Shown here in pieces: positions 1-64,000 of a stretch of DNA of 64,000 nucleotides. Within the stretch, counting starts at the first letter, position 1; each line of letters starts with the position of its first letter. The notes beneath the pieces were generated by a model. The model worked only from the letters and a program-made list of their open reading frames with translations. It did no database searches and was not told where the DNA came from. This stretch comes from Natronolimnobius sp. AArcel1 (GTDB lineage: Archaea > Halobacteriota > Halobacteria > Halobacteriales > Natrialbaceae), in the NCBI RefSeq assembly GCF_011043775.1, contig NZ_JAAKXY010000002.1:434001-498000 (forward strand), read 5' to 3'. Position numbers and translations under genes: made by a program.

Positions 1-1
1 A

Positions 2-232
2 GACGGCGAGGACGACACGGTCTGTCTCGAGATCGCCGACACCGGCCCCGGGATTCCCGCGACTGAACGCCGTCGCGTTATCGAACCCAACGAATCCGGA
101 CGGCAAGGTGGAACTGGACTCGGTCTCTATCTCGTCCGGACGTTCGTCGAGCGCTATGGTGGCCACCTCGAAATCGAGGCCAATCAGCCCCGCGGCACGG
201 TTGTTCGGATCTTGCTCGAGTCGGCGGCGTAA
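2..232 (+). CDS. Sensor histidine kinase, C-terminal fragment (5' end outside window)
   Basis: Only the last 76 codons are inside the window. They form the end of a GHKL ATPase domain. The G1 box DTGPGIP appears at about residue 14 of the fragment and the G2 box GTGLGLYLVR at about residue 37, followed by the usual YGGHLEIE and GTVVRILL strands before the stop. This is the ATP-binding module that phosphorylates the kinase's own histidine in two-component signalling. Sensor domains and partner are not visible. Family assignment is firm; the signal sensed is unknown. Confidence 0.9.
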   Translation, partial: DGEDDTVCLEIADTGPGIPATERRRVIEPNESGRQGGTGLGLYLVRTFVERYGGHLEIEANQPRGTVVRILLESAA

Positions 233-300
233 CCGGAACGCTGACTCGAGGGCCAGCCACCGTCGACAACGCGTCTCGCCGTTCCCGGGCGTAAAGGGTG

Positions 301-310
301 GCTTTTTATG
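301..310 (+). promoter_or_regulatory. TATA-like box for pcn
   Basis: The T-rich element gctttttatg is centred about 28 bases before the pcn ATG at 335. That spacing fits an archaeal promoter giving a leaderless transcript, and argues against the upstream in-frame ATG at 308, which lies inside the box. Confidence 0.55.
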
Positions 311-334
311 TCGACCGTTCGTACCCCGACGCAT

Positions 335-1078
335 ATGTTCAAGGCCATCGTGAGCGCAGAAACGCTCACCAGCGCGCTCGATTCGATCAGCGTGCTGGTC
401 GACGAGTGTAAGATCCACCTCGAGGAAGACGGACTCGAGATTCGGGCCGTCGATCCCGCAAATGTCGGGATGGTCGACCTCTCGCTCGACGCGGCTGCGT
501 TCGAATCGTACGAAGCCGACGGCGGGCTGATCGGGGTCGACCTCTCGCGGCTCGAAGACATTGCAGGGATGGCCGAATCCGGCCAACTCATCCAGCTCGA
601 ACTCGACGAAGAGACGCGCAAACTCCACATCCAGATCGACGGACTCGAGTACACGCTCGCGCTGATCGATCCCGACTCAATCCGCCAGGAACCAGACATT
701 CCGGATCTGGACCTGCCCGCAGAAGTCGTCCTCGAGGGCAAGGACGTCAACCGCTCGGTCACCGCGGCCGATATGGTCTCGGATCACATCGCCCTTGGCG
801 TCGATGAAGGCGAGGAGTACTTTTACGTCAACGCAGAAGGCGACACCGACGACGTTCACCTCGAACTCACGCAGGACGATTTGATCGACCTGCAACTCGG
901 CCCCGCCCACTCACTGTTCTCGCTTGACTACCTCAAGGACATGAACAAGGCGATCCCCGCCGACACCGAAGTGACGCTCGCACTCGGCGAGGAGTTCCCC
1001 GTCAAGATCTACTTCGGCTTTGCCGAGGGACAGGGACAGGTTACCTACATGCTCGCACCGCGGATCCAGAGCGACTGA
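335..1078 (+). CDS. pcn: DNA polymerase sliding clamp PCNA
   Basis: Encodes a 247-residue homotrimeric sliding clamp that encircles DNA and tethers polymerases, FEN1, ligase and other PIP-box proteins at the fork. The protein begins [11 protein letters not shown] and has two similar halves. Family features include the interdomain segment around residues 115-135 and the C-terminal LAPRIQSD, which forms part of the PIP-binding pocket. Strongly acidic, as usual for a haloarchaeal clamp. An upstream ATG at 308 is in frame, but the length match and the TATA-like box at 301-310 favour 335. priL lies 2.4 kb downstream, so two replication genes sit close together. Confidence 0.97.
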
Positions 1079-1204
1079 AACGACTGCCCAGACGTCAGTT
1101 CAGAGATTCTCTTACTGGTAATCCAGACGCTCTCAGCTACTCGAGTGTCCCAGGAAGCGATTGATCCCCGGCTTTATTCCGGTCGGTCGCGTCAGTGAAT
1201 CGTA

Positions 1205-1888
1205 ATGGCGACTCTCGTCGAGTTTTCCGTCTCCACTGAGACGTTTTCCTTTGGCACCCTATTTGGAACCATTCCGGGCGTGTCGGTCGAACTCGAGCGG
1301 CTGGTACCAACGACCGAATCGCTGTTTCCGTACGTCTGGATTCGTGGTGCCAGCACGCCCGAAGTTGAGGCGGCACTCGAAGCAGCGCCGGAGACAGCTG
1401 GCTTTACGCAGGTTGATGACCTCGGCACGGACGGCATTCTGTATCGAACGGCCTGGAATCCCGCACAAGACGGCGTCCTCAAGGCGATTGCTGAGTCTGA
1501 CGTGACGTTACTCTCCGCGACCGGCAAACGCGACCGCTGGCTATTTCGCCTGCGCGTCGAGAACCACGGTGCACTCGGCGAGTTCCGGACGCGGTGTCGC
1601 GACCGTGAGATCGATATCGAAGTCGCTCGTGTCCAGCCGCTACAGCCGATCGAACACAGCGGCGGGATCACGCCCGCCCAGTTCGAAGCGCTCGAGCTTG
1701 CCTATCGGGGTGGGTACTTCGACGATCCGCGGCGGGCAACGCTTGATGACCTGGCGGCTGAACTCGGGATTACGCGCCAGTCGCTTGCGGGGCGGCTCCG
1801 ACGTGGACATCGAAATCTGCTGACCGGGCTGTTCGACGGCGACAACGGCTTCGATCGACTGGAAGGCGCGATGTCGCGAACCGAGTGA
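1205..1888 (+). CDS. Bat-like helix-turn-helix (HTH_10) transcription regulator
   Basis: A 227-residue protein with the two-part layout of haloarchaeal bacterio-opsin-activator-like regulators. Residues 1-155 form an alpha/beta module. Residues about 158-215 are the HTH_10 DNA-binding domain, with the family-typical run ITPAQFEALELAYRGGYFDDPR followed after a gap by LAAELGITRQSL. There is no PAS or GAF domain, so it resembles the short class of this family. A TATA-like element (ggctttattcc, about 31 bases upstream) supports a leaderless start at 1205. Regulon unknown; the neighbours pcn and a HalOD1 gene do not indicate one. Confidence 0.85.
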   Translation: MATLVEFSVSTETFSFGTLFGTIPGVSVELERLVPTTESLFPYVWIRGASTPEVEAALEAAPETAGFTQVDDLGTDGILYRTAWNPAQDGVLKAIAESDVTLLSATGKRDRWLFRLRVENHGALGEFRTRCRDREIDIEVARVQPLQPIEHSGGITPAQFEALELAYRGGYFDDPRRATLDDLAAELGITRQSLAGRLRRGHRNLLTGLFDGDNGFDRLEGAMSRTE

Positions 1889-2041
1889 AGAGAAGACTCC
1901 ACACATCGTTGGGGTTGGTACTGATGGTAGACGGACTGTCCGTACATCCTGGTCAGCAACACGAACAGATCAGTGATGAGGTATTTAAAACTGCTACATA
2001 GTAAGGATTGGACCTACCCACCTACTCAGAGTAGTGTGTCT

Positions 2042-2362
2042 ATGTCCTCCACCGACGACTCTATGGATTCAGCAGATTCACAGGACGGAACAGTCGTTAC
2101 AACGTTCGATCCGACCGGCACGGAACGGGCGAGCGAAGCAATTGTGACCGCTGTCGCTGCCGTCCACGACACTGATCGAAAGAGTCTCGGGCCGCTGTAC
2201 GACGCTGTCGACCCGGACGCACTCAATGCCCTCGTTGCCCACGCCCACCGAGTTGCCGACGCCGCCACACACGAACTCTGGTTCGTCTACGAAGGCCTTG
2301 ATATCGGCGTCCGAACTGACGGTGAAATCCACGTTCGCGATTCGAGTACACAGGCGAAGTGA
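2042..2362 (+). CDS. HalOD1 output-domain protein
   Basis: A 106-residue soluble acidic protein. After about 25 low-complexity Asp/Ser residues comes a single HalOD1-type domain: ASEAIVTAVAAVHDTDRK, then PLYDAVDPDALNALV, and a C-terminal strand pair ELWFVYEGLDIGVRTDGEI. HalOD1 is a Halobacteria-specific domain found alone or in signalling proteins; its molecular role is unproven. An upstream in-frame ATG exists at 1973, but the TATA-like gtatttaaaac at about 1980-1990 lies inside that extension, so 2042 is preferred. Confidence 0.75.
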   Translation: MSSTDDSMDSADSQDGTVVTTFDPTGTERASEAIVTAVAAVHDTDRKSLGPLYDAVDPDALNALVAHAHRVADAATHELWFVYEGLDIGVRTDGEIHVRDSSTQAK

Positions 2363-2373
2363 TCCACGCCGGC

Positions 2374-3288
2374 TCAGTTCGCGTCCGCCGCCTGTACAAC
2401 TGACTCAGACTCGAGGCTCTCGAGTCCGTCCTCGAGTGCGGTTCGGATGAGCGTCGCCACCTGCTCGTCGTTTTCGATGAAGACACAGTGAGCGCCACCC
2501 TCGAGGAGTTCCAGGTGTGTGTTCGGAATGCGTTCTGCGAGGAGACGGGCGTTCGTCGCCGGGCTGACGCGGTCGTCAGTCCCGTGGATAACGAGTGTTG
2601 GAGTCGTAAGCTGTGGCAGCCGATCACTGACGGAGCCACTCATCAGGGCAGCGGCCTGTGCCGTCCGGGCCGCACCAGTCGCATCCTGTTCGCGTCGCCA
2701 CTCGATGATGCGATCCATCAGGTGTGGGTTCCGATTCGTAAATCGCTCGGAGAAGGCTGGCCGCATCCGATTGCGAAGCGTCTCACGATCTGAGCCCGAG
2801 GGCGCGCCGAACAGTTGCTCGCGGGTTTCCTCGGGCATCGGTGCAGCGTCCGGTCCGCCGTGTGTCGACCCGATAAGCGTCAGTGACGCCGCCCGCGTGT
2901 ACTCGAGGGCGTACTCCTGGGCGATCAGCCCGCCGAGGTCGGCCCCGACGAGGTGAGCATGTCGGACACCCGCATCCTGCAGGATGACATCGAGGTCGGC
3001 CGCCAGCCCGGCAAGCGAGTAGCCAGCGACTCGAGAAATCAGCGGGTTCCGAACCCGGCGCGGAAGCCGAGACACGAGCGGCGGGAGGCCGGCGTCAGAC
3101 CGGCCCGTCCCGCGCGTATCTGGGGCGATGATATCGTACTCATCGCCGAGTTCCTGGCGCTGCCAGCGCCACATCCAGCGGCCAAATCCCAGCCCTTGCA
3201 GGAAGACGATTGTCTCGCTCGATCCGTCGCTATCTGCACGTTCGTGGTCGTAGGACAGAGACACGCCGTCCCGCATCGCCCGTGGCAT
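2374..3288 (-). CDS. Alpha/beta-hydrolase fold protein with Asp in the nucleophile position
   Basis: A 304-residue single-domain alpha/beta hydrolase. Visible landmarks are the oxyanion-region FLQGLGFGRWMW near residue 30, the PDTRGTGRSD loop, the nucleophile elbow VGADLGG near residue 118, an acidic residue in HGTDDRVSP, and the terminal His in GGAHCVF. In most relatives the elbow is G-x-S-x-G; here it reads G-A-D-L-G. Asp nucleophiles occur in haloalkane dehalogenases and epoxide hydrolases, but loss of classical esterase activity is equally possible. It converges on the HalOD1 gene with an 11-base gap. Substrate unknown. Confidence 0.85.
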   Translation of the reverse strand: MPRAMRDGVSLSYDHERADSDGSSETIVFLQGLGFGRWMWRWQRQELGDEYDIIAPDTRGTGRSDAGLPPLVSRLPRRVRNPLISRVAGYSLAGLAADLDVILQDAGVRHAHLVGADLGGLIAQEYALEYTRAASLTLIGSTHGGPDAAPMPEETREQLFGAPSGSDRETLRNRMRPAFSERFTNRNPHLMDRIIEWRREQDATGAARTAQAAALMSGSVSDRLPQLTTPTLVIHGTDDRVSPATNARLLAERIPNTHLELLEGGAHCVFIENDEQVATLIRTALEDGLESLESESVVQAADAN

Positions 3289-3433
3289 ACCTGAATCGAC
3301 GTGTCGAACCCCCTTGAAGTCGACCCTCGAGCGAAGTGACGGAAAATAGATATTAACAGGGATCTGAATCTGTAATAAAACGCGAACCGAACAATCAGGG
3401 TGTTTATCCCATCGGAGTCATATCGTATCACCG

Positions 3434-4549
3434 ATGCAGCGACTGCACGCTCGGTATCCGTTTCTCGAGGCGGCCCGCGAGACTGTGGCGACGGAGACGG
3501 TTGACCTGGCCACCGTCGTCGAACAGGACCGCGCGGTCGTCGACCGAGCGCGCCAGCGCGTGATCGCCGCGCTCGATGACGGGACCGTTGGCGACTTTCA
3601 TCGCGAGCCACGGGTCGAACTCCTCTCCTATCCCGTCGCTCGCGTGCTCGTCTCGATGGTCGACGAACGCGTCCTCGTGCGCAAGTACGCCCGCGCCGAA
3701 GCCGCGACCGCCTACGAACGCTTTACCGCTGATCTCGAGGATACGACCGAACTCAAAAGCGTCGAGACGACCGGTCTCGACCTCGACGAACTACTCGCGG
3801 AGTTTGACCTCGAGGAGGCAGTCGAGGTGGTCCACGCAATCGACGACGACAACGAGACGTATCGAATCGACGTTGGACAGTACCTGTTGCTCGCCGAAGA
3901 TTTGTATGACGACCGCTGGCGACTCGTCAATCAACCCCTCGAGAACGGTACCGTCCCAGTCACTGAAGAAGAACTCCTGACACTGCTGCGAGAAGCAATT
4001 CGAACTCGCATTGACGAGGGACTTCCCTTTGACGTGCCCGAGACGATTGCCGCCAGTCTCGAGGATGACGCCGAAGAAATTCGAGACGTGCTCGCGGACC
4101 TCGATCTGACGCGCGAGATTGACACCGTCGTCCCTGACCTGTTCCCGCCGTGTATGAAGGCACTGTTAGACCAGATTCAGAAAGGCGAGCACCTACCCCA
4201 TCACTCCCGATTTGCGATCACTGCCTTTCTGACGAGCATCGGGATGTCGACCGACGATATCGTCGACCTCTACCGCGTGAACTCCTCGTTCGGCGAGGAA
4301 ATGACTCGTTATCAGACCGACCACATCGGCGGCGAAACGTCACCGACGGAGTACTCACCACCCTCGTGTGCGACGATGCAATCGTACGGCGACTGCGTGA
4401 ACAAAGACGACCTCTGCGAGCAGATCCCGCATCCGATGGCCTACTACGAAGAGCGCATCGACGACGCCGATGACGACGAACTCGAGGACTGGCGCGGGAG
4501 TGACGACGAGGACAGCGAGGAAGAGACGGCATCGGCCAGCAGCGAGTAA
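3434..4549 (+). CDS. priL: DNA primase large subunit PriL
   Basis: Encodes the 371-residue regulatory subunit of the archaeal/eukaryotic-type primase, which with PriS makes RNA primers for replication. The N-terminal helical part covers roughly residues 1-210. The C-terminal Fe-S domain shows PPCMKALL near residue 237, then PPSCATMQSYGDCVNKDDLC near 315-335, giving the four conserved Cys of the [4Fe-4S] cluster. The C-terminus is a short acidic tail. A TATA-like tgtttatccc at 3401-3410 is about 28 bases before the ATG, suggesting a leaderless transcript. PriS is not in the window. Confidence 0.95.
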   Translation: MQRLHARYPFLEAARETVATETVDLATVVEQDRAVVDRARQRVIAALDDGTVGDFHREPRVELLSYPVARVLVSMVDERVLVRKYARAEAATAYERFTADLEDTTELKSVETTGLDLDELLAEFDLEEAVEVVHAIDDDNETYRIDVGQYLLLAEDLYDDRWRLVNQPLENGTVPVTEEELLTLLREAIRTRIDEGLPFDVPETIAASLEDDAEEIRDVLADLDLTREIDTVVPDLFPPCMKALLDQIQKGEHLPHHSRFAITAFLTSIGMSTDDIVDLYRVNSSFGEEMTRYQTDHIGGETSPTEYSPPSCATMQSYGDCVNKDDLCEQIPHPMAYYEERIDDADDDELEDWRGSDDEDSEEETASASSE

Positions 4550-4566
4550 GACCGTCCCAAACTCGA

Positions 4567-5043
4567 CTACTCTCGAGGCGACTCCTCGAGTTCGTCGGCC
4601 TGCTCTTGAATCTCCTGGAGCGCCTGTTCTTGCTCGCCGCGAGCGAGGCCACCCGATTCGACGTGGCGGCCACCGTACTGCCAAGACGGAATCGCGTTCC
4701 AGACGCTCGAGTCGCCGCCATCGTCGCCATCGCGGTCGCGGCCCTGATCCTGATCCGGAGTCTCGTCGCTGCTCGAGCGGGACGACCAGAGGACTGCAAG
4801 CAAGACGAGTACGGCAGTGCCAGCGAGCAGGACCGACGCAGGGTCGCTTAGTGACCCGCTGTCGATGACCGACGAGCGCATGAGCACCGAGGTAACGAGC
4901 AAGACGGCGACAGCGGCGAGTCCGACGCGACGGAACCACGAGCGCCGTGGCGAAGCGGTAGCTGCGCTGTCAGCGTCGGAATCAGGACTTGCCGCAGTGC
5001 GAGTCTCACCGGGAGGGTCAGTATCGGACGCCGGAGGTGACAT
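4567..5043 (-). CDS. Haloarchaeal membrane protein of unknown function
   Basis: A 158-residue protein with an acidic, Ser/Thr-rich cytoplasmic-like N-terminus and two hydrophobic segments, VGLAAVAVLLVTSVLM (about 40-55) and VLLAGTAVLVLLAVLW (about 70-87). Then comes a long Asp/Gly/Ser linker and a conserved-looking C-terminal block (SSVWNAIPSWQYGGRH, then GLARGEQEQALQEIQEQA) that could be a short coiled coil. The ATG at 5043 is preferred over the GTG at 5049. The gene converges on priL with a 17-base gap. I do not recognise a function. Confidence 0.7.
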   Translation of the reverse strand: MSPPASDTDPPGETRTAASPDSDADSAATASPRRSWFRRVGLAAVAVLLVTSVLMRSSVIDSGSLSDPASVLLAGTAVLVLLAVLWSSRSSSDETPDQDQGRDRDGDDGGDSSVWNAIPSWQYGGRHVESGGLARGEQEQALQEIQEQADELEESPRE

Positions 5044-5112
5044 AGTCACGTTCGAGTAGCGATGGTAAAAAAGAGCGGGGCACCGTTACTGGCAGTGAAA
5101 CAACAGGATCAG

Positions 5113-5379
5113 TTAGTACGCGTTCTGTGCCTCGAGATCGTCGCTATCGTCTTCGATCTCGTTGCTCGGATCGTTCAGGACGAACGCGAGCAAGATCCCG
5201 ATGACGGTCATGAGAATAATAAATCCGATGATGGTGTAGACGAGGAGTTCGCCGCCCTCAGGCTGGAGGACGCCGCTTTCGTCGCCGTAGGTCGTGCCGA
5301 TCCAGATCATCGTGCCGAGCATTCCGAGGACGGCACCAACGGAGACGACGATTTCAATGAGTTGCTCTCGGTCGAGCAT
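5113..5379 (-). CDS. Small two-helix membrane protein
   Basis: An 88-residue protein with two predicted membrane helices (IVVSVGAVLGMLGTMIWIG, about 10-28, and LLVYTIIGFIILMTVIGILL, about 46-65), a short acidic loop between them and an acidic C-terminal tail (EIEDDSDDLEAQ). It resembles a short haloarchaea-restricted membrane family (possibly DUF7472), but this is recognition by eye only. It lies 55 bases downstream of htpX on the same strand, so co-transcription with the protease is plausible. Confidence 0.65.
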   Translation of the reverse strand: MLDREQLIEIVVSVGAVLGMLGTMIWIGTTYGDESGVLQPEGGELLVYTIIGFIILMTVIGILLAFVLNDPSNEIEDDSDDLEAQNAY

Positions 5380-5434
5380 TATGACGTCGCTTTTGTCGGC
5401 CAGGCCAAAAACGCTTCGAAGCGCTCGAGCGGTT

Positions 5435-6325
5435 CTAGACCGCTGCCATCTGTTTCTCGAGGTCGCGCAGTTGCTCGATTCGGTTTTCGGTCGCGGGGTG
5501 CGTGCTGAACAGTTGCCCGACGATACCAGATTTGATCGGGATGATGAAGAAGGCGTTCATCTCGGCTTCCTCTCGCATGTCGTCTTTTGGCACCTGATCC
5601 ATCTTCCCGGAGATTTTCATGAGCGCGGAGGCGAGCGCACCGGGGTTGCCCGTGATCGCTGCGGCACCGCGGTCTGCGGCGTACTCGCGGTATCGGGAGA
5701 GCGCCCGGATCAGCAGGTAGCTGATGATCCAGACGACCAGCGAGACGAGGATGGCGACGACGATGCCACCGCCGCCTTTGCCGCCACGGTTGCCACCGCC
5801 GCCAAAGAACGCACCCCAGCGGACGATCATGAACGCAATTGTCGAGAGGAACGACGCGATGGTCATCACCATCATATCGCGATTTTTCACGTGGGCGAGT
5901 TCGTGGGCGATGACGCCGTCGAGTTCATCTCGCTCGAGGGTATCCATCAGCCCGGTGGTGACGGCGACGACGGCGTTTTTCTGATTTCGACCGGTTGCAA
6001 ACGCGTTCGGAACGTTCGAGTCGATGACTGCAACTTGGGGTTTCGGCACATCGGCTTGCTGTGACAGGCGTTCGACCGAGCCGTGCAGTTGCGGGTACTC
6101 ATCGGCTGAGACCTTCTGTGCGCCCATACTGCGCAGCGCGAGCGAGTCGCTGAAGTAGTACTGCACGAGGGACATGCCGCCAAACAGCACGCCGAAGACG
6201 AGCAGATTCGGACCTCCAGTCAGATAGCCCGTCAGGACACCTGCAAAGACGATGTACAGTGCAAACAGCAGAAACATCGTCAGAAACATTCGGAACCGAA
6301 GCCCCCAGTCCGCCTGCCAGTTCAT
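5435..6325 (-). CDS. htpX: HtpX-type membrane zinc metalloprotease (M48)
   Basis: A 296-residue M48 peptidase. Two N-terminal membrane helices (about residues 12-34 and 38-58) are followed by the catalytic module. The zinc-binding helix GVIAHELAHVKNRD is near residue 137 and supplies HExxH. A further hydrophobic pair and the downstream glutamate region EYAADRGAA complete the site. HtpX-type enzymes degrade misfolded membrane proteins. The Gly-rich FFGGGGNRGGKGGGG loop separates membrane segments. A TATA-like acacttattcc on the minus strand, about 27 bases upstream, suggests a leaderless start. It diverges from nmd3 across the ORB-like intergenic region. Confidence 0.92.
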   Translation of the reverse strand: MNWQADWGLRFRMFLTMFLLFALYIVFAGVLTGYLTGGPNLLVFGVLFGGMSLVQYYFSDSLALRSMGAQKVSADEYPQLHGSVERLSQQADVPKPQVAVIDSNVPNAFATGRNQKNAVVAVTTGLMDTLERDELDGVIAHELAHVKNRDMMVMTIASFLSTIAFMIVRWGAFFGGGGNRGGKGGGGIVVAILVSLVVWIISYLLIRALSRYREYAADRGAAAITGNPGALASALMKISGKMDQVPKDDMREEAEMNAFFIIPIKSGIVGQLFSTHPATENRIEQLRDLEKQMAAV

Positions 6326-6416
6326 AGTTCGTGTACGTGCTCAGGCGGAATAAGTGTCACCAACGGAACGCTCTTCATATGTGCGATAATTGAATATTCT
6401 CGAGGCGATGATGGAC

Positions 6417-6438
6417 AACCCCTTCGTTTCGCATGGAG
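6417..6438 (-). repeat. ORB-like element, copy 1
   Basis: Read on the minus strand this begins CTCCATGCGAAACGAAGGGG. That matches the general shape of archaeal origin recognition boxes: CTCCA-n3-GAAAC core followed by a G-run. Copy 2 at 6581-6602 has the same orientation and differs at one position. Orc1/Cdc6 proteins bind such boxes. No orc1/cdc6 gene is present here, so function is an inference. Confidence 0.55.
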
Positions 6439-6580
6439 ACCACGGGACACGGGGCTGTCTGACACGCTCTATCTGACCCGTGTCTGACGGGTGGCTGACA
6501 CAGCGCTCCGTGTTTGAGGGGTGGCCATGTTACCTCTTACAACCGAATCCACTCGAGCATCAGAGACGCATCTGCAACGG

Positions 6581-6602
6581 AACCCCCTCGTTTCGCATGG
6601 AG
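6581..6602 (-). repeat. ORB-like element, copy 2
   Basis: Read on the minus strand: CTCCATGCGAAACGAGGGGG. Same orientation as copy 1, 164 bases away. It lies about 60-80 bases before the nmd3 TATA-like box, so it could also act as a regulatory site for nmd3. Confidence 0.55.
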
Positions 6603-6688
6603 TTCTCAATTCGTGCGAGTTGATGGCACTGTACATCGGTGGCGAACGGAGCGGGCCGTTTAACTCGCTCAGTCCGTAAGGAGGGCTA

Positions 6689-7885
6689 ATGAGTGACTCT
6701 CGAGCATTTTGTCCGCGCTGTGGGGACCCCGTCCCCGAGCGAACGGACGGCGATGATTCAGCAGGTGGGGAATCGGCACGGGATCCGTTGCGACCCGGCG
6801 CGGAGGTCGAACTCTGTGATTCGTGTTACTTCGACGACTTCGACTTTATCGACGCCCCAGATCGGATCGACGTACAGGTCTGTGCCCGCTGTGGCGCAGT
6901 TCACAAAGGAAATCGCTGGGTCGATATCGGCGCGGAAGATTACACCGATATTGCCATCGAGCGAGTCAGTGAAGCCCTATCAGTGCACGTCGACGTCGAC
7001 GATGTCGCCTGGCAGGTCGAACCCGAACAGGTCGGCGAGAACACGATCCGGATGTACGCCTATTTCACGGGTGTCGTCCGGGATATGCCCGTCGAAGAGC
7101 AGGTGATGATCCCGGTCAAAATCGCCCGCCAGACCTGCCAGCGCTGCGGTCGAATCGCCGGCGACTACTACGCCAGCATCGTCCAGATCCGCGCCGAAGA
7201 CCGAACACCAACGAGTGAAGAACTCGAGCGCGCAAAAGAAATTGCTCACCAGACGGTCGCGGATATGGAGGCGACGGGTGACCGCAACGCCTTCGTCACG
7301 GAAATCAGCGAGGACGCAGACGGGCTGAATATCAGGGTCTCGACCAACAAGATCGGAAAGAAAATCTCGAACAAGATGATCGAGGAGTTCGGCGGCTCGG
7401 TCAACGACGCCGAAACCCTCGTTACGGAAGACGAAGACGGCAACGAGGTCTACCGCGTGACCTTCGCCGTTCGGCTCCCGCCGTACATTCCCGGCGACAT
7501 CATCGACCTCACCGACGACGACGGCGGCCCCGTCCTCGTCCGCAGCGCCCACGGCAACCTCAAAGGCACCCGCATCACGACGGGCGAACGCTACGAAGCG
7601 AGTTACGAGGAAGGGAACTCACCTGAAGCGCGCAGGCTCGGTCGACTCGAGGACGGCGAGAAAACGACGGTCGTCACCGTCGAAGACGAAAACGCCGTGC
7701 AGGTGCTCGACCCCGAAACGTTTCAGGCGACGACGGTCTCGCGCCCGGAGTACTTCGAGCCTGAGGCCGAGACGGTGCCCGTTATGAAGAGTCGCGCCGG
7801 GCTACACATCCTCCCCGATCCGGACCCCGACACCGGCGAGGAAAGCGCCGAGCCCTACGACCCGTACTCCCAAACTGATGCCTGA
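6689..7885 (+). CDS. nmd3: NMD3-family ribosome-associated zinc protein
   Basis: A 398-residue archaeal homologue of NMD3, which in eukaryotes is the 60S export adaptor and in archaea is thought to act in large-subunit maturation. The N-terminus carries zinc knuckles: CPRCGDP at about residue 8, CDSCYF near 43, CARCGAVH near 65 and CQRCGR near 150. The core beta domains follow, and the C-terminus is acidic. A Shine-Dalgarno-like GGAGG at 6680-6684 and a TATA-like cgtttaac near 6660 support the start. It overlaps the next gene by 8 bases, so the two are likely co-translated. Confidence 0.9.
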   Translation: MSDSRAFCPRCGDPVPERTDGDDSAGGESARDPLRPGAEVELCDSCYFDDFDFIDAPDRIDVQVCARCGAVHKGNRWVDIGAEDYTDIAIERVSEALSVHVDVDDVAWQVEPEQVGENTIRMYAYFTGVVRDMPVEEQVMIPVKIARQTCQRCGRIAGDYYASIVQIRAEDRTPTSEELERAKEIAHQTVADMEATGDRNAFVTEISEDADGLNIRVSTNKIGKKISNKMIEEFGGSVNDAETLVTEDEDGNEVYRVTFAVRLPPYIPGDIIDLTDDDGGPVLVRSAHGNLKGTRITTGERYEASYEEGNSPEARRLGRLEDGEKTTVVTVEDENAVQVLDPETFQATTVSRPEYFEPEAETVPVMKSRAGLHILPDPDPDTGEESAEPYDPYSQTDA

Positions 7886-9083
7886 GGAGTTCGACCACCC
7901 CGACCTCGAGGCAGCCGATGCGCCACTTGCAGTCATCGTCGAGACACAGCGGGCCGAAACTGCAATCGAATCACTGCGGGCCGAAGGCGTCTACGACGAC
8001 TCGAGGCGCGTCCGGACGGACCGTGGTGAAGCCGGACGCGAGGACGCCGACGACCCTGCGCGAATTGCGCTCCCGATCACCGAACCGCCGACGGAAACGC
8101 GCGTTCTCGAGGTCGTCCGCCAGTTCGACCCCGAGTTTCGGACGACGGATCTCGAGGATGTCCTCGCCGAACGCGGCTGGAGCGAGGCCGAAATCGAGAT
8201 GGCTCCGAGTTCGTGGGCAGTTATCGGCTCGGTGATTCTTGTGACGATGCCAACAGAGTATCCGGACGAAACCGCCGTCGCAGAGGCACTCCTCGAGATT
8301 CACGGCGAGGCAGATAGCGTGCTGGCAGACGAGGGAATCACAAACACCGGCGAGGCGGGAACGTACCGCGAGCCACGGACGCGACTGCTCGCAGGCGAGT
8401 CAGACACTGAAACGATTCACACGGAACATGGCACCCGGTACGGACTCGATCCCGCGACAGTCATGTTTTCACCGGGGAATCAGGCCGAACGCGCGCGGAT
8501 GGGCAGCATCACGGACGGAGACGAACACGTCTTCGATATGTTCGCCGGCATCGGCTACTTCACCCTGCCGATGGCCCGCGCCGGCGCGCGAGTCAGCGCG
8601 ACCGAGATCAACCCGACCGCTTTCCGCTACTTGCTCGAGAACGCCGTGCTCAACAAGGTCGATGATCGCCTTGAGGCTTACATGGCGGACTGCAGAGACC
8701 TCGCCGGAGAGGTTGACGCAGACCGCGTCGTGATGGGCTACTATGGCAGTTCGATGGCTGCGGGCGACAACGATGGCGGCGATAGCCACAGCAACGGCGG
8801 TGACGACAGCGACCGCGGCGACGACGAGCAAACAGCAAACTCGCCGTCTCGTGCGGATGAAGCCCACGAGTTCCTGCCCGCCGCACTCGAGGCGCTCGTC
8901 CCCGGTGGTGTCGTCCACTATCACGAGGCAACGCCCGAATCGCGTCTCTGGGATCGCCCGCTCGAGCGCCTCGAACGCGCCGGCGAAGCGGCCGGTCGCG
9001 ATTTCGAGATTCTCGAGAAACGGCGGGTGAAAAGCCACAGCGCAGGGGTTACCCACATCGTGATCGACGTGCGATTCGAGTAA
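7878..9083 (+). CDS. Trm5/Taw2-family tRNA methyltransferase-like protein
   Basis: A 401-residue class I SAM-dependent enzyme. The N-terminal domain (about 1-170) precedes the Trm5/Taw2-type junction RTRLLAGESDTETIHTEHG. The SAM-binding motif DMFAGIGYFTLPMARAGA is near residue 217 and ATEINPTAFRYLLENA follows. Family members modify tRNA-Phe position 37 on the wybutosine pathway (m1G methylation or aminocarboxypropyl transfer). The VMGYYGSS segment replaces the Trm5 NPP-type motif, which favours a Taw2-like activity; this is an inference. A Gly/Asp low-complexity insert lies at about residues 295-318. It starts inside the nmd3 3' end. Confidence 0.8.
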   Translation: MPEEFDHPDLEAADAPLAVIVETQRAETAIESLRAEGVYDDSRRVRTDRGEAGREDADDPARIALPITEPPTETRVLEVVRQFDPEFRTTDLEDVLAERGWSEAEIEMAPSSWAVIGSVILVTMPTEYPDETAVAEALLEIHGEADSVLADEGITNTGEAGTYREPRTRLLAGESDTETIHTEHGTRYGLDPATVMFSPGNQAERARMGSITDGDEHVFDMFAGIGYFTLPMARAGARVSATEINPTAFRYLLENAVLNKVDDRLEAYMADCRDLAGEVDADRVVMGYYGSSMAAGDNDGGDSHSNGGDDSDRGDDEQTANSPSRADEAHEFLPAALEALVPGGVVHYHEATPESRLWDRPLERLERAGEAAGRDFEILEKRRVKSHSAGVTHIVIDVRFE

Positions 9084-9142
9084 CCAGGATGTCTCCCGGC
9101 GACGGTCGTGACATTCATACCGACGCAGTGAGATCCGTATAT

Positions 9143-9229
9143 ATGGACAAGAATCAGTTTATCGCGCTTTTCTTTGCGCTCCTCATGGTGACATCGATGG
9201 TCGCCTGGGGCGCACTGGCGGCGTTTTAG
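9143..9229 (+). CDS. 28-residue single-helix membrane peptide
   Basis: ATG at 9143 opens a 28-codon frame: four polar residues (MDKNQ) followed by an almost wholly hydrophobic stretch (FIALFFALLMVTSMVAWGAL) and a stop at 9227-9229. A TATA-like attcatacc at about 9112-9120 sits 27 bases upstream, so the gene has its own leaderless promoter. It lies 59 bases after the methyltransferase. The composition is that of a real short membrane peptide rather than random high-GC sequence. No function recognised. Confidence 0.6.
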   Translation: MDKNQFIALFFALLMVTSMVAWGALAAF

Positions 9230-9249
9230 GACATCTTTTCGGCCGAGCG

Positions 9250-9284
9250 CTCGAGCGTGGTGACTCGAGCGTGGTGACTCGAGC
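9250..9284. repeat. 14-bp tandem repeat, 2.5 copies
   Basis: The unit CTCGAGCGTGGTGA occurs at 9250-9263 and 9264-9277, followed by a half copy CTCGAGC ending at 9284, directly against the helicase stop codon at 9285. Probably replication slippage in the 3' region. Confidence 0.7.
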
Positions 9285-11156
9285 CTACCGTTCCGTATCC
9301 CAGACGTCTGCAAGCGGCGAGGAGTCGCCGCCCGACCGAGTCCGCCGCGAGCGACGGGACCCGCCACTGCCAGATGACCCGTCGCTCGAGGAAGCGTGCG
9401 AGTTCGAGGTCGACTCCGATGACTGAGTACGTGTACTGCTCGCACTCGAGGAGTGGCCGGTCGTGGCAGTCTCGGTCAGTGCTGCCCGTGGCTCGAAGGC
9501 GGGCAACTGGGGGTCGCTCATCCGGTCGACCTGCGCTTCGAACCAGTCGGGCATATCCGTCCGTGCGCGGTCGAACAGATCGACCAGACTCGAGTCGGCG
9601 ATATACGTCGAGCCGTAGTCCTCGGGCGCACGAATCACCCGGCCGCAGGCCTGGATGACGGTTCGCAGAGACGAGCGGTAGTACCACGCCCACTGGCCCT
9701 CCTCGAGTCGGTGGGCGACTCTCGAGTCACCCGTGTTGAGAAACGGCGCTTTGCAGAGGACCTGCCAGCGACAGAGGTCGCCTTTCAGGTCGAGCGCTTC
9801 CTCCATTTTCACGGAGATGAAGACGTCGGGGTCGTCACAGGCTTTCCACTCCTCTAAGTCAGCGTCGCGACTGTCGCGGTCGTGGACACGGATGCGTTCG
9901 CCGACGCCAAAATCCCGGAGGAGGTCGGCGAGTTGCTCCTGAATCGCGTAGGAGTGAGCGTGGATTAACCCCTTCTCGTCGGGGTGTTCCTGCATGATAC
10001 GGACGATTGTGCGTGCGATTTTCGGCGTGGTATCATCGCGGTGCTCGTAGGTCATCTTCCCCTGCGTCACGTCGTACAACGGGCGATTTTCGACGGGGAA
10101 GGTGTGGCCGACATCGACCAGTGCAACGTCGTCCGGATTGAGTCCAACCTGCCGGCAGAACGCTGCTTTGTTCAAAATCGTCGCCGACAGAAGTGCGAAC
10201 TTGTTCCCGCGGTCCCAGACCGTATGCTGGAGGTACTTTTCGGGATTCATCGGCTTGATCGTCAGCGGCCCGCCCGCCGGTTCGTCGCTGTCATTGTTTT
10301 CGCGGGTGCTCGCCGACGGCTCGGACTGATCGACCAGCCACGTCGTCGGGCTCTGTGGGTCGCGATAATCGGACACAAACCACTCGAGTTCGCCGATGAG
10401 TTCCTGCAAGCGGTCGCGTTCGCGCACCTCTGCGGGGGAAAACGCCTCCTGGGCGAGCAGGTCGTCCTTGCGTCGTTCGCAGGTGCCCGCGAGGTTCTCT
10501 GCGTAGCGAACCGCGCGGTCGATGCCTTCGTCCTCGAAGTCGGGAACGCGTAGGTCATCCCAGAACGGCACCGTTCGCGGCCCCAACTGGATCGTCGCAT
10601 ACATTTCGGCCCACTCGGCGAGGCCGTGGGCTTCATCGACGACGACGACGTCGCGTTTGCGAAACACCTCGCTGCCCGCGGTCTGCATGAAATATGCGAG
10701 CGTCATCGCTGCAATCGAACGATTCGAGGCAATTGCGCGGTCGGAAAAGTACGGACAGCGGTGTTTGACGGAACAGTCGTAGCCACGCTCGCGGACGCAG
10801 GGGGCCTGATTGACCGGGGTATTGCGCTCTTGGGGGAGAATGCAGGTGTAGTTCGATTTCCCGCGGATCACGTTGAGATCGGACAGCAGGTCGTCGGAGG
10901 CAACGTCGTCTAACTGCGAGACCTGTGGCGTCGTGTAGTACGCGCCCGAGGCCTCGACCGGGTCGGCCTCGTCAATTGTGCGCGCACAGCCCGCGATTGC
11001 GCGCGCGAGCAGTGACTTTCCGCTGCCGGTCGGCGCGCGCACTAACACGACGTCGTTGCCGGCCGCAAAGGCGTCACGAATGTCACGGAGGGCCTGCTCC
11101 TGATTCCCACGATAGCTCGGCGCGGGAAACGACTCGAAGATCCGCTCGGGGTTCAC
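9285..11156 (-). CDS. XPD/DinG-type Fe-S superfamily 2 DNA helicase
   Basis: A 623-residue ATP-dependent helicase. The Walker A motif RAPTGSGKS lies near residue 39. Four Cys expected to hold the [4Fe-4S] cluster follow: NYTCILP, APCVRE, YDCSVKHRC (about 115-150). The DEAH box VVDEAHGLAEW is near 195. Helicase C-terminal motifs include LLSATI and QACGRVIRAPEDYGST near residue 510. This arrangement is typical of 5'-3' helicases of the XPD/DinG/Rad3 group acting in repair. The last 70 residues are Ser/Arg-rich and probably disordered. Exact orthology (XPD versus DinG-like) is not settled by eye. Confidence 0.88.
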   Translation of the reverse strand: MNPERIFESFPAPSYRGNQEQALRDIRDAFAAGNDVVLVRAPTGSGKSLLARAIAGCARTIDEADPVEASGAYYTTPQVSQLDDVASDDLLSDLNVIRGKSNYTCILPQERNTPVNQAPCVRERGYDCSVKHRCPYFSDRAIASNRSIAAMTLAYFMQTAGSEVFRKRDVVVVDEAHGLAEWAEMYATIQLGPRTVPFWDDLRVPDFEDEGIDRAVRYAENLAGTCERRKDDLLAQEAFSPAEVRERDRLQELIGELEWFVSDYRDPQSPTTWLVDQSEPSASTRENNDSDEPAGGPLTIKPMNPEKYLQHTVWDRGNKFALLSATILNKAAFCRQVGLNPDDVALVDVGHTFPVENRPLYDVTQGKMTYEHRDDTTPKIARTIVRIMQEHPDEKGLIHAHSYAIQEQLADLLRDFGVGERIRVHDRDSRDADLEEWKACDDPDVFISVKMEEALDLKGDLCRWQVLCKAPFLNTGDSRVAHRLEEGQWAWYYRSSLRTVIQACGRVIRAPEDYGSTYIADSSLVDLFDRARTDMPDWFEAQVDRMSDPQLPAFEPRAALTETATTGHSSSASSTRTQSSESTSNSHASSSDGSSGSGGSRRSRRTRSGGDSSPLADVWDTER

Positions 11157-11361
11157 CGTTCAGTCCACCGACCGGCGACTCCCTAAAGGCTACGAACCGT
11201 CTCCGACAGCGAGCCGGATTCGACACTCGAGGGCTGGTTGTAGCCGGGGAGAAATCACCTGCTACCGAGAGATCAGGGAGGGCATCACAGCGCACAGGTG
11301 GCGGCTACCAGCAGGTAGCTGGCCGATTACAAATACGAAATCGGTCTTCAGGAATCAATGC
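11157..11361. other. Intergenic spacer with possible promoter of the tRNA-like element
   Basis: No ORF is supported. The spacer holds a hairpin CTACC-agca-GGTAG (11306-11319) and an inverted repeat CCGATT/AATCGG (11323-11328, 11339-11344) enclosing the A/T-rich acaaatacga. The centre of that stretch is about 27 bases before the tRNA-like element, where a TATA box would be expected. Confidence 0.4.
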
Positions 11362-11450
11362 GGAAGGGTCGCTCAGCGGTAGAGTACCGCGGTGCCATCT
11401 GGCCCGCGGCGGCCTCACAGCCTCGTGGCGTTCAAATCCCACCCCTTCCG
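11362..11450 (+). tRNA. tRNA-like element with aberrant anticodon and T arms (possible pseudo-tRNA)
   Basis: The ends pair as an acceptor stem (GGAAGGG at 11362-11368 with CCCTTCC at 11443-11449; two more G-C/C-G pairs extend it outward). The D arm TCGCTCAGCGGTAGAGT is canonical. The T arm would be GTGGG-TTCAAAT-CCCAC but has one extra C (GTGGCG). Between them, CCGCGG pairs with CCGCGG around an 11-base loop containing TGCCATCTGG instead of a 7-base anticodon loop, and a 15-base variable-like segment follows. No confident anticodon can be read. It may be a decayed tRNA, a tRNA with an unusual processing site, or a tRNA-derived ncRNA. Confidence 0.4.
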
Positions 11451-11546
11451 CTTGCGGTCTGCGGCTTGCGGTTACGGTCCCGCACTGGCTGCGGGCACCG
11501 TCATGGTTGTGATTGTGGTTGTGGTCGCGATGCGGTCGCAGTGGCA

Positions 11547-11601
11547 GTATCACAGCACGCAACACGCTCCATCGTGGCTCCCCATCACGATGCTGTGATA
11601 C
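11547..11601. repeat. 11-bp perfect inverted repeat
   Basis: GTATCACAGCA (11547-11557) is matched by TGCTGTGATAC (11591-11601) around a 33-base loop that contains a smaller CGTG/CACG pair. It lies in the 250-base gene-free spacer (11452-11702) downstream of the tRNA-like element. That spacer also holds a GT-rich simple stretch (11503-11525). Role unknown. Confidence 0.65.
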
Positions 11602-11702
11602 AGGGCGGACTCCCCACCGCCCCAGTTCATGGTCAGGTTTCAGCGGTCGCCACCGCCCACGACGAATTTTTTGAAGGTACCTCAGACACCAGACAGCACC
11701 GT

Positions 11703-11948
11703 CTACAACGCACCCACGCGAGAGGTCTCCCCGTCCACCTGCTCGAGTCGCTCGACGTCTTCAGCCGTCGGATTATCCGGCAGCGCCTCGATACAGGGAT
11801 AACAGAGCAGGTGCTCCGTGCCGTCCTCGAACTCGAGGGTCATCGCGGTGCCGTCGCTGCCGTCGTTCTCGCCGAACGTCCAGATGTTGGCGATGCCGCC
11901 AGCAACCGAGACCGTTCGGCCACAGCCGTCACAGGAGGTCTTGCCCAT
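11703..11948 (-). CDS. Small zinc-knuckle protein
   Basis: An 81-residue acidic protein starting MGKTSCDGCGRTVSV. Two Cys pairs (CDGCG at residues 6-9 and CYPCIEA near 49-52) bracket a beta-rich segment and are spaced as a treble-clef or ribbon-type zinc site. A longer upstream frame exists to 12230, but it lies antisense to the YkgJ-type gene and is rejected. It diverges from the YkgJ-type gene at 12067. Looks like a haloarchaeal conserved family; no function recognised. Confidence 0.75.
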   Translation of the reverse strand: MGKTSCDGCGRTVSVAGGIANIWTFGENDGSDGTAMTLEFEDGTEHLLCYPCIEALPDNPTAEDVERLEQVDGETSRVGAL

Positions 11949-12066
11949 ACGTGGCCTGGGAATCGAACGGTGAAAGTCGTTCCCCCAAGCGGAGAGACCG
12001 ACTCGAGGGGTCACACTGCCTGCCGCCGGGCGAGCGGTTATCCGTCCTGACACGATACCCTCGCAT

Positions 12067-12981
12067 ATGGAGGTCAACTGCGAGGGCTGTGCAGGCTGTT
12101 GTATGGACTGGCGACCGCTGCTCGCAGAGGCTGGCGACGACGAGAGCGCCAACAAGCGACGCGCTGCGCCACTGCGCGACGACGCTACTCGAGCGCCCCT
12201 TGATGGCGACACCAACTTCGTTCCGCTCACCCGCGACGAGGTCCGTGCGTTTCTCGAGGCCGGGATGGCCGACGCCCTGACGCCGCGGTTCTGGCGGGCT
12301 GCAGACGAGCATGAAGCCGTCGAAATCGACGGCTATGAGATTGCCTCCGTCGCCGACCGGCCAGTCTTTTTCGTCGGCCTCCGAAAGCCACCGAAGCCGG
12401 TCGCACCCTTCGATCTCGAGGCCGAATCCTGGCTGCCAGCCTGCGTCTTTCTCAATCCGACGACGCTGCAGTGTCGCATCCACGACAGCGACCTGCTTCC
12501 CGACGAGTGTAGCGCGTACCCAGCGCACAATATCGCCCTCGAGCAGGAAACCGAATGCGAACGCGTCGAGGCGGCATTTGGCGGCGACCGACTCGTCGAT
12601 GACTCCGTTCCCGAGGATCTCGATGGCCTCCTGCTTGGCTCGCAGGCCCTCGGCGAGAAACTGTTCTGCCATCCGGAGCCCGAAAAACTCGAGGGCGTCA
12701 TCGAACGCACCGCGAGCGGCGAGCTAACCCGCGAGGACCGCGCCGACTGTCTCGCCATCGCCGCGGCCTCGAGCGCCGGTACGATGGCGATTTCAGAGTA
12801 CCACTACGAGTGGGGCAGAGAGCAGGCACTCGAGGAGAGCGATTCGTGGGTTACGGGAGTGCTCGAGGAGTGGGAGTCGCGCCACGAAAATTCGACAACT
12901 GTGCCAGCGGCGGCCGTCGCCGATGCCGTCGAAACGGATCGTGGTGCACCCGAAACGCCGGGCTGGGATTCGCTCGAGTAG
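12067..12981 (+). CDS. YkgJ-family cysteine-cluster protein
   Basis: A 304-residue protein with the Cys-rich arrangement of the YkgJ/zinc- or iron-chelating domain: NCEGCAGCCMDW at the N-terminus, then PACVFLNPTTLQCRIHD and LPDECSAYP near residues 130-155, and FCHPEP near 200. The conserved Cys are thought to bind Fe-S or zinc. The C-terminal 80 residues are helical and acidic. YkgJ-like proteins have no settled biochemical role. It converges on the esterase gene with a 9-base gap. Confidence 0.85.
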   Translation: MEVNCEGCAGCCMDWRPLLAEAGDDESANKRRAAPLRDDATRAPLDGDTNFVPLTRDEVRAFLEAGMADALTPRFWRAADEHEAVEIDGYEIASVADRPVFFVGLRKPPKPVAPFDLEAESWLPACVFLNPTTLQCRIHDSDLLPDECSAYPAHNIALEQETECERVEAAFGGDRLVDDSVPEDLDGLLLGSQALGEKLFCHPEPEKLEGVIERTASGELTREDRADCLAIAAASSAGTMAISEYHYEWGREQALEESDSWVTGVLEEWESRHENSTTVPAAAVADAVETDRGAPETPGWDSLE

Positions 12982-12990
12982 TCGATTCGC

Positions 12991-13926
12991 TTAGTTGGAC
13001 TCGAGTGCGTCCGCGAGGTCGCCAGCAATATCCGCGATGGCTTCGCGGGCGCGGTCAACCTCGCGCATCGTGATGAAGCCGTGAACCATGGCCTCGTAGT
13101 TCTCATAGCGCGTGGCGACACCGTCCTGAACGAGCTGTTCGGCGTAGGCCCGGCCACCGTCGCGAAGCGGATCGAAGCCCGCGGTGACGACAGTCGCTGG
13201 CGCGACACCGGACAGATCGCAGGCGTTGGACGGATCAGCGTAGGGATTGCGACGATGGATCTCGTTGCCGTAGTAACACGCCTCAAACCAGCGCATATCC
13301 TCCTTCTCGAGGACGAGTCCTGCGTGTTCCTCGACCGAGGGCTGGCCCTCCTCGACACCGATTGCGGGGTACACCAGCGCCTGATAGTCGATCTCGGGGC
13401 CGTCGCGTTCGGCAGCCATCAGTGCGGTCACAGCGGCGAGCGTCCCACCGGCAGAGTCGCCTGCGACCGCGACGTGCCCGTTCCCGGCGACTGCACCGGG
13501 GTTCGACGCCGCCCACTCGAGAGCAGTGTAGGCGTCGTCGACCGCCGCGGGGAAGGGGTGTTCGGGAGCGAGTCGGTAGTCGACGGAGAGGACGGCACAG
13601 CCGCTCTCTCGGGTGAGATGCCGGCAGAGCCAGTCGTGCGTCGCAATACTCCCCAGCACGAACCCACCACCGTGGAAGAAGACAATCGTCGGGAACGGGC
13701 CGGTCGTCTTGGGAAGGTAGAGCCGAGCGTCGATGTCGCCCGCGGGACCGGGAATCGTCCGGTCGACAGTTGCGCCAACGCTCGGAACAGTTCGATTCTG
13801 AAACCACATTGACGCCCGGCTGAGCAGCCGGAGCAGTTTCAGTCCGTAGCGGCTGTGAGGCAGCGAGAACCGCCCCTGGCGCTCCATTGCGTCCGTAGCC
13901 TGCGGATCGATCTCGTTGGCCTGCAT
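12991..13926 (-). CDS. Hormone-sensitive-lipase-family alpha/beta hydrolase (esterase)
   Basis: A 311-residue HSL/family IV carboxylesterase. The oxyanion motif HGGGFVLGS lies near residue 84, the nucleophile elbow GDSAGGT near 158, the acid in TAGFDPLRDGG near 252, and the His in VHGFI near 284. The N-terminal cap helices (about 1-50) are present. Enzymes of this family cleave short acyl esters and are soluble. Unlike the hydrolase at 2374-3288, all catalytic residues are intact. Substrate unknown. Confidence 0.92.
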   Translation of the reverse strand: MQANEIDPQATDAMERQGRFSLPHSRYGLKLLRLLSRASMWFQNRTVPSVGATVDRTIPGPAGDIDARLYLPKTTGPFPTIVFFHGGGFVLGSIATHDWLCRHLTRESGCAVLSVDYRLAPEHPFPAAVDDAYTALEWAASNPGAVAGNGHVAVAGDSAGGTLAAVTALMAAERDGPEIDYQALVYPAIGVEEGQPSVEEHAGLVLEKEDMRWFEACYYGNEIHRRNPYADPSNACDLSGVAPATVVTAGFDPLRDGGRAYAEQLVQDGVATRYENYEAMVHGFITMREVDRAREAIADIAGDLADALESN

Positions 13927-14066
13927 ACACTATCGTTCGCCGGTCCGACGCTAAGCGTTCCGGACTCGAGGGCTCGCTCACTGCACGGACCAGTTGCTGT
14001 ACAGGTGGGACGACACAGCCGCGAAAAGGATGCCCGCGGGCGTGAGTTGTGCGTCGCTCGAATCTG

Positions 14067-14240
14067 CTATTTGGATTTGATCTGTTCGAACTGACTCAAC
14101 AGATCCTCGGTCGACTCACCGGAATCGTACTCCACCTCACCGTGATAGATCGTCCGCTCGTCGTCGAAATCGGCATCCACTCTCGAGGATTGGGCTTCCC
14201 GTCGCTCGTGTTCATCTTCGTCATAGGCACCCATTGACAT
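14067..14240 (-). CDS. Small acidic haloarchaeal protein (DUF5786-like)
   Basis: A 57-residue protein, MSMGAYDEDEHERREAQ at the N-terminus and a C-terminal block YDSGESTEDLLSQFEQIKSK. The layout (MGxYDE start, VDADFDDE centre, short helical DLLxxxxxIK end) matches my memory of the DUF5786 family of small haloarchaeal proteins. A longer start at 14270 is possible, but the family start favours 14240 or 14234. Function unknown. Confidence 0.7.
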   Translation of the reverse strand: MSMGAYDEDEHERREAQSSRVDADFDDERTIYHGEVEYDSGESTEDLLSQFEQIKSK

Positions 14241-14348
14241 GGTAGGTACACACATGTAGGTCAGTACCACACATCAATGTAACGGTTACCCATACCACAC
14301 TTCATACGGGCACGTAAGACGTATGTCCGGCCACTTCATAGCAGACAT

Positions 14349-15356
14349 GTGGCACAGCCGCTTCGCTTTCGGTACTCGCCCGAGACCTGGAGCGAGCAAC
14401 GAGTTCGACAGGACATTTTACAGCCGCTCAGGTCGAATATCGGGGCTCGAGCCGTGACGCCGACGTACGAGATTGGCGCACACTGGACGACACACCGTTT
14501 CGAGATGCAAAACGGCGACCTTGCACTGTTCGCACACGACGATTCGGAAGCCTACTGGATGGGCAATACGGAAACCCCGTCGTCGTTGTGGCGTACTGAC
14601 AAACACGGCTGGGACGAAATTCCGTATCACGTCTCCCGCTGGGCCCAGCGAGAACTCCTCGAGACGTTACACGAGGACGATCCGTGGCTTGCCGACTACC
14701 CCCACATTTCGTGGTTTTTCCTGCCTGTATTCATGTCCAAGGATGGACGTGAATCGACGCGCGCGTTTTTCCGACAGCACGCCGCTGGCTTTCCGGATGC
14801 CGGTCGACGTGAAACGACGCAGTACTTCGAAGAGTTTCTCGCAACCGGTGCGCTCGATGAGTACCGACACACGATGTCGGGGAAACTGGGCACGAGCAAC
14901 CACGTCGACCGGGTTCGCATGAGCGCAACGATGGGTGAGTTCATCGCCGCGAAGATCCTCACCGACGCCGACTACGAAGTCGTCCCCGAAATCGAGGTGA
15001 CGACGGGTCACTCACTCGACTATCGTGCGAAAGACGACGAGACGAACACCCTCGTCGAGGTTACCCGGCCACAGCCGCCGATGAACCGCGCCGCCGAGGG
15101 TCCGGTTGCCGCCGTCCGCGACACCGCTGAGACGAAAGCCAACGGCCAACTCGCCAACCACGGCGGCGGCGCAGTGTTGTTCGTCGACTGCTCGAGTTTC
15201 CGTGATGACTCCTGGGCGGCCGTCCGCGGCGAGCAACCCGACGTGCGCCACCGCCCGGCCGTCGTCTACCGCGCCCGTCCGAACGGCCACGTCGAAGCCT
15301 ATCGGAAGGGGTCAGTCCCGCTCGAGTTCGGAGACACGCTCGAGTTCGTGGACTGA
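14349..15356 (+). CDS. DUF5784-like protein, possibly nuclease-fold
   Basis: A 335-residue acidic protein with a GTG start (14349; the ATG at 14347 is out of frame). The N-terminal half is Trp/Tyr-rich (PETWSEQRVRQDILQPLR). At residues about 195-240 there is FIAAKILTDADYEV, then EIEVTTGHSLDYRA and TLVEVTRPQ. This is a Glu-Asp-ExT order reminiscent of a PD-(D/E)xK core with Thr in the Lys position. I believe it belongs to the haloarchaeal DUF5784 family. The nuclease reading is an inference. Strong hairpin terminators follow. Confidence 0.7.
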   Translation: MAQPLRFRYSPETWSEQRVRQDILQPLRSNIGARAVTPTYEIGAHWTTHRFEMQNGDLALFAHDDSEAYWMGNTETPSSLWRTDKHGWDEIPYHVSRWAQRELLETLHEDDPWLADYPHISWFFLPVFMSKDGRESTRAFFRQHAAGFPDAGRRETTQYFEEFLATGALDEYRHTMSGKLGTSNHVDRVRMSATMGEFIAAKILTDADYEVVPEIEVTTGHSLDYRAKDDETNTLVEVTRPQPPMNRAAEGPVAAVRDTAETKANGQLANHGGGAVLFVDCSSFRDDSWAAVRGEQPDVRHRPAVVYRARPNGHVEAYRKGSVPLEFGDTLEFVD

Positions 15357-15431
15357 GTGGAGACGGGCGCTCGAGGTGGTTGCGTTGCTCGGCAACTCGT
15401 CGGCGCTCGGAGACAGTTTTGGGCAAGCATA

Positions 15432-15450
15432 CCGCTCGCTCCGCGAGCGG
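15432..15450. repeat. Hairpin CCGCTCGC/GCGAGCGG
   Basis: Perfect 8-base arms (15432-15439 and 15443-15450) with a three-base loop, directly upstream of the terminator hairpin. Part of a run of three stem-loops after the DUF5784-like gene. Confidence 0.7.
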
Positions 15451-15455
15451 TTTCT

Positions 15456-15491
15456 CCGAGCGCGAGCGAAGCGCCGCGCTCGGCCTTTTTT
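15456..15491 (+). terminator. Hairpin plus T-run terminator
   Basis: CCGAGCGCG (15456-15464) pairs with CGCGCTCGG (15475-15483) around a 10-base loop, followed by CC and six T (15486-15491). This is the shape of an intrinsic terminator for the DUF5784-like gene, 100 bases after its stop. Confidence 0.6.
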
Positions 15492-15499
15492 CATCAAAG

Positions 15500-15551
15500 T
15501 TTTTTAGCGGGGTTCGATCCGAGCGCAGCGAGGGAGGACCCCGCTAAAAAA
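15500..15551. terminator. Bidirectional terminator
   Basis: TTTTTTAGCGGGGT (15500-15513) is the exact reverse complement of ACCCCGCTAAAAAA (15538-15551). The stem with T-runs on either strand lies between the end of the plus-strand DUF5784-like gene and the end of the minus-strand gene at 15557, so it can stop transcription from both sides. Confidence 0.65.
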
Positions 15552-15556
15552 GTTTG

Positions 15557-15844
15557 TTAGAATGAAACGGCGTCGGGAGCGTACGGGCTACCGACCGGTG
15601 TCGGATCGCGGTCGCTGTAGCCGACGCGGCCAATTGCCTTCTCGCTCACGGCCGTGTAGACCGCAAATCGGGCGTCCTCAGGGTTGTTGAAGGTTTCCGA
15701 CTCGAGACGTGCGAGTACGTCACCGACCTGTTCCGATCCGTTTGGGAGTTCGAGCGTGTGATCGCCGTAGTCGGCAATCAGATCTTCAGTCGTTGCAGGA
15801 TACTCGTAGTCGTCGATGACGTCGCCGGTACCATTGAGCAGCAT
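15557..15844 (-). CDS. Small acidic protein (DUF5789-like, tentative)
   Basis: A 95-residue acidic protein: MLLNGTGDVIDDYEYPATTE start, ELPNGSEQVGDVLARLESETF centre, AIGRVGYSDRDPTP end. The YPAT-helix and GRxGYSDRDP pieces recall a small haloarchaeal family (DUF5789/DUF2795-like). The in-frame ATG at 15880 lies inside the TATA-like gtttataatc (about 15870-15879, minus strand), which is 30 bases before 15844, so 15844 is the preferred start. Function unknown. Confidence 0.65.
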   Translation of the reverse strand: MLLNGTGDVIDDYEYPATTEDLIADYGDHTLELPNGSEQVGDVLARLESETFNNPEDARFAVYTAVSEKAIGRVGYSDRDPTPVGSPYAPDAVSF

Positions 15845-15863
15845 TACACCTGCAACTGTGTGA

Positions 15864-15883
15864 ACAATGATTATAAACATTGT
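15864..15883. promoter_or_regulatory. Palindrome spanning the promoter of the DUF5789-like gene
   Basis: ACAATG (15864-15869) and CATTGT (15878-15883) flank the AT-rich element attataaa, which reads as the TATA box on the minus strand. A dyad over the box is the expected position of a repressor operator. Binding protein unknown. Confidence 0.4.
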
Positions 15884-16004
15884 CCATGATCAACCTCTAG
15901 CGGTTGGGGATACCTTATATGCCTAGAGTGGGGCATGCCAGAAAACCACAAGACAGAGAGCTAACACAGAAACGGCTTTCCGCGCAGGGACGCTCGAGTG
16001 AGCT

Positions 16005-16820
16005 ATGCCGTATGCGGATTTGCACGTGCACACGACCCGTTCGGATGGCAGTCTCGAGCGGGACGAAGTGCCCGCTGTTGCGAACAAGTATGATGTGTCA
16101 GTCGTCGCGTTGACGGACCATGACCGGTTGCAGCCGGTCGAAACACCGGTTGTCGAGCGCGAGGGCGTCACGATCATCAACGGAATCGAGCTTCGAGTCG
16201 AAGTCGACGAGGCAAACGCTCGAGCGGCGGACGACGGCCGACGCGGTGGGCAACGCGTCGACCTGCTTGGCTACGGCGTCGAGCAGACGAGCGACCTCGA
16301 GGCACTCGTCGAGCGCATTCAGTCTAATCGAATCGAACGCGGGCAAGCGATTGTCGAGAACGTCGAGGATCGACTCGGCATCGAGCTCCCGGTCACCGTC
16401 GACGACGGCTTTGGCCGCCCACACGTCGCCCGTGCAATCCACGCCCATCCCGAAACCGAGTACGACTACGAGGGCGCGTTTGACGACCTCATCGGCAACG
16501 ACGGCCCGTGTTTCGTTCCACGGGACATCCCCACGTTCGAACACGGACAGGCGGTACTCACCGACGCCTGTGCCCTTGTCGGCCTCGCACACCCACTTCG
16601 CTATCCTGACCCCGAGGCCGCACTCGCACTGACTACCGACCTCGAGGCCGTCGAACGCTGGTACCCCTACGGCACCGATGTTGATCACTCACTTGTCGAG
16701 CGCGCACGCGAGGAGAACAACCTCTTTGCAACCGGCGGCAGCGACGCCCACGGAACGGAACTCGGTATTGAGGGCCTTGCTCGAGCGGCCTATCAGCAAC
16801 TGCCACTGTCAACCGAATAA
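16005..16820 (+). CDS. PHP-domain metal-dependent phosphoesterase
   Basis: A 271-residue PHP-superfamily enzyme. The first metal-binding motif DLHVHTTRSDGS opens the protein. LTDHDR near residue 38, GIELRVEV near 60, RPHVARAIH near 140, GLAHPLRYP near 195 and GGSDAHG near 242 complete the set of metal ligands. Relatives include the 3',5'-nucleoside bisphosphate phosphatase/5'-3' exonuclease group; the true substrate here is not determined. A TATA-like ccttatatgcc at about 15912-15922 implies a leader of roughly 65 bases. Confidence 0.88.
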   Translation: MPYADLHVHTTRSDGSLERDEVPAVANKYDVSVVALTDHDRLQPVETPVVEREGVTIINGIELRVEVDEANARAADDGRRGGQRVDLLGYGVEQTSDLEALVERIQSNRIERGQAIVENVEDRLGIELPVTVDDGFGRPHVARAIHAHPETEYDYEGAFDDLIGNDGPCFVPRDIPTFEHGQAVLTDACALVGLAHPLRYPDPEAALALTTDLEAVERWYPYGTDVDHSLVERAREENNLFATGGSDAHGTELGIEGLARAAYQQLPLSTE

Positions 16821-16876
16821 TACAAATTACCACCGAGAGCGGAGGGTTCAATGCAACCGAGCCCATACCATGGTTC

Positions 16877-17041
16877 ATGAACTGCCACTACTGTGACCGC
16901 GAAGCGGCCTTCGCAGCCGAGTCCGACGGCCTCAAAGTCGGACTCTGCGAAGACCACTTCCGGGAACGGTTGCAGGAACTTGCAGAAGCAGATGGGCTCG
17001 AAACACTCAAAGAACAGGTCGACGTTGATCGAGCCGAATAA
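16877..17041 (+). CDS. 54-residue Cys-containing small protein (DUF6757-like)
   Basis: ATG at 16877 opens MNCHYCDREAAFAAESDG, followed by LKVGLCEDHFRERLQELAE and a helical C-terminus ending VDVDRAE. The CxxC...CxxH set (Cys3, Cys6, Cys24, His27) is a plausible small zinc site. It matches my recollection of a short haloarchaeal family (DUF6757). It follows the PHP gene by 56 bases and may be co-transcribed. Too short to appear among long ORFs. Confidence 0.75.
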   Translation: MNCHYCDREAAFAAESDGLKVGLCEDHFRERLQELAEADGLETLKEQVDVDRAE

Positions 17042-17088
17042 CGGCCGTCACAGTATTTTTCGCTGTGTTCGCTGACGCGCAACGACGA

Positions 17089-17508
<420 letters not shown>

Positions 17509-17580
17509 CTATACGACCGGTCGCCAGTACTGGCACTCGTTGAACACACCGTTTTTGCCCATGCCACTGATACCACCGGT

Positions 17581-18597
17581 ATGAACCTCACACATCGCCC
17601 CCGACGACTGCGACGGGATGGCATTCGCGGCCTCGTCAGTGAGACGACCCTCGAGCCCACTGACCTCATCGCCCCCATCTTCGTCGACGCGACGACCGAC
17701 GAACGCATCGCCATCGAGTCGATGCCCGGCCACGAGCGCGTCCCAATCGACGACGCCGTCGCTCGCGTCGAGGAAGTTCTCGAGACGGGCGTCGAAGCCG
17801 TCATGCTCTTTGGCATTCCCGAATCCAAAGATTCCGAGGGGACCCGTGCCTGGGCCGACGACGGCGTAGTACAGGAAGCAACACGCCGCATTACGGACGC
17901 CACCGACGCCTACGTCATCACCGACGCCTGTCTCTGTGAGTACACCGACCACGGCCACTGCGGCCCGCTCGAGGAGGAACTTCGCGGCAACGAGAGCCAC
18001 GAACACGACGCGGACTGTGCGCACGATCCAACGCTGACTGTCGACAACGACGCGACGCTCGAGGCGCTCGAGCGCATTGCCGTCTCCCACGCAGAGGCGG
18101 GCGCGGATATGATCGCACCGAGTGGCATGATGGACGGCATGGTCGGGGCGATTCGTGACGGACTCGACGAGGCAGGCTATGAAGACGTCCCGATCATGAG
18201 CTACGCGGCGAAGTACGAGAGCGCCTTCTACGGGCCGTTCCGCGACGCAGCAGACGGCGCGCCCTCCTTCGGGAACCGGCGACACTACCAGATGGATCCC
18301 GCGAACGCACGCGAGGCCATGCGCGAGGTTCGCCTCGACGCCGAACAGGGCGCGGACGTGATGATGGTCAAGCCCGCCCTGCCCTACCTCGACATCATCA
18401 GCGCTGTCCGCCGAGAGTTCGACCACCCCGTCGCCGCCTACAACGTCTCCGGCGAGTACGCCATGCTCCACGCCGCCGCCGAGAAGGGCTGGCTTGATCT
18501 CGAAGACGTGGCCCTCGAGTCGCTGCTCTCGATCAAACGCGCGGGTGCGGATCTGATTCTAACGTACTTCGCGGAAGACGTTGCGCGCGAGTTGTAA
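17581..18597 (+). CDS. hemB: Porphobilinogen synthase (5-aminolaevulinate dehydratase)
   Basis: A 338-residue enzyme that condenses two 5-aminolaevulinate molecules to porphobilinogen. The metal-binding Cys segment [14 protein letters not shown] is near residue 117. The Schiff-base Lys regions [14 protein letters not shown] (near 205) and [10 protein letters not shown] (near 260) are intact, as is [12 protein letters not shown] His/Asp-rich insert ([12 protein letters not shown]) lies near 140. It starts a set of tetrapyrrole genes: hemL is 2.4 kb downstream, hemC-cobA-hemD 5.4 kb downstream. Confidence 0.96.
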
Positions 18598-19015
18598 CTC
18601 TCTCACGTCGATCCCGATTTTGACGAACGTCAATCCGTTCCCTCGAGCAGTGCGAGTGTGGCAACATCTGCCGCGCGCGAGCAGCGTTGCCGGTCTCGAG
18701 GCGTGATTTGAGGGATAATCGCCACTCGAGTGGGGAATTACCGTTGCGAGGCAGTGAACAAATGGCCAATATATAACGACTATCGAAAACGAGGGCGAAG
18801 TTCAACACCATAATACACATTATATCTATTTTAAATTCTGACAATACACCCTAATACGCGCCATTTCCAGACGAACACCAACGCTAACCCTTATATTGAG
18901 TAAGTCCATGCCAGTCAAACGTGATTCAGAACACAAGCGGATGTAGATTGGGAGAATTGGTGGACAAACGTCTATCGATATTCGATAGTGTGGCGGATTC
19001 CGTGGGGGCACGCGA
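18598..19015. other. Gene-free upstream region of amt
   Basis: This 418-base stretch holds no convincing ORF. Notable content is several A/T-rich islands (18760-18785, 18815-18850, 18890-18903 with ttatattgag) and the palindrome at 18972-18988 next to the amt start. It is much more A/T-rich than flanking genes, as expected for regulated promoter DNA. Confidence 0.6.
18972..18988. promoter_or_regulatory. Palindromic candidate operator of amt
   Basis: CTATCGA (18972-18978) and TCGATAG (18982-18988) are perfect arms around TAT. The centre (cgatattc) is also the best TATA candidate about 35 bases before the amt ATG. A repressor bound here would occlude TBP. It does not match the GGAA-n6-TTCC form reported for the archaeal nitrogen repressor NrpR. 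Confidence 0.45.
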
Positions 19016-20821
19016 ATGATCGAACTTCTCGAGCCGGTCGCCCTGCAGACGGAAGGCGACCTCGAGTCGCTTGCAACCGGGATGAACCTGATGTGGGCGC
19101 TGACGGTCACGTTCCTCATCTTCTTCATGCACGCCGGCTTCGCGATGCTCGAGGCGGGTCAGGTTCGTTCGAAGAACGTCGCGAACCAGTTGACGAAGAA
19201 CATGCTAACCTGGGCAATCGGTATCTTCGCGTTCTTCGTGATCGGGATGGGGCTCTCGAACAACGTCGGCTCGATGCTCGGTGGCGGTGAATCGGGCCCA
19301 CTAACGATGTTCGGCGAAGGCTCGTTCGACTGGGCGATGTGGCTGTTCAGCGCGGTGTTCGCGATGACGGCTGCAACGATTGTCTCCGGTGCTGTCGCCG
19401 GCCGCGCAAAACTCCGCGCGTACGTGGCCTACACCTTCCTGCTTGCAGCACTGATCTACCCAGTCGTCGCGGCGCTGGTCTGGTACGCCCCTGGTGGCGA
19501 ACCGATCCTCGCACAGTTCGGCTTCGCTGACTTCGCAGGCGGCATGGTCGTCCACGGTGTCGGCGGCGTCGCCGGCCTCACCGCAGCGTGGATCCTCGGC
19601 GCTCGCATGGACAAGTACAACGACGACGGCAGCGTCAACATTATCCCCGGTCACTCGATGACGTTCGCCGTTCTTGGCACCTTGATCCTCTGTTTCGGTT
19701 GGTTCGGCTTCAACGTCGGCACCGCCGCAACAGTCATCGACCCCGCAACGCTCGAGTTGGCTGACTTCGATTACGTCGGCAGCGTCGCCATGGTCACCGC
19801 ACTCGGCATGGGTCTTGGCGCACTCGGTGCCTCGACCGTCTCGCTCGTGATGAACGGCAAGGTCGACACGCTCTACGTCGCAAACGGCATGCTCGCCGGC
19901 CTCGTCGGCGTCACCGGTCCGACGGACCTCATCACGCCGATGGGCGCAATCGCGATTGGTTTCCTCGCTGGCGCACAGCTCCCGATTGTGTTCAAATTCG
20001 TCGAGCAGAAACTCAAGATCGACGACGTCTGTGCAGTCTTCCCGGTCCACGGTTCCGCCGGGATGCTCGGCCTGATCATCTACCCGCTGTGGTCCATCGA
20101 GGGCACGGCAATCGGCGGTGGCGTCATCGCCGGCGGCATCTTCTCGATTGAAGCAAGCGCGTTCGTCCCACAGATCGTCGGCGTCGCCGTCATCACGATC
20201 TGGACGGTCGCCGCAACCTCAGCCGTCTGGGGCGCGTTCAAAGCCATCGGCCAGGCACGCGTCACTACCGATCACGAACGTGACGGACTCGACCTCTCCG
20301 AGCACGGCGTCGACACCTACCCCGAATTCGGCAAACCTGACGTCGCCACCGACGGCGGCATGACAACTGACGACGATGCAGAAGATCGCATCATCCGCGC
20401 GGACGGCGGTGAGCGAATCGAGGACGAATCGCGATCCTCGTCAGTGCTTCGCACTGACGGTGGTGAGCCAAACGACGGCGAACTCAAGATGGTCACCGCG
20501 ATCATCCGTCCCGATCGCCTCGGCGCAGTAAAAAAGAGCCTTGCAGAGACTGGCGCACCATCGTTGACCGTCACCAACGTCTCCGGTCGCGGCTCCCAGC
20601 CCGCAAAGAAGGGCCAGTGGCGCGGCGAGGAGTACACCGTCGACCTCCACCAGAAGGTCAAAATCGAGTGTGTCGTCGCCGACATCCCAGCGGAGGAAGT
20701 CGTCGAAGCAATCGGTGAGGCTGCAAACACCGGCGAACCCGGCGACGGCAAGATCTTCGTGCTCCCTGTTGACGGTGCCTACCAGGTCCGTACCGGTAAC
20801 ACCGGGCAGGACGCGGTCTAA
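19016..20821 (+). CDS. amt: Ammonium transporter fused to a P-II signalling domain
   Basis: A single 601-residue frame. Residues 1-425 are an Amt/Mep/Rh channel with about 11 membrane helices. Pore residues are visible in [12 protein letters not shown] (near 183) and [11 protein letters not shown] (near 342). A 65-residue acidic cytosolic linker has two similar GGE-containing blocks. Residues 492-601 are a P-II domain: [15 protein letters not shown], the T-loop stretch [16 protein letters not shown], and the signature [14 protein letters not shown] proteins normally plug Amt as separate trimers; here one is tethered. The T-loop lacks the usual KGHTE-type segment ([10 protein letters not shown] instead), though the Tyr is kept. 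Confidence 0.95.
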
Positions 20822-20982
20822 ACGAAACGCAACTCGAGTCGATCTGCGATATCTCTTTTGACTGTGCTATCGAATCGGAGTGAGTGGAAGCGATAGCCGA
20901 ACCCGGCATACGACGGGCTGACTCGAGGCGGTAGCAATCCCACCCCGGTACTACTTTCCCGACGGATTGCTTACGGCCAGCT

Positions 20983-22257
20983 ATGAACGACGACAACTCA
21001 CGCGAACTGTACGACCGAGCGCTGTCTGTCATGCCCGGCGGCGTCAACTCGGCCGTTCGAGCGGCAATCGAACCCTACCCCTTCTTCGTGCAGAAAGGCG
21101 ACGGCGGTCACGTCATCGATGCGGACGGCAACCGTTACATCGACTGGGTGATGGGTCTTGGCCCGCTGATGCTGGGTCACGATCTGCCACAGCCAGTCCA
21201 GTCGCGCATTCAGCAGAAAGCGAGCGAAGGGCCGATGTACGGGACACCGACCGAAATTGAGGTCGATATGGCAGAGTTCGTCGTCCGCCACGTCCCAAGC
21301 GTCGAGAAGATCCGATTCGTCAATTCGGGCACCGAAGCGACCGTCTCCGCCGTGCGCCTCGCACGCGGCTACACCGGCCGGAACAAGATCGTCATCAACC
21401 AGGGCGGCTACCACGGCGCACAGGAATCGACGCTGGTCGAAGGCGATGCCGAAAACCCTGCACCGTCTTCGGCAGGCATCCCGCAGTCGTTCTCCGAACA
21501 TACCCTCCCGGTGCCCTTTAACGACGAAGAAGCCGTCCGCGAGGTCTTCGAGGAACACGGCGACGACATTGCCGCGGTCATGACCGAACCGATTCTCGGC
21601 AACTACGGGATCGTCCACCCGAACGACGGCTATCACGACTTTTTGCGGGAGATCACCGAAGAACACGGCTCCCTGCTGATCTTCGACGAAGTGATCACCG
21701 GCTTCCGCGTCGGCGGCCTCGGCTGCGCTCAGAGCGAGTTCGACATTACCCCCGACCTCACCACATTCGGCAAGATCATCGGCGGCGGCTTCCCCGTCGG
21801 CGCAATCGGCGGCAAAGCGGAACTCATCGAGCAGTTCGCCCCTGCCGGTCCCGTCTTCCAAGCTGGAACCTTCTCCGGCCACCCCGTCACGATGGCCGCC
21901 GGCCTCGAGACGCTCAAATTCGCTGCGGAGAACAATGTCTACGAGCATATTGACGGCCTCGGCGACCGCCTGCGCGAGGGACTTTCCGATATCGTCGCGG
22001 ATCAGGCACCGGAGTACACCGTCGCTGGCACTGCGGGCATGTTCAAAGTGATCTTCACCCGCGACGGCACGCCACCGCAGAACGCCGCCGACGTGAAAAA
22101 CGCCGAAACTGACCGCTGGCGACGCGTCTTCTGGGGCCAGATGAAAGAGCAGGGCATCTTCCTCTCACAGAACCAGTTTGAGTGCCAGTTCGTCAGCTAC
22201 AACCACACCGACGAAGACGTCGAGCGAACGCTCGAGGCGTACAAGGAAGCGCTCTGA
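20983..22257 (+). CDS. hemL: Glutamate-1-semialdehyde 2,1-aminomutase
   Basis: A 424-residue PLP enzyme that makes 5-aminolaevulinate in the C5 pathway, the step before HemB. The start [20 protein letters not shown] and GVNSAVRA are typical. The PLP Lys is in [18 protein letters not shown] (near residue 262). FDEVITGFR (near 235) supplies the PLP Asp. [15 protein letters not shown] binds phosphate. The length is slightly short for the family but nothing essential is missing. A 160-base spacer separates it from amt. Confidence 0.96.
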
Positions 22258-22324
22258 GCCAGCAGTCTGAGAACGGGCGGTACACGTATCCATCCGCGCG
22301 GGAAACGCTAAGCTACGCTATCGA

Positions 22325-23038
22325 ATGGGTCGAGTGGGAACACCGGTGACAGACGGGGGTGACAAACCGGCGCACAGCCGTGGAACCGACTGGGCACGAC
22401 TCCTCGAGCGGTTACTGTACCTGTTCCCGCCGGTGATCGGCGTCGGGATCGTCGGCGTGTTACAGGACGCAGATCCTGGCGTTCCAGGGCTGCAACAGGG
22501 GTTGATCCTGTTCGGGACGTTCGGCTATACGGTGTTGACTGCCGGCGTGACGGCGACGATAGTTCTCGATGCGCGGCGGGTGAGACGCCAGCCACGAGCC
22601 AGCGGGAACTGGCGACCGCGCCCGTGGCTCAACGCGGCTTTCGCACTGTTGTGGGCCCCCGTTGTGGGTGTCGTCTATCTCGCGCGCCGACACCGCCAGT
22701 TCGGCACGCCGCCGGGGTGGTCGGGCTGGTGGCTCGTCGTCGCGGTCTCGCTCGGGACGACGTTGTTCGGATTCGTCGCGGCGGCGGTCGCAATCGTGTT
22801 CGCGATTCCCGGCCTCTTTACCACCGGAGTCGCCCTCGCGGGGACGATCGCCTTCGGTTCATTCCCGATCGCGATCCACCAGGACGCAGCCTACGTCAGC
22901 ACGGAAAGCACCTCGTGGAACCCAAATCCCGGCGTCTACCTCGGCGTCGCATTTGTGAGCCTGTTCGTCCCGCCGCTACAGCCGCTCGTCGCGAGCTACT
23001 ATCTCGTCCAGCGGCGCAGAGCGGTCGGGACGCCGTGA
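22325..23038 (+). CDS. Multi-spanning membrane protein of unknown function
   Basis: A 237-residue protein with about six hydrophobic segments: LLYLFPPVIGVGIVGVL (about 27-44), ILFGTFGYTVLTAGVTATIV, AAFALLWAPVVGVVYLA, WWLVVAVSLGTTLFGFVAAAVAIVF in two pieces, TTGVALAGTIAFGSFPI, and VYLGVAFVSLFVPPLQPL. A conserved-looking RRHRQFGTPPGWSGWW loop lies mid-protein. It follows hemL by 67 bases. No family recognised beyond haloarchaeal membrane protein; I assign no function. Confidence 0.75.
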   Translation: MGRVGTPVTDGGDKPAHSRGTDWARLLERLLYLFPPVIGVGIVGVLQDADPGVPGLQQGLILFGTFGYTVLTAGVTATIVLDARRVRRQPRASGNWRPRPWLNAAFALLWAPVVGVVYLARRHRQFGTPPGWSGWWLVVAVSLGTTLFGFVAAAVAIVFAIPGLFTTGVALAGTIAFGSFPIAIHQDAAYVSTESTSWNPNPGVYLGVAFVSLFVPPLQPLVASYYLVQRRRAVGTP

Positions 23039-23120
23039 CAGCGACCAGCGGACGGATATGAAAGCGTTAGAAACGGTGTTGACGACCTCACCAGTGCTGG
23101 TCTATGATTAATTCCATAGA

Positions 23121-23130
23121 ATATATAACA
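23121..23130 (+). promoter_or_regulatory. TATA box of the 55-residue membrane protein
   Basis: The run atatataaca is centred about 28 bases before the ATG at 23153, as in other leaderless genes of this window. Confidence 0.5.
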
Positions 23131-23152
23131 GCATAGTAAGTAATTTGCAGGC

Positions 23153-23320
23153 ATGGCTGATTGGAATTGGATTCTTTCCATACCTGCTTCGATCGTGTTT
23201 ATCTTTGCCGGGCTACTCGCTTTCCATCCAACGATTGATCAGCCTATTGGAGGAATATTGATGATCTTGGTAGCAATACTCATACCGATCAAAGCATATT
23301 ACGAGAAGACTCACAAATAA
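23153..23320 (+). CDS. 55-residue two-helix membrane protein
   Basis: ATG at 23153, stop TAA at 23318-23320. The N-terminus MADWNWILSIPAS runs into a first helix (IVFIFAGLLAF), a short polar turn (HPTIDQPIGG), a second helix (ILMILVAILIPIKAY) and a basic tail (YEKTHK). The gene is clearly more A/T-rich than its neighbours and has its own TATA box, suggesting a recently acquired or fast-evolving small gene. No function recognised. Confidence 0.6.
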   Translation: MADWNWILSIPASIVFIFAGLLAFHPTIDQPIGGILMILVAILIPIKAYYEKTHK

Positions 23321-23479
23321 GCGCTTGATGTGATCAATACTGGACCGTATTTTTTACTTCGTGATACTCCAACACTGATCTTCGTGTTCAGCGTCCCTGC
23401 ACTGGTGGAATCGTATAATTCGTTTGTGTGACACCTGACGAACAAGACGAACTGAACCTCACAGGCTGCTCTTTACTCG

Positions 23480-23845
23480 TCACTCCGACGCTGTCACGAT
23501 CACGTCGCGGTAGCCCGCAATCTCCTCGAGCACAGCCTCCCGATCACCTTCGGGCACGTCGTACTCGGCAAGCGTCTCCTCGAGATGTGTCGCAATTGCG
23601 CCGAACTCCGCTGCGTTGATTCCCATGCCCTCGTGGGCGGCGTCCATCTCTGTACCGGTGTACTCGACGGGGCCGCCGGTAACAGAGCTGATGAACTGGG
23701 TCTGGTGGGCCCGCTGTTTCTGCATGTTGGTGTCTTCGAAGTAGTAGGCGACCTGTTCATCTGCGAGGACGCGGTCGTAGAAGTCATCCACGACGGCTGC
23801 GATAGCGTCTTCGCCGCCGAGTCGCTCGTAGAGAGTTTCTGTCAT
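23480..23845 (-). CDS. Truncated (group 1-like) haemoglobin
   Basis: A 121-residue 2/2 globin. MTETLYERLGGEDAIAAVVDDFYDRV is the usual N-terminal helix pair. YYFEDTNMQKQRAHQTQF covers the B/C/E region with the Phe-Tyr and distal Gln positions. GGPVEYTGTEMDAAHEGMGI contains the proximal F8 His (AHEGM). These proteins bind O2 or NO, often in NO detoxification. It sits between tetrapyrrole genes, but on the opposite strand with its own A/T-rich upstream element (plus-strand cgtttaatatga, about 23860). Confidence 0.9.
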   Translation of the reverse strand: MTETLYERLGGEDAIAAVVDDFYDRVLADEQVAYYFEDTNMQKQRAHQTQFISSVTGGPVEYTGTEMDAAHEGMGINAAEFGAIATHLEETLAEYDVPEGDREAVLEEIAGYRDVIVTASE

Positions 23846-23998
23846 CCGGTCATATGTAGCCGTTTAATATGAAATAAATGCCGTCCCGAACACCTTCGAG
23901 CGACGAGTGCCGACCGCCTCGCGTGGTTCGTGGCAACCGTCCGACGAACGCGTCGGACAAGCGTGCGCTTTTCATACTCGAGGCGACGACCTATGCCC

Positions 23999-25138
23999 AT
24001 GAGAACACGCGGGACATTACGACTGGCGACGCGAGGCTCAGATCTCGCTCGGCGCCAAGCCGGCCTCGTCAAAGAGGCCCTCGAGAACCGCCGGTACGAG
24101 GTCGAACTCGTAACCGTCGAGACGACGGGCGACGAAATTCAGGACGAACTCATCCACCGCTTGGGGAAGACGGGGGCGTTCGTCCGCGAACTCGACGAGC
24201 GCGTCCTCGAGGGCGACCTCGACGGCGCAATTCACTCGATGAAAGACATGCCAACCGAACAGCCCGACACCCTCGTGACGGCTGCCGTTCCCGAGCGCGG
24301 CCAGCCAAACGACCTCCTCATCACACCCGAGGGGACGGCACTCGAGGACCTGCCGGAGGGCGCGCTCGTCGGCACCTCGAGTCTGCGCCGGCGCGCGCAA
24401 CTGCTCTCTGAGCGGCCGGATCTCGAGGTCGAACCGCTGCGAGGGAACGTCGATACGCGCGTCGAGAAACTGCTCGCGCCCGCGCTGCAAGCGGAACACG
24501 AAGCGCGAACGGAAGCCGACAAAGAGCGCAAGGGCAATACCGGAGACGAGGACTTCGAGCCCGAATACGACCAAACGGTCGATGAGTGGTTCGACGCGCT
24601 TTCGGAACTCAAGAAGCAGGCACTCGGACGTGAGGTCGAAACCGAATACGACGCGATTGTCCTCGCCGCGGCCGGCCTCGAGCGCAGCGGCCTTGCTCAC
24701 TACGTCGAGTACCAGGAGCTTCCAACCGGGACGTTCGTCCCTGCACCGGGCCAGGGCGCACTCGCGGTGACTGCACTCGACGGCGAGACAGCACAAGAGC
24801 TACAGGGCGTACTCGATCATCCGCGAACCCGGGTCGAGACGACCGTCGAACGAAGCGTGCTCGCCGAACTTGGCGGCGGCTGTATCGCCCCAGTCGGGAT
24901 CTACGCCGTCGTCCAGGGCGAGTACGTCAGTACGACGGTGACCGTCTTCGATCGCGACGGCGAGGAATCAATCGCGACCAGTCGTGACCTCCCGGTCGAA
25001 CGCCACGCCGACGCCGCTCGCGAGTTCGCCCGTGATCTTGCCGAGCGAGGCGCGGAAGAATTGATCAAACGTGCACAACGCGACGCTGACGACGCGGATA
25101 CTGCCGTCTCCGAGGAAGATAAGCCAGCTGGCAAGTAG
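23999..25138 (+). CDS. hemC: Hydroxymethylbilane synthase (porphobilinogen deaminase)
   Basis: A 379-residue enzyme joining four porphobilinogens into hydroxymethylbilane. LRLATRGSDLARRQA, GAFVRELDERVLEGDLDGAIHS and LVGTSSLRRRAQ are the expected substrate-binding segments. GGGCIAPVG (near 290) holds the Cys that carries the dipyrromethane cofactor. It is longer than bacterial HemC because of a charged insert at about residues 161-210 (EADKERKGNTGDEDFEPEY within it). The ATG at 23999 is 26 bases after a TATA-like ttttcata; an in-frame ATG at 23993 is the alternative. First gene of hemC-cobA-hemD. Confidence 0.95.
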   Translation: MRTRGTLRLATRGSDLARRQAGLVKEALENRRYEVELVTVETTGDEIQDELIHRLGKTGAFVRELDERVLEGDLDGAIHSMKDMPTEQPDTLVTAAVPERGQPNDLLITPEGTALEDLPEGALVGTSSLRRRAQLLSERPDLEVEPLRGNVDTRVEKLLAPALQAEHEARTEADKERKGNTGDEDFEPEYDQTVDEWFDALSELKKQALGREVETEYDAIVLAAAGLERSGLAHYVEYQELPTGTFVPAPGQGALAVTALDGETAQELQGVLDHPRTRVETTVERSVLAELGGGCIAPVGIYAVVQGEYVSTTVTVFDRDGEESIATSRDLPVERHADAAREFARDLAERGAEELIKRAQRDADDADTAVSEEDKPAGK

Positions 25139-25152
25139 AGAGAGGTACGGAA

Positions 25153-25980
25153 ATGTCAGGAACCGAGTATGGAGCCGAACCGGACGCCGGGACCGTCTAT
25201 CTCGTCGGCAGCGGCCCCGGCGATCCCGAACTGCTGACCTGCAAAGCCAGACGGCTGCTCGAGGAGGCCGATTTCGTCCTTCACGATAAGCTGCCTGGTC
25301 CGAAGATCATCGACTTGCTGCCCGACGACCGTCGGAAAGATGTGGGTAAACGTGCACACGGCGACCGAACCCCACAATCAGAGATTAACGAACTGCTGGT
25401 CGAACACGCCCGCGACGGACAGTCAGTTGTCCGGCTCAAAGGCGGCGATTCGTTCGTCTTCGGTCGCGGCGGTGAGGAAGCCGAGTATCTTGCGACCCAC
25501 GATGTGCCCTTCGAGGTCGTCCCCGCAGTGACCTCAGCGGTCGCTGCGCCCGCCGTCGCCGGCATTCCGGTCACACACCGTGATCACGCCTCGAGCGTCT
25601 CGTTTGTGACCGGCCACGAAGACCCGACCAAACCCGAGTCCACAGTCAACTGGAAGGCGCTGGCCGAGACTGGTGGGACCATCGTCGTCCTCATGGGCGT
25701 CACCCGTCTCCCCGACTACACCGATGCGCTGTGTGAGGCCGGCATGAATGCTGAAACGCCCGTTGCACTCGTCGAACGCGCGACCTGGCCGAACCAGCAG
25801 GTCGCAACGGGAACTCTCGAGACGATTGTCGAGGCACGCGATACGGTCGGGATCGAACCGCCCGCGATCACCGTCATCGGCGACGTTGCGGGCACGCGCG
25901 ACTCTGTCGTCGAGTTCCTCGCGAACGAGTCCGGTGTTGGCGCTGGTACCGACGGCTCCGCACCAGCAACTCGAGAGTGA
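25153..25980 (+). CDS. cobA: Uroporphyrinogen-III C-methyltransferase
   Basis: A 275-residue SUMT. It methylates uroporphyrinogen III at C2 and C7 to precorrin-2, feeding sirohaem, cobalamin and the archaeal alternative haem route. Signatures are VYLVGSGPGDPELLTCKA at the N-terminus, VRLKGGDSFVFGRGGEEAEYL near 97, and VVPAVTSAVAAPAVAGIPVTHR near 120. The start lies 14 bases after the hemC stop, so the genes form an operon. No HemD or dehydrogenase domain is fused. Confidence 0.95.
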   Translation: MSGTEYGAEPDAGTVYLVGSGPGDPELLTCKARRLLEEADFVLHDKLPGPKIIDLLPDDRRKDVGKRAHGDRTPQSEINELLVEHARDGQSVVRLKGGDSFVFGRGGEEAEYLATHDVPFEVVPAVTSAVAAPAVAGIPVTHRDHASSVSFVTGHEDPTKPESTVNWKALAETGGTIVVLMGVTRLPDYTDALCEAGMNAETPVALVERATWPNQQVATGTLETIVEARDTVGIEPPAITVIGDVAGTRDSVVEFLANESGVGAGTDGSAPATRE

Positions 25981-26008
25981 CAAAAGTCCTGAGACCGAAC
26001 GACATACA

Positions 26009-26746
26009 ATGGCTACCGCTCCCACCGTTGCTGTCTTTCGACCTGACGACGACCGGATCGATGACGCCGTCTCATTGCTCGAGTCGCTCGGGGCCGACCC
26101 CGTTCCTGACCCAATGCTGGCCGTCAAGCCGACCGGCCACACACCACGGACCGATGCCGACTACGTCGTCCTGACGAGCAAAACCGGCGCTGAACTCGTC
26201 GCCGACGCCGGCTGGGACCCCGGCGAACAAACCGTCTGTGCAATCGGCCCCGCAACGGCCGACGCACTCGAGGACGTCGGCTATGCCGTCGATTTTATCC
26301 CCGAAGAGTACACCTCGAGCGGCCTCGTTAGCGATCTCGAAGCCGACGTCGACGGCGCGCGCATCGAAGTCGCCCGCAGCGATCACGGCAGTCCAATCCT
26401 GCTCGAGGGACTCGAGGACGCAGGCGCGTACGTTCACGAGACCATCCTCTACCGACTGGTCCGACCCGAGGGAAGCGGAAGCTCGGCCGAACTGGCCGCC
26501 ACAGGCGACCTCGAGGCCGCCTGTTTCACCTCCTCGCTGACCGTCGAGCACTTCCTCGAGGCTGCCGATGCGCGCGGCGAACGTGACGCGGCACTCGCCG
26601 GCCTCGAGAAGGCTGTTGTCGGCGTTATCGGCGATCCTACGGCCGAGACCGCTCGGTCGCTCGGTGTCGAGGTCGATCTGGTCGCAAGCGAGGCGACGTT
26701 CGACGCGCTTGCCCGCGAAACGATCGACGCGCTCGCTGAGGATTGA
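26009..26746 (+). CDS. hemD: Uroporphyrinogen-III synthase
   Basis: A 245-residue bilobed enzyme that cyclises hydroxymethylbilane with inversion of ring D. HemD sequences are poorly conserved; support comes from VAVFRPDDDRIDDAV at the start, DYVVLTSKTGAELV, CAIGPATADAL, ETILYRLVRP and CFTSSLTVEHFLE, all in family order, and from position directly after cobA (28-base gap). A longer in-frame start at 25748 overlaps cobA and is not credible. Pathway: HemL-HemB-HemC-HemD-CobA are all in this window. Confidence 0.92.
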   Translation: MATAPTVAVFRPDDDRIDDAVSLLESLGADPVPDPMLAVKPTGHTPRTDADYVVLTSKTGAELVADAGWDPGEQTVCAIGPATADALEDVGYAVDFIPEEYTSSGLVSDLEADVDGARIEVARSDHGSPILLEGLEDAGAYVHETILYRLVRPEGSGSSAELAATGDLEAACFTSSLTVEHFLEAADARGERDAALAGLEKAVVGVIGDPTAETARSLGVEVDLVASEATFDALARETIDALAED

Positions 26747-26792
26747 CCCAGGACCGCGACTTTATCAGGAAAGGCGCACCAAGAGTGTCTCG

Positions 26793-28268
26793 ATGGCCGG
26801 GCCGATTCCCGAACTCGAGGAGCGAGCGACGCGTTGTGCACAGCGGCTGTGTGAAGCCGACCGCGTCCTGCTGGCTTCGCATATCGACGCCGACGGACTC
26901 ACGAGCGGCGCAATCGCGACGCAGGCACTCGAGCGCGCGTCGATTCCCGTCGAAACCGTCTTCGAGAAGCAACTCGACGACGACGCGATTGCAGCGATTG
27001 CCGACACGGGGTACGATACCGTCCTCTTTACTGACTTCGGGAGCGGCCAACTCGACTGTATTGGTGAGCACGAAGACGCGGGCGATTTTACGCCCGTCAT
27101 CGCTGACCACCACCAGCCCGCCGACCGCGACACCGAGTACCACCTCAATCCACTCCTGTTCGGCATCGACGGTGCGTCCGAACTCTCCGGCGCGGGCGCA
27201 AGCTACGTCCTCGCGCGGGCACTCGCAGACGTTTCGGACGAAACTAACGTTGCGACGGACGGCGGAACGGCGACAACAGACACAGCGACCACAGCCCACC
27301 CCGACAACCGCGACCTCGCCGCACTCGCCGTCGTCGGTGCCGTCGGCGACATGCAAGCCTCCGGCGGCGCACTCGAGGGCGCAAACGAACAAATCGTCGC
27401 CGAAGGCGTCGATGCTGGCGTCCTCGAGACCGGGAAAGACCTCGCCCTCTACGGGAAACAGACCCGTCCGCTCCCGAAACTCCTCGAGTACGCGAGTGAC
27501 GTCCACATTCCGGGCATTTCGAACAACGAAGCCGGGGCGTTGCAGTTCCTCGAGAATCTCGACCTCGAGCTCAAAGCCGACGGCGAGTGGCGGCGCTGGT
27601 CCGGACTGACCAACGACGAGAAACAGACCGTCGCGAGCGCACTCGTCCAAAAAGCCGTCTCAACTGGCGTCCCCGCAGGGAAAATCGACGGCCTCGTCGG
27701 CACTGCCTACGTCCTCGCTGACGAACCCATTGGGACCGAACTCCGCGATGCCAGCGAGTTCTCAACGCTGCTCAACGCAACCGCCCGCTACGAGCGTGCC
27801 GACGTCGGCCTCGGCGTCTGTCTTGGCAATCGGGAGGGCGCACTCGAGCAAGCCCGAACGCTGCTTCGAAACCACCGACGAAATCTCTCCGAGGGAATCA
27901 CGCTTGTCACGAACGAGGGCGTCACCCACGAGGACCACGTGCAGTGGTTCGACGCCGGCGACCGCATCCGTGAAACCATCGTCGGCATCGTCGCCGGCAT
28001 GGCAATGGGCAACGACGGCGTCAGTCACTCGAAACCGATCTTCGCCTTCGCCGCGAAAAACGACGACGAAACGAAGGTCTCAGCGCGTGGCACACACAGT
28101 CTGGTTCGACAAGGACTCGATCTCTCGAGTGTAATGAGCGAGGCATCACAGGCCGTCGGCGGCGATGGCGGCGGCCACAACGTTGCAGCCGGGGCAACAG
28201 TTCCCGCCGGGACCGAATCCGAGTTCATCGAGCACGCTGACAACCTTATTGGCGACCAGCTCGGCTAG
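26793..28268 (+). CDS. RecJ-like DHH-family single-strand exonuclease
   Basis: A 491-residue DHH phosphoesterase of the archaeal RecJ/GAN-like group. ASHIDADGLTSGA (near residue 30) is motif I and ADHHQPAD (near 108) the DHH motif. The C-terminal DHHA1 region ends with GGDGGGHNVAAGATVP. Archaeal RecJ-like proteins degrade single-stranded nucleic acid, and some associate with the CMG helicase through GINS. A TATA-like gactttatcag about 30 bases upstream supports the ATG at 26793; the longer frame to 26568 lies inside hemD. Its stop overlaps the convergent PHP gene by 4 bases. Confidence 0.9.
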   Translation: MAGPIPELEERATRCAQRLCEADRVLLASHIDADGLTSGAIATQALERASIPVETVFEKQLDDDAIAAIADTGYDTVLFTDFGSGQLDCIGEHEDAGDFTPVIADHHQPADRDTEYHLNPLLFGIDGASELSGAGASYVLARALADVSDETNVATDGGTATTDTATTAHPDNRDLAALAVVGAVGDMQASGGALEGANEQIVAEGVDAGVLETGKDLALYGKQTRPLPKLLEYASDVHIPGISNNEAGALQFLENLDLELKADGEWRRWSGLTNDEKQTVASALVQKAVSTGVPAGKIDGLVGTAYVLADEPIGTELRDASEFSTLLNATARYERADVGLGVCLGNREGALEQARTLLRNHRRNLSEGITLVTNEGVTHEDHVQWFDAGDRIRETIVGIVAGMAMGNDGVSHSKPIFAFAAKNDDETKVSARGTHSLVRQGLDLSSVMSEASQAVGGDGGGHNVAAGATVPAGTESEFIEHADNLIGDQLG

Positions 28269-29017
28269 GGACGGTCCATCGACGCTGGCACAGTCGGGAG
28301 AAGCGGTGCACGCGATGTCAGAAGATACGTCGATTTTCGGACGGCCCCTTTGGTGTACTGTACCGTACTCTTGTGAACTGGCGTGCGTTTACCACGGATT
28401 TGGGTTCGACCCTCGAGAATGGCCTCAACGAGGTCGTCACCGTCAATCTCAGCTTTCGTCCGGTTCGTGGCGTCGGGTTCGACAAGGATTTCGGTGTAGG
28501 CTTTGCCGACGTTCGGGAGGTAATGAGCGTCGCTGGCTCCAATTTCTGGGTACTCACGACGACGGGCAAACGTTCGAGCGCGGCGATTGCGGTAGCCGGT
28601 AAAGAGCATCGAGTTGTATGTCTCGATCGCATCAGCATCCTGGATCCGGCGTTTGCGCACACCGTGTCGACTGCGCTGGAACGGATGGGGCACAACGGCG
28701 ATGCCATCTAGTTCCCGAACCGTTTCGACAGTCTCCATGAACGGCTGGCCGGGATCGGGCCGTTCCTCAACACCGATCGCCAGAAGGTGGCCGTGCTTCG
28801 TTGAGATTTCGACACCGGGAATGCCGACGAGTCCGTACTCGGGGGCGATTTCAGCAGCGCGAATTGATTCGTCAATTTCGTCGTGATCAGTGATGACGAC
28901 GCCGTCGAGACCGATGTCAGCCGCGTGTTCTAAGACGAGTTCGATCGGTTCGTGCCCGTCATAGGAGTCATCAGAGTGAACATGAAAATCGATTGCAAAC
29001 GGAATCTGAGACGTCAT
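28265..29017 (-). CDS. PHP-domain phosphoesterase (PHP-PHP-C type)
   Basis: A 250-residue protein with PHP metal motifs: DFHVHSDDSYDGHEP at the N-terminus, VVITDHDEI near 38, GIPGVEISTKHGHLLAIG near 65-80, VVPHPFQRSRHG near 110, and IGASDAHYLPNVGKAYTE near 160. The C-terminal segment (TPVHKSTVQYTKGAVRKS) is typical of PHP-associated C-terminal extensions. A TATA-like tgtttatgctg lies near 29053, so the ATG at 29017 is preferred over 29056. Substrate undetermined. It is the last ordinary gene before the transposase region. Confidence 0.85.
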   Translation of the reverse strand: MTSQIPFAIDFHVHSDDSYDGHEPIELVLEHAADIGLDGVVITDHDEIDESIRAAEIAPEYGLVGIPGVEISTKHGHLLAIGVEERPDPGQPFMETVETVRELDGIAVVPHPFQRSRHGVRKRRIQDADAIETYNSMLFTGYRNRRARTFARRREYPEIGASDAHYLPNVGKAYTEILVEPDATNRTKAEIDGDDLVEAILEGRTQIRGKRTPVHKSTVQYTKGAVRKSTYLLTSRAPLLPTVPASMDRP

Positions 29018-29208
29018 CGCAGGGATAAGCAGTACCCCGTTGATCAGCATAAACACTGTGCTGTCGATACTGCAGGAGTCGCCAATGAGTGACCGTGGAA
29101 AACTAAGCGAGTGAAATAAAGTCGCGCTCTCAGTTGGCAGCCCGGGCTCACAGTCTGGGAAACTCTAGTAAACCAAGAAATATCTAGAAAATTGAAAAGA
29201 TAACCGGT

Positions 29209-30957
29209 TCAGTCTTCGGTGTAGGAGCTGGCGAAGTCAACGAACTCACCCGCCCGCAACTCACGTTCATCGGGATCGAACCGACCGTACATCTCCATTT
29301 GCGTCCAATAGTCCGCGACCCGCCACGCGTTTTGCATCACACATCCGAACGCGAAGTAGAACAGCCGGGTTGCGTACCGGTGCGTTCGAATATCTGGCCA
29401 AAACTCCTGTCTCACTACCTGGTATTGGGATTCGATCTGCCAGCGGTGGCTATACTGCTTGACGAACTCCTCTACCGTGTCCTCTGCCACCCACGGATTC
29501 GTGGTCCGAAAGACGGCTGTGCGCGTATTCTCGCGTGTCGAAGGAAGATACAATTCCTTCACCACTGACGGCTCAAAGTCCCAATCCTTCTCGTCTACCG
29601 TTCGCTCCAAGATGTAGGTCGGAACATCAACGTCGATGTCCTTGTGTGCCATATACGTACAGTGGTATTTCTGGTACTTGTTCTTCCGAAGCGGGGTCAG
29701 AATCTCCACATCTCGATTGATCGTTTCTGCCAGTACCTGGTAGCCGTCGAACGCGCGGTCGGCTACGAGAAACTCCGGATTCCCATACCTCTCAGCTTGA
29801 TCAAGGAGCCCTTCAACGATTTCGTGTTTGTGCGTTGTTTCGCCACCCCAGTCGGACTTAGCGGTGAGACGGTACAGCCCGAGAACTATCGGGAGCGATT
29901 GCTCGCGCGTGGTGGTGATCGTCCCATATTTGAGTGCGAACGGCGACGGGTGACTCTTGGGCATTCCGTGGACCACTTCCGCCATTCGCTCGTTCGGATC
30001 TGGGTCACCATAGTAGTTTGAAACGGTTTCGTCGAGTGCTAATCGGAGATCGGCAGGGAATAGGTCCTCGTCAGCGTCTTGCAGCTCGGAAATGGTCGAA
30101 CCAACGGACTGGTGGAACGCTTCGAGGATGTCTTCTTCCGAGTAGCGTTTGATAATGTCTCTGAACCGGCTTGAAGCGGTCCCTTCGCCGGTGTTTCGTT
30201 GGTACCGGCGCGGCCCTTTGTCCGCCGAAGCGTCTACCATCCCCATATAGAGCAACTGACAAAGGTGTTCGAAGTCACTTCGCCCACACTTCCAATACGG
30301 GAAGACAAGTTCACACGCTCGCTTCGAGGCGTGCTCTTTGATTACGTCTTGATCGATCCGCGTCTCGTCGCCGCCGTCGGCTTCCCAGTCCGGATGATGC
30401 GTGATGTACCGCCAGTGCGTTTCGTACTCATGACCAGTCCGAACGACCTCATCTCCAAACTGGGAAAGGAAACGTCGAAGTTCGAAGTCGAACCGGTTCC
30501 GCTTTGCGTTCCCGGGTGTCGGGTGGCTAATTGCGTGTTCCATCCCGAGCATTTCCCGGAACCACGACCGCTCGGAGTTATCAGCGAACTCGCGGTGACT
30601 CATCCCGGTCGCTTGGATGAACAGCCACACGCGCATTGCCGTCTCGAAATCAAGAGTTCTTGACCTCACGCGTTGGATTTGATCGTCGAACGCGTGATCT
30701 GGTAGTGGTGTCTCCCCGAGCGCCTGCTGAAAGTTCTGCCCCGAGGCAAGCCGCGAGTCTAAGTACTCGATGTACCGCCGAATGAGTGCGGGTACTTTGG
30801 ACACGTACGGCTCCGGTATCTCGTCGGGGTCTGGGTAGGTAAAGTCCGAAAGCTCACGCTGAGCGCCGCCGAGATCACCGTAGATTTCCTCGAAGGATTT
30901 CGACTGTGGCTCAGTCCAATTCCCGTCAGAAAATCCATCGTCATTGAACACGTTCAC
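29209..30957 (-). mobile_element. DDE transposase gene (IS4-like), element ends not resolved
   Basis: An intact 582-codon transposase. The Asp-containing segments RLALDETVSNYYGD (near residue 300) and FLVADRAFDGYQ (near 390) and the IS4-type Y-x2-R-x3-E signature in YSHRWQIESQYQVVRQ (near 505) form a complete DDE triad. The N-terminal 250 residues contain a helix-rich DNA-binding part. I could not find matching terminal inverted repeats or a target duplication by eye in 29057-29208 or 30958-31188, so exact boundaries are open. Composition is less GC-rich than neighbours. The frame is unbroken, so it may be active. Confidence 0.85.
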
Positions 30958-31188
30958 TGGCTAGTATTTCAAAAAGTCCTAAAAGTGTACCGAGCAATAC
31001 CTACCTGTCTTCCAGCCTATAACGGTAGTTGATAGCGCGGTTTCATTATTCAGAATGTCGCTGAAACTGAACTAGGTGATTCGGTAACTACGCGTGCAAA
31101 CCTATCGATGGTGTACTGATCGAGTCTATAGTATGGTCAGAAATAAACTATTAATAATCACTGGAGAGTAGGGAGACAGCACTCACTC
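30958..31188. other. A/T-rich spacer after the transposase gene
   Basis: No ORF is supported. It is A/T-rich (31135-31165 contains aataaactattaataat, the likely promoter of the Nudix gene) and should contain the right end of the insertion sequence, though no inverted repeat is evident by eye. Confidence 0.5.
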
Positions 31189-31737
31189 ATGCCTATCAAA
31201 GATCGAAGTAAGAGAGAAGTTGATCGGAGGCTCTCACGGCTCAGGGATGAATATGGAACCTTTCCAGTGGACGAAAAGACGGTCACTAACGATCCAGAGT
31301 TCTTCGAGCACGGTCGAGATTTAGTGAAAGATGGCTGGATTGGAGATGCAGGAGCATGGGTCACGGACGATTCGAACAGAGTACTCCTGATTCGACACAG
31401 CGGAAGTACGGATCAGTGGGGAACACCAGGAGGCGGCCACGAACCCGAAGAAACGATGGAGGAAACGGCTCTCCGTGAGGTTCGAGAGGAAACCGGGATC
31501 GATTGCACCATCACCGACGTCTTTTGGGCCCGTCGCAAGACTGTCGTTCTGGAGACTGACCCGGATCAGCGATTCTACATGCTCACCGTACAGTTTGAGG
31601 CAGATTCTGAAGGAGGTGAGATCTCGATCAGTGATGAAGAGGTCGTGGAGGCCAGATGGTTCTCGGAATCACCGGGAAACGTCGCTGATTTCCTCGAAGG
31701 GAGGGTACAGACGTGGAACAGCAGAAGCGACCAATGA
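31189..31737 (+). CDS. Nudix hydrolase
   Basis: A 182-residue Nudix protein. The N-terminal 60 residues are helical (SKREVDRRLSRLRDEYG). The Nudix box GGGHEPEETMEETALREVRE followed by ETGIDC, near residues 80-103, has all the metal-binding Glu of Gx5Ex7REUxEExGU. Nudix enzymes cleave nucleoside diphosphates linked to another group; substrate unknown. Its stop overlaps the next gene's ATG in the four-base ATGA (31734-31737), so the two are translationally coupled. It lies in the less GC-rich accessory stretch. Confidence 0.9.
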   Translation: MPIKDRSKREVDRRLSRLRDEYGTFPVDEKTVTNDPEFFEHGRDLVKDGWIGDAGAWVTDDSNRVLLIRHSGSTDQWGTPGGGHEPEETMEETALREVREETGIDCTITDVFWARRKTVVLETDPDQRFYMLTVQFEADSEGGEISISDEEVVEARWFSESPGNVADFLEGRVQTWNSRSDQ

Positions 31738-32159
31738 ACGTGTTTGCTTTCGACCGTGACTATACTGTCGACGTGAGCCCGCATCCCGAGCGACCAGTCG
31801 TCCCGCTCGGATGGATTATACATCTCGATGAGGAGACTGAGCACGAAGTGTGGGCAATCGGAAATCAGGACCTCAAGGCCGAGGCGGACATCCCCGGTAT
31901 ACAGGAACTCATTCGTCGGTTGGACAACAAATGGTACGAGAAAATCGGCGAACGAGCGGACGAAGAGTGGTTCGATGAGTGGCCGACACGGAAAGAACGA
32001 CTTCGAATGCTCGAAGAACTGTTCCCACGAGCAACGGAATACATCGTGGTTGACGATGCCGACCTTTCAGACGTCGAAAGGTGGACCCACTATTTCGCTT
32101 GGGACTTCGTTGAAGCGGTCGAGTCCGGTACGATAGACACGGAATTCCCTGATAAGTAG
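31734..32159 (+). CDS. HAD-like haloarchaeal protein coupled to Nudix
   Basis: A 141-residue protein starting MNVFAFDRDYTVDVSPHP. The FDRDYTVD segment resembles HAD motif I (DxDxTV). Then come WIIHLDEETEHEVWAIGNQ, which fits a motif-II-like strand-Asn, and TEYIVVDDADLSD, a motif-IV-like acidic pair. A phosphatase activity is therefore possible but unproven. The start at 31734 is chosen because of the ATGA overlap with the Nudix stop. It probably works in the same small-molecule or RNA-end pathway as its Nudix partner. Confidence 0.65.
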   Translation: MNVFAFDRDYTVDVSPHPERPVVPLGWIIHLDEETEHEVWAIGNQDLKAEADIPGIQELIRRLDNKWYEKIGERADEEWFDEWPTRKERLRMLEELFPRATEYIVVDDADLSDVERWTHYFAWDFVEAVESGTIDTEFPDK

Positions 32160-32508
32160 CTCTCTGTACTTACCGTTCGTCGAGAGTCTCAAAGAGAGTA
32201 TGAAAACAGTTCTATGACACCCTCCCCACGTGAGTTTGCGTTCCAACTCTGAGAGCAAAGTCTAGGCGGCTTTGCGACGCAACCGTTCTTTATCTAATTA
32301 CTTTCACGAAAAGAGGGGTGCTAGACACTAGATACGTGTCTGACGTTCTCTAGGAGAGATTTTTCATATGCAACCAACTACTTTTCCACTTCTCTAATTG
32401 GCGAGTCCTGATACTGACAGAGACGATATTTCGTATCGCACAGTGTGGTTTATGACCCATACCAGGGCAAACGAAGACAACTGCGAATAGACACTCACAG
32501 TCGACCGA
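32160..32508. other. Gene-free spacer with small hairpins
   Basis: No credible ORF. It contains the dyads AGACAC/GTGTCT (32323-32328, 32336-32341) and TCTC-tag-GAGA followed by five T (about 32351-32366), the latter terminator-like. The base composition is A/T-richer than the genome norm, continuing the accessory character of the upstream island. Confidence 0.45.
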
Positions 32509-32904
32509 TTATTTGGTCTCTGCCGCCGTGTCCGTCCCTGGTATAAAATCCGAGAGTGAAACCCGTTTGACCACCGCGGAGACGTCGAATGGATCCTCGA
32601 GCACATCGGCTTTGTCGTGAACACGGTGCATACACTCGAGCAATCCCTCGAGTGCGGCACCGCGGGTTGACACGCGGCCAATAGTAGCCGTGTGTAGTTG
32701 CTCGCCGATTGAGTAGCGATAGCGCAGTTCCCAGTAGTAGTTGAGGCCGAGACCGGGGTGACAGCGGTCGGCGGTCGTTCGGTCTGCAACGAGTTCGATC
32801 GGTGGCCGGCTGTAGCGATATCGAAACCGCCCCTCACAGAGCTCGGCTGCGCCCCATCCCGGCGGCAACGCTTCTGGTGGGATCGGTCGCGGGTTCGAGG
32901 GCAT
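32509..32904 (-). CDS. Hypothetical 131-residue protein
   Basis: A soluble protein: MPSNPRPIPPEALPPGWGAA start, a Tyr/Arg-rich strand region (GRFRYRYSRPPIELVADR, then YYWELRYRYSIGEQ) and a helical segment AALEGLLECMHRVHDKAD. It ends in a short acidic tail. It looks like an intact small beta-alpha fold with normal haloarchaeal codon use, probably just outside the accessory stretch. I recognise no family. Confidence 0.6.
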   Translation of the reverse strand: MPSNPRPIPPEALPPGWGAAELCEGRFRYRYSRPPIELVADRTTADRCHPGLGLNYYWELRYRYSIGEQLHTATIGRVSTRGAALEGLLECMHRVHDKADVLEDPFDVSAVVKRVSLSDFIPGTDTAAETK

Positions 32905-33101
32905 ATGAGTGGGTATCGCGAGTGGCAGTGGAGTGGATTATCCTTGCGTACGCACCCATCGTTTGTGCCACCGAATAGGGCATCAGCGCTGGCGAGTGTC
33001 CAATATACCGGAACTGCGAACGCAACCGTTCACCGGAGCGTACCGAGCCAGACTGACTGCCAATCGTCCGACTTTTGTCCTCGCTCGCGCTGTATTCCCG
33101 T

Positions 33102-33419
33102 ATGGCCGATTTCGATCCCGAGAAATTCGAAGACAAGTACGCCAACTACTTCCCCGAACTCCAGCAGGCGTACAAAAACGCGTTCAACCGAATGAACGAC
33201 AAGTATGACTCCGAACTCGTCCACGCAATCGACCAGCAAGTGCTCAACGAGAGCGAGCCGTTTTATGCCGGCGATGGCGAGTTCACGATCGAACTCCCCG
33301 ATAACCCCTACGGGCGGCTATCGGGCGTCGTCGTCGAACAAGACCGCTTCGAAGAAGTCCTCGAGATTCACGTCGGCGAAATCGAAACCGAACTCGAGCG
33401 CGTCTTCGAGTTTGAATAG
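33102..33419 (+). CDS. DUF5783-like haloarchaeal protein
   Basis: A 105-residue very acidic protein: MADFDPEKFEDKYANYFPEL, then AYKNAFNRMNDKYDSELVHA, a short beta segment FTIELPDNPYGRL, and a final helix ETELERVFEFE. It matches the haloarchaeal DUF5783 family as I remember it. The ATG at 33102 is chosen because the family starts with MADFDP; the upstream frame to 33075 adds unrelated residues. Function unknown. Confidence 0.75.
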   Translation: MADFDPEKFEDKYANYFPELQQAYKNAFNRMNDKYDSELVHAIDQQVLNESEPFYAGDGEFTIELPDNPYGRLSGVVVEQDRFEEVLEIHVGEIETELERVFEFE

Positions 33420-33572
33420 GCTGAAACAGGCCGGTTGATCCACTTCTACTGTGACTCGACCCGTGACGCGGCCGTGCCGGTAGGTCGGAGAACCCCGTTC
33501 GAGACGATCACAACAGGTCGACCGAACACGAACGACGGAAGGTTTAGGGGCTCCCACACCCAAGTGGCTCGT

Positions 33573-33941
33573 ATGAGTACCGACACCCAGAACGACGGGG
33601 ACGACCTCGAGGATCGCGTTTCGAACTTCCTGCGGCGGAACTTCCCACAGATTCAGATGCACGGCGGCAGCGCAGCAATTCAGGATATCGACCGCGAGAG
33701 CGGTGAGGTCACCATCGCACTGGGCGGTGCCTGTAGTGGCTGTGGCATCTCGCCGATGACGATTCAGGCGATCAAGAGCCGAATGGTCAAAGAGATCCCT
33801 GAAATCGAGAAAGTCAACGCCCACACCGGCATGGACGGCGGTGGCGACATGGGCGGCGGCGGTGGCATGGAGCCGTCGTTCCCCGGCGAAACCGTCGACG
33901 ACGACGGTGCAGCCGACGAAGGACCGGAAGCCCCGTTCTAA
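33573..33941 (+). CDS. NifU C-terminal-domain Fe-S scaffold-like protein
   Basis: A 122-residue protein with one NifU-like domain (about 15-85): VSNFLRRNFPQIQMHGGSAA, then GEVTIALGGACSGCGISPMT, holding the CxxC that binds a labile [4Fe-4S] cluster, then IQAIKSRMVKEIPEIEKV. The C-terminus is a Gly/Met/Asp-rich tail. Such proteins store or deliver clusters to apo-proteins. Several potential clients lie in this window (PriL, XPD-like helicase, ferredoxins), although that link is only an inference. A TATA-like ggtttagggg is 29 bases upstream. Confidence 0.88.
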   Translation: MSTDTQNDGDDLEDRVSNFLRRNFPQIQMHGGSAAIQDIDRESGEVTIALGGACSGCGISPMTIQAIKSRMVKEIPEIEKVNAHTGMDGGGDMGGGGGMEPSFPGETVDDDGAADEGPEAPF

Positions 33942-33989
33942 GCGTTCAATCCGTTTTCGAGCTGTTTTCGCTTTCGTTTTCGGACCCAC

Positions 33990-34886
33990 TCAGCGGATGC
34001 CAGCACCAGCTTCCCAGGTTCGTACGAGCGCCGCTAACTGCCAATTCGCTGGGACGGCAACCGAGTCGGGTGCCTGCTCAACGACGTATCCGTTTATCGC
34101 GTCAATTTCAGTCCGCCGACCGGCACGAACGTCTTGGGCCATCGACGACGTGTTTGCAGCCGTCTCGCCGGCAACCCGCTCGAGCGCGTCGACGGCCGTT
34201 TGATCTGGGAGTGACACGCCATTTTCGCGGGCGACACGGGCCGTCTCGCGCGCTGCCGCTCGAGCGAGGTCGGCCGCTGGCTCCTCGAGAATGGTCGCAT
34301 TTGTCGTTTCGGTCAACGCCGTAATCGGGTTAATCCCCGCATTAACTGCGAGTTTCTCCCAGAGCCGACGCGGCATGTCGGTCGCGACCGTCGTCTCGAG
34401 TCCAGCCGCCTTGAACGCTGTGCCGACCCGCTGGACAATGGGTGTTCGACCGCCAGATCGCGCCCCGAGGACGACAGTTCCTCGGCCAGTACACGCCACG
34501 ACACCTGGCTCCTCGAGGAGTGCGCCATAGGAGACAGTTCCGGCGAGAACGGGGCACTCGAGGCGGTCTGCAAGGAGGGTTTCGTTCCCCATTCCGTTCT
34601 GAACCGAGAGAACGGCATCGAACGAGCCGGTCGCCAGTTCGGCGGCGGCAGACGGGGTATCGAAGGCCTTGACGGCGACAATCGCGAGGTCAGCCGAGAG
34701 TCCGGTGATGTCGGTCGTCACCGCAGGGGTGACGTGATCATCGAACTCCCCCGTGAGCCAAAGGCCGCCATCGCGGAGCGTCCGGGCCTGTGCCGGGCGA
34801 GCAACGAGTGTGACCTCGTGCTCCCGGGCGAGCAGTCCACCGAGGAGACTCCCAAGGCTGCCAGCACCGAACACGACGATATCCAT
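33990..34886 (-). CDS. panE: 2-Dehydropantoate 2-reductase (ketopantoate reductase)
   Basis: A 298-residue NADPH-dependent reductase forming pantoate for CoA synthesis. The Rossmann motif MDIVVFGAGSLGSLLGGLLA opens the protein. VKAFDTPSAAAEL and SVQNGMGNETLLA precede the substrate region. The catalytic Lys is in RRLWEKLAVNAGINPITALT (near 180), with downstream Asn and Glu positions conserved. A minus-strand TATA-like tgttttcatcc is about 27 bases before 34886; the longer frame to 34991 is not family-like. Confidence 0.93.
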   Translation of the reverse strand: MDIVVFGAGSLGSLLGGLLAREHEVTLVARPAQARTLRDGGLWLTGEFDDHVTPAVTTDITGLSADLAIVAVKAFDTPSAAAELATGSFDAVLSVQNGMGNETLLADRLECPVLAGTVSYGALLEEPGVVACTGRGTVVLGARSGGRTPIVQRVGTAFKAAGLETTVATDMPRRLWEKLAVNAGINPITALTETTNATILEEPAADLARAAARETARVARENGVSLPDQTAVDALERVAGETAANTSSMAQDVRAGRRTEIDAINGYVVEQAPDSVAVPANWQLAALVRTWEAGAGIR

Positions 34887-35054
34887 ACTCGAACGTGTGA
34901 GTACGGGATGAAAACAGATTCGGCCAGCATGCGCTCGAGGACGAGACGAGAAATCTGTGGGACAGTATATATGATAAACCATAGAGTGCAATATAGAATA
35001 TCATCTTAGCGAGAAAGTCGTGAACGACGGCCAGGACCGTGTCGGCTTCTGCTC

Positions 35055-35256
35055 ACGGGCCGCAGGCCCGTTCGCACGGCCCGAGGAATCTTCGATCCTT
35101 CGCTGTCCTCCCCACCCTACTCGCTTGTGCTTCCGCCGAGCCGGAAGCCCGGCGTCGTCCGAAAATCAGAGATTTTCGGGATCACGAGAATCTTCGATTC
35201 TCGAACGACTCCTTGAGGGTGGGGCCTCCGCTTCGTACTTAGTGAATTACCACTAA
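35055..35256. repeat. Cluster of nested hairpins (possible MITE/IS end or structured RNA)
   Basis: Five dyads occur in 200 bases: ACGGGCC/GGCCCGT (35055-35061, 35065-35071); an outer stem CCCCACCCT/AGGGTGGGG (35110-35118, 35216-35224); and inside it GCCGG/CCGGC (35140-35144, 35149-35153), CCGAAAATC/GATTTTCGG (35159-35167, 35171-35179) and CGAGAATC/GATTCTCG (35185-35192, 35196-35203). TTAGTG/CACTAA (35239-35244, 35251-35256) follows. The whole can fold as a closed multibranch structure. No ORF lies in it. Confidence 0.6.
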
Positions 35257-35336
35257 ATTCGATTTTCAGCGCTTCTAACGGGTGGACGAGGCGTTTAACA
35301 CGACTCGAGACGTTCCAGTAAATGAGGTGTGTTAGT

Positions 35337-35543
35337 ATGACTCAAGAAATAGATAGCAAATCCGCAAACAAAGAGGAGACAGAACTGCCAATCGGGGAGC
35401 CAACAGAGCCAGACGAGCGACCGCATCACTTCTGGCGCTGTTCGAACTGCGGCGAAACGGGCCGTCTGTCGGATGAATTACCCGCTACGTGTCCGAACTG
35501 CGGTAGCCCAAAAGAGGAGTTGTACTATCGAGAAGAGGACTGA
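35337..35543 (+). CDS. Rubredoxin-like zinc-ribbon small protein
   Basis: A 68-residue protein. The acidic N-terminus is followed by a zinc ribbon: HFWRCSNCGETGRLSDELPA then CPNCGSPKEELYYREED. The CxxC pairs are spaced 18 residues apart. It resembles the rubrerythrin/rubredoxin-like C-terminal domain family common in haloarchaea (DUF7130-like). A Shine-Dalgarno-like GAGGTG is 8 bases before the ATG, and a TATA-like gcgtttaacac lies further up. It converges on polD2. Confidence 0.8.
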   Translation: MTQEIDSKSANKEETELPIGEPTEPDERPHHFWRCSNCGETGRLSDELPATCPNCGSPKEELYYREED

Positions 35544-35580
35544 TCGACCCGAAGATCGGATTGCTACCGTGTGCTCGCCG

Positions 35581-38500
35581 CTACATGAAGTCTTCAATCC
35601 CGCTTTGTTTGTTCTTGTCATTCTCGAAGATACTCTCGAGTGAGGCCTCGAGCACCTCGAGGCGCTGTTTCGTGTAGGGTCGGCAATTGTACTCGTCGGC
35701 AACCTGAATCGCTGTCTGCATGTACTTATTTACCGAGCCCTGGTGGACGGTGAGATTGACGCGGCCGCCACACTCCCGGCAGTCGCCGGTCAGGGGCATT
35801 CGGCGGAACTTCTCGCCGCAGTCGAGACAGCGGGTTTCCTGCCGGGAAAACGCACGCAGGTTCCCGATCAGATCCGGCAGGAAGTGATACTCGATCACTC
35901 GCTCAGCCACGTCAGTTTCGTCGACTGCCTCGAGTTTGCGCGATAACTCGAGTTGGGCGTCCATCTTGTCCATCATCGAGCCGAGCGTCTTGTACGCCGA
36001 GAGGTCGGGCCCCATCGCGATGTCGGTGGTGTCGTGGGTGTGTTCGAACCCGGTGTACTCGTCGTCAGTGCCGAGTGTATCTTCGCCAATCTGGATGTCG
36101 ACGGACTCGGGGTCGGCCTGCTCGCGACTGGCGAGGTAGAACTCGCGTGGGTACTGGCTGACGATATCCATATTGTGTGCCTCGTCGTCGATTTCGGCGG
36201 GATCAATTCTCGAGGACATGACGAGCGGAGCGTCCATTTTCCCCCCACGCTGATCCGGCAGGAAACTCTTACTAAAGTTGAGAAGTCCGTCCATGAGCAA
36301 CATGACGCAGTCTTCATCACCGTCACATTGCTTTTGAGACATGTTGTTTGCAATGAGAGAATGTGTCTCTGTGACGGTAAGACAGTAAACCGAATCGACG
36401 CTTGATTCGACATATTCGACCGACGAAATCTGGTCAACAAGATATCCATCACCGCCACCGTCGAAGACGCGTCGTCTGCTCGGAACGATATTTTTGACGT
36501 GCAACTGCAGTTGATCTTCTTTTCGAGGCAAATGGAACCCCACGGTATCGGCGAACCGACTTGCGTCTTGAGACGAAATTTCGAGAACGTACGACGGTGC
36601 GGACATCGATGGATCGTCAAGGTCGTAGAAATCAGGGAATTTCTCACAGAGTGGAACGGGATCAGTGATCGTAACTCGGCCACAAATGCCCAATCGATTC
36701 AGTAGCGCGAGCAGGTCTTCCTTGAGTTCGGTGCTGACCGTCGTCGCAGAGACCAGAAGTGCGTTCGCGTCGACACCGCCATCACCACTGAAATAGCCCC
36801 GAAGATAGGCCGAAACAATATCGTCCGATGCATCGAAGACGGGTTGTGGGACGCGCTTTGTCTCTGCAAAGATTCCTGCCTCGAGCACCGAATCGAAGAA
36901 GGTGCGCAAGAGTCGGCCCGAAACAGTCACCTTCGCCTCGTTTTCGCGGTACGGTTCGACGCCGAACTCCTCCCGAAGTGCGTCGACGTAGAAGTCGCGG
37001 GCCTCGGTTTCGGTTCCACAAATCGTCGTCTGATGTATCGTTCCTTTCGGCGTTTCCTGTTCTCGCGCGAACCCTTCGGCGGCGTAATATCCAAGCAGAG
37101 TTCCGACCCGCTCGTTGAGTTCCACGAATCGATTGATCTCAGTTCGGTCACGTCGCATGCCGAGTTGGACATCTTCCGGGACGAATTCAAGGAGTTGTCC
37201 ACGGGTATCGAACAGTTCGAGAAGCAGATCCACGGGGAAACTCTTTCGATACAGATAGTTACTGAAGGTCTTCTTGCTCAGGTCGAAGTACTCGGCCGTA
37301 CTCGTGAGCGGATAGAACCGCCCATCCCACTCGTCACTGAGTCGATTTTCGAAGAGTTCATACAGTCGATCCTTGTCCAGACCTTTGATCATCAGTCGGG
37401 ACAGATCGATGGTATCGACCTCGAGGAATTCCTCGAGGAGGTCGAACACGCGCGGGTCGTCGTCCGTATCGACGACATCGAGGTGTTCGGGGACGACGAC
37501 GTGGTCCGCCGCCGTGAGTTTGGCGGCCCGTTTCGACTGGAGTCGTCCGTCTTCGTAGACGTGGACCTCGTGGTCCGGCGTGAGCTCGATTTCGCGACCG
37601 CTCCCCGTCTCGAGTCGAACGAGGTGGTCGGGAGCGGGATGTTTCGAGATTGCTTCGACCGGTTTTCGCGTAAGATCCCCGGTATCGTCGATCGAGGGGA
37701 CGGTAACGTCACCGTCGATTTCCTGGACGAGCGTTCCAAAATCGTCCGTTTCAGGATCATCGAGGCGTTCCTCGACGAGTGTTTCGATCGGTTCGTGGTG
37801 CCACTCGTTTGCCTCATCCTGATACCAGAGTTTCGTCTCCGGATGGAAACAGTTTCGCCGTTTCGCGGCGTGAAAGTACGGATGCGCGTATCCGACTGCC
37901 GCGCTCGTGAACCCAATCACTCTCCCGACAGTTGCTGCACTCGTGTGGGGTGCCATCCCGAAGACAAGTTCACCAACGAGTTCCGTCCGGTCCTCGAGTT
38001 CGTAGAACGGCTCGAGGCCGTAGTACTGCTCGAGTAAGTCGTCGATGAATGCGGCCGTTTTCAGCATGTGCTCGGCAGCGCCATCCGAGAGGACAACGTC
38101 TTGCACTTTGAGTTCGACGAGTTGGTCCTCGTGCGTCAGTGGCTCGCCGTGGATATCTTCCTCGTAGCCAAGCGCCTGCAGTTGGCCGACATCGACGTCG
38201 AGTTCGCTGGCTCGGACCGATGTAACGGGGAGGTCGGTCATGTCGTAGCGAACGGTGCCGTCTTTGAACGCCGACACGTCGTTTTTGGCCCGCAGAATCC
38301 CTTTCTCCATTGGTTCGGGAATCTTGTTCGTCGAGGTCAAACCCTTGACGCCTTTGAGAATGTCAAAGGCGTTCTCGCGTTCGCCGACCGACTCGAGGGC
38401 GTTGCGGAACTCTGCGTTGATGTCGACTTCGCGATTCTCGACGCAGGTGCCCTCGATTTCACAGTGGCCACACTCGACGCGGCCAGCGTCGTCTGGCTCG

Positions 38501-40761
38501 AGTGTGTCGTCGCAGTCAGGACAGCGGTAGTCAGGTTCGGTGCGCTCGCCACAGTCTGGGCAGCGGTTTTTGAAGGTTTCGTCGGTACTACAGGCCGAGT
38601 TCTGACAGCGTTGTCGGCCGACCTGAATCTCGACGATACCAGGCGTGTCCTGCATCGTCTCGGCGTGTTTGGCCGCGTCGGCGACGTTTCGCTGCGTGCC
38701 GCCGGCCTCGCCGATGGGAAAGAGCGTGTGAACGGCGGGGCTCAGATCGCGACTTTCGGATTTCTCGGGTCGACCCATTCGGTTGCCGACTCGCGTCGGT
38801 GCGCGTTCGCGAACACGGAATGGGGCGACTTCGTTGACCGCCTCGAGGGCGTTATCGCCGTCCTCGTCGTGGCCCCAGGTCCGAGCGTGCTCGGAGAGTT
38901 CGTCGTCGCTCCAGGTGCGCTCGAAATCGATAGTCGGCTCCTCGCTTCGACTGTCGGGCTCGAGCGCCGCGCCATCGGTGACTGCCTGGCGCGGTTCACA
39001 GCCGACCGTGTGCGCGAGCGGGCGCCATTCGTCGATCTCGAGGCGATTCTCATCCGGGCGCTGGCGGTGTTCAATGACGATCGTCTCGAGAGAATCGCGG
39101 ACGGCATCTGTGTACTCGAGGACGAGCGTGCCGTCCCCGGCGTCGCTACCATCGACGGCGTCTTCGACTTGCCCATCGGCGACAGCGGCCGCGAGCGCAC
39201 AAAACGCCTCAACTGAGATGTCGTGCCAGAGGTAGGTGTACTCCGGGTGAAGTGGGGCGTCGTACTCGAGTGCCCACTCCAATGCCTCCTCAGGGTCGGG
39301 AAACTCGAGATCGATTCGGGGGTCGTCCTCGAGCGCCTGTGTGTCCGCGCCGGCGGCCTCGAGGTCCTGGACCCACCACTCGTAGGTGTAAGAGGCGGGT
39401 GCGAGTGGGTGATTATTCTCGACGAACTCGCCGTAGTTGACCAGATACTCGCCGAGGTCGAGGATTTTCTCGACACCGTTTCGGATCTCGAGGGCGTCCT
39501 CGGGGTCGTCGATCCGGCGCACGTCGCCGTTTGCGAGTTTGACAGTCGGCCCTTCAACGGAGTCGACCGGGACAACTCCCGCTGCTTTGCCAGGGCGTTC
39601 GGTCTTGATCTGGGTGCCCGTCGCGAGGAAGTCGTCTACGAGGTGCATCGCGGCGGGGTGGACACCCGCAGTCGCAAAGCCGTGATTGCGCGCGCGGCCA
39701 TAACGCAGTCGAAATCCACCCTTCGCGCAGGGATGGGAAAAGACTGGGCGGCCGGCAATGAGGTCCCGAAGGAACTTCTGTGACTCTTCGACGCGCGGGG
39801 GGCCTGCCGGTTCGTCGGCGTCGCCATCGCCGTCTGCATCCTCCGCGGTTTCGTCACCGTCCGATCCGTCGCCGTCGGCTTCCTCGCTTTCTGCATCAGC
39901 GTCACTCGAGTCGTCGCTGTCGCCGTAGTTACCGTCGATCAGATCCTGGAGCCACGGCCAGTCGATCTCATCGAGATTCCGGGTGTAGCGCTGGATCTTG
40001 GGTGCTTTGAGCGCGATTCCCTCAGCCATGACCAGACACATCCCACCACGGGCGCTGTTAGTGTCGACGCGCTCGAGATCACGAAAGCCCGACACCTCCT
40101 CGTCGCCCGTCGCCTCGCCGTCCAGCATGATCGGCATGTGCTTGGCGATGAACTTCGTCTCCTTGTCCTTGGGCGTGTACTGGAGGCCGGTTTCCTTGTC
40201 GTAGAGGCCAATTTCTTCGGCGTAGCGTTCGACCTCCTCGTCGCGGGCGTCGTATTGGCCCATGCCGACGAGTGCGCGGGTGTAGTCCGCGACGAGGACG
40301 GAGAGCGCCTGTGCGGTCCCACCCGCGGAACGGATCGGACCGGCGTAGTAGACATTGACGAACTCCGAGCCGTCGTCGTTGGTCAGAATTTCGACCTTGT
40401 CGATTCCCTCGATGGGGGCGGCGACGACACCCTCCGTGAGGAGGGCAACGGCTGTGCGGACCGCGCCTTCGACCTTGCCCGCTTTCGTCTCGTAGTCGCC
40501 GACACGACCCTCTGCGAAGTCTTTCGCGAGTTCGAGTGCAGCCTCCTCACGAGACATTTCGCCCTCGAGTTCGCGTACGCGCTCGGCGACGCCGTCGATG
40601 CCCAGAATGTTCTCGACGCGGTCGGCCATGTCCCGTGCGGTCGGGATTTCGACCTCGGGTTTCGGATCGCCACCGCGTTCTTTGGCCTCCTCGGCGACGT
40701 CAAAGGCCTCCTCGAGTTGTGATTCGAGCCCCTCGAAGTACTGTTCGTCTTCCTCGCGCAT
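35581..40761 (-). CDS. polD2: DNA polymerase D large subunit (DP2), intein-containing
   Basis: A 1726-residue precursor; about 1218 residues remain after removing the intein. DP2 is the catalytic subunit of the archaeal replicative polymerase PolD. Visible parts are an N-terminal region (EGESQLEEAFDVAEEA-like helices), an acidic low-complexity insert at about 275-320, zinc knuckles (CQNSACSTDE, CPDCGERTEPDYRCPDC) near 740-790, and the catalytic motif N-C-D-G-D-E-D split by the intein at residue 970/1479. A C-terminal zinc site RCLDCGEKFRRM/CRECGG is near 1640. It is preceded by the PPC gene with only one base between them. The partner DP1 is not in the window. Confidence 0.96.
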   Translation of the reverse strand: MREEDEQYFEGLESQLEEAFDVAEEAKERGGDPKPEVEIPTARDMADRVENILGIDGVAERVRELEGEMSREEAALELAKDFAEGRVGDYETKAGKVEGAVRTAVALLTEGVVAAPIEGIDKVEILTNDDGSEFVNVYYAGPIRSAGGTAQALSVLVADYTRALVGMGQYDARDEEVERYAEEIGLYDKETGLQYTPKDKETKFIAKHMPIMLDGEATGDEEVSGFRDLERVDTNSARGGMCLVMAEGIALKAPKIQRYTRNLDEIDWPWLQDLIDGNYGDSDDSSDADAESEEADGDGSDGDETAEDADGDGDADEPAGPPRVEESQKFLRDLIAGRPVFSHPCAKGGFRLRYGRARNHGFATAGVHPAAMHLVDDFLATGTQIKTERPGKAAGVVPVDSVEGPTVKLANGDVRRIDDPEDALEIRNGVEKILDLGEYLVNYGEFVENNHPLAPASYTYEWWVQDLEAAGADTQALEDDPRIDLEFPDPEEALEWALEYDAPLHPEYTYLWHDISVEAFCALAAAVADGQVEDAVDGSDAGDGTLVLEYTDAVRDSLETIVIEHRQRPDENRLEIDEWRPLAHTVGCEPRQAVTDGAALEPDSRSEEPTIDFERTWSDDELSEHARTWGHDEDGDNALEAVNEVAPFRVRERAPTRVGNRMGRPEKSESRDLSPAVHTLFPIGEAGGTQRNVADAAKHAETMQDTPGIVEIQVGRQRCQNSACSTDETFKNRCPDCGERTEPDYRCPDCDDTLEPDDAGRVECGHCEIEGTCVENREVDINAEFRNALESVGERENAFDILKGVKGLTSTNKIPEPMEKGILRAKNDVSAFKDGTVRYDMTDLPVTSVRASELDVDVGQLQALGYEEDIHGEPLTHEDQLVELKVQDVVLSDGAAEHMLKTAAFIDDLLEQYYGLEPFYELEDRTELVGELVFGMAPHTSAATVGRVIGFTSAAVGYAHPYFHAAKRRNCFHPETKLWYQDEANEWHHEPIETLVEERLDDPETDDFGTLVQEIDGDVTVPSIDDTGDLTRKPVEAISKHPAPDHLVRLETGSGREIELTPDHEVHVYEDGRLQSKRAAKLTAADHVVVPEHLDVVDTDDDPRVFDLLEEFLEVDTIDLSRLMIKGLDKDRLYELFENRLSDEWDGRFYPLTSTAEYFDLSKKTFSNYLYRKSFPVDLLLELFDTRGQLLEFVPEDVQLGMRRDRTEINRFVELNERVGTLLGYYAAEGFAREQETPKGTIHQTTICGTETEARDFYVDALREEFGVEPYRENEAKVTVSGRLLRTFFDSVLEAGIFAETKRVPQPVFDASDDIVSAYLRGYFSGDGGVDANALLVSATTVSTELKEDLLALLNRLGICGRVTITDPVPLCEKFPDFYDLDDPSMSAPSYVLEISSQDASRFADTVGFHLPRKEDQLQLHVKNIVPSRRRVFDGGGDGYLVDQISSVEYVESSVDSVYCLTVTETHSLIANNMSQKQCDGDEDCVMLLMDGLLNFSKSFLPDQRGGKMDAPLVMSSRIDPAEIDDEAHNMDIVSQYPREFYLASREQADPESVDIQIGEDTLGTDDEYTGFEHTHDTTDIAMGPDLSAYKTLGSMMDKMDAQLELSRKLEAVDETDVAERVIEYHFLPDLIGNLRAFSRQETRCLDCGEKFRRMPLTGDCRECGGRVNLTVHQGSVNKYMQTAIQVADEYNCRPYTKQRLEVLEASLESIFENDKNKQSGIEDFM
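36328..37851 (-). mobile_element. Intein with LAGLIDADG homing endonuclease in PolD DP2
   Basis: A 508-residue intein (precursor residues 971-1478). It begins with Cys1 in CFHPETKLWYQ and ends HSLIANNMSQKQ before Cys+1 of the extein CDGDEDC. Block B-like GSGREIELTPDHEVHV supplies the His. The two LAGLIDADG-like helices LLGYYAAEG and YLRGYFSGDGG indicate a homing endonuclease. The last residues are Lys-Gln instead of His-Asn. Terminal Gln is known from the Pyrococcus abyssi PolII intein, which occupies the corresponding polymerase gene. Splicing must be precise, because the insertion is inside the catalytic motif. Confidence 0.92.
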
Positions 40762-40762
40762 A

Positions 40763-41182
40763 TCAGAGCCAGAGATCGAGTTCGGTGGTCTCGTCGTACT
40801 CGCGCTCGAGTGGGTCCTCGAAGACGCGCATGTGTACCTCGCCGGCCCAGACGGTGGCCTCGTTCAGATGGCCGGCGTAGGTGGTTCCCTCGTCGTCGGA
40901 GAGAACGGCGTGCGTGTGGGCGAACCGCTCCCCGTTCAACAAGGAGACGTTTCCGACGCAGGCGGCGACCTCGAGCGGTTCGTCGAACGCGATGGGGTAG
41001 TACTCACAGTCGGTTTGATCGTAAAACCAGAGTTCCGCATCCTGCACTGCGCCGAGTGCGCTGAACCAGGCCGCATCGGCTTCGACCTCGTCCGCGAGCG
41101 ACTCGATTTCGCTTCGCCAGTCGGCCCCCGTCTCGAGACGGGCCACATACTCGGCTGCCGTCTCGACCTCGCGATAATCCAT
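40763..41182 (-). CDS. PPC/DUF296-domain DNA-binding-like protein
   Basis: A 139-residue protein with one PPC domain (plants and prokaryotes conserved, DUF296). The N-terminal helix pair includes EYVARLETGADWRSEIESLA; AAWFSALGAVQDAELWFYDQ is the typical beta core; FAHTHAVLSDDEGTTYAGHL carries the His set thought to bind metal in related structures. Its stop is followed after one base by the polD2 ATG, so the two are almost certainly one transcript. Its role beside a replicative polymerase is unexplained. Confidence 0.88.
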   Translation of the reverse strand: MDYREVETAAEYVARLETGADWRSEIESLADEVEADAAWFSALGAVQDAELWFYDQTDCEYYPIAFDEPLEVAACVGNVSLLNGERFAHTHAVLSDDEGTTYAGHLNEATVWAGEVHMRVFEDPLEREYDETTELDLWL

Positions 41183-41349
41183 ACGTTCAGGTGTCGGGGG
41201 ACGCCATCAAAAAGGTTGAGGAACGCCACTCATCGGGACCGACTCGAGAAGTCTGTCGTGGTTGTTCATTCGAACGAGTAAGAAGCGTAACCAACACGGT
41301 TTATCGGCGGAAAAATGCTTATCCGTCTCGCAGCAGTATTTACTCATGG

Positions 41350-41505
41350 ATGAGTAAGATACTCGCAATCCTGGCAGCGTACACGAAAACCGGCGCAAAG
41401 ATCCGACGAACAATCGAACACTCTCCACAGTTCGGAGAGACAGACAACACCGACGACGAAAGTCCAACCGGACGCATTCCACCTGGTGGGATGCTCACCG
41501 GGTAA
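41350..41505 (+). CDS. Putative 51-residue small protein
   Basis: ATG at 41350 opens MSKILAILAAYTKTGAKIRR, then a polar middle (TIEHSPQFGETDNTDDE) and a Pro/Gly-rich end (GRIPPGGMLTG). The first 20 residues are amphipathic/hydrophobic and could be membrane-associating. A TATA-like tgcttatccg lies about 32 bases upstream. The alternative ATG at 41346 gives only three codons. Support is compositional and promoter-based, so this is a moderate call. Confidence 0.45.
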   Translation: MSKILAILAAYTKTGAKIRRTIEHSPQFGETDNTDDESPTGRIPPGGMLTG

Positions 41506-41635
41506 CAGGGGTGAAACTGGTGAGTTCCACCACAGCACACGCTATTTTCCGTGATTATGAGTAATCAGCGAGAAGTCCTCCTCGGATACCGATATCGAAA
41601 TCAAAATCGATACGACCCGCAATTCCCCACTCCCT

Positions 41636-41803
41636 TTATCGCCACGCTGGAAGCGTCGGCGCGTCTTTCGCTTCCATCGACAGCCATGCGTCATCAGCTG
41701 TAATGTCGGCGATGACGTACTCGCTGCCGTTGCTCGCGTCGGCTTCGTCGATTGAACCAACGATCGTCGTCTCGTCTGCCATGGCGTGGGGGTTCGTCGC
41801 CAT
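41636..41803 (-). CDS. Small acidic haloarchaeal protein (DUF7556-like)
   Basis: A 55-residue protein (48 if started at the second ATG, 41782). The core runs ETTIVGSIDEADASNG then SEYVIADITADDAWLSM and ends APTLPAWR. This recalls a short haloarchaeal family (DUF7556). The minus-strand TATA-like ctttatatgcc (about 41824-41834) is 26 bases before the ATG at 41803, which supports the longer start. The more visible overlapping frame at 41542-41760 is a shadow. Divergent from the CBS gene. Function unknown. Confidence 0.65.
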   Translation of the reverse strand: MATNPHAMADETTIVGSIDEADASNGSEYVIADITADDAWLSMEAKDAPTLPAWR

Positions 41804-41922
41804 GTATGTGAGTGTCTCCCACAGGCATATAAAGTCGTCGAATCGAACTATCCGGCAAACGAGGGAATCATCCCGTCAGGGAAACACTGGGTTTATACTC
41901 ATTTTCGCCGTAGCGTGGGGAC

Positions 41923-42777
41923 ATGAACGTAGCTGACGCGATGACGCCTCGCGAAGATGTGGTGACCGCTGAACTACCGGGCACCCGCTCGGACGTCCTC
42001 GAGTACCTTCAGGAACGGTCATTTTCGGCCGTGCCGGTCGTCAAACCGACCGACGATAACGGGCCGGAGTACCGCGGCCTGATCTCTCGTGAGGAACTGA
42101 TCGAGCAGCCAAACGAAGACCAACTCGTCATGCTCATGGACGACGTTGCGACGACGACGCGCGAGACAAGTCTCGAGGATGTCGCGCGGACGATGGTCGA
42201 GGAGAACGCACGTCGCGTGCCCGTCGTCGACGGCGACTTTGAGGGGATCATCACGGTAACTGACGTGATCCACGCCATTGCGACCGGCGACCAGGATGCG
42301 GAGGGAACGGTCGGCGACTACGGCAGCACAAATGTTAACACGACGTACGAGGGTGCGCCCCTGCCTGTCGCCGAGCGCGGACTCTCCTATGCGAACGTTC
42401 CCTACACCGTTGCGCTCTCTGAGGACGGCGAGATGACCGGCGTCCTGACCGAAGTCGACATCATCGACGTCGCCCGCATCGTCGAAGGCGAAGAGTCGAC
42501 CGGCGACAACTTCCCGGATCAGGACTCACAGTGGTCCTGGGAAGGAATCAAAGGCGTCGGAAGTCGCTACCTGCCAACCCGAGATATTGAAATTCCAAAC
42601 GGGCCGGTCAGCGAGTTCATGACCGACGACGTCGTGACGGCATCGGCCGAAACGTCGCTTCAGGATGCCGCACAGGACATGATCAGCAACGACATCGAAC
42701 AGATTCCGATGGTGACCGGCGAACAGCTCGTCGGCATTGTCCGCGATATCGACATTCTCGAGGCACTCTATGAGTAA
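41923..42777 (+). CDS. Four-CBS-domain protein
   Basis: A 284-residue protein made of two Bateman modules. VADAMTPREDVVTAELPGT opens CBS1, VATTTRETSLEDVARTM CBS2, PVAERGLSYANVPYTVALSE CBS3 and VSEFMTDDVVTASAETSLQD CBS4. CBS pairs usually bind adenosine nucleotides or SAM and regulate a partner. There is no attached effector domain. A TATA-like gggtttatactc is 29 bases before the ATG, indicating a leaderless start. It overlaps glyS by 8 bases, suggesting co-translation with the synthetase. Confidence 0.92.
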   Translation: MNVADAMTPREDVVTAELPGTRSDVLEYLQERSFSAVPVVKPTDDNGPEYRGLISREELIEQPNEDQLVMLMDDVATTTRETSLEDVARTMVEENARRVPVVDGDFEGIITVTDVIHAIATGDQDAEGTVGDYGSTNVNTTYEGAPLPVAERGLSYANVPYTVALSEDGEMTGVLTEVDIIDVARIVEGEESTGDNFPDQDSQWSWEGIKGVGSRYLPTRDIEIPNGPVSEFMTDDVVTASAETSLQDAAQDMISNDIEQIPMVTGEQLVGIVRDIDILEALYE

Positions 42778-44545
42778 CGCAGAACCCGAAACGGAGACGG
42801 AAGATGCAACGAGCGAGAAACTGGTCGAACTCGCCAAGCGCCGCGGGTACTTCTTCCAGTCCTCGGGCGCCTACGGCGGCGTCGGCGGCTTCTATACCTT
42901 CGGCCCACAGGGCGCGTCCCTGAAAGACAACGTTGAGGATGCCTGGCGCGACTGCTTCGCCGTCGCCGAGGGCAACATGGAGATCGACGCGCCGACGATC
43001 ATGCCCGAACCCGTCTTCGAGGCGTCTGGCCATCTCGATACCTTCGACGACATGCTGATTGAGTGTCCCGAGTGCGAGACGAGCACGCGGGCAGACCACC
43101 TCGTCGAGGACAACACCGAGTACGAGGACGCAGAGAGCCTGCCGATCCCAGAAGTTGAGGAAGTCATCGCGGAGTACGAACTCGCCTGTCCCGAGTGCGG
43201 TGCTGGACTGGCCGATGTCGCTGTCGAAAACTTCAACCTCATGTTCGCGACGAATATCGGCCCCGGCGACGCCGATCCGGGCTACTTGCGCCCCGAGACC
43301 GCACAGGGCATCTTCGTCGAGTTCCCTCGGCTCAAAGAGTACGCGCGCAATCAGCTTCCGTTCGGCGTCACCCAGATCGGTCGTGCCTACCGCAACGAGA
43401 TCAGCCCGCGCCGGTCGATCATCCGTACGCGAGAGTTTACCCAGGCTGAACTCGAGTACTTCATCGACCCCGAATCCGACGAGCCAGACCTCTCGAGCGT
43501 CGAAGACGTGGCGGTAACGCTCTATCCCGCAAGTGAGCAAAACAGCGAGGACGGCGACGAACTCGAGACGACCATCGGCGAGGCCGTCGATGAGGGCATA
43601 ATCAGCGATGAGTGGGTTGCGTACTTCCTCGGCGTCGCGAAGCCGTGGTACGAGTCGGTCGGCGTCGATATGGACCGGTTCCGGTTCCGCCAGCACCTCT
43701 CAGGCGAGCGCGCACACTACGCCGCCGACTGTTGGGACGCCGAAAGCGAAATTGATGGCAACTGGATCGAGATGGCTGGTTTCGCCAACCGGACCGACTA
43801 CGACCTCTCGAAACACGCCGAGTACTCCGACGACCGCTTTACCGTCTTCAAGCAGTACGACGAGCCCAAAACCGTCGAACGCGCCACGGTCGATCCCGAT
43901 ATGAGCTATCTCGGCCCCGAATTCGGCGGCGACGCACAGGCCGTCGTTGCCGAACTCGAGGACCTCGCGGCCCGCGACCGTACTGCATTCGAGGGCGACA
44001 CCGTCGAGATCGACCTCGAGGGCGAGACCCACGACCTCCCCGTCGAGAAAACCGGCTTTGCAGTCGAAGAACAGACCGAGGCAGGCGAGCACATCCTGCC
44101 ACACGTCATCGAACCCTCCTTCGGTGTCGACCGCTTGGTCTACACCGTCTTGCACCACGCCTACCGCGAGGACGAGGTGGCCGGCGAGGAGCGAACCTAT
44201 CTCGAACTCGAGCCCGAAGTCGCGCCCACGTTCGTCGGCGTCTTCCCACTGCAGAACGATGACGAACTCGAGGCCCAAGCTGACGAGATCGTCGCTGCCC
44301 TGCGCGCGGAAGGACTCTCTGTGACGTACGACGACTCGGGCAACATCGGTCGGCGCTACCGCCGACAGGACGAAGTCGGCACGCCCTTTTGCGTGACCGT
44401 CGACTTCGAGACCATCGAAAATGAGGAGACGACCGTCACCGTCCGCGAGCGCGACTCGACCGACCAGAAACGGCTTTCCGTCGACGGACTCGCTGAGACG
44501 CTCGCCACGATTCGAGCGGGCGATCTCGAGTTCGACGAGCTGTAG
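42770..44545 (+). CDS. glyS: Glycyl-tRNA synthetase
   Basis: A 591-residue class II synthetase of the alpha2, eukaryal/archaeal type, charging tRNA-Gly. SEKLVELAKRRGYFFQSSGA and VGGFYTFGPQGA form the start of the catalytic core. A zinc-like IECPECETSTRADH/LACPECGAGLADVAVE pair lies near residues 96-150. Motif 2 is in GRAYRNEISPRRSIIRTREF (near 210), motif 3 in SFGVDRLVYTVL. The anticodon-binding domain covers the last 110 residues (GRRYRRQDEVGTPFCVTVD). The start overlaps the CBS gene by 8 bases. Confidence 0.96.
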   Translation: MSNAEPETETEDATSEKLVELAKRRGYFFQSSGAYGGVGGFYTFGPQGASLKDNVEDAWRDCFAVAEGNMEIDAPTIMPEPVFEASGHLDTFDDMLIECPECETSTRADHLVEDNTEYEDAESLPIPEVEEVIAEYELACPECGAGLADVAVENFNLMFATNIGPGDADPGYLRPETAQGIFVEFPRLKEYARNQLPFGVTQIGRAYRNEISPRRSIIRTREFTQAELEYFIDPESDEPDLSSVEDVAVTLYPASEQNSEDGDELETTIGEAVDEGIISDEWVAYFLGVAKPWYESVGVDMDRFRFRQHLSGERAHYAADCWDAESEIDGNWIEMAGFANRTDYDLSKHAEYSDDRFTVFKQYDEPKTVERATVDPDMSYLGPEFGGDAQAVVAELEDLAARDRTAFEGDTVEIDLEGETHDLPVEKTGFAVEEQTEAGEHILPHVIEPSFGVDRLVYTVLHHAYREDEVAGEERTYLELEPEVAPTFVGVFPLQNDDELEAQADEIVAALRAEGLSVTYDDSGNIGRRYRRQDEVGTPFCVTVDFETIENEETTVTVRERDSTDQKRLSVDGLAETLATIRAGDLEFDEL

Positions 44546-44554
44546 CGGTCGTTT

Positions 44555-45139
44555 TCACCACCATGTTGCAGCGAGGTCGACCAGCCCCCACGCGACGGCA
44601 GTCAGGAGAACGAGGTAGAGACCGTTTCCGATCGTCGAAAAGACGAGAAATCGACCGGCTGGATAGCCGCTTAGTCCGGCTGGAATACTCAACAGCGACC
44701 GAACGCCAGGAATCGCGTTCGTGACCACGAGCGCGGTTGCACCGAATCGATCGAACAATCGAGTGGCCACGCGCAACCGCCGCTCACCGATCTGCTTGTG
44801 GATCACTGATGGAACCTGATCAGCATACGGAACCCGTCTACGAATTCCGAAGTATTCGGGGCTGTCCGCGTTGAAGCCACGATACAGGGTAAACTGTCCG
44901 AGGGTGGCCGCGAGGACCGACAATCCCGCAACCACGAACAGAACGAAATCAGTTGGAACGACGAGGACGACGTAGGCGAGATAGAACGTCGCGGGTGGAG
45001 TGAGTTTGCCGATCACCATTCCGTCGAAATAAAACAACAACAGGAAAACCGGAACCGCAAGCGCCTGCAACAGGACGACAATTCCCTCGACGGTGGCTAT
45101 CACGGCGGATCGCGCCCCAGCGTCGTCGTTCGAGACCAA
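44555..45139 (-). CDS. VTT/DedA-type membrane protein
   Basis: A 194-residue integral membrane protein with about five hydrophobic segments. The C-terminal half has the VTT/SNARE-associated signature: RFGATALVVTNAIPGVRSLL, then PAGLSGYPAGRFLVFSTIGN. DedA/VTT proteins are lipid scramblases or lipid carriers; substrate in archaea is unknown. The N-terminus contains a soluble spacer and VVLLQALAVPVFLLLFYFDG. It converges on glyS with a 9-base gap. Confidence 0.85.
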   Translation of the reverse strand: MVSNDDAGARSAVIATVEGIVVLLQALAVPVFLLLFYFDGMVIGKLTPPATFYLAYVVLVVPTDFVLFVVAGLSVLAATLGQFTLYRGFNADSPEYFGIRRRVPYADQVPSVIHKQIGERRLRVATRLFDRFGATALVVTNAIPGVRSLLSIPAGLSGYPAGRFLVFSTIGNGLYLVLLTAVAWGLVDLAATWW

Positions 45140-45424
45140 ACGAGCAGGAGAACGAGCAGCCGACTTGAGGCGGATGCGACCATCGAGAGTCCGCGAGAGA
45201 ACTGCACTGGTCGCCGAATCATATCGTCAGGTTTGGCGACACCACCATAAGCACACCGGCAGCCAAGACTGGCAGACAGCTAAGGTTTTTGACCGTTGAA
45301 CAGCTGTACTGACTGTTGTCCGGCAGTTCAACATCTCAGAATGTAGGTCGACGAATGGTCGGTGGTGTCAGCGGCCAATATGTAACCGACGGACTGAAGG
45401 TCACATCCTTCGAGAAAAGAGGTG

Positions 45425-46015
45425 ATGGCCGACGAACTCAAAAGACGACTCGTCCACGCAAGCGGCTCCGGGCTGGTCGCACTCTATCTCCTCGCGAACT
45501 ATCTCGAGATTGGACTCACCTGGGACTCTTTCCGCATCCTGATGGTCATCCTCTCGCTCGGAGTGATCGGCCTCGAGTTCCTTCGACTCCGCGTCGGCCT
45601 CGAGTGGTGGATATACGAGAAACTGACGCGTGACTACGAACAGGACCAGTTTGCCGGCTACGGCTACTACATGGTGAGTATGACGGTAGCTGTGCTCGTC
45701 TTCGAGCCCCACATCGCTCTTCCCGCGATGTTGATGCTCTCACTCGGCGACCCGATCAGTGGCGCTGTCTCTGATGACTCGCTCAAGACGGTCAAAAGCC
45801 CAAAAGTGCTCGTTACGATGTTCGTCGTCTCAGCACTACTGGCGACGCCGTTTCTCTACGAGTCGCCCCTGGCTGTCCTCGCGGCCGCCCTTGGCGCGAC
45901 CATCGCTGACGGCGTCAAGGTCCGAATTGGCGACTTCATCGTCGACGACAACCTGACAATTCCGATCTACGCGTCCGTGCTGGCGTGGCTCGCACTCGAG
46001 TTCGCGCCGCTGTAG
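45425..46015 (+). CDS. Dolichol kinase-like membrane protein
   Basis: A 196-residue membrane protein of the dolichol kinase/phosphatidate cytidylyltransferase-like superfamily. MADELKRRLVHASGSGLVAL carries the typical N-terminal helix. The polar segment MLSLGDPISGAVSDD (about 105-120) corresponds to the CTP/lipid-binding GD motif. Six hydrophobic helices are visible. It probably phosphorylates dolichol or a related prenol for N-glycan carrier recycling. GTG at 45422 precedes the ATG at 45425 by one codon; a Shine-Dalgarno-like GAGGTG (45420-45424 region) is adjacent. Confidence 0.8.
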   Translation: MADELKRRLVHASGSGLVALYLLANYLEIGLTWDSFRILMVILSLGVIGLEFLRLRVGLEWWIYEKLTRDYEQDQFAGYGYYMVSMTVAVLVFEPHIALPAMLMLSLGDPISGAVSDDSLKTVKSPKVLVTMFVVSALLATPFLYESPLAVLAAALGATIADGVKVRIGDFIVDDNLTIPIYASVLAWLALEFAPL

Positions 46016-46178
46016 GTCGCTGCTTGTGGAATTTTCGGCTCCGGTGCGGATACTGTGCTGGCAAACGTGCCACCGCTTGAGCTATCTTTAAACAGCGAGA
46101 GAATCCCGCCGTTTACGGCGAGGAGGATGTCACGTTGATAGAAATGCATATACGCTCTCCACAGAGTCACGAATACCG

Positions 46179-47849
46179 ATGGCAACCGCTGACTCCCCCC
46201 TCCGTCGAACGCTTCAACGCACTCGAGACTTCCTCGAGCGCTGCGTTCGGATCGATACGCGGTCGCTTGCCGTGTTTCGGATTGTTGCTGCTCTCCTGAT
46301 CCTTGCGGATCTTGCACTGCGCTCGCGGAACTTTACGTACTTCTACACTGACGAGGGCGTCGTCCCGCGCTCCCTTGTCTACGAAGCGTCGTCTGATCCC
46401 GGCTGGTCGATCTATCACCTGACGACCGATCCGACGCTCATTGCGGGGCTGTTTGTCCTGCAAGCGCTGTTTGCGATCCAGTTACTCGTCGGCTATAAGA
46501 CGCGACTGGCGACGATCATCTCGTTTCTGTTCGTCGTCTCGCTCGATCATCACAACCCGTTCGTATTGAGCTACGCCGATACGCTGTTTCGGCTGTTGCT
46601 GTTCTGGGCCATCTTCTTGCCTCTTGGTGAGCGCTGGTCGATCGATGCCGTCCACGCCGGCCGCGAACCGCGCGTGTACGTTGCGAGTCTTGCCAGCGCG
46701 TTCATCCTCGGCCAGATGGTCTACATGTACGTCACAAACGGGCTGATCAAATCCCAGTCCGACGTCTGGGGCACCGCTGATGCGGCCCCACTCGTGCTCG
46801 GTCTCGACGAAATGACGTACCTGCTTGGCGACACCATCCGCGAGTTCCAGACCCTGCTCGGCTTCGGTGGCGTCCTGTGGTACTACATGCTTGTCTTCGC
46901 GTGGCTCCTCATCGTCTTGCGCGGGCGCTTGCGCATGGCAATGGTCGGCCTCTTCGTCGGTGGCCACCTCTCGTTCGCGCTCACGGTCCGCATCGGCGCG
47001 TTCGCCTACGTCGCACTCGCCGGCCTGGTGTTGTTCCTCCAGCCGCAGTTCTGGCGCGACGCAGCCGCCATCCTCGAGCGCCTCGGACTCGAGACCGAAC
47101 GATTCGCTGCGCGAACGGCCTCACTCGAGCGACTGGCAGCCCGCGTGCCCAATCCCCGAATCGGTGGTGAACGCACCGACCAACTGCGCGACCACGCCTA
47201 TACGGCAAGTATCGGGCTCATCGTCGCAACGATCCTGTTCGTCGCCGTCGTGATGGGAGGAAATATCGGCCTTGTCGTCGCCGAGTCAGTGACTGATGCT
47301 GACGAGAGCGAACGTGCCCTCGAGTATCAGGTCGAAGATGTCGTCATCGAGACGTTGACGGAGACCGACGGGGTGACACACGTCGAGTCAACAGCCTCGA
47401 AACTGGGGATCGACCAACCGATTGGGTGGGGCGTCTTCGCCGGGCCGGATCCACGAACCACGGATCGCTATCACGTCTTCGCTGCAGAGACAGTAGACGG
47501 CGAGCAACTCGATATCTACAACGACCGCCCGCTTACCTACGAGCGCCCCGGCCAGGAGTTACAGACCCAACACGGGACCTATCGCGAGCGCTTCTACATG
47601 AACAGCGTGCGCTCAGGTCACTCGAGCGACCTCGTCGCAGAGCACCTCGCTGAACACCTCTGTGAGCAGTGGACAGACAACAACGACGGCGAACTCGAAG
47701 CGATTTCGATGTACGTCGTCAACGAGCAGGTTACCCGCGAGACGATCACTGATCCGACGGATCGCGACCGCACCGCGTCGTACATCTACCGACACGGCTG
47801 TGGCGACAACTCGCCGCGAATTATCCAGGAGCCCGGTGACGACCTGTAG
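46179..47849 (+). CDS. HTTM-domain membrane protein, paralogue 1
   Basis: A 556-residue protein. The N-terminal 380 residues form the HTTM (vitamin-K-carboxylase-like) membrane domain: VRIDTRSLAVFRIVAALLIL, FYTDEGVVPRSL, then VSLDHHNPFVLSYADTLFRL, FWAIFLPLGERWSIDAVHAG and the last helix VATILFVAVVMGGNIGLVVA. A soluble C-terminal domain (about 400-556) contains WGVFAGPDPRTTDRYHVFAA and FYMNSVRSGHSSD. TATA-like gcatatacgc lies 29 bases upstream. It is highly similar to the protein at 50635-52239. Enzyme activity in archaea is unknown. Confidence 0.9.
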   Translation: MATADSPLRRTLQRTRDFLERCVRIDTRSLAVFRIVAALLILADLALRSRNFTYFYTDEGVVPRSLVYEASSDPGWSIYHLTTDPTLIAGLFVLQALFAIQLLVGYKTRLATIISFLFVVSLDHHNPFVLSYADTLFRLLLFWAIFLPLGERWSIDAVHAGREPRVYVASLASAFILGQMVYMYVTNGLIKSQSDVWGTADAAPLVLGLDEMTYLLGDTIREFQTLLGFGGVLWYYMLVFAWLLIVLRGRLRMAMVGLFVGGHLSFALTVRIGAFAYVALAGLVLFLQPQFWRDAAAILERLGLETERFAARTASLERLAARVPNPRIGGERTDQLRDHAYTASIGLIVATILFVAVVMGGNIGLVVAESVTDADESERALEYQVEDVVIETLTETDGVTHVESTASKLGIDQPIGWGVFAGPDPRTTDRYHVFAAETVDGEQLDIYNDRPLTYERPGQELQTQHGTYRERFYMNSVRSGHSSDLVAEHLAEHLCEQWTDNNDGELEAISMYVVNEQVTRETITDPTDRDRTASYIYRHGCGDNSPRIIQEPGDDL

Positions 47850-47942
47850 CGCCCTCTCCCGCCCACACCGCAACCACGACAGCGGCTTCACTTTCACCGC
47901 GGTTTCTCAACGCTTAACCTCGCCCGTAGTGAATCACCGCCA

Positions 47943-50399
47943 ATGGCAACGACGGACGAGAGTGGGGACCCACCAAAAATCGAGCACCCGCTCCTCGAGC
48001 CCGACTTTCTCGAGCGGCGGCTCTATCAGTTGAAACTCGCGGGGACGGCCGCGAACCACCACACGCTCGTCTGTCTCCCGACCGGGCTGGGGAAGACGAC
48101 CGTGAGCCTACTCGTGACCGCACGCCGACTCGAGGAAGTTGGCGGGAAATCGGTGATGCTCGCACCCACCAAGCCGCTCGTCCAGCAACACGCCGAGTTC
48201 TACCGCGAAGCCCTCCAGATTCCCGACGACGAGATTGTCGTCTTCACCGGCGACGTCAGCCCGGACGACCGCGCTGCGCTCTGGGACAAGGCAACCGTCG
48301 TCATGGCAACCCCACAGGTGATCGAAAACGACCTCGTCGGCTCTCGAGTCTCGCTTGCCGACGTAACCCATATCACCTTCGACGAGTGCCACCGCGCGAC
48401 CGGCGACTACGCCTACAACTACATCGCCGAACGCTACCACGACGACGCCAAGAAACCACTCGTCACCGGCATGTCAGCCTCGCCCGGCGGCGACGAGGAA
48501 GCCATCCTCGAGGTCTGTGAAAACCTCGGTCTCCAGGAAGTCGAAGTGATGACCGAAGAGGACGCCGACGTCGCCGAGTTCACCCACGACACCGACGTTG
48601 AATGGGAACGCATCGATCTCCCCGAGCACGTTCTCGAGATCCGCGACGCGCTGAACGAGGTCATCAAAGACCGACTCGAGACGCTCAAGGAGATGGGGAT
48701 CGCCTCCTCAACACAACCGGATCAGTCCCAGAAGGACCTCAACCGGATGCGCGCCGAGTTACAGCAGTTGATCAACAACGATCAATCGGAGGGGTTCGAG
48801 GGGATGTCGATCCACGCCGAGGTGATGAAACTCCGCCAGGCCGTCACGCTCGTCGAAACCCAGAGCGTCGAGGCCCTCCGGCGGTACTTCGACCGCCAGC
48901 GCAATCAGGCAAGATCCTCAGGTGCGTCGAAAGCGAGCCAGCGGATGGTCTCTGACCCCCGCGTCCGCGAATCCATGCGCAAAGCCGAGAGCTTCGACGA
49001 GTTACACCCGAAGTACCGCAAGACGCGAATGCTCCTCGCGGAGACGCTCGGCCTCGAGGGCGGCGAACGTGTGATCGTCTTTACTGAATCCCGCGACACC
49101 GCAGAGGCGCTCACAGAGTTCCTGTGTGATAGTTTCGACGCGAAGCGCTTTGTCGGGCAGGGCGACCGCGAAGGCAGCGATGGGATGACCCAGACCGAAC
49201 AGAAAGACGTACTCGATGACTTCCGCGCAGGCGAGTTCGAAGTCCTCGTCTCCACCTCCGTCGCCGAGGAAGGACTGGACGTTCCCGAAGTCGACCTCGT
49301 GCTCTTTTATGAACCCGTGCCGACGGCGATCCGATCCATCCAGCGAAAGGGCCGAACGGGCCGCCAGTCAGAAGGCCGCGTCGTCGTCCTCATGGCCGAA
49401 GACACGCGCGACGAGGCCTACTTCTGGATCTCCCAGCGCCGCGAAAAGGAGATGGAGTCGGAACTGCGCGACCTGAAGGGAATGGCCGACGACCTGAAAG
49501 ACGAACTCGATGACTCCCAACAGGCGCTGTCGGATTTCGACGGCGAAACCGGCACCGGCGACAAGAGCGAAGTGAAAGTAGACACTAGACAAGGACAAGC
49601 CGACGCAGTCGGCGATTCTTCCAGTGGAAATGAGGGGGTTTCGACACAGCCCGGACTCGAGGATTACGCTGATGACATTTCGGACTCGAGCGACGACGAA
49701 GGCGATACCAGCGACGTTGAAACCCACGAACCCACCGCCGAGGGCGACCAGATTGCAATCGTCGCTGATCAGCGCGAGATGGACGCCAACATCGCCCGCG
49801 AACTCTCCCGACGCGACGAGATTGACATTACCCTCGAGACGCTCGAGGTGGGCGACTACGTCCTTTCGGATCGGGTCGTCATCGAGCGCAAGTCGGTTGC
49901 GGACTTCGTCGACTCGCTCGTTGGCAGCGACCGCTCGATGTTCGAGCAGGTCGGCTCGATGGCGCGCCATTACTCCCGCCCCATCGTGATCGTCGAGGGC
50001 GACGGCCTGTACGAACAACGCGACATCCACCCGAACGCGATTCGAGGCGCGCTCTCGAGTCTCGCAGTCGATTTCGACGCGAGTATCCTCCAGACTGGGG
50101 GCGAAGACGAGACGACCGAACTGCTCGCAGTGATCGCCGGCCGCGAACAGGAAACGAGCGACCGCGAGGTGTCCGTCCACGGCGAGAAACAGGCCAAGAC
50201 TCTCGCCGAACAACAGGAGTACGTTGTCTCCTCGATTGCTGAAATCGGCCCTGTCACGGCGCGCTCGTTGCTTGCAGAGTTCGGTACCGTCGAGGCGATC
50301 ATGATCGCAACCGAAGACGAGTTGCAGGCGGCCAACGGCGTCGGGCAGGTGACCGCCGAGCGCATGCGCGAAGTGATTGGAAGCGACTACAGCGGGTAA
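47943..50399 (+). CDS. hef: Hef helicase/ERCC4-type nuclease
   Basis: An 818-residue FANCM/XPF-like enzyme for stalled forks and branched DNA. The helicase part has Walker A LPTGLGKTT (near residue 39), DECH box TFDECHRATG (near 138) and motif VI RKGRTGRQSEGRV (near 455). An acidic linker (about 540-595) precedes the nuclease: VADQREMDAN, LEVGDYVLSDRVVIERKSVA DF-type active site (near 635-655). Tandem HhH motifs (IAEIGPVTARSLLAEFGTVE) close the protein. Both helicase and nuclease active sites are intact. A TATA-like acgcttaacctc is 26 bases upstream. Confidence 0.96.
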   Translation: MATTDESGDPPKIEHPLLEPDFLERRLYQLKLAGTAANHHTLVCLPTGLGKTTVSLLVTARRLEEVGGKSVMLAPTKPLVQQHAEFYREALQIPDDEIVVFTGDVSPDDRAALWDKATVVMATPQVIENDLVGSRVSLADVTHITFDECHRATGDYAYNYIAERYHDDAKKPLVTGMSASPGGDEEAILEVCENLGLQEVEVMTEEDADVAEFTHDTDVEWERIDLPEHVLEIRDALNEVIKDRLETLKEMGIASSTQPDQSQKDLNRMRAELQQLINNDQSEGFEGMSIHAEVMKLRQAVTLVETQSVEALRRYFDRQRNQARSSGASKASQRMVSDPRVRESMRKAESFDELHPKYRKTRMLLAETLGLEGGERVIVFTESRDTAEALTEFLCDSFDAKRFVGQGDREGSDGMTQTEQKDVLDDFRAGEFEVLVSTSVAEEGLDVPEVDLVLFYEPVPTAIRSIQRKGRTGRQSEGRVVVLMAEDTRDEAYFWISQRREKEMESELRDLKGMADDLKDELDDSQQALSDFDGETGTGDKSEVKVDTRQGQADAVGDSSSGNEGVSTQPGLEDYADDISDSSDDEGDTSDVETHEPTAEGDQIAIVADQREMDANIARELSRRDEIDITLETLEVGDYVLSDRVVIERKSVADFVDSLVGSDRSMFEQVGSMARHYSRPIVIVEGDGLYEQRDIHPNAIRGALSSLAVDFDASILQTGGEDETTELLAVIAGREQETSDREVSVHGEKQAKTLAEQQEYVVSSIAEIGPVTARSLLAEFGTVEAIMIATEDELQAANGVGQVTAERMREVIGSDYSG

Positions 50400-50634
50400 C
50401 CGGTAGCTACGGTCCTGGTGTGCTCAGCAGACTGTATACCCGTCAGCAGTACTGGCACCCGAGTTCGCTGAAACAGAAGGCATTTATAATTAGAATAACG
50501 AGTCGACGGAACGACCAGTACGGCCCGCAATTTGTCAGTTCGGGGCTTCCGCATCCGCTGGCGACCGTCCAAAATTCGGACTGAACCGGCAACACTGAGA
50601 TTGACGACGAGGGCCGTCAACACTCCACAGCAGC
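50400..50634. other. Spacer upstream of HTTM paralogue 2
   Basis: No ORF is supported. The A/T-rich gcatttataattagaataac (about 50478-50497) is the best promoter element; if used, the HTTM-2 transcript would have a leader of about 125 bases, unlike its leaderless paralogue. Confidence 0.4.
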
Positions 50635-52239
50635 ATGTCACGAGAACTATCACAACAGGCTCGGGCCATCGGCGAACGGATTCAGACGAATTTCCGTGAC
50701 TGCATCCGGATCGACACCCGTTCACTTGCTGTCTTTCGGATATTCCTCGGTGCGCTCGTGCTGGCCGACCTCGTGTTGCGCTCGAGAAATTTCGCCTTTT
50801 TCTACTCGGGCGAGGGCGTGGTCCCCCACGAGTTAGCGGTCGATATGACTGCAGACAACGCGTTTTCGATCTACTACTACGCCTCGAGTCCGACACAGAT
50901 TGCGGCGTTGATGGTCATCCAGGCGCTGTTTGCGCTGCAGTTGATCGTCGGCTACAAGACGCGTGTGGCGACGATCATCTCGTTTCTGTTCGTCATCTCG
51001 CTTGACCACCACAATCCGCTCGTGCTAAGCTACGCCGATACGCTGTTCCGCCTGCTCTTTTTCTGGGCCATCTTCCTCCCGTTGGGCGAGCGCTGGTCGG
51101 TCGACGCCGTCCACGCTGACCGCGACCCTCGAGGATCGTTCGCCGGCATCATGGCTCTCTTCGCGATGGGGCAGATGGTTTATATGTACTTCCTCAACTG
51201 GTATCACAAGTCCCAGGATAGTCTGTGGACCACCGGTGAGGCGACGCCGCTGATCATGGGCCTCGACGATATGACGTTCCTCCTCGCGGAGTACGTCCGC
51301 GAGTTCCCGACGCTGCTCGAGTACGGCGGCTTGCTGTGGTACTATATGCTCATGCTCTCGCCGTTTTTGATCATCCTTATCGGCCGGCAGCGATACCCGC
51401 TGATTCTGTTGTTCGTCGGTGGCCACGCGATGTTCGCTGTGACCGTCCGCATTGGCGCATTCCCGTACGTCGCGTTCGCTGGACTCGTATTATTCATCCA
51501 GCCACAACTCTGGCGTGACGGCGAATTGGTTGTCAAACGGCTGGGTATCGACGCAGCAGTGGACACGACATACACTGAGGTGAGGGACACCCTCGAGCGA
51601 CTCGCTGCTCGCGTTCCCCGGTTGCGGATCGACGAACCGCGAGTGCAGGCGGCGAAACCGCACCTCTACAACGTCGGCGTCGGCGTGATCATTGTCTCGT
51701 TGATCGTCTTTACACTCTTTACGTCCCTTCCAGCTGGAAACGCCGTCAACGAGGCCGTCTCCCCCGACGAACAAATCGAAGATCGCGCTACAATGGTGAA
51801 CATCGATCAGCCAGAGTGGAGCGTCTTCGCGCCGACACCACGAACCAGCGATCACTACTTCGTCTTCGCCGCCGAGACGACCGATGGTGAGTACGTCGAT
51901 GTCTACAACGACGACAGGGAAGTGACAAGAGAACGACCCTACGACGAGCTACAGCAGCAGTACAGCACCTATCGCGAGCGCTTCTACATGAACAGCGTTC
52001 GCCGCGGCGGCCTCCACGACAGAAACGACGCGCCGTCCCATTTAGCAGCCTACTACTGCGACACCTGGGAAGATGACGACGGTGCAGAACTCGAGCAACT
52101 CACCATGCATCGGATCGTCGAACCGATTACGATGGACACGATTGCCGATCCATCGGAACGCGACTCCCGCAGCGGCAACGTCTACGAGTATCACTGCGAC
52201 GGCGAGGAACCCGAGACGGTTGACCTACCACAAGAGTGA
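50635..52239 (+). CDS. HTTM-domain membrane protein, paralogue 2
   Basis: A 534-residue paralogue of the protein at 46179-47849. Shared segments in order are IRIDTRSLAVFRIF, FYSGEGVVPHEL, YKTRVATIISFLFVISLDHH, SYADTLFRLLFFWAIFLPLG, the helix LPAGNAV-side membrane segment near 365, and the soluble C-terminal block WSVFAPTPRTSDHYFVFAAE. It is followed after 60 bases by the DCC oxidoreductase. HTTM and DCC proteins are commonly encoded together, suggesting a joint redox-linked membrane function. Confidence 0.9.
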   Translation: MSRELSQQARAIGERIQTNFRDCIRIDTRSLAVFRIFLGALVLADLVLRSRNFAFFYSGEGVVPHELAVDMTADNAFSIYYYASSPTQIAALMVIQALFALQLIVGYKTRVATIISFLFVISLDHHNPLVLSYADTLFRLLFFWAIFLPLGERWSVDAVHADRDPRGSFAGIMALFAMGQMVYMYFLNWYHKSQDSLWTTGEATPLIMGLDDMTFLLAEYVREFPTLLEYGGLLWYYMLMLSPFLIILIGRQRYPLILLFVGGHAMFAVTVRIGAFPYVAFAGLVLFIQPQLWRDGELVVKRLGIDAAVDTTYTEVRDTLERLAARVPRLRIDEPRVQAAKPHLYNVGVGVIIVSLIVFTLFTSLPAGNAVNEAVSPDEQIEDRATMVNIDQPEWSVFAPTPRTSDHYFVFAAETTDGEYVDVYNDDREVTRERPYDELQQQYSTYRERFYMNSVRRGGLHDRNDAPSHLAAYYCDTWEDDDGAELEQLTMHRIVEPITMDTIADPSERDSRSGNVYEYHCDGEEPETVDLPQE

Positions 52240-52299
52240 GATGAATCCACCCTGTCGCCATCGGAACGCTGAATTGGTGAGGCCACATACGGACACCCA

Positions 52300-52746
52300 A
52301 TGAACGACAAGATTCCGACGGATGCGCCAATTATCCTCTTCGATGGCGTCTGCAATCTCTGTGCCGGGTTCGTGCAGTTCATCGTCCCACGTGATCCCGA
52401 CGGAATCTTTCACTTTGCCTCCCTGCAGTCCGAGGTTGGACAAGACTTGCTCGCAGCCCACGGCCTTGCGGATCACGACCTCGATTCCATCGTCTTACTC
52501 GAGGGTGACGACGCCTACGTCAAATCCGATGCCGTATTCCGAATCGCCGAGCGACTCGGCGGCATCTACGCGCTCGCTCGCCCACTGAAGTACCTCCCGC
52601 GACGACTGCGCGACTGGGGCTACGACCTCGTCGCCGCCAATCGCTACCGGATTTTCGGCCAGAAAGACCAGTGCATGATGCCGACCGGCGACGTACAGAC
52701 GCGCTTTCTCGAGCAAGACTCGAGTCCGGGAACAGGCTCGGAGTAG
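52300..52746 (+). CDS. DCC-family thiol-disulfide oxidoreductase (DUF393)
   Basis: A 148-residue protein of the DCC family. The signature IILFDGVCNLCAGFVQFIVP near residue 9 has the DxxCxxC motif (Asp16, Cys19, Cys22), a thioredoxin-like redox pair. FHFASLQSEVGQDLLAAHGL and SDAVFRIAERLGGIYALARP follow as in relatives. Partner of the HTTM protein just upstream. It ends at the TAG directly adjoining the convergent zinc-protein stop. A role in reducing or oxidising HTTM-linked thiols is an inference. Confidence 0.9.
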   Translation: MNDKIPTDAPIILFDGVCNLCAGFVQFIVPRDPDGIFHFASLQSEVGQDLLAAHGLADHDLDSIVLLEGDDAYVKSDAVFRIAERLGGIYALARPLKYLPRRLRDWGYDLVAANRYRIFGQKDQCMMPTGDVQTRFLEQDSSPGTGSE

Positions 52747-53430
52747 TTATTGAAGCGCCTCGAGCGCCTCGCTCGCTTCGCGTGCAGCCTCGAGACACTC
52801 TTTTGCGTAGCGTGGATCATCTGCCCGAGCGGCTTCGTCGGCCCACGTCTCGAGTGCCTGGACTAGTGAGTCGTGGGCGGACTCGAGGTCGCCGCTGGGA
52901 GTGGCTGTCGACGGGGCAGGTTGCGAGGGTGTGCGCTCCGAACTGCGGGGCGTCGACGATGGCTGGCGTGAGTCGTCACGAGTCGACGCAGCGCTGGTCG
53001 GCTCGCGGTCGGGTAGCTCGGTGGCAGGGTCTGGCTCAGCCGAATGCTGCTGTGCGTCGTGCGTCGCGGCGTCAGACTCGTCACTCGAGTCCGCACTGTT
53101 CGACTGCCCTTCGTCTTCGGAGGCCGTCGGCTGCTGACGGTCCAACTCACGTTGCTGTGCGGGCGTTGGTTGTGCTGCAGCGTCGTCTTCGGGCTGAGCC
53201 TCGAGGTCGGTTCCCTCGACGGCATCCGGATTTCCGTGACAGCTGGGACAGAACGTGGTGCCGTTTTCCTGAAACAGCGGATCGCCACAGGTGCCACAGT
53301 GGGAGTTCGTCATCGTTGCGCCCTTGAGCAACAGATCGCTCATGCGCTGGGTGGCTTCCCGTTCGGCCTTGTCGCGCTCGTACTTCTTCCGAAGCTTCTC
53401 GCGCTCGGCTTCCTTGTCGAAGTCGCTCAT
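52747..53430 (-). CDS. Sjogren/scleroderma autoantigen 1-like zinc protein
   Basis: A 227-residue protein. The N-terminus [20 protein letters not shown] starts a coiled coil, followed by [20 protein letters not shown], then FCPSCHG, the two Cys pairs of the SSSCA1-type (autoantigen p27) zinc domain (about 45-72). The central 90 residues are Asp/Ser/Gln-rich and disordered. The C-terminal 45 residues are helical ([17 protein letters not shown]). Likely a nucleic-acid- or ribosome-associated protein of unknown role; function not recognised. Confidence 0.8.
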
Positions 53431-53493
53431 ACTCGTCTCATGGAGACGGACCGTCGAAAAAGCTGCGACAGCGCAGTTGCGCTGGGTCGCCCC

Positions 53494-53919
53494 TTACTCG
53501 GTTCGGCGATACATCCCTTTCGAGGCTGGCTGGACCGCTTTGTACCCAAAGCGCTCATAAAAGTCGTCGATATCCGCGATGAGGTTCACGTACGCGTCCG
53601 GCGGGGCTTCCTCCTCGAAATAGGCCTCGAGATGGTCCATAATCCGCGTGCCAAGACCCTGGCGCTGATGTTCGGGATGGATCGCCATATCCGTAATCTG
53701 GTAGACGGTGCCGCCGTCGCCGACGATGCGACCCATGCCGACGACTTCGTCGCTCGGGTCGTGAACCACGACAACGCCGTACAGCGAGTTCGGCAGGCCG
53801 CGTTCGATGCCCTCGAGCGAGCGCGGGGGCATCCCGGCGGCCTCGCGCAAGCGGGCGAACGTTTCGGGCTCGGGGAGTGCCTCGCGGATGACGTAGGAGT
53901 CCGAAGCTGCATCGTCCAT
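53494..53919 (-). CDS. GNAT-family N-acetyltransferase
   Basis: A 141-residue GNAT enzyme. The N-terminal part covers acceptor binding ([20 protein letters not shown]). The central strand is [20 protein letters not shown]. The acetyl-CoA motif A is [17 protein letters not shown] (near 78), with R-Q-G-L-G as the P-loop-like turn. [20 protein letters not shown] is motif B. Acceptor unknown. Its start lies 45 bases downstream of the Rossmann-type gene, so both could be in one transcript. Confidence 0.92.
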
Positions 53920-53964
53920 ATGGACTCATCTCACGAGTCGTCAAAGGAGGTGTCGATTGCCAGG

Positions 53965-54429
53965 CTACTGCTCGAGCTCAGCTTCGACTGCATCGACCGC
54001 TTCTGCAGGCGTTTCGACTGTCTCGAGGTCGATCTCGGCCTCGAGCGCCGAGAGGTCGTGACTCTCGAGACTGACGACAGGGCGGTCGTAGATACCTGCA
54101 AAGCCGATTTCAGTCAGCGTGCCGACGCCGCCGGCGAGTGCGATGACCGCCTCGCCATTGAGCGGCACGAGAGCGTTTCTGCCGTGTCCCAGCCCCGTCG
54201 CAATCGGGATGTCCACGTAATCGTTGGCCGCCTCCGGGTCAGCGGCTGGCAGGATGCCGATTGTCGTGCCGCCTGCCGCTTTCGCACCGCGACAGACCGC
54301 TTCTATCGTCCCACCACGTCCGCCACAGACGACCGTATAGTCTCGAGCAGCGAGTTCGTGCCCAACTGTTTCTGCTCGCCCCTGCTGTTCATCCGTGATC
54401 GTGCCGCCGCCGATAACACTCACGCGCAT
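53965..54429 (-). CDS. LOG/TIGR00725-like Rossmann nucleotide-binding protein
   Basis: A 154-residue protein of the possible lysine decarboxylase-like (LOG) superfamily. [20 protein letters not shown] opens it, then [20 protein letters not shown] and GGTTIGILP. The loop [15 protein letters not shown] (near 105) corresponds to the PGGxGTxxE motif, with the last E conserved. It is smaller than cytokinin-activating LOG proteins, and members of this short family have no established substrate. An in-frame ATG at 54456 is an alternative start. Confidence 0.85.
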
Positions 54430-54567
54430 GCTCGAGAGATGGGACACGTTGGCCATGGATCGACCGGTTTTTCAGTTCGACAATCATCGAAAATTGTGAA
54501 GGTTTCAGACAGTGACGAAGCGGTTTCCGACGGATTTAACGCTGCCTGTGCTAGAGTATTACGTGAC

Positions 54568-55482
54568 ATGACGAAAGTTAGCGTGGTCGGCGCGGCCGGG
54601 ACGGTCGGGGCCGCTGCAGGCTACAACATCGCGCTTCGGGATATCGCAGATGAACTCGTCTTCGTGGACATTCCAGATCAGGAAGACACCACGATCGGAC
54701 AGGCCGCAGACACCAACCACGGTGCGGCCTACGACTCGAACACGACGGTCCGCCAAGGCGGCTACGAGGACACCGCAGGCTCGGACGTCGTCGTCATCAC
54801 GGCCGGCATTCCACGCCAGCCCGGCCAGACGCGCATCGACCTCGCGGGCGACAACGCGCCGATCATGGAAGACATCGGCTCCTCGCTCGCCGAGTACAAT
54901 GACGACTTCGTCACCGTCACCACCTCGAACCCCGTCGACCTGCTCAATCGCCACCTCTACGAGTCAGGCGACCGCGCCCGCGAAAAGGTAGTCGGCTTCG
55001 GTGGTCGACTCGACTCCGCGCGCTTCCGATACGTCATCAGCCAGCGCTACGACGTCCCCATCCAGAACGTCGACGCAACCATCCTCGGCGAACACGGCGA
55101 CGCACAGGTCCCCGTCTTCTCGAAGGTCCGCGTCGACGGCCGCGACCTCGAGTTCACTAACGACGAGAAAGAAACCCTGCTCGAGGAACTCCAGACCTCT
55201 GCGATGAACGTCATCGAGAAGAAAGGCGCGACCCAGTGGGGTCCCGCGACGGGCGTTGGCCACACCGTCGAGGCCATCCTCCGCGATACCGGCGAAGTGC
55301 TTCCGTGTAGCGTCCCGCTCGAGGGCGAGTACGGCCACGAGGATACTGCCTTCGGCGTCCCGTGTAAACTCGGGTCGAACGGCATCAAAGAGGTCGTCGA
55401 GTGGGACCTCACCGAGTTCGAACGCAACCAGCTCGGCGAGGCCGCCGAGAAGCTCTCCGACCAGTACGACAAAATCGCCTGA
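54568..55482 (+). CDS. mdh: Malate dehydrogenase (LDH-like type)
   Basis: A 304-residue NAD-dependent enzyme that oxidises malate to oxaloacetate. The NAD motif [20 protein letters not shown] is at the N-terminus. [19 protein letters not shown] near 75 contains the substrate Arg. [10 protein letters not shown] and [16 protein letters not shown] (near 150) supply the Asp and Arg. The catalytic His is in [14 protein letters not shown] (near 175). A long ORF runs into it from upstream through antisense genes; the start at 54568 fits the family length and a TATA-like ggatttaacgc 31 bases before it. Confidence 0.96.
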
Positions 55483-55621
55483 TCGGCTCAGCGATACGAG
55501 AACTGCAACCCGCTCTTGGCACGGACCAACCGGATCGGGTCGTGGACAACCCACCGATTTTCTCGCCGTGTTCGTCTCCCTGACCGAAACGGTAACTTAC
55601 CCGTTCAGAACACTCTAGTGC

Positions 55622-56296
55622 GTGACAATATACGACGCCGTGCTCTTCGACAGCGACGGTGTACTCGTCGAACCGCCGCCGGTGGAAACGCAAACCGACG
55701 CCACACGGGCCGCATTTCGAGCGGTCGGCATCGAGGACCCGGACCGTCAACACATCGATGCAATCGTGAGCGGTGTGTCAGTCGACGAACTCCACGAGAT
55801 CTGTTCGGCGTACGAACTCGAGCCCAAGACGTTCTGGGAGGCACGCGAGCGCCACGACGAGGAATCCCAGTTCGCCGAGTTCAGAGACGGGAGCCGAGCG
55901 CAGTACGGCGATGTTTGTGCGATTTCGGACTTCCCGGCGGCGGTCGACTGCGGCGTCGTCAGCAACAACCACCACAGCACCATTGAATTCGTCCTCAAAC
56001 AGTTTGCGCTCGAGTCGTTTTGTGACACGTACTACGGTCGCGAGATGACCATCGAGAGTCTTCGGCTGAAGAAGCCAAACACGCACTATCTCGAGTGCGC
56101 GTTGGACGATCTGTCCGTGTCCGCTGAGTCAGCTCTCTACATCGGCGACAGCAAGAGTGATATCGTCGCCGCAGAGCGGGCTGGACTCGAGTCCGTCTTC
56201 GTTCGCCGATCCCACTGTCGCGAGGTCGAACTCGATACCACACCGACGTACAAGATCGAGAGCTTACACGATGTAGCCGAACTCGTCAGTGGCTGA
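55622..56296 (+). CDS. HAD-superfamily hydrolase
   Basis: A 224-residue HAD phosphatase with a GTG start. Motif I is VLFDSDGVLVEPP, motif II VVSNNHHSTIE near 122, motif III Lys in LKKPNTHYLECALDD near 155, and motif IV YIGDSKSDIVAAERAGLES near 178. The helical cap between residues 15 and 85 puts it in the phosphoglycolate phosphatase-like/beta-phosphoglucomutase group. Substrate unknown. A TATA-like ggtaacttaccc lies about 32 bases upstream. Confidence 0.9.
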   Translation: MTIYDAVLFDSDGVLVEPPPVETQTDATRAAFRAVGIEDPDRQHIDAIVSGVSVDELHEICSAYELEPKTFWEARERHDEESQFAEFRDGSRAQYGDVCAISDFPAAVDCGVVSNNHHSTIEFVLKQFALESFCDTYYGREMTIESLRLKKPNTHYLECALDDLSVSAESALYIGDSKSDIVAAERAGLESVFVRRSHCREVELDTTPTYKIESLHDVAELVSG

Positions 56297-56458
56297 GACG
56301 TACGTCACGGACGAGGGCTATCGGTTCCGAACGCAGACCTCGAGTGGTCCTGGATCAAATGTCACGCCAAGCGACGGGTCGAGTGCTCTGAGAGCGCAGC
56401 GTCAACGCTGTTACGAACGGTCGAGGCGGAACTGGTCGATGCGGCGTTACACCGTTGA
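56289..56458 (+). pseudogene. Possible frameshifted small gene
   Basis: A GTG at 56289, overlapping the HAD stop, opens VAETYVTDEGYRFRTQT and then continues into a poor frame. In another frame the DNA from about 56338 reads EWSWIKCHAKRRVECSESAA and ends TLLRTVEAELVDAALHR with TGA at 56456. Both halves look more protein-like than their alternatives and would join by one frameshift near 56338. This could be a decayed or sequencing-damaged small haloarchaeal gene, or chance. Confidence 0.25.
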
Positions 56459-56475
56459 AAACAGCCAGGACCAGC

Positions 56476-56721
56476 TCAGGGAATCAACTGCTCGCCGTCG
56501 TCATCGTAGATTGTGATCGCGTCGACAGGACACGTTCGAGCGGCGAACTTTGCGTCGAGTTCGGCGTCTTCGGGAACCTCGCGGACGAACACGCCGTCTT
56601 CGACTTCCTCGCTGTCCTCAAGAATTGCCTTTCCTTTCGATTTGTCTTCCGTGAAGGCGTCCCACTCGGCGACGCATTGGTACATTCCGATACAGGTGTC
56701 CTCATCGAATTCGACTTGCAT
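56476..56721 (-). CDS. Single-cluster ferredoxin, probably 3Fe-type
   Basis: An 81-residue ferredoxin starting MQVEFDEDTCIGMYQCVAEW. The first motif reads C-I-G-M-Y-Q-C, so the usual second Cys is Met; the last ligand is in ARTCPVDAI near residue 66. Three Cys with the central ligand missing is the pattern of [3Fe-4S] ferredoxins of the P450-linked type. The middle is acidic. A minus-strand TATA-like acaaatttacgc about 27 bases upstream supports 56721; the longer frame to 56823 is unsupported. Confidence 0.88.
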   Translation of the reverse strand: MQVEFDEDTCIGMYQCVAEWDAFTEDKSKGKAILEDSEEVEDGVFVREVPEDAELDAKFAARTCPVDAITIYDDDGEQLIP

Positions 56722-56922
56722 AGGTGAGTGTTTCGCGTATCCGCGTAAATTTGTGACGGGTACGTCGGGCAGACACCAGCAACTGCAGTCACTCGAGTGT
56801 CGATCGGCCCCATTACGACGCATGCTCGAGTAGTTTCTTACGAATCCTCGAGTCGGCCAGCAACTGTCTCGGAGGTCACGGGCATATCCTTTTCAGTTAC
56901 GTCGTGGAACGTCGAAGGAGGA

Positions 56923-58131
56923 ATGGGCGCACTGTCGTTCGCGCTGCTGGTTGGGACTGCCGTACTCACCTGTTTGTTCATGGCGTGGGTGCTCGGGGCG
57001 AACAGCAATTCGCCGCCGTTTGCACCGGCAATCGGAGCGAACGCGATTTCGACGATGCGGGCCGCGTTCGTCATTGGTATCCTCGCAGCAGCGGGGGCGC
57101 TCATGCAGGGTGGCAGCATCTCCGAAACCGTCGGTGCGGATCTGATCGACGGCGTTGCGATCACGCCACTTGCTGCAACTGCGGGACTACTCACCGCAGC
57201 GGGCTTCATGGCTATCGGGATCTACACCCGCTATCCGATCCCTGCTGCGTTCGCGACGACGGGGGCGATGGTCGGCGTTGGCCTCTCACTCGGCGGAGAT
57301 CCGGCGATGGCGACCTACCAGCGACTCGGGACGTTCTGGATCATGGTCCCGTTTATGTCCGGTGGACTGGCGTACGCAACTGCGGTCACGCTTCGACGTG
57401 ACGATATTCCCGAAACAATCGGCGTCCCGCTGCTTGCGGGTATCGTCGGCGCAATCGTCGCGAACATCCGCCTCGGTGTTATTCCAGACCCCGTCGCGGA
57501 TCAGGGAACACTCGCCCGATTCGTCTCCCAGCAGATCGGTCCCGGCCCGACGCTCGTCGCAGGCGTGACCGTGGGCGTCGTCATCGTGACGATACTCTTC
57601 GGCGTGCTCTGGTTTTACTGGGTCCGAACGCAAGTCCTCGAGTCTGTCGAGACTGGAATCCGTTCGTTTCTGCTCGTCCTCGGTGGCATCGTCGCGTTCT
57701 CCTCGGGCGGCTCACAGGTCGGTCTCGCGACCGGCCCGCTCGAGAATCTCTTTCGTGTCGAACTCGGTCTGCCGGGGATCGTCCTGCTGTCGATTGGCGC
57801 GACAGGCATCCTTGCGGGTGCCTGGATGGCTGCCCCGCGATTGTTACAGGCGACCTCGAGAGAGTACGCCCAACTCGGCGTTCGGCGCTCGATTGCGGCG
57901 TTGGTTCCCGGCTTCATCATCGCCCAGTTGGCAATCGCACTTGGGATACCGATTTCGCTCAACAACATTATCCTCTCGGGCGTCATCGGCGGCGGCCTGG
58001 CAGCCGGATCAGCCGGCGTCTCCCGGCGCAAAATCGGATTCACGATCACCTTCTGGCTATTCACACTTGGCAGTTCCATCGCCGTTGGCTACGGCCTGTA
58101 TCAGCTCCTTGCGTTCGTGATGGGCGGGTAA
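56923..58131 (+). CDS. PiT-family inorganic phosphate transporter
   Basis: A 402-residue permease with about ten membrane helices. The duplicated PHO4/PiT signature appears as LGANSNSPPFAPAIGANAIS near residue 25 and, more diverged, ISLNNIILSGVIGGGLAAGS near 345. It imports phosphate (often as a metal-phosphate) driven by H+ or Na+. The ATG at 56923 follows a Shine-Dalgarno-like GGAGG; the frame upstream to 56797 is not family-like. A Usp gene converges on it with a 20-base gap. Confidence 0.9.
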   Translation: MGALSFALLVGTAVLTCLFMAWVLGANSNSPPFAPAIGANAISTMRAAFVIGILAAAGALMQGGSISETVGADLIDGVAITPLAATAGLLTAAGFMAIGIYTRYPIPAAFATTGAMVGVGLSLGGDPAMATYQRLGTFWIMVPFMSGGLAYATAVTLRRDDIPETIGVPLLAGIVGAIVANIRLGVIPDPVADQGTLARFVSQQIGPGPTLVAGVTVGVVIVTILFGVLWFYWVRTQVLESVETGIRSFLLVLGGIVAFSSGGSQVGLATGPLENLFRVELGLPGIVLLSIGATGILAGAWMAAPRLLQATSREYAQLGVRRSIAALVPGFIIAQLAIALGIPISLNNIILSGVIGGGLAAGSAGVSRRKIGFTITFWLFTLGSSIAVGYGLYQLLAFVMGG

Positions 58132-58151
58132 CACGGTCGCACGGACTACCC

Positions 58152-58592
58152 TCACTCGAGGACCGTCACTGGCCGTGGCGTTCGGTCGACGACTGTCGTT
58201 GCGATACCGCGGCCGAGGAATCGGTTGACGAACCCGCTCGAGCGGGTATCGTGGCCGTACATGACGACGTGGTCGACATCGTGATCGGTTGCGTACTGCG
58301 GGACGACGGTTCCGGGTTGCCCATCTGCGATATCGATTTCGACGCGGTCGGCTGCAGTCGGCTGGTCGAGCGTCGCCACCAACTCACTCGCACGCTCGCG
58401 TGCCGCAGCCGTTCGCTCGTCGTCTCGCTCGAGGACACCACCCTCGCTCATCCGGGCATCGAGCGGTGTGACGACCGCCAAAAGCGTCACGTCGGCGTCA
58501 GGGAACGTCTCGAGTGCGTACACGAGTGCCTCGTCCTCTCGAGGGCGACCGAGCGTCGGAACGAGGATCGTGTCAGGATCGGAGGTGACCAT
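58152..58592 (-). CDS. Universal stress protein-like protein
   Basis: A 146-residue UspA-like domain protein. TILVPTLGRPREDEALVYAL is the first strand-helix. VTLLAVVTPLDARMSEGG and VEIDIADGQPGTVVPQY follow. DVDHVVMYGHDTRSSGFVNR then RGIATTVVDRTPRPVTVLE form the Usp C-terminal nucleotide-binding region, in place of the usual G-x2-G-x9-G(S/T). An in-frame ATG at 58619 would add nine residues. Possibly regulates the adjacent PiT transporter (inference). Confidence 0.85.
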   Translation of the reverse strand: MVTSDPDTILVPTLGRPREDEALVYALETFPDADVTLLAVVTPLDARMSEGGVLERDDERTAAARERASELVATLDQPTAADRVEIDIADGQPGTVVPQYATDHDVDHVVMYGHDTRSSGFVNRFLGRGIATTVVDRTPRPVTVLE

Positions 58593-58680
58593 AGCGTGGT
58601 ATACAGTATCGACGGCCATCGGTCTATCGCCGAGCGTAGCCTATGGAAAACGATGCAGATGGCGACTCGAGAGACGACAG

Positions 58681-58686
58681 TTTAAA
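58681..58686 (+). promoter_or_regulatory. TATA box deciding the hel308 start
   Basis: TTTAAA lies 28 bases before the ATG at 58712, as in other leaderless genes here, whereas the ATG at 58643 would place this box inside the coding region. Confidence 0.55.
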
Positions 58687-58711
58687 CCACAGGACGCGCC
58701 AACTGCGGGTA

Positions 58712-61069
58712 ATGAACGTCGAGGAGCTGTCGGGGCTCCCGCCCGGTGCCCGCTCGCACTTCCGCGAGGAGGGCATCGAGGAGCTCTACCCGCCACAGGC
58801 CGCTGCCGTCGACGCTGGCGCACTCGAGGGAGACAATCTCGTCGCGGCCGTCCCCACCGCCAGCGGCAAGACGATGATCGCCGCCCTCTCGATGCTCTCG
58901 GCCGTTTCCCGCGGTGGGAAAGCACTCTATATCGTCCCGCTGCGAGCCTTAGCGAGCGAGAAAAAAGCCGAGTTCGAAGCCTACGAGGAGTTCGGCGTCA
59001 CGACCGGCGTCGCGACGGGCAACTACGAGTCCAACAGCGAGTGGCTCGCGACGAAGGATATCGTCGTCGCCACCAGCGAAAAGGTCGACTCGCTCGTCCG
59101 AAACGGCGCAGACTGGCTTTCAGACCTTACCTGCGTCGTCAGCGACGAGGTCCACCTGATCGACGACCGTACTCGAGGGCCAACGCTCGAGGTGACGCTC
59201 GCAAAGCTCCGCAAACTCAATCCTGGCATCCAGCAGGTCGCGCTCTCGGCAACGGTGGGCAACGCCGACGAAATCGCCGACTGGCTCGACGCCGAGTTGA
59301 TCGACACCGACTGGCGGCCAATTGACCTGCAGATGGGCGTCCACTACGGCAACGCCTTGAACTTTGATGACGGCTCGACCCGCGAGGTGCCCGTCGACGG
59401 CGCGGAAAAACAGGAGGCCGCACTCGTCCGCGATATTCTTCAGGAGGAGGGTTCTTCGCTCGTGTTTGTCAACTCCCGGCGCAACGCCGAGGCCGCTGCC
59501 CGCCGGTTAGGACAGGTCTCGAGCGAGGAACTCACCGACGAGGAGCGCGCCGACCTCGCCGAGTTGGCCGCAGAGATCCGCGACGACAGCGACAGCGAAA
59601 CGAGCGAGGAACTCGCCGAGTGCGTCGAACGCGGCTCGGCGTTTCACCATGCTGGGCTCTCAAGCACCCAGCGCTCACTCGTCGAAGATGCCTTCCGCGA
59701 CCGCCTGCTGAAGGTAATCTCGGCGACGCCCACCTTAGCGGCGGGGGTCAACACGCCAGCCCGCCGCGTCGTCGTCCGCGACTGGCGGCGCTTCGACCCG
59801 AGCGCGGGCGGGATGGCCCCCCTCGACGTCCTCGAGGTCCACCAGATGATGGGCCGGGCGGGTCGGCCGGGGCTCGACCCCTACGGCGAGGCTGTCTTGC
59901 TCGCCAAGAGCCACGACGAGAGTCAGGAACTGTTCGACCGCTACATCTGGGCCGATCCCGAGGCCGTCCGCTCGAAACTGGCCGCTGAACCCGCCCTGCG
60001 GACCCACGTCCTCGCCACCATCGCCTCCGGCTTCGCCCGCACCCGCGAAGGACTTCTCGAGTTCCTCGAGGCCACTCTCTATGCAAGCCAATCGAGCGAG
60101 GCAGGCCGACTCGAGGCTGTGACGGACAACGTGCTTGACTACCTCGAGCGCAATGACTTCATTGAGCGCTCGGGCGGTGGTGACGAAAGCGCCGACGTGG
60201 GCGGCTTTACCTCCGCTGCCGACCTCGCCGATGGCGGCGACAGCGCAAGTAGCGGCCCAGACGAGGACCTCGAGGCCACCAGCCTCGGCCACACCGTCTC
60301 GCGGCTCTACCTCGATCCGATGAGCGCCGCCGAAATTGTGCATGGGCTTGAGCGCGCCGAGGAGCGTCCCACCGCGCTCGGCCTCTATCAACTCATCTCG
60401 AGAACGCCGGACATGTACGAACTGTACTTGCGTTCGGGTGAGGACGAAAAATTCGGCGAGCTATTCTACGAGCGCGAGCGCGAACTGCTCGGCGACCCAC
60501 CAAGCGAGTTCGAGGACGAACGCTTCGAGGACTGGCTCGCCGCGCTCAAAACCGGGAAGTTGCTCGAGGACTGGGCCAAAGAGGACGACGAGGAACGGAT
60601 CACCGAGCGGTACAAGATCGGTCCGGGCGACCTCCGCGGGAAAGTCGATACCGCCGAGTGGCTGCTCGGAGCCGCCGAGTCGCTCGCGCGGGAAATTGAC
60701 AGCGAGTGGAGCGTTGCGGTGCGAGAAGCACGCGCCCGCGTCGAACACGGCGTCGGCGAAGAACTGCTCGAGCTCGTCAGCGTCGGCGGCGTGGGCCGCA
60801 AGCGCGCCCGCAGGCTCCACAACGCGGGGATCGAAGAACCCGCAGATCTCCGCAACGCGGAAAAGGGCACCATTTTGAGCGTACTCAAAGGCGAGAAGAC
60901 AGCCGAAACCATCCTCGAGAACGCCGGCCGCGAAGATCCGTCGATGGACGGCGTCGAGCCGACTGGCGGCTCCACTGGGAGCGCCTCAAAAAACAGGGAC
61001 GCAAAGCGTACCGACGACACAGTTGAGGACGAAGATGACGACAGCCAAGCCAGCCTGGGTGATTTCTAA
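58712..61069 (+). CDS. hel308: Hel308 superfamily 2 DNA helicase
   Basis: A 785-residue 3'-5' helicase that unwinds lagging strands at stalled forks. It starts [20 protein letters not shown] and [15 protein letters not shown] (Q motif). Walker A VPTASGKT is near residue 52, the DEVH box [11 protein letters not shown] near 145, and motif [20 protein letters not shown] near 375. A winged-helix and ratchet domain follow, and the C-terminal HhH is [20 protein letters not shown]. The last 40 residues are acidic. An upstream in-frame ATG at 58643 is less likely than 58712. Confidence 0.95.
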
Positions 61070-61596
61070 TGCAACTACTCGAGTGCCATCTCCAAATCGA
61101 CGATATCGACGCGTTCGTCGCCGACCTGGCGGAAATCGGCGACCGGTATAACGTGACGATTCAGGCGTTTGACGCGCGCTACGTGGCTGACCGCGCCCAC
61201 CTCGAGCGCGCCCTCGAGTTTGCCGACAGAGCCCTCGAGCGTGGCGAGAACGTCGCCCGTGACCGCGCCGTTGAAATCCTGCTGTACGCTGCCGGTCGCC
61301 GACAGATCGACCGCGCACTCGAGATGGGCGTCAGCGAGGGCGAAAACCAGGCTGTGGTCCTTATCGACCGAGTTGACCCCGATGCTGAGCACGACAGCGA
61401 AGAAACAGAAACAACAGCGCTCGAGGCTGTCACCGATCTCGAGGCGTTCGTCGAACAGACAGCAACACTCGAGAATCAGGACGAAGACACGCTGTGTGAC
61501 TTCTTCGACATTCCGCCGGCAGAGCGAGCGGCGACCGACGCCTCGCTGGCGGCGCTCGTTCGCGAGCGGGTGGCCTTGCTCGAGGTCGAAAAGTAA
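61069..61596 (+). CDS. cgi121: KEOPS complex subunit Cgi121
   Basis: A 175-residue protein. QLLECHLQIDDIDAFVADLA, VTIQAFDARYVADRAHLERA and the highly conserved ENVARDRAVEILLYAAGRRQ block match haloarchaeal Cgi121, the tRNA-binding KEOPS subunit needed for t6A37 synthesis with Kae1, Bud32 and Pcc1. The ATG uses the last base of the hel308 stop (TAATG), so translation is coupled. The C-terminal 50 residues are an acidic extension (DEDTLCDFFDIPPAERAATD). Other KEOPS genes are absent here. Confidence 0.88.
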   Translation: MQLLECHLQIDDIDAFVADLAEIGDRYNVTIQAFDARYVADRAHLERALEFADRALERGENVARDRAVEILLYAAGRRQIDRALEMGVSEGENQAVVLIDRVDPDAEHDSEETETTALEAVTDLEAFVEQTATLENQDEDTLCDFFDIPPAERAATDASLAALVRERVALLEVEK

Positions 61597-61648
61597 TATC
61601 ACCGCTCGAACCCAGTACGTTGATAACACATAACATCCAGTCAGGTGT

Positions 61649-61954
61649 ATGGGATTGTTCGACAGTTTGCCGGCAGAACCGCTGTCACGGGCACAGATCT
61701 CCCGGCTCGAGCAAATGGACGCCGTTGGGGGAACACATTCGATCTACAGCCAAACAGAGCCGGATTCAGCATACGGGCTGGTCATCCTGCTCAATGAAAC
61801 CCTTCGAGCATGGGCGTTTCTCGACGGCGAGGAGTGGGTCGAAATTAGAACGGCCGACCTCGAGACTCGCGACGACACCGAGTTCGACGACTACGATCTC
61901 GTCGAGGAGTTACACGACGAGATACTTTCAGAACTCGGCGCAACGAAGGTCTAA
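61649..61954 (+). CDS. Hypothetical 101-residue acidic protein
   Basis: Starts MGLFDSLPAEPLSRAQISRL, continues with a beta strand region GLVILLNETLRAWAFLDGEE and WVEIRTADLE, and ends with a helix ELHDEILSELGATKV. It is very acidic, with normal codon use, and lies 52 bases after cgi121. A small alpha/beta protein likely conserved in haloarchaea; I recognise no family. Confidence 0.65.
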   Translation: MGLFDSLPAEPLSRAQISRLEQMDAVGGTHSIYSQTEPDSAYGLVILLNETLRAWAFLDGEEWVEIRTADLETRDDTEFDDYDLVEELHDEILSELGATKV

Positions 61955-61972
61955 GGGACAGGAACAGCTTCC

Positions 61973-62551
61973 TCAGCCCGGTAGAACGACGTTGAGCGCA
62001 GCAACGACGATTCCCGCGAGCCCCATCCGAACGGCTGCAACGTACCACCGCTGTTTCGAGATCGACGCGAGGTAGATCCCGAACGTCGCCAGAATCGCAA
62101 TACCGACGAGAATCGATGCGAGAACGGCCTGGAACATCGTAAAGACGACCCCCTCGAGCGCGAGAGGTGCGAGGACGAGAATAATCGCCAGAATGGGGCC
62201 GGTTGCACTCGCCGTCGCATGGACGATCTGGGCGGCCCGATTCTCGCGCTGGAGGCGTGTATCCTCGAGTTCAGTAAGCATTGCCCGTTCGATGCGTTCC
62301 TGTTCGGCCATCGCCTGGGCGCGTTCGATCTCCCAGACACTCCAGACGCCCGACGTGCCGAGGCCGACGGCTGCGCCCAGGCCGATCATAATCGCCGTCA
62401 CGCCGTCACCGATCCCCGACAGGTACGCGCCGACGACGACGCCGATGCTGGTGAGTGTGCCGTCGAAGCCGTTCGCGATGAAGTATCGTCGGGAGATCGC
62501 GCGGACGTCCTCTTTTGCGAGGACACGCTGGAGTCGATCGAGTCGCCCCAT
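61973..62551 (-). CDS. VIT1/CCC1-family membrane transporter
   Basis: A 192-residue membrane protein. The VIT1 signature RYFIANGFDGTLTSIGVVVG near residue 22 opens the first helices; TAIMIGLGAAVGLGTSGVWS follows. A cytosolic helical hairpin (EIERAQAMAEQERIERAML) sits in the middle, and three further helices end at VAALNVVLPG. VIT/CCC1 proteins export Fe2+ or Mn2+ from the cytosol to a store or outside. The start is two bases after the stop of the DUF211 gene, so the two form an operon. Confidence 0.88.
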   Translation of the reverse strand: MGRLDRLQRVLAKEDVRAISRRYFIANGFDGTLTSIGVVVGAYLSGIGDGVTAIMIGLGAAVGLGTSGVWSVWEIERAQAMAEQERIERAMLTELEDTRLQRENRAAQIVHATASATGPILAIILVLAPLALEGVVFTMFQAVLASILVGIAILATFGIYLASISKQRWYVAAVRMGLAGIVVAALNVVLPG

Positions 62552-62553
62552 CG

Positions 62554-62832
62554 CTACAGCCAGGGGTCCTCAAGCGTTCGCGAGCCACAGGACACCTGAT
62601 CGACCGAGTGAATCGACGCGCTCAGATCCTCGATCTCAGATCGGACTCGCTCGAGATCCAGATCCTTGCCTTCGATGGTGACGCGCAGCGTCTTGACACT
62701 CTCGTCGACTTCGATAACCGTCGCCGTGGCAGCCTCGATTCCCTCGAGATCACCGAGTTGCGACGTAAACGTGACGACGCTCGGATCGTGGGGCTTCAAC
62801 ACGTCGAGGACGAGCCGTCTGATCGGAGCCAT
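62554..62832 (-). CDS. DUF211-domain protein
   Basis: A 92-residue archaeal DUF211 protein: MAPIRRLVLDVLKPHDPSVV, then GIEAATATVIEVDESVKTLR and VRSEIEDLSASIHSVDQVSC. The fold is known to be a ferredoxin-like alpha/beta barrel in structural work on relatives, with no settled function. First gene of a two-gene operon with the VIT1-like transporter. The longer frame to 62925 is not supported. Confidence 0.85.
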   Translation of the reverse strand: MAPIRRLVLDVLKPHDPSVVTFTSQLGDLEGIEAATATVIEVDESVKTLRVTIEGKDLDLERVRSEIEDLSASIHSVDQVSCGSRTLEDPWL

Positions 62833-62955
62833 AATCGGTCCGACGAGCGGGCAACTGAAAGAGCTACGGGCAGCGGAAACGGGCATCATACCGGCGCAAA
62901 TCGTGCGTGTGAACACCAGCGCCACTCTCTTGTACGCCCCCGTGATAGCGTCGCT

Positions 62956-64000
62956 ATGGCAACCCTCGAGGACCCGCTCTCGGTCGGCGGCTGCGAGATT
63001 CGCAACCGACTCTACCGGGCTCCCCTGCTCGAGTGTGCGGGCAACGGACCGGACGCCGTCGACACGCTGATCGACGACCTCGAGCCCGCCGCCGAATCAG
63101 GCGTCGGCCTCATCTTTCAAGGGGCGACCATCGTCCGCGAGGACGGCGGCTGCGCTGCACCGGGGATGACCCGCGTCCACGACCCCGAGTTCGTCTCGCG
63201 TCTCTCCCGACTGACCGACCGCATCCACGACCACGGCGGGCGTATCTTCGTCCAACTCGAGCACGGCGGCTTGCGCAGCATGGAAACCTGGCACGCCGAA
63301 CACCGCCGGGAGAATCCGGCTCTCGAGCAGCTGGCGGTGTCGAACCCACCCTGGCAGTTACGCCTCGCTGACCGTCTCGGCTTCCTCGAGTACAATCCAC
63401 ACGTCCTCTCGACCGAAGAGGTGTACGAACTCGCGGCAGATTTCGGCCGTGCGGCAGCCTCCTGCGTCAATGCGGGCTACGACGGTATCCACCTCTCGGG
63501 GGCGAACATGGGCATTATTCAGCAGTTTTGCTCGCCGTTTTACAACCGTCGGGACGACGAGTTCGGTGGTTCGCCCGAGGCCAGACTCGAGTTCCTCGCA
63601 CTGGTTCACGACGAAATTCGCGACCGAGCGGGTGACGTCCCACTTGTGAGCAAAGTGCCGGCAGAGACGCCCGCGCCGCCCACACCCATCGTTCGACGAA
63701 AACTCTCACTCACAGACGGGATCGAAATCGCGAGACGGCTCGAGGCAATCGGCTACGACGCCGTCGTCCCTGTCCAGGCGTCGGTCGTCTGGGACATGAG
63801 CATCATCCGCGGAGAGTATCCAGCGCGTGCGTGGGCGAATGAGGCGCTGCGAGAGGGCTACGACGCAGCGTTCGGCAGTCCACTGCGGCGACGGCTGGTC
63901 GCGTTCGGCAACTGGCTCGAGTCGCTCACCTACGACTTCGATCCGGCCTGGAACGCTGAGTTTTGTAAGCGTGTGCGCGAACAGGTGTCGATTCCCGTCC
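62956..64000 (+). CDS. Old-yellow-enzyme-like NADH:flavin oxidoreductase, 3' end outside window
   Basis: At least 348 residues, open at the window end. It starts MATLEDPLSVGGCEIRNRLY, typical of OYE/2,4-dienoyl-CoA reductase TIM barrels (IxNRxxxAP at the N-terminus). GRIFVQLEHGGLRSMETWHA near 98 has the HGG-type flavin contact. GYDGIHLSGANMGIIQQFCS near 175 and YNRRDDEFGGSPEARLEFL carry the substrate His/Asn region and FMN-binding set. The first helix region is GATIVREDGGC. Substrate unknown. Confidence 0.88.
   Translation, partial: MATLEDPLSVGGCEIRNRLYRAPLLECAGNGPDAVDTLIDDLEPAAESGVGLIFQGATIVREDGGCAAPGMTRVHDPEFVSRLSRLTDRIHDHGGRIFVQLEHGGLRSMETWHAEHRRENPALEQLAVSNPPWQLRLADRLGFLEYNPHVLSTEEVYELAADFGRAAASCVNAGYDGIHLSGANMGIIQQFCSPFYNRRDDEFGGSPEARLEFLALVHDEIRDRAGDVPLVSKVPAETPAPPTPIVRRKLSLTDGIEIARRLEAIGYDAVVPVQASVVWDMSIIRGEYPARAWANEALREGYDAAFGSPLRRRLVAFGNWLESLTYDFDPAWNAEFCKRVREQVSIPV

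Follow-up and report, generated by a model that had tools for sequence, protein, structure and literature searches.

The window analysed here is a 64,000-nucleotide stretch of the Natronolimnobius sp. AArcel1 genome (contig NZ_JAAKXY010000002.1, positions 434,001 to 498,000). On its forward strand, between two genes of tetrapyrrole synthesis, lies a single gene that encodes an ammonium transporter (Amt) followed by a P-II signaling domain. The features of the locus are listed by position in the window.

17581..18597, + strand: hemB (porphobilinogen synthase), upstream neighbor, assigned with NCBIfam, synteny conserved
19016..20821, + strand: Amt-P-II fusion gene, a single frame with an ATG start, 601 amino acids and no internal stops
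19094..20320, + strand: ammonium transporter domain, residues 27-435 (PF00909, E=2.2e-95, profile positions 2-399 of 399)
20249..20329, + strand: conserved cytoplasmic C-terminal region of Amt, residues 412-438
20324..20482, + strand: acidic linker, predicted to be disordered, residues 437-489 (17 acidic and 6 basic among 53 residues)
20456..20464, + strand: apparent relic of a glnK Shine-Dalgarno sequence, the DGG codons GAC GGT GGT, residues 481-483
20486..20797, + strand: P-II domain, residues 491-594 (PF00543, E=6.9e-26, profile positions 2-101 of 102)
20591..20644, + strand: T-loop with R536 (Arg47) and Y540 (Tyr51)
20983..22257, + strand: hemL (glutamate-1-semialdehyde aminomutase), downstream neighbor, assigned with NCBIfam, synteny conserved

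Amt and P-II are the only Pfam domains in the 601 amino acid protein. Both are complete and in the same frame, and the protein matches the Ammonium_transp and P-II families of Pfam over their full length. No histidine kinase output domain of the Ks-Amt5 type was found in the fusion protein with Pfam. The P-II domain also gives a full-length match to PDB 4ozj (E=5.3e-56), and the P-II fold is present in a predicted model of the monomer, in which a single chain was modeled. The C-terminus of the P-II domain is free and extends to residue 601, an end point shared by 114/117 fused proteins. The earlier note on this DNA, made from the sequence alone, had proposed a covalent Amt-P-II fusion. This was borne out by the continuous frame and by the occurrence of the same architecture at 117 loci.

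The Amt part has F115, W156, D172, H180, W229, F232 and H345 at the pore positions. We take these to be the equivalents of the E. coli residues, with H180 and H345 as the twin histidines and the Asp, Phe and Trp residues at the substrate site. D172, H180 and H345 are invariant in an alignment of 57 fusions. The C-terminal region of Amt is also strongly conserved, with R415, V416, H420, E421, G424, L425, D426, E429, H430, G431 and Y435 invariant across the same 57 proteins. The whole assembly contains one Amt match, which is in the fusion gene. Since the fusion is the only Amt of the genome, retained ammonium transport is favored.

The AArcel1 assembly (22 contigs, 99.74% complete) likewise contains one P-II match, again in the fusion gene. 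The observation that no separate glnK is adjacent therefore holds, and it extends to the whole assembly, where no free GlnK was found. Relatives were then compared, comprising 80 named relatives taken from GTDB species genomes and further loci from genome surveys. Both domains were in one frame in 117/144 loci. Some species are represented twice among the 117 fused loci, which correspond to 103 distinct fused ORFs. Among named relatives, Natrialba swarupiae is the nearest (88%).

Within the Natrialbaceae a P-II domain is present in 117/125 genomes. The fused form occurs in 111 of these 117 genomes; about 101 have it alone, 10 have fused and free forms, and 6 have only a free form. The fused state in this survey was scored by the length of the open frame and corrected for one misleading case, L070. 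In L070 a P-II without an Amt (4738-6366) lies directly upstream of the fused gene and appears to be left over from a duplication of the fusion. No P-II domain was found in the nearly complete Natrialbaceae genomes G032, G043, G047, G101, G207 and G361.

Other haloarchaeal families are mixed, with fused and free forms. Four genomes (G221, G236, G380 and G415) have two long-frame P-II matches in the same orientation and separated by about 2 kb, which suggests tandem fusions. A phylum-wide survey gave no fusions outside the Halobacteria among the 150 best-scoring matches listed. A plasmid protein search identified the same architecture in the Bacillota, in Enterococcus raffinosus, Ruminococcus albus 7, Monoglobus and Subdoligranulum. 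The annotated records examined label these proteins just 'ammonium transporter', a name that hides the P-II domain. The further Amt-P-II fusions that the earlier note proposed to look for are present in haloarchaea and in the Bacillota.

The T-loop was compared across the fused proteins and 35 free haloarchaeal GlnKs. The T-loop string of the AArcel1 protein is identical in 80/117 fused proteins and in 12/35 free GlnKs, and it differs by one residue from that of Haloferax mediterranei GlnK2 (4ozj). Arg47, Gln39, Lys58, Gly87, Asp88 and Lys90 are present in 117/117 fused proteins, and Tyr51 is kept in 109/117. Mean pairwise identity in the fused P-II domains is 94% for the T-loop, the most conserved segment, versus 75% for the core, which suggests that the loop is under selection in cis. 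The T-loop had been described as modified, lacking the usual basic/His segment while keeping Tyr. It is indeed without the KGHAEL of E. coli and does keep Tyr, but two Lys and the invariant Arg47 are present. The description as modified did not survive the comparison, because fused and free haloarchaeal P-II proteins have this loop in common; it is normal for the lineage and independent of the fusion. By sequence, the T-loop of the fusion is an ordinary haloarchaeal loop with the channel-blocking residues intact. Residues 521-545 of the T-loop have pLDDT below 50, and no docking is visible in the monomer model.

Among the P-II ligand residues Arg/Lys9, Gln39, Lys58, Gly87, Lys90 and Arg103 are present and Arg101 is absent. 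Arg101 is a nucleotide ligand in other P-II proteins. Gln takes its place in 114/117 fused proteins and in 32/35 of the free haloarchaeal ones; in AArcel1 this position, Gln in nearly all haloarchaeal P-II, is residue 590 (20783-20785). In the Bacillota fusions L139, L140 and L141, which are on plasmids, Val or Ile stands in place of Tyr51, and Arg47 is kept.

The linker is 51-53 amino acids long in AArcel1, while the median among other fusions is about 30 with a range of 21-70. Residues 431-482 have pLDDT below 50 in the predicted monomer. The earlier note held that a tethered P-II cannot leave. This is probably correct for the membrane and incorrect for the pore, as a disordered linker of 21-70 amino acids should allow the P-II domain to undock while it stays membrane-bound.

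The origin of the linker was sought in haloarchaea in which amt and glnK are separate genes. In the 28 readable junctions of such split operons the end of amt and the beginning of glnK overlap, by 4 nt at 15 junctions and by 8 nt at 13. In 28/28 the final amt codons contain the Shine-Dalgarno-like GGAGGTGA or a close variant. In 97/100 fused genes the residues DGG are found directly upstream of the P-II domain. The codons have changed, with GGA at the first Gly in 4/97 and GGA-GGT in 0/97, ordinary Gly codons being used instead. In 3/103 fused genes a Shine-Dalgarno-like motif is kept at the right distance from a start codon. The segment after DGG, PNDGE(I/L)K, matches N-terminal tails found in some separate GlnKs; examples are MSDEPNDGEVKLV in the separate GlnK of L135 and the tail of 4ozj. 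Because DGG is kept and PNDGE(I/L)K has these matches, the linker appears to consist of the former C-terminus of amt and the former N-terminus of GlnK. It seems to be a relic of the junction between translationally coupled amt and glnK genes, which predicts a single polypeptide.

The tetrapyrrole cluster around the amt-P-II gene (17581-25980) comprises hemB, hemL, hemC and a cobA-type methyltransferase gene. The linkage of amt with hem genes is kept across much of the Halobacteria, in fused and split forms alike. Hem genes adjoin the fused gene in most of the loci compared, and hemB and hemL are both within reach in 51/80. Split pairs occupy the same hem locus, with the order hemB-amt-glnK-amt-glnK-hemL in L150, and in L158 a split pair and a fused gene lie side by side. 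In a tree of the Amt part one haloarchaeal clade is all split (15 rows) and the other contains 62 fused and 7 split members. Well-supported branches force at least 6 changes between the fused and split states, with gain and loss not separated by the tree. The Bacillota fusions form a separate long branch. As split pairs persist inside the mostly fused clade, the tether seems to be favored but dispensable. The sequences point to an origin of the gene at the hemB-hemL locus, where amt and a translationally coupled glnK became joined in frame.

We consider the fusion protein to be probably a working ammonium channel that carries its own inhibitory GlnK/P-II as a gate in cis. A built-in gate had been suggested earlier, and the complete domains, the presence of Arg47 in 117/117 fused proteins and the invariant C-terminal region of Amt support it as the likeliest role. 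The gating and the ligands proposed here are drawn from the E. coli, Archaeoglobus, Methanothermococcus and Haloferax systems. With ADP bound, the Amt pore is blocked by Arg47 of the GlnK T-loop; Mg-ATP plus 2-oxoglutarate move the T-loops off Amt (PMC8395244, PMC6243067, PMC3198391). By analogy, the Amt parts of three chains would assemble into the trimeric channel, with their tethered P-II domains as a second trimer beneath it. Under nitrogen-rich conditions, with ADP bound and 2-oxoglutarate low, the T-loops would enter the three pores and Arg47 (R536) would block them. With Mg-ATP and 2-oxoglutarate the T-loops would splay and withdraw from the pores. The withdrawn P-II domain would be held by the tether of roughly 50 amino acids and could re-dock at once.

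The order of the domains suits a working sensor. A free carboxyl end of P-II is reported to matter for proper binding of 2-oxoglutarate, whereas a tag at the N-terminus had no effect (PMC8395244). As the P-II domain of the fusion is C-terminal with a free carboxyl end, the sensor site should stay usable. Compared with a two-protein system the fusion would fix the ratio at 1:1 and keep the local concentration high, which could matter at molar salt. The E. coli AmtB-GlnK complex comes apart at high salt (PMC4009401), and a tether could therefore be an advantage in a molar-salt cytoplasm. In Haloferax, where GlnK is a separate protein, it associates with membrane AmtB1 upon ammonium shock (PMC3831643).

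Other explanations differ from the cis gate in what the P-II domain does or in whether it stays attached. The tethered P-II could be a membrane-anchored sensor or hub that mainly regulates other targets, for instance glutamine synthetase, with gating secondary. The fusion is the only P-II of a genome that has two glutamine synthetase matches, about 101/117 P-II-bearing Natrialbaceae have the fused form alone, and free Haloferax GlnK is cited in PMC3831643 as activating glutamine synthetase in vitro. We nevertheless regard a hub as unlikely, because the T-loop and Arg47 are conserved exactly as in an Amt plug, access of the large dodecamer to trimers beneath the membrane is uncertain, and any second partner is hypothetical. 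Even less probable is a receptor that senses ammonium and signals to P-II without transporting it. Amt proteins joined to signaling modules can lose transport, as Ks-Amt5 has (PMC5764959), but this is the genome's only Amt and the twin-His and other pore residues are kept, so that we give such a receptor very little weight.

The remaining explanations question the single chain itself. Internal translation initiation or cleavage of the acidic linker could yield two polypeptides and hence a free P-II. The linker is predicted to be disordered, an in-frame ATG is found near P-II residue 3 in 82/103 fused genes, and Haloferax AmtB1-Flag was mostly a cleaved 20-kDa C-terminal fragment (PMC3831643). 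That fragment still held a membrane helix (PMC3831643), however, and in split GlnKs the conserved ATG corresponds to a methionine inside the protein. The survey of Shine-Dalgarno motifs and start codons did not support internal re-initiation of a separate P-II, as the spaced motif seen before the glnK start in every split operon is the exception before an in-frame start in fused genes. The earlier note had named two separate polypeptides in proteomics as a finding that would overturn the fusion; the part of this that can be read from sequence was carried out, and the signals for a second start have been lost. We judge two polypeptides to be improbable, more so than the hub and less so than the receptor. 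A sequencing or assembly error joining two genes was the other such finding. Sister genomes have two genes overlapping by 4-8 nt, which a small indel could join, but a fused frame common to 117 loci, with a junction degraded away from the split form, leaves error or chance with a negligible probability, and we excluded both.

P-II proteins are generally regarded as messengers that diffuse among many targets. It is possible, and we suggest it tentatively, that most Natrialbaceae are without a diffusible P-II and that all of their P-II signaling takes place at the membrane, with channel and regulator forming one receptor. If true, both the blocking of the channel and any regulation of glutamine synthetase would be located at the membrane. 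A lineage whose sole detected P-II is tied to one target would allow gating to be separated from the other roles of P-II with a single gene. An obligate 1:1 protein should also lend itself to structural studies of the gate. The genes have switched repeatedly between the fused and the overlapping state, and, with a lost Shine-Dalgarno sequence kept as amino acids, these switches would document how a coupled pair turns into a single protein.

Amt modules joined to other domains have been noted earlier (PMC5764959). Marsh et al. 2013 included AmtB-GlnK, as a 'prefusion' pair taken from STRING, in a list of complexes with gene fusions in certain species (PMC4009401). That record is a catalog entry, without distribution, junction analysis or function. 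Beyond this STRING-based catalog, no papers on a natural Amt-P-II fusion and no experimental work on any such fusion were found in the searchable open literature. As far as our searches go, the junction relic, the distribution of the fusion, its ordinary T-loop and the absence of another P-II have not been described previously.

In Ks-Amt5 an Amt is covalently joined to a cytoplasmic signaling domain, as in the Amt-P-II fusion, but that domain is a histidine kinase where the fusion has P-II, and Ks-Amt5 is a receptor that lost transport (PMC5764959). The Bacillota fusions (Enterococcus raffinosus, Ruminococcus albus and Monoglobus; L139-L141) have the same domain order, keep Arg47 and have a P-II C-terminus that is free or nearly free, as in haloarchaea; they differ in being a separate lineage with Tyr51 replaced. 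AmtB1/AmtB2 and GlnK1/GlnK2 of Haloferax mediterranei (PMC3831643; 4ozj) belong to the same families and have a near-identical T-loop. In Haloferax the Amt and GlnK are separate polypeptides and the untethered GlnK can act on glutamine synthetase, whereas in AArcel1 they form one chain. The fusion shares the Arg47 T-loop, the P-II ligand residues other than Arg101 and the C-terminal region of Amt with E. coli AmtB-GlnK (2NUU/2NS1). The E. coli proteins are separate, dissociate fully and have other T-loop letters, while the AArcel1 domains are held by a tether of about 50 amino acids. Because a single frame is found in 117 loci, the fusion is best described as a variant of the two-protein Amt-GlnK inhibitory pair rather than an ordinary member of it.
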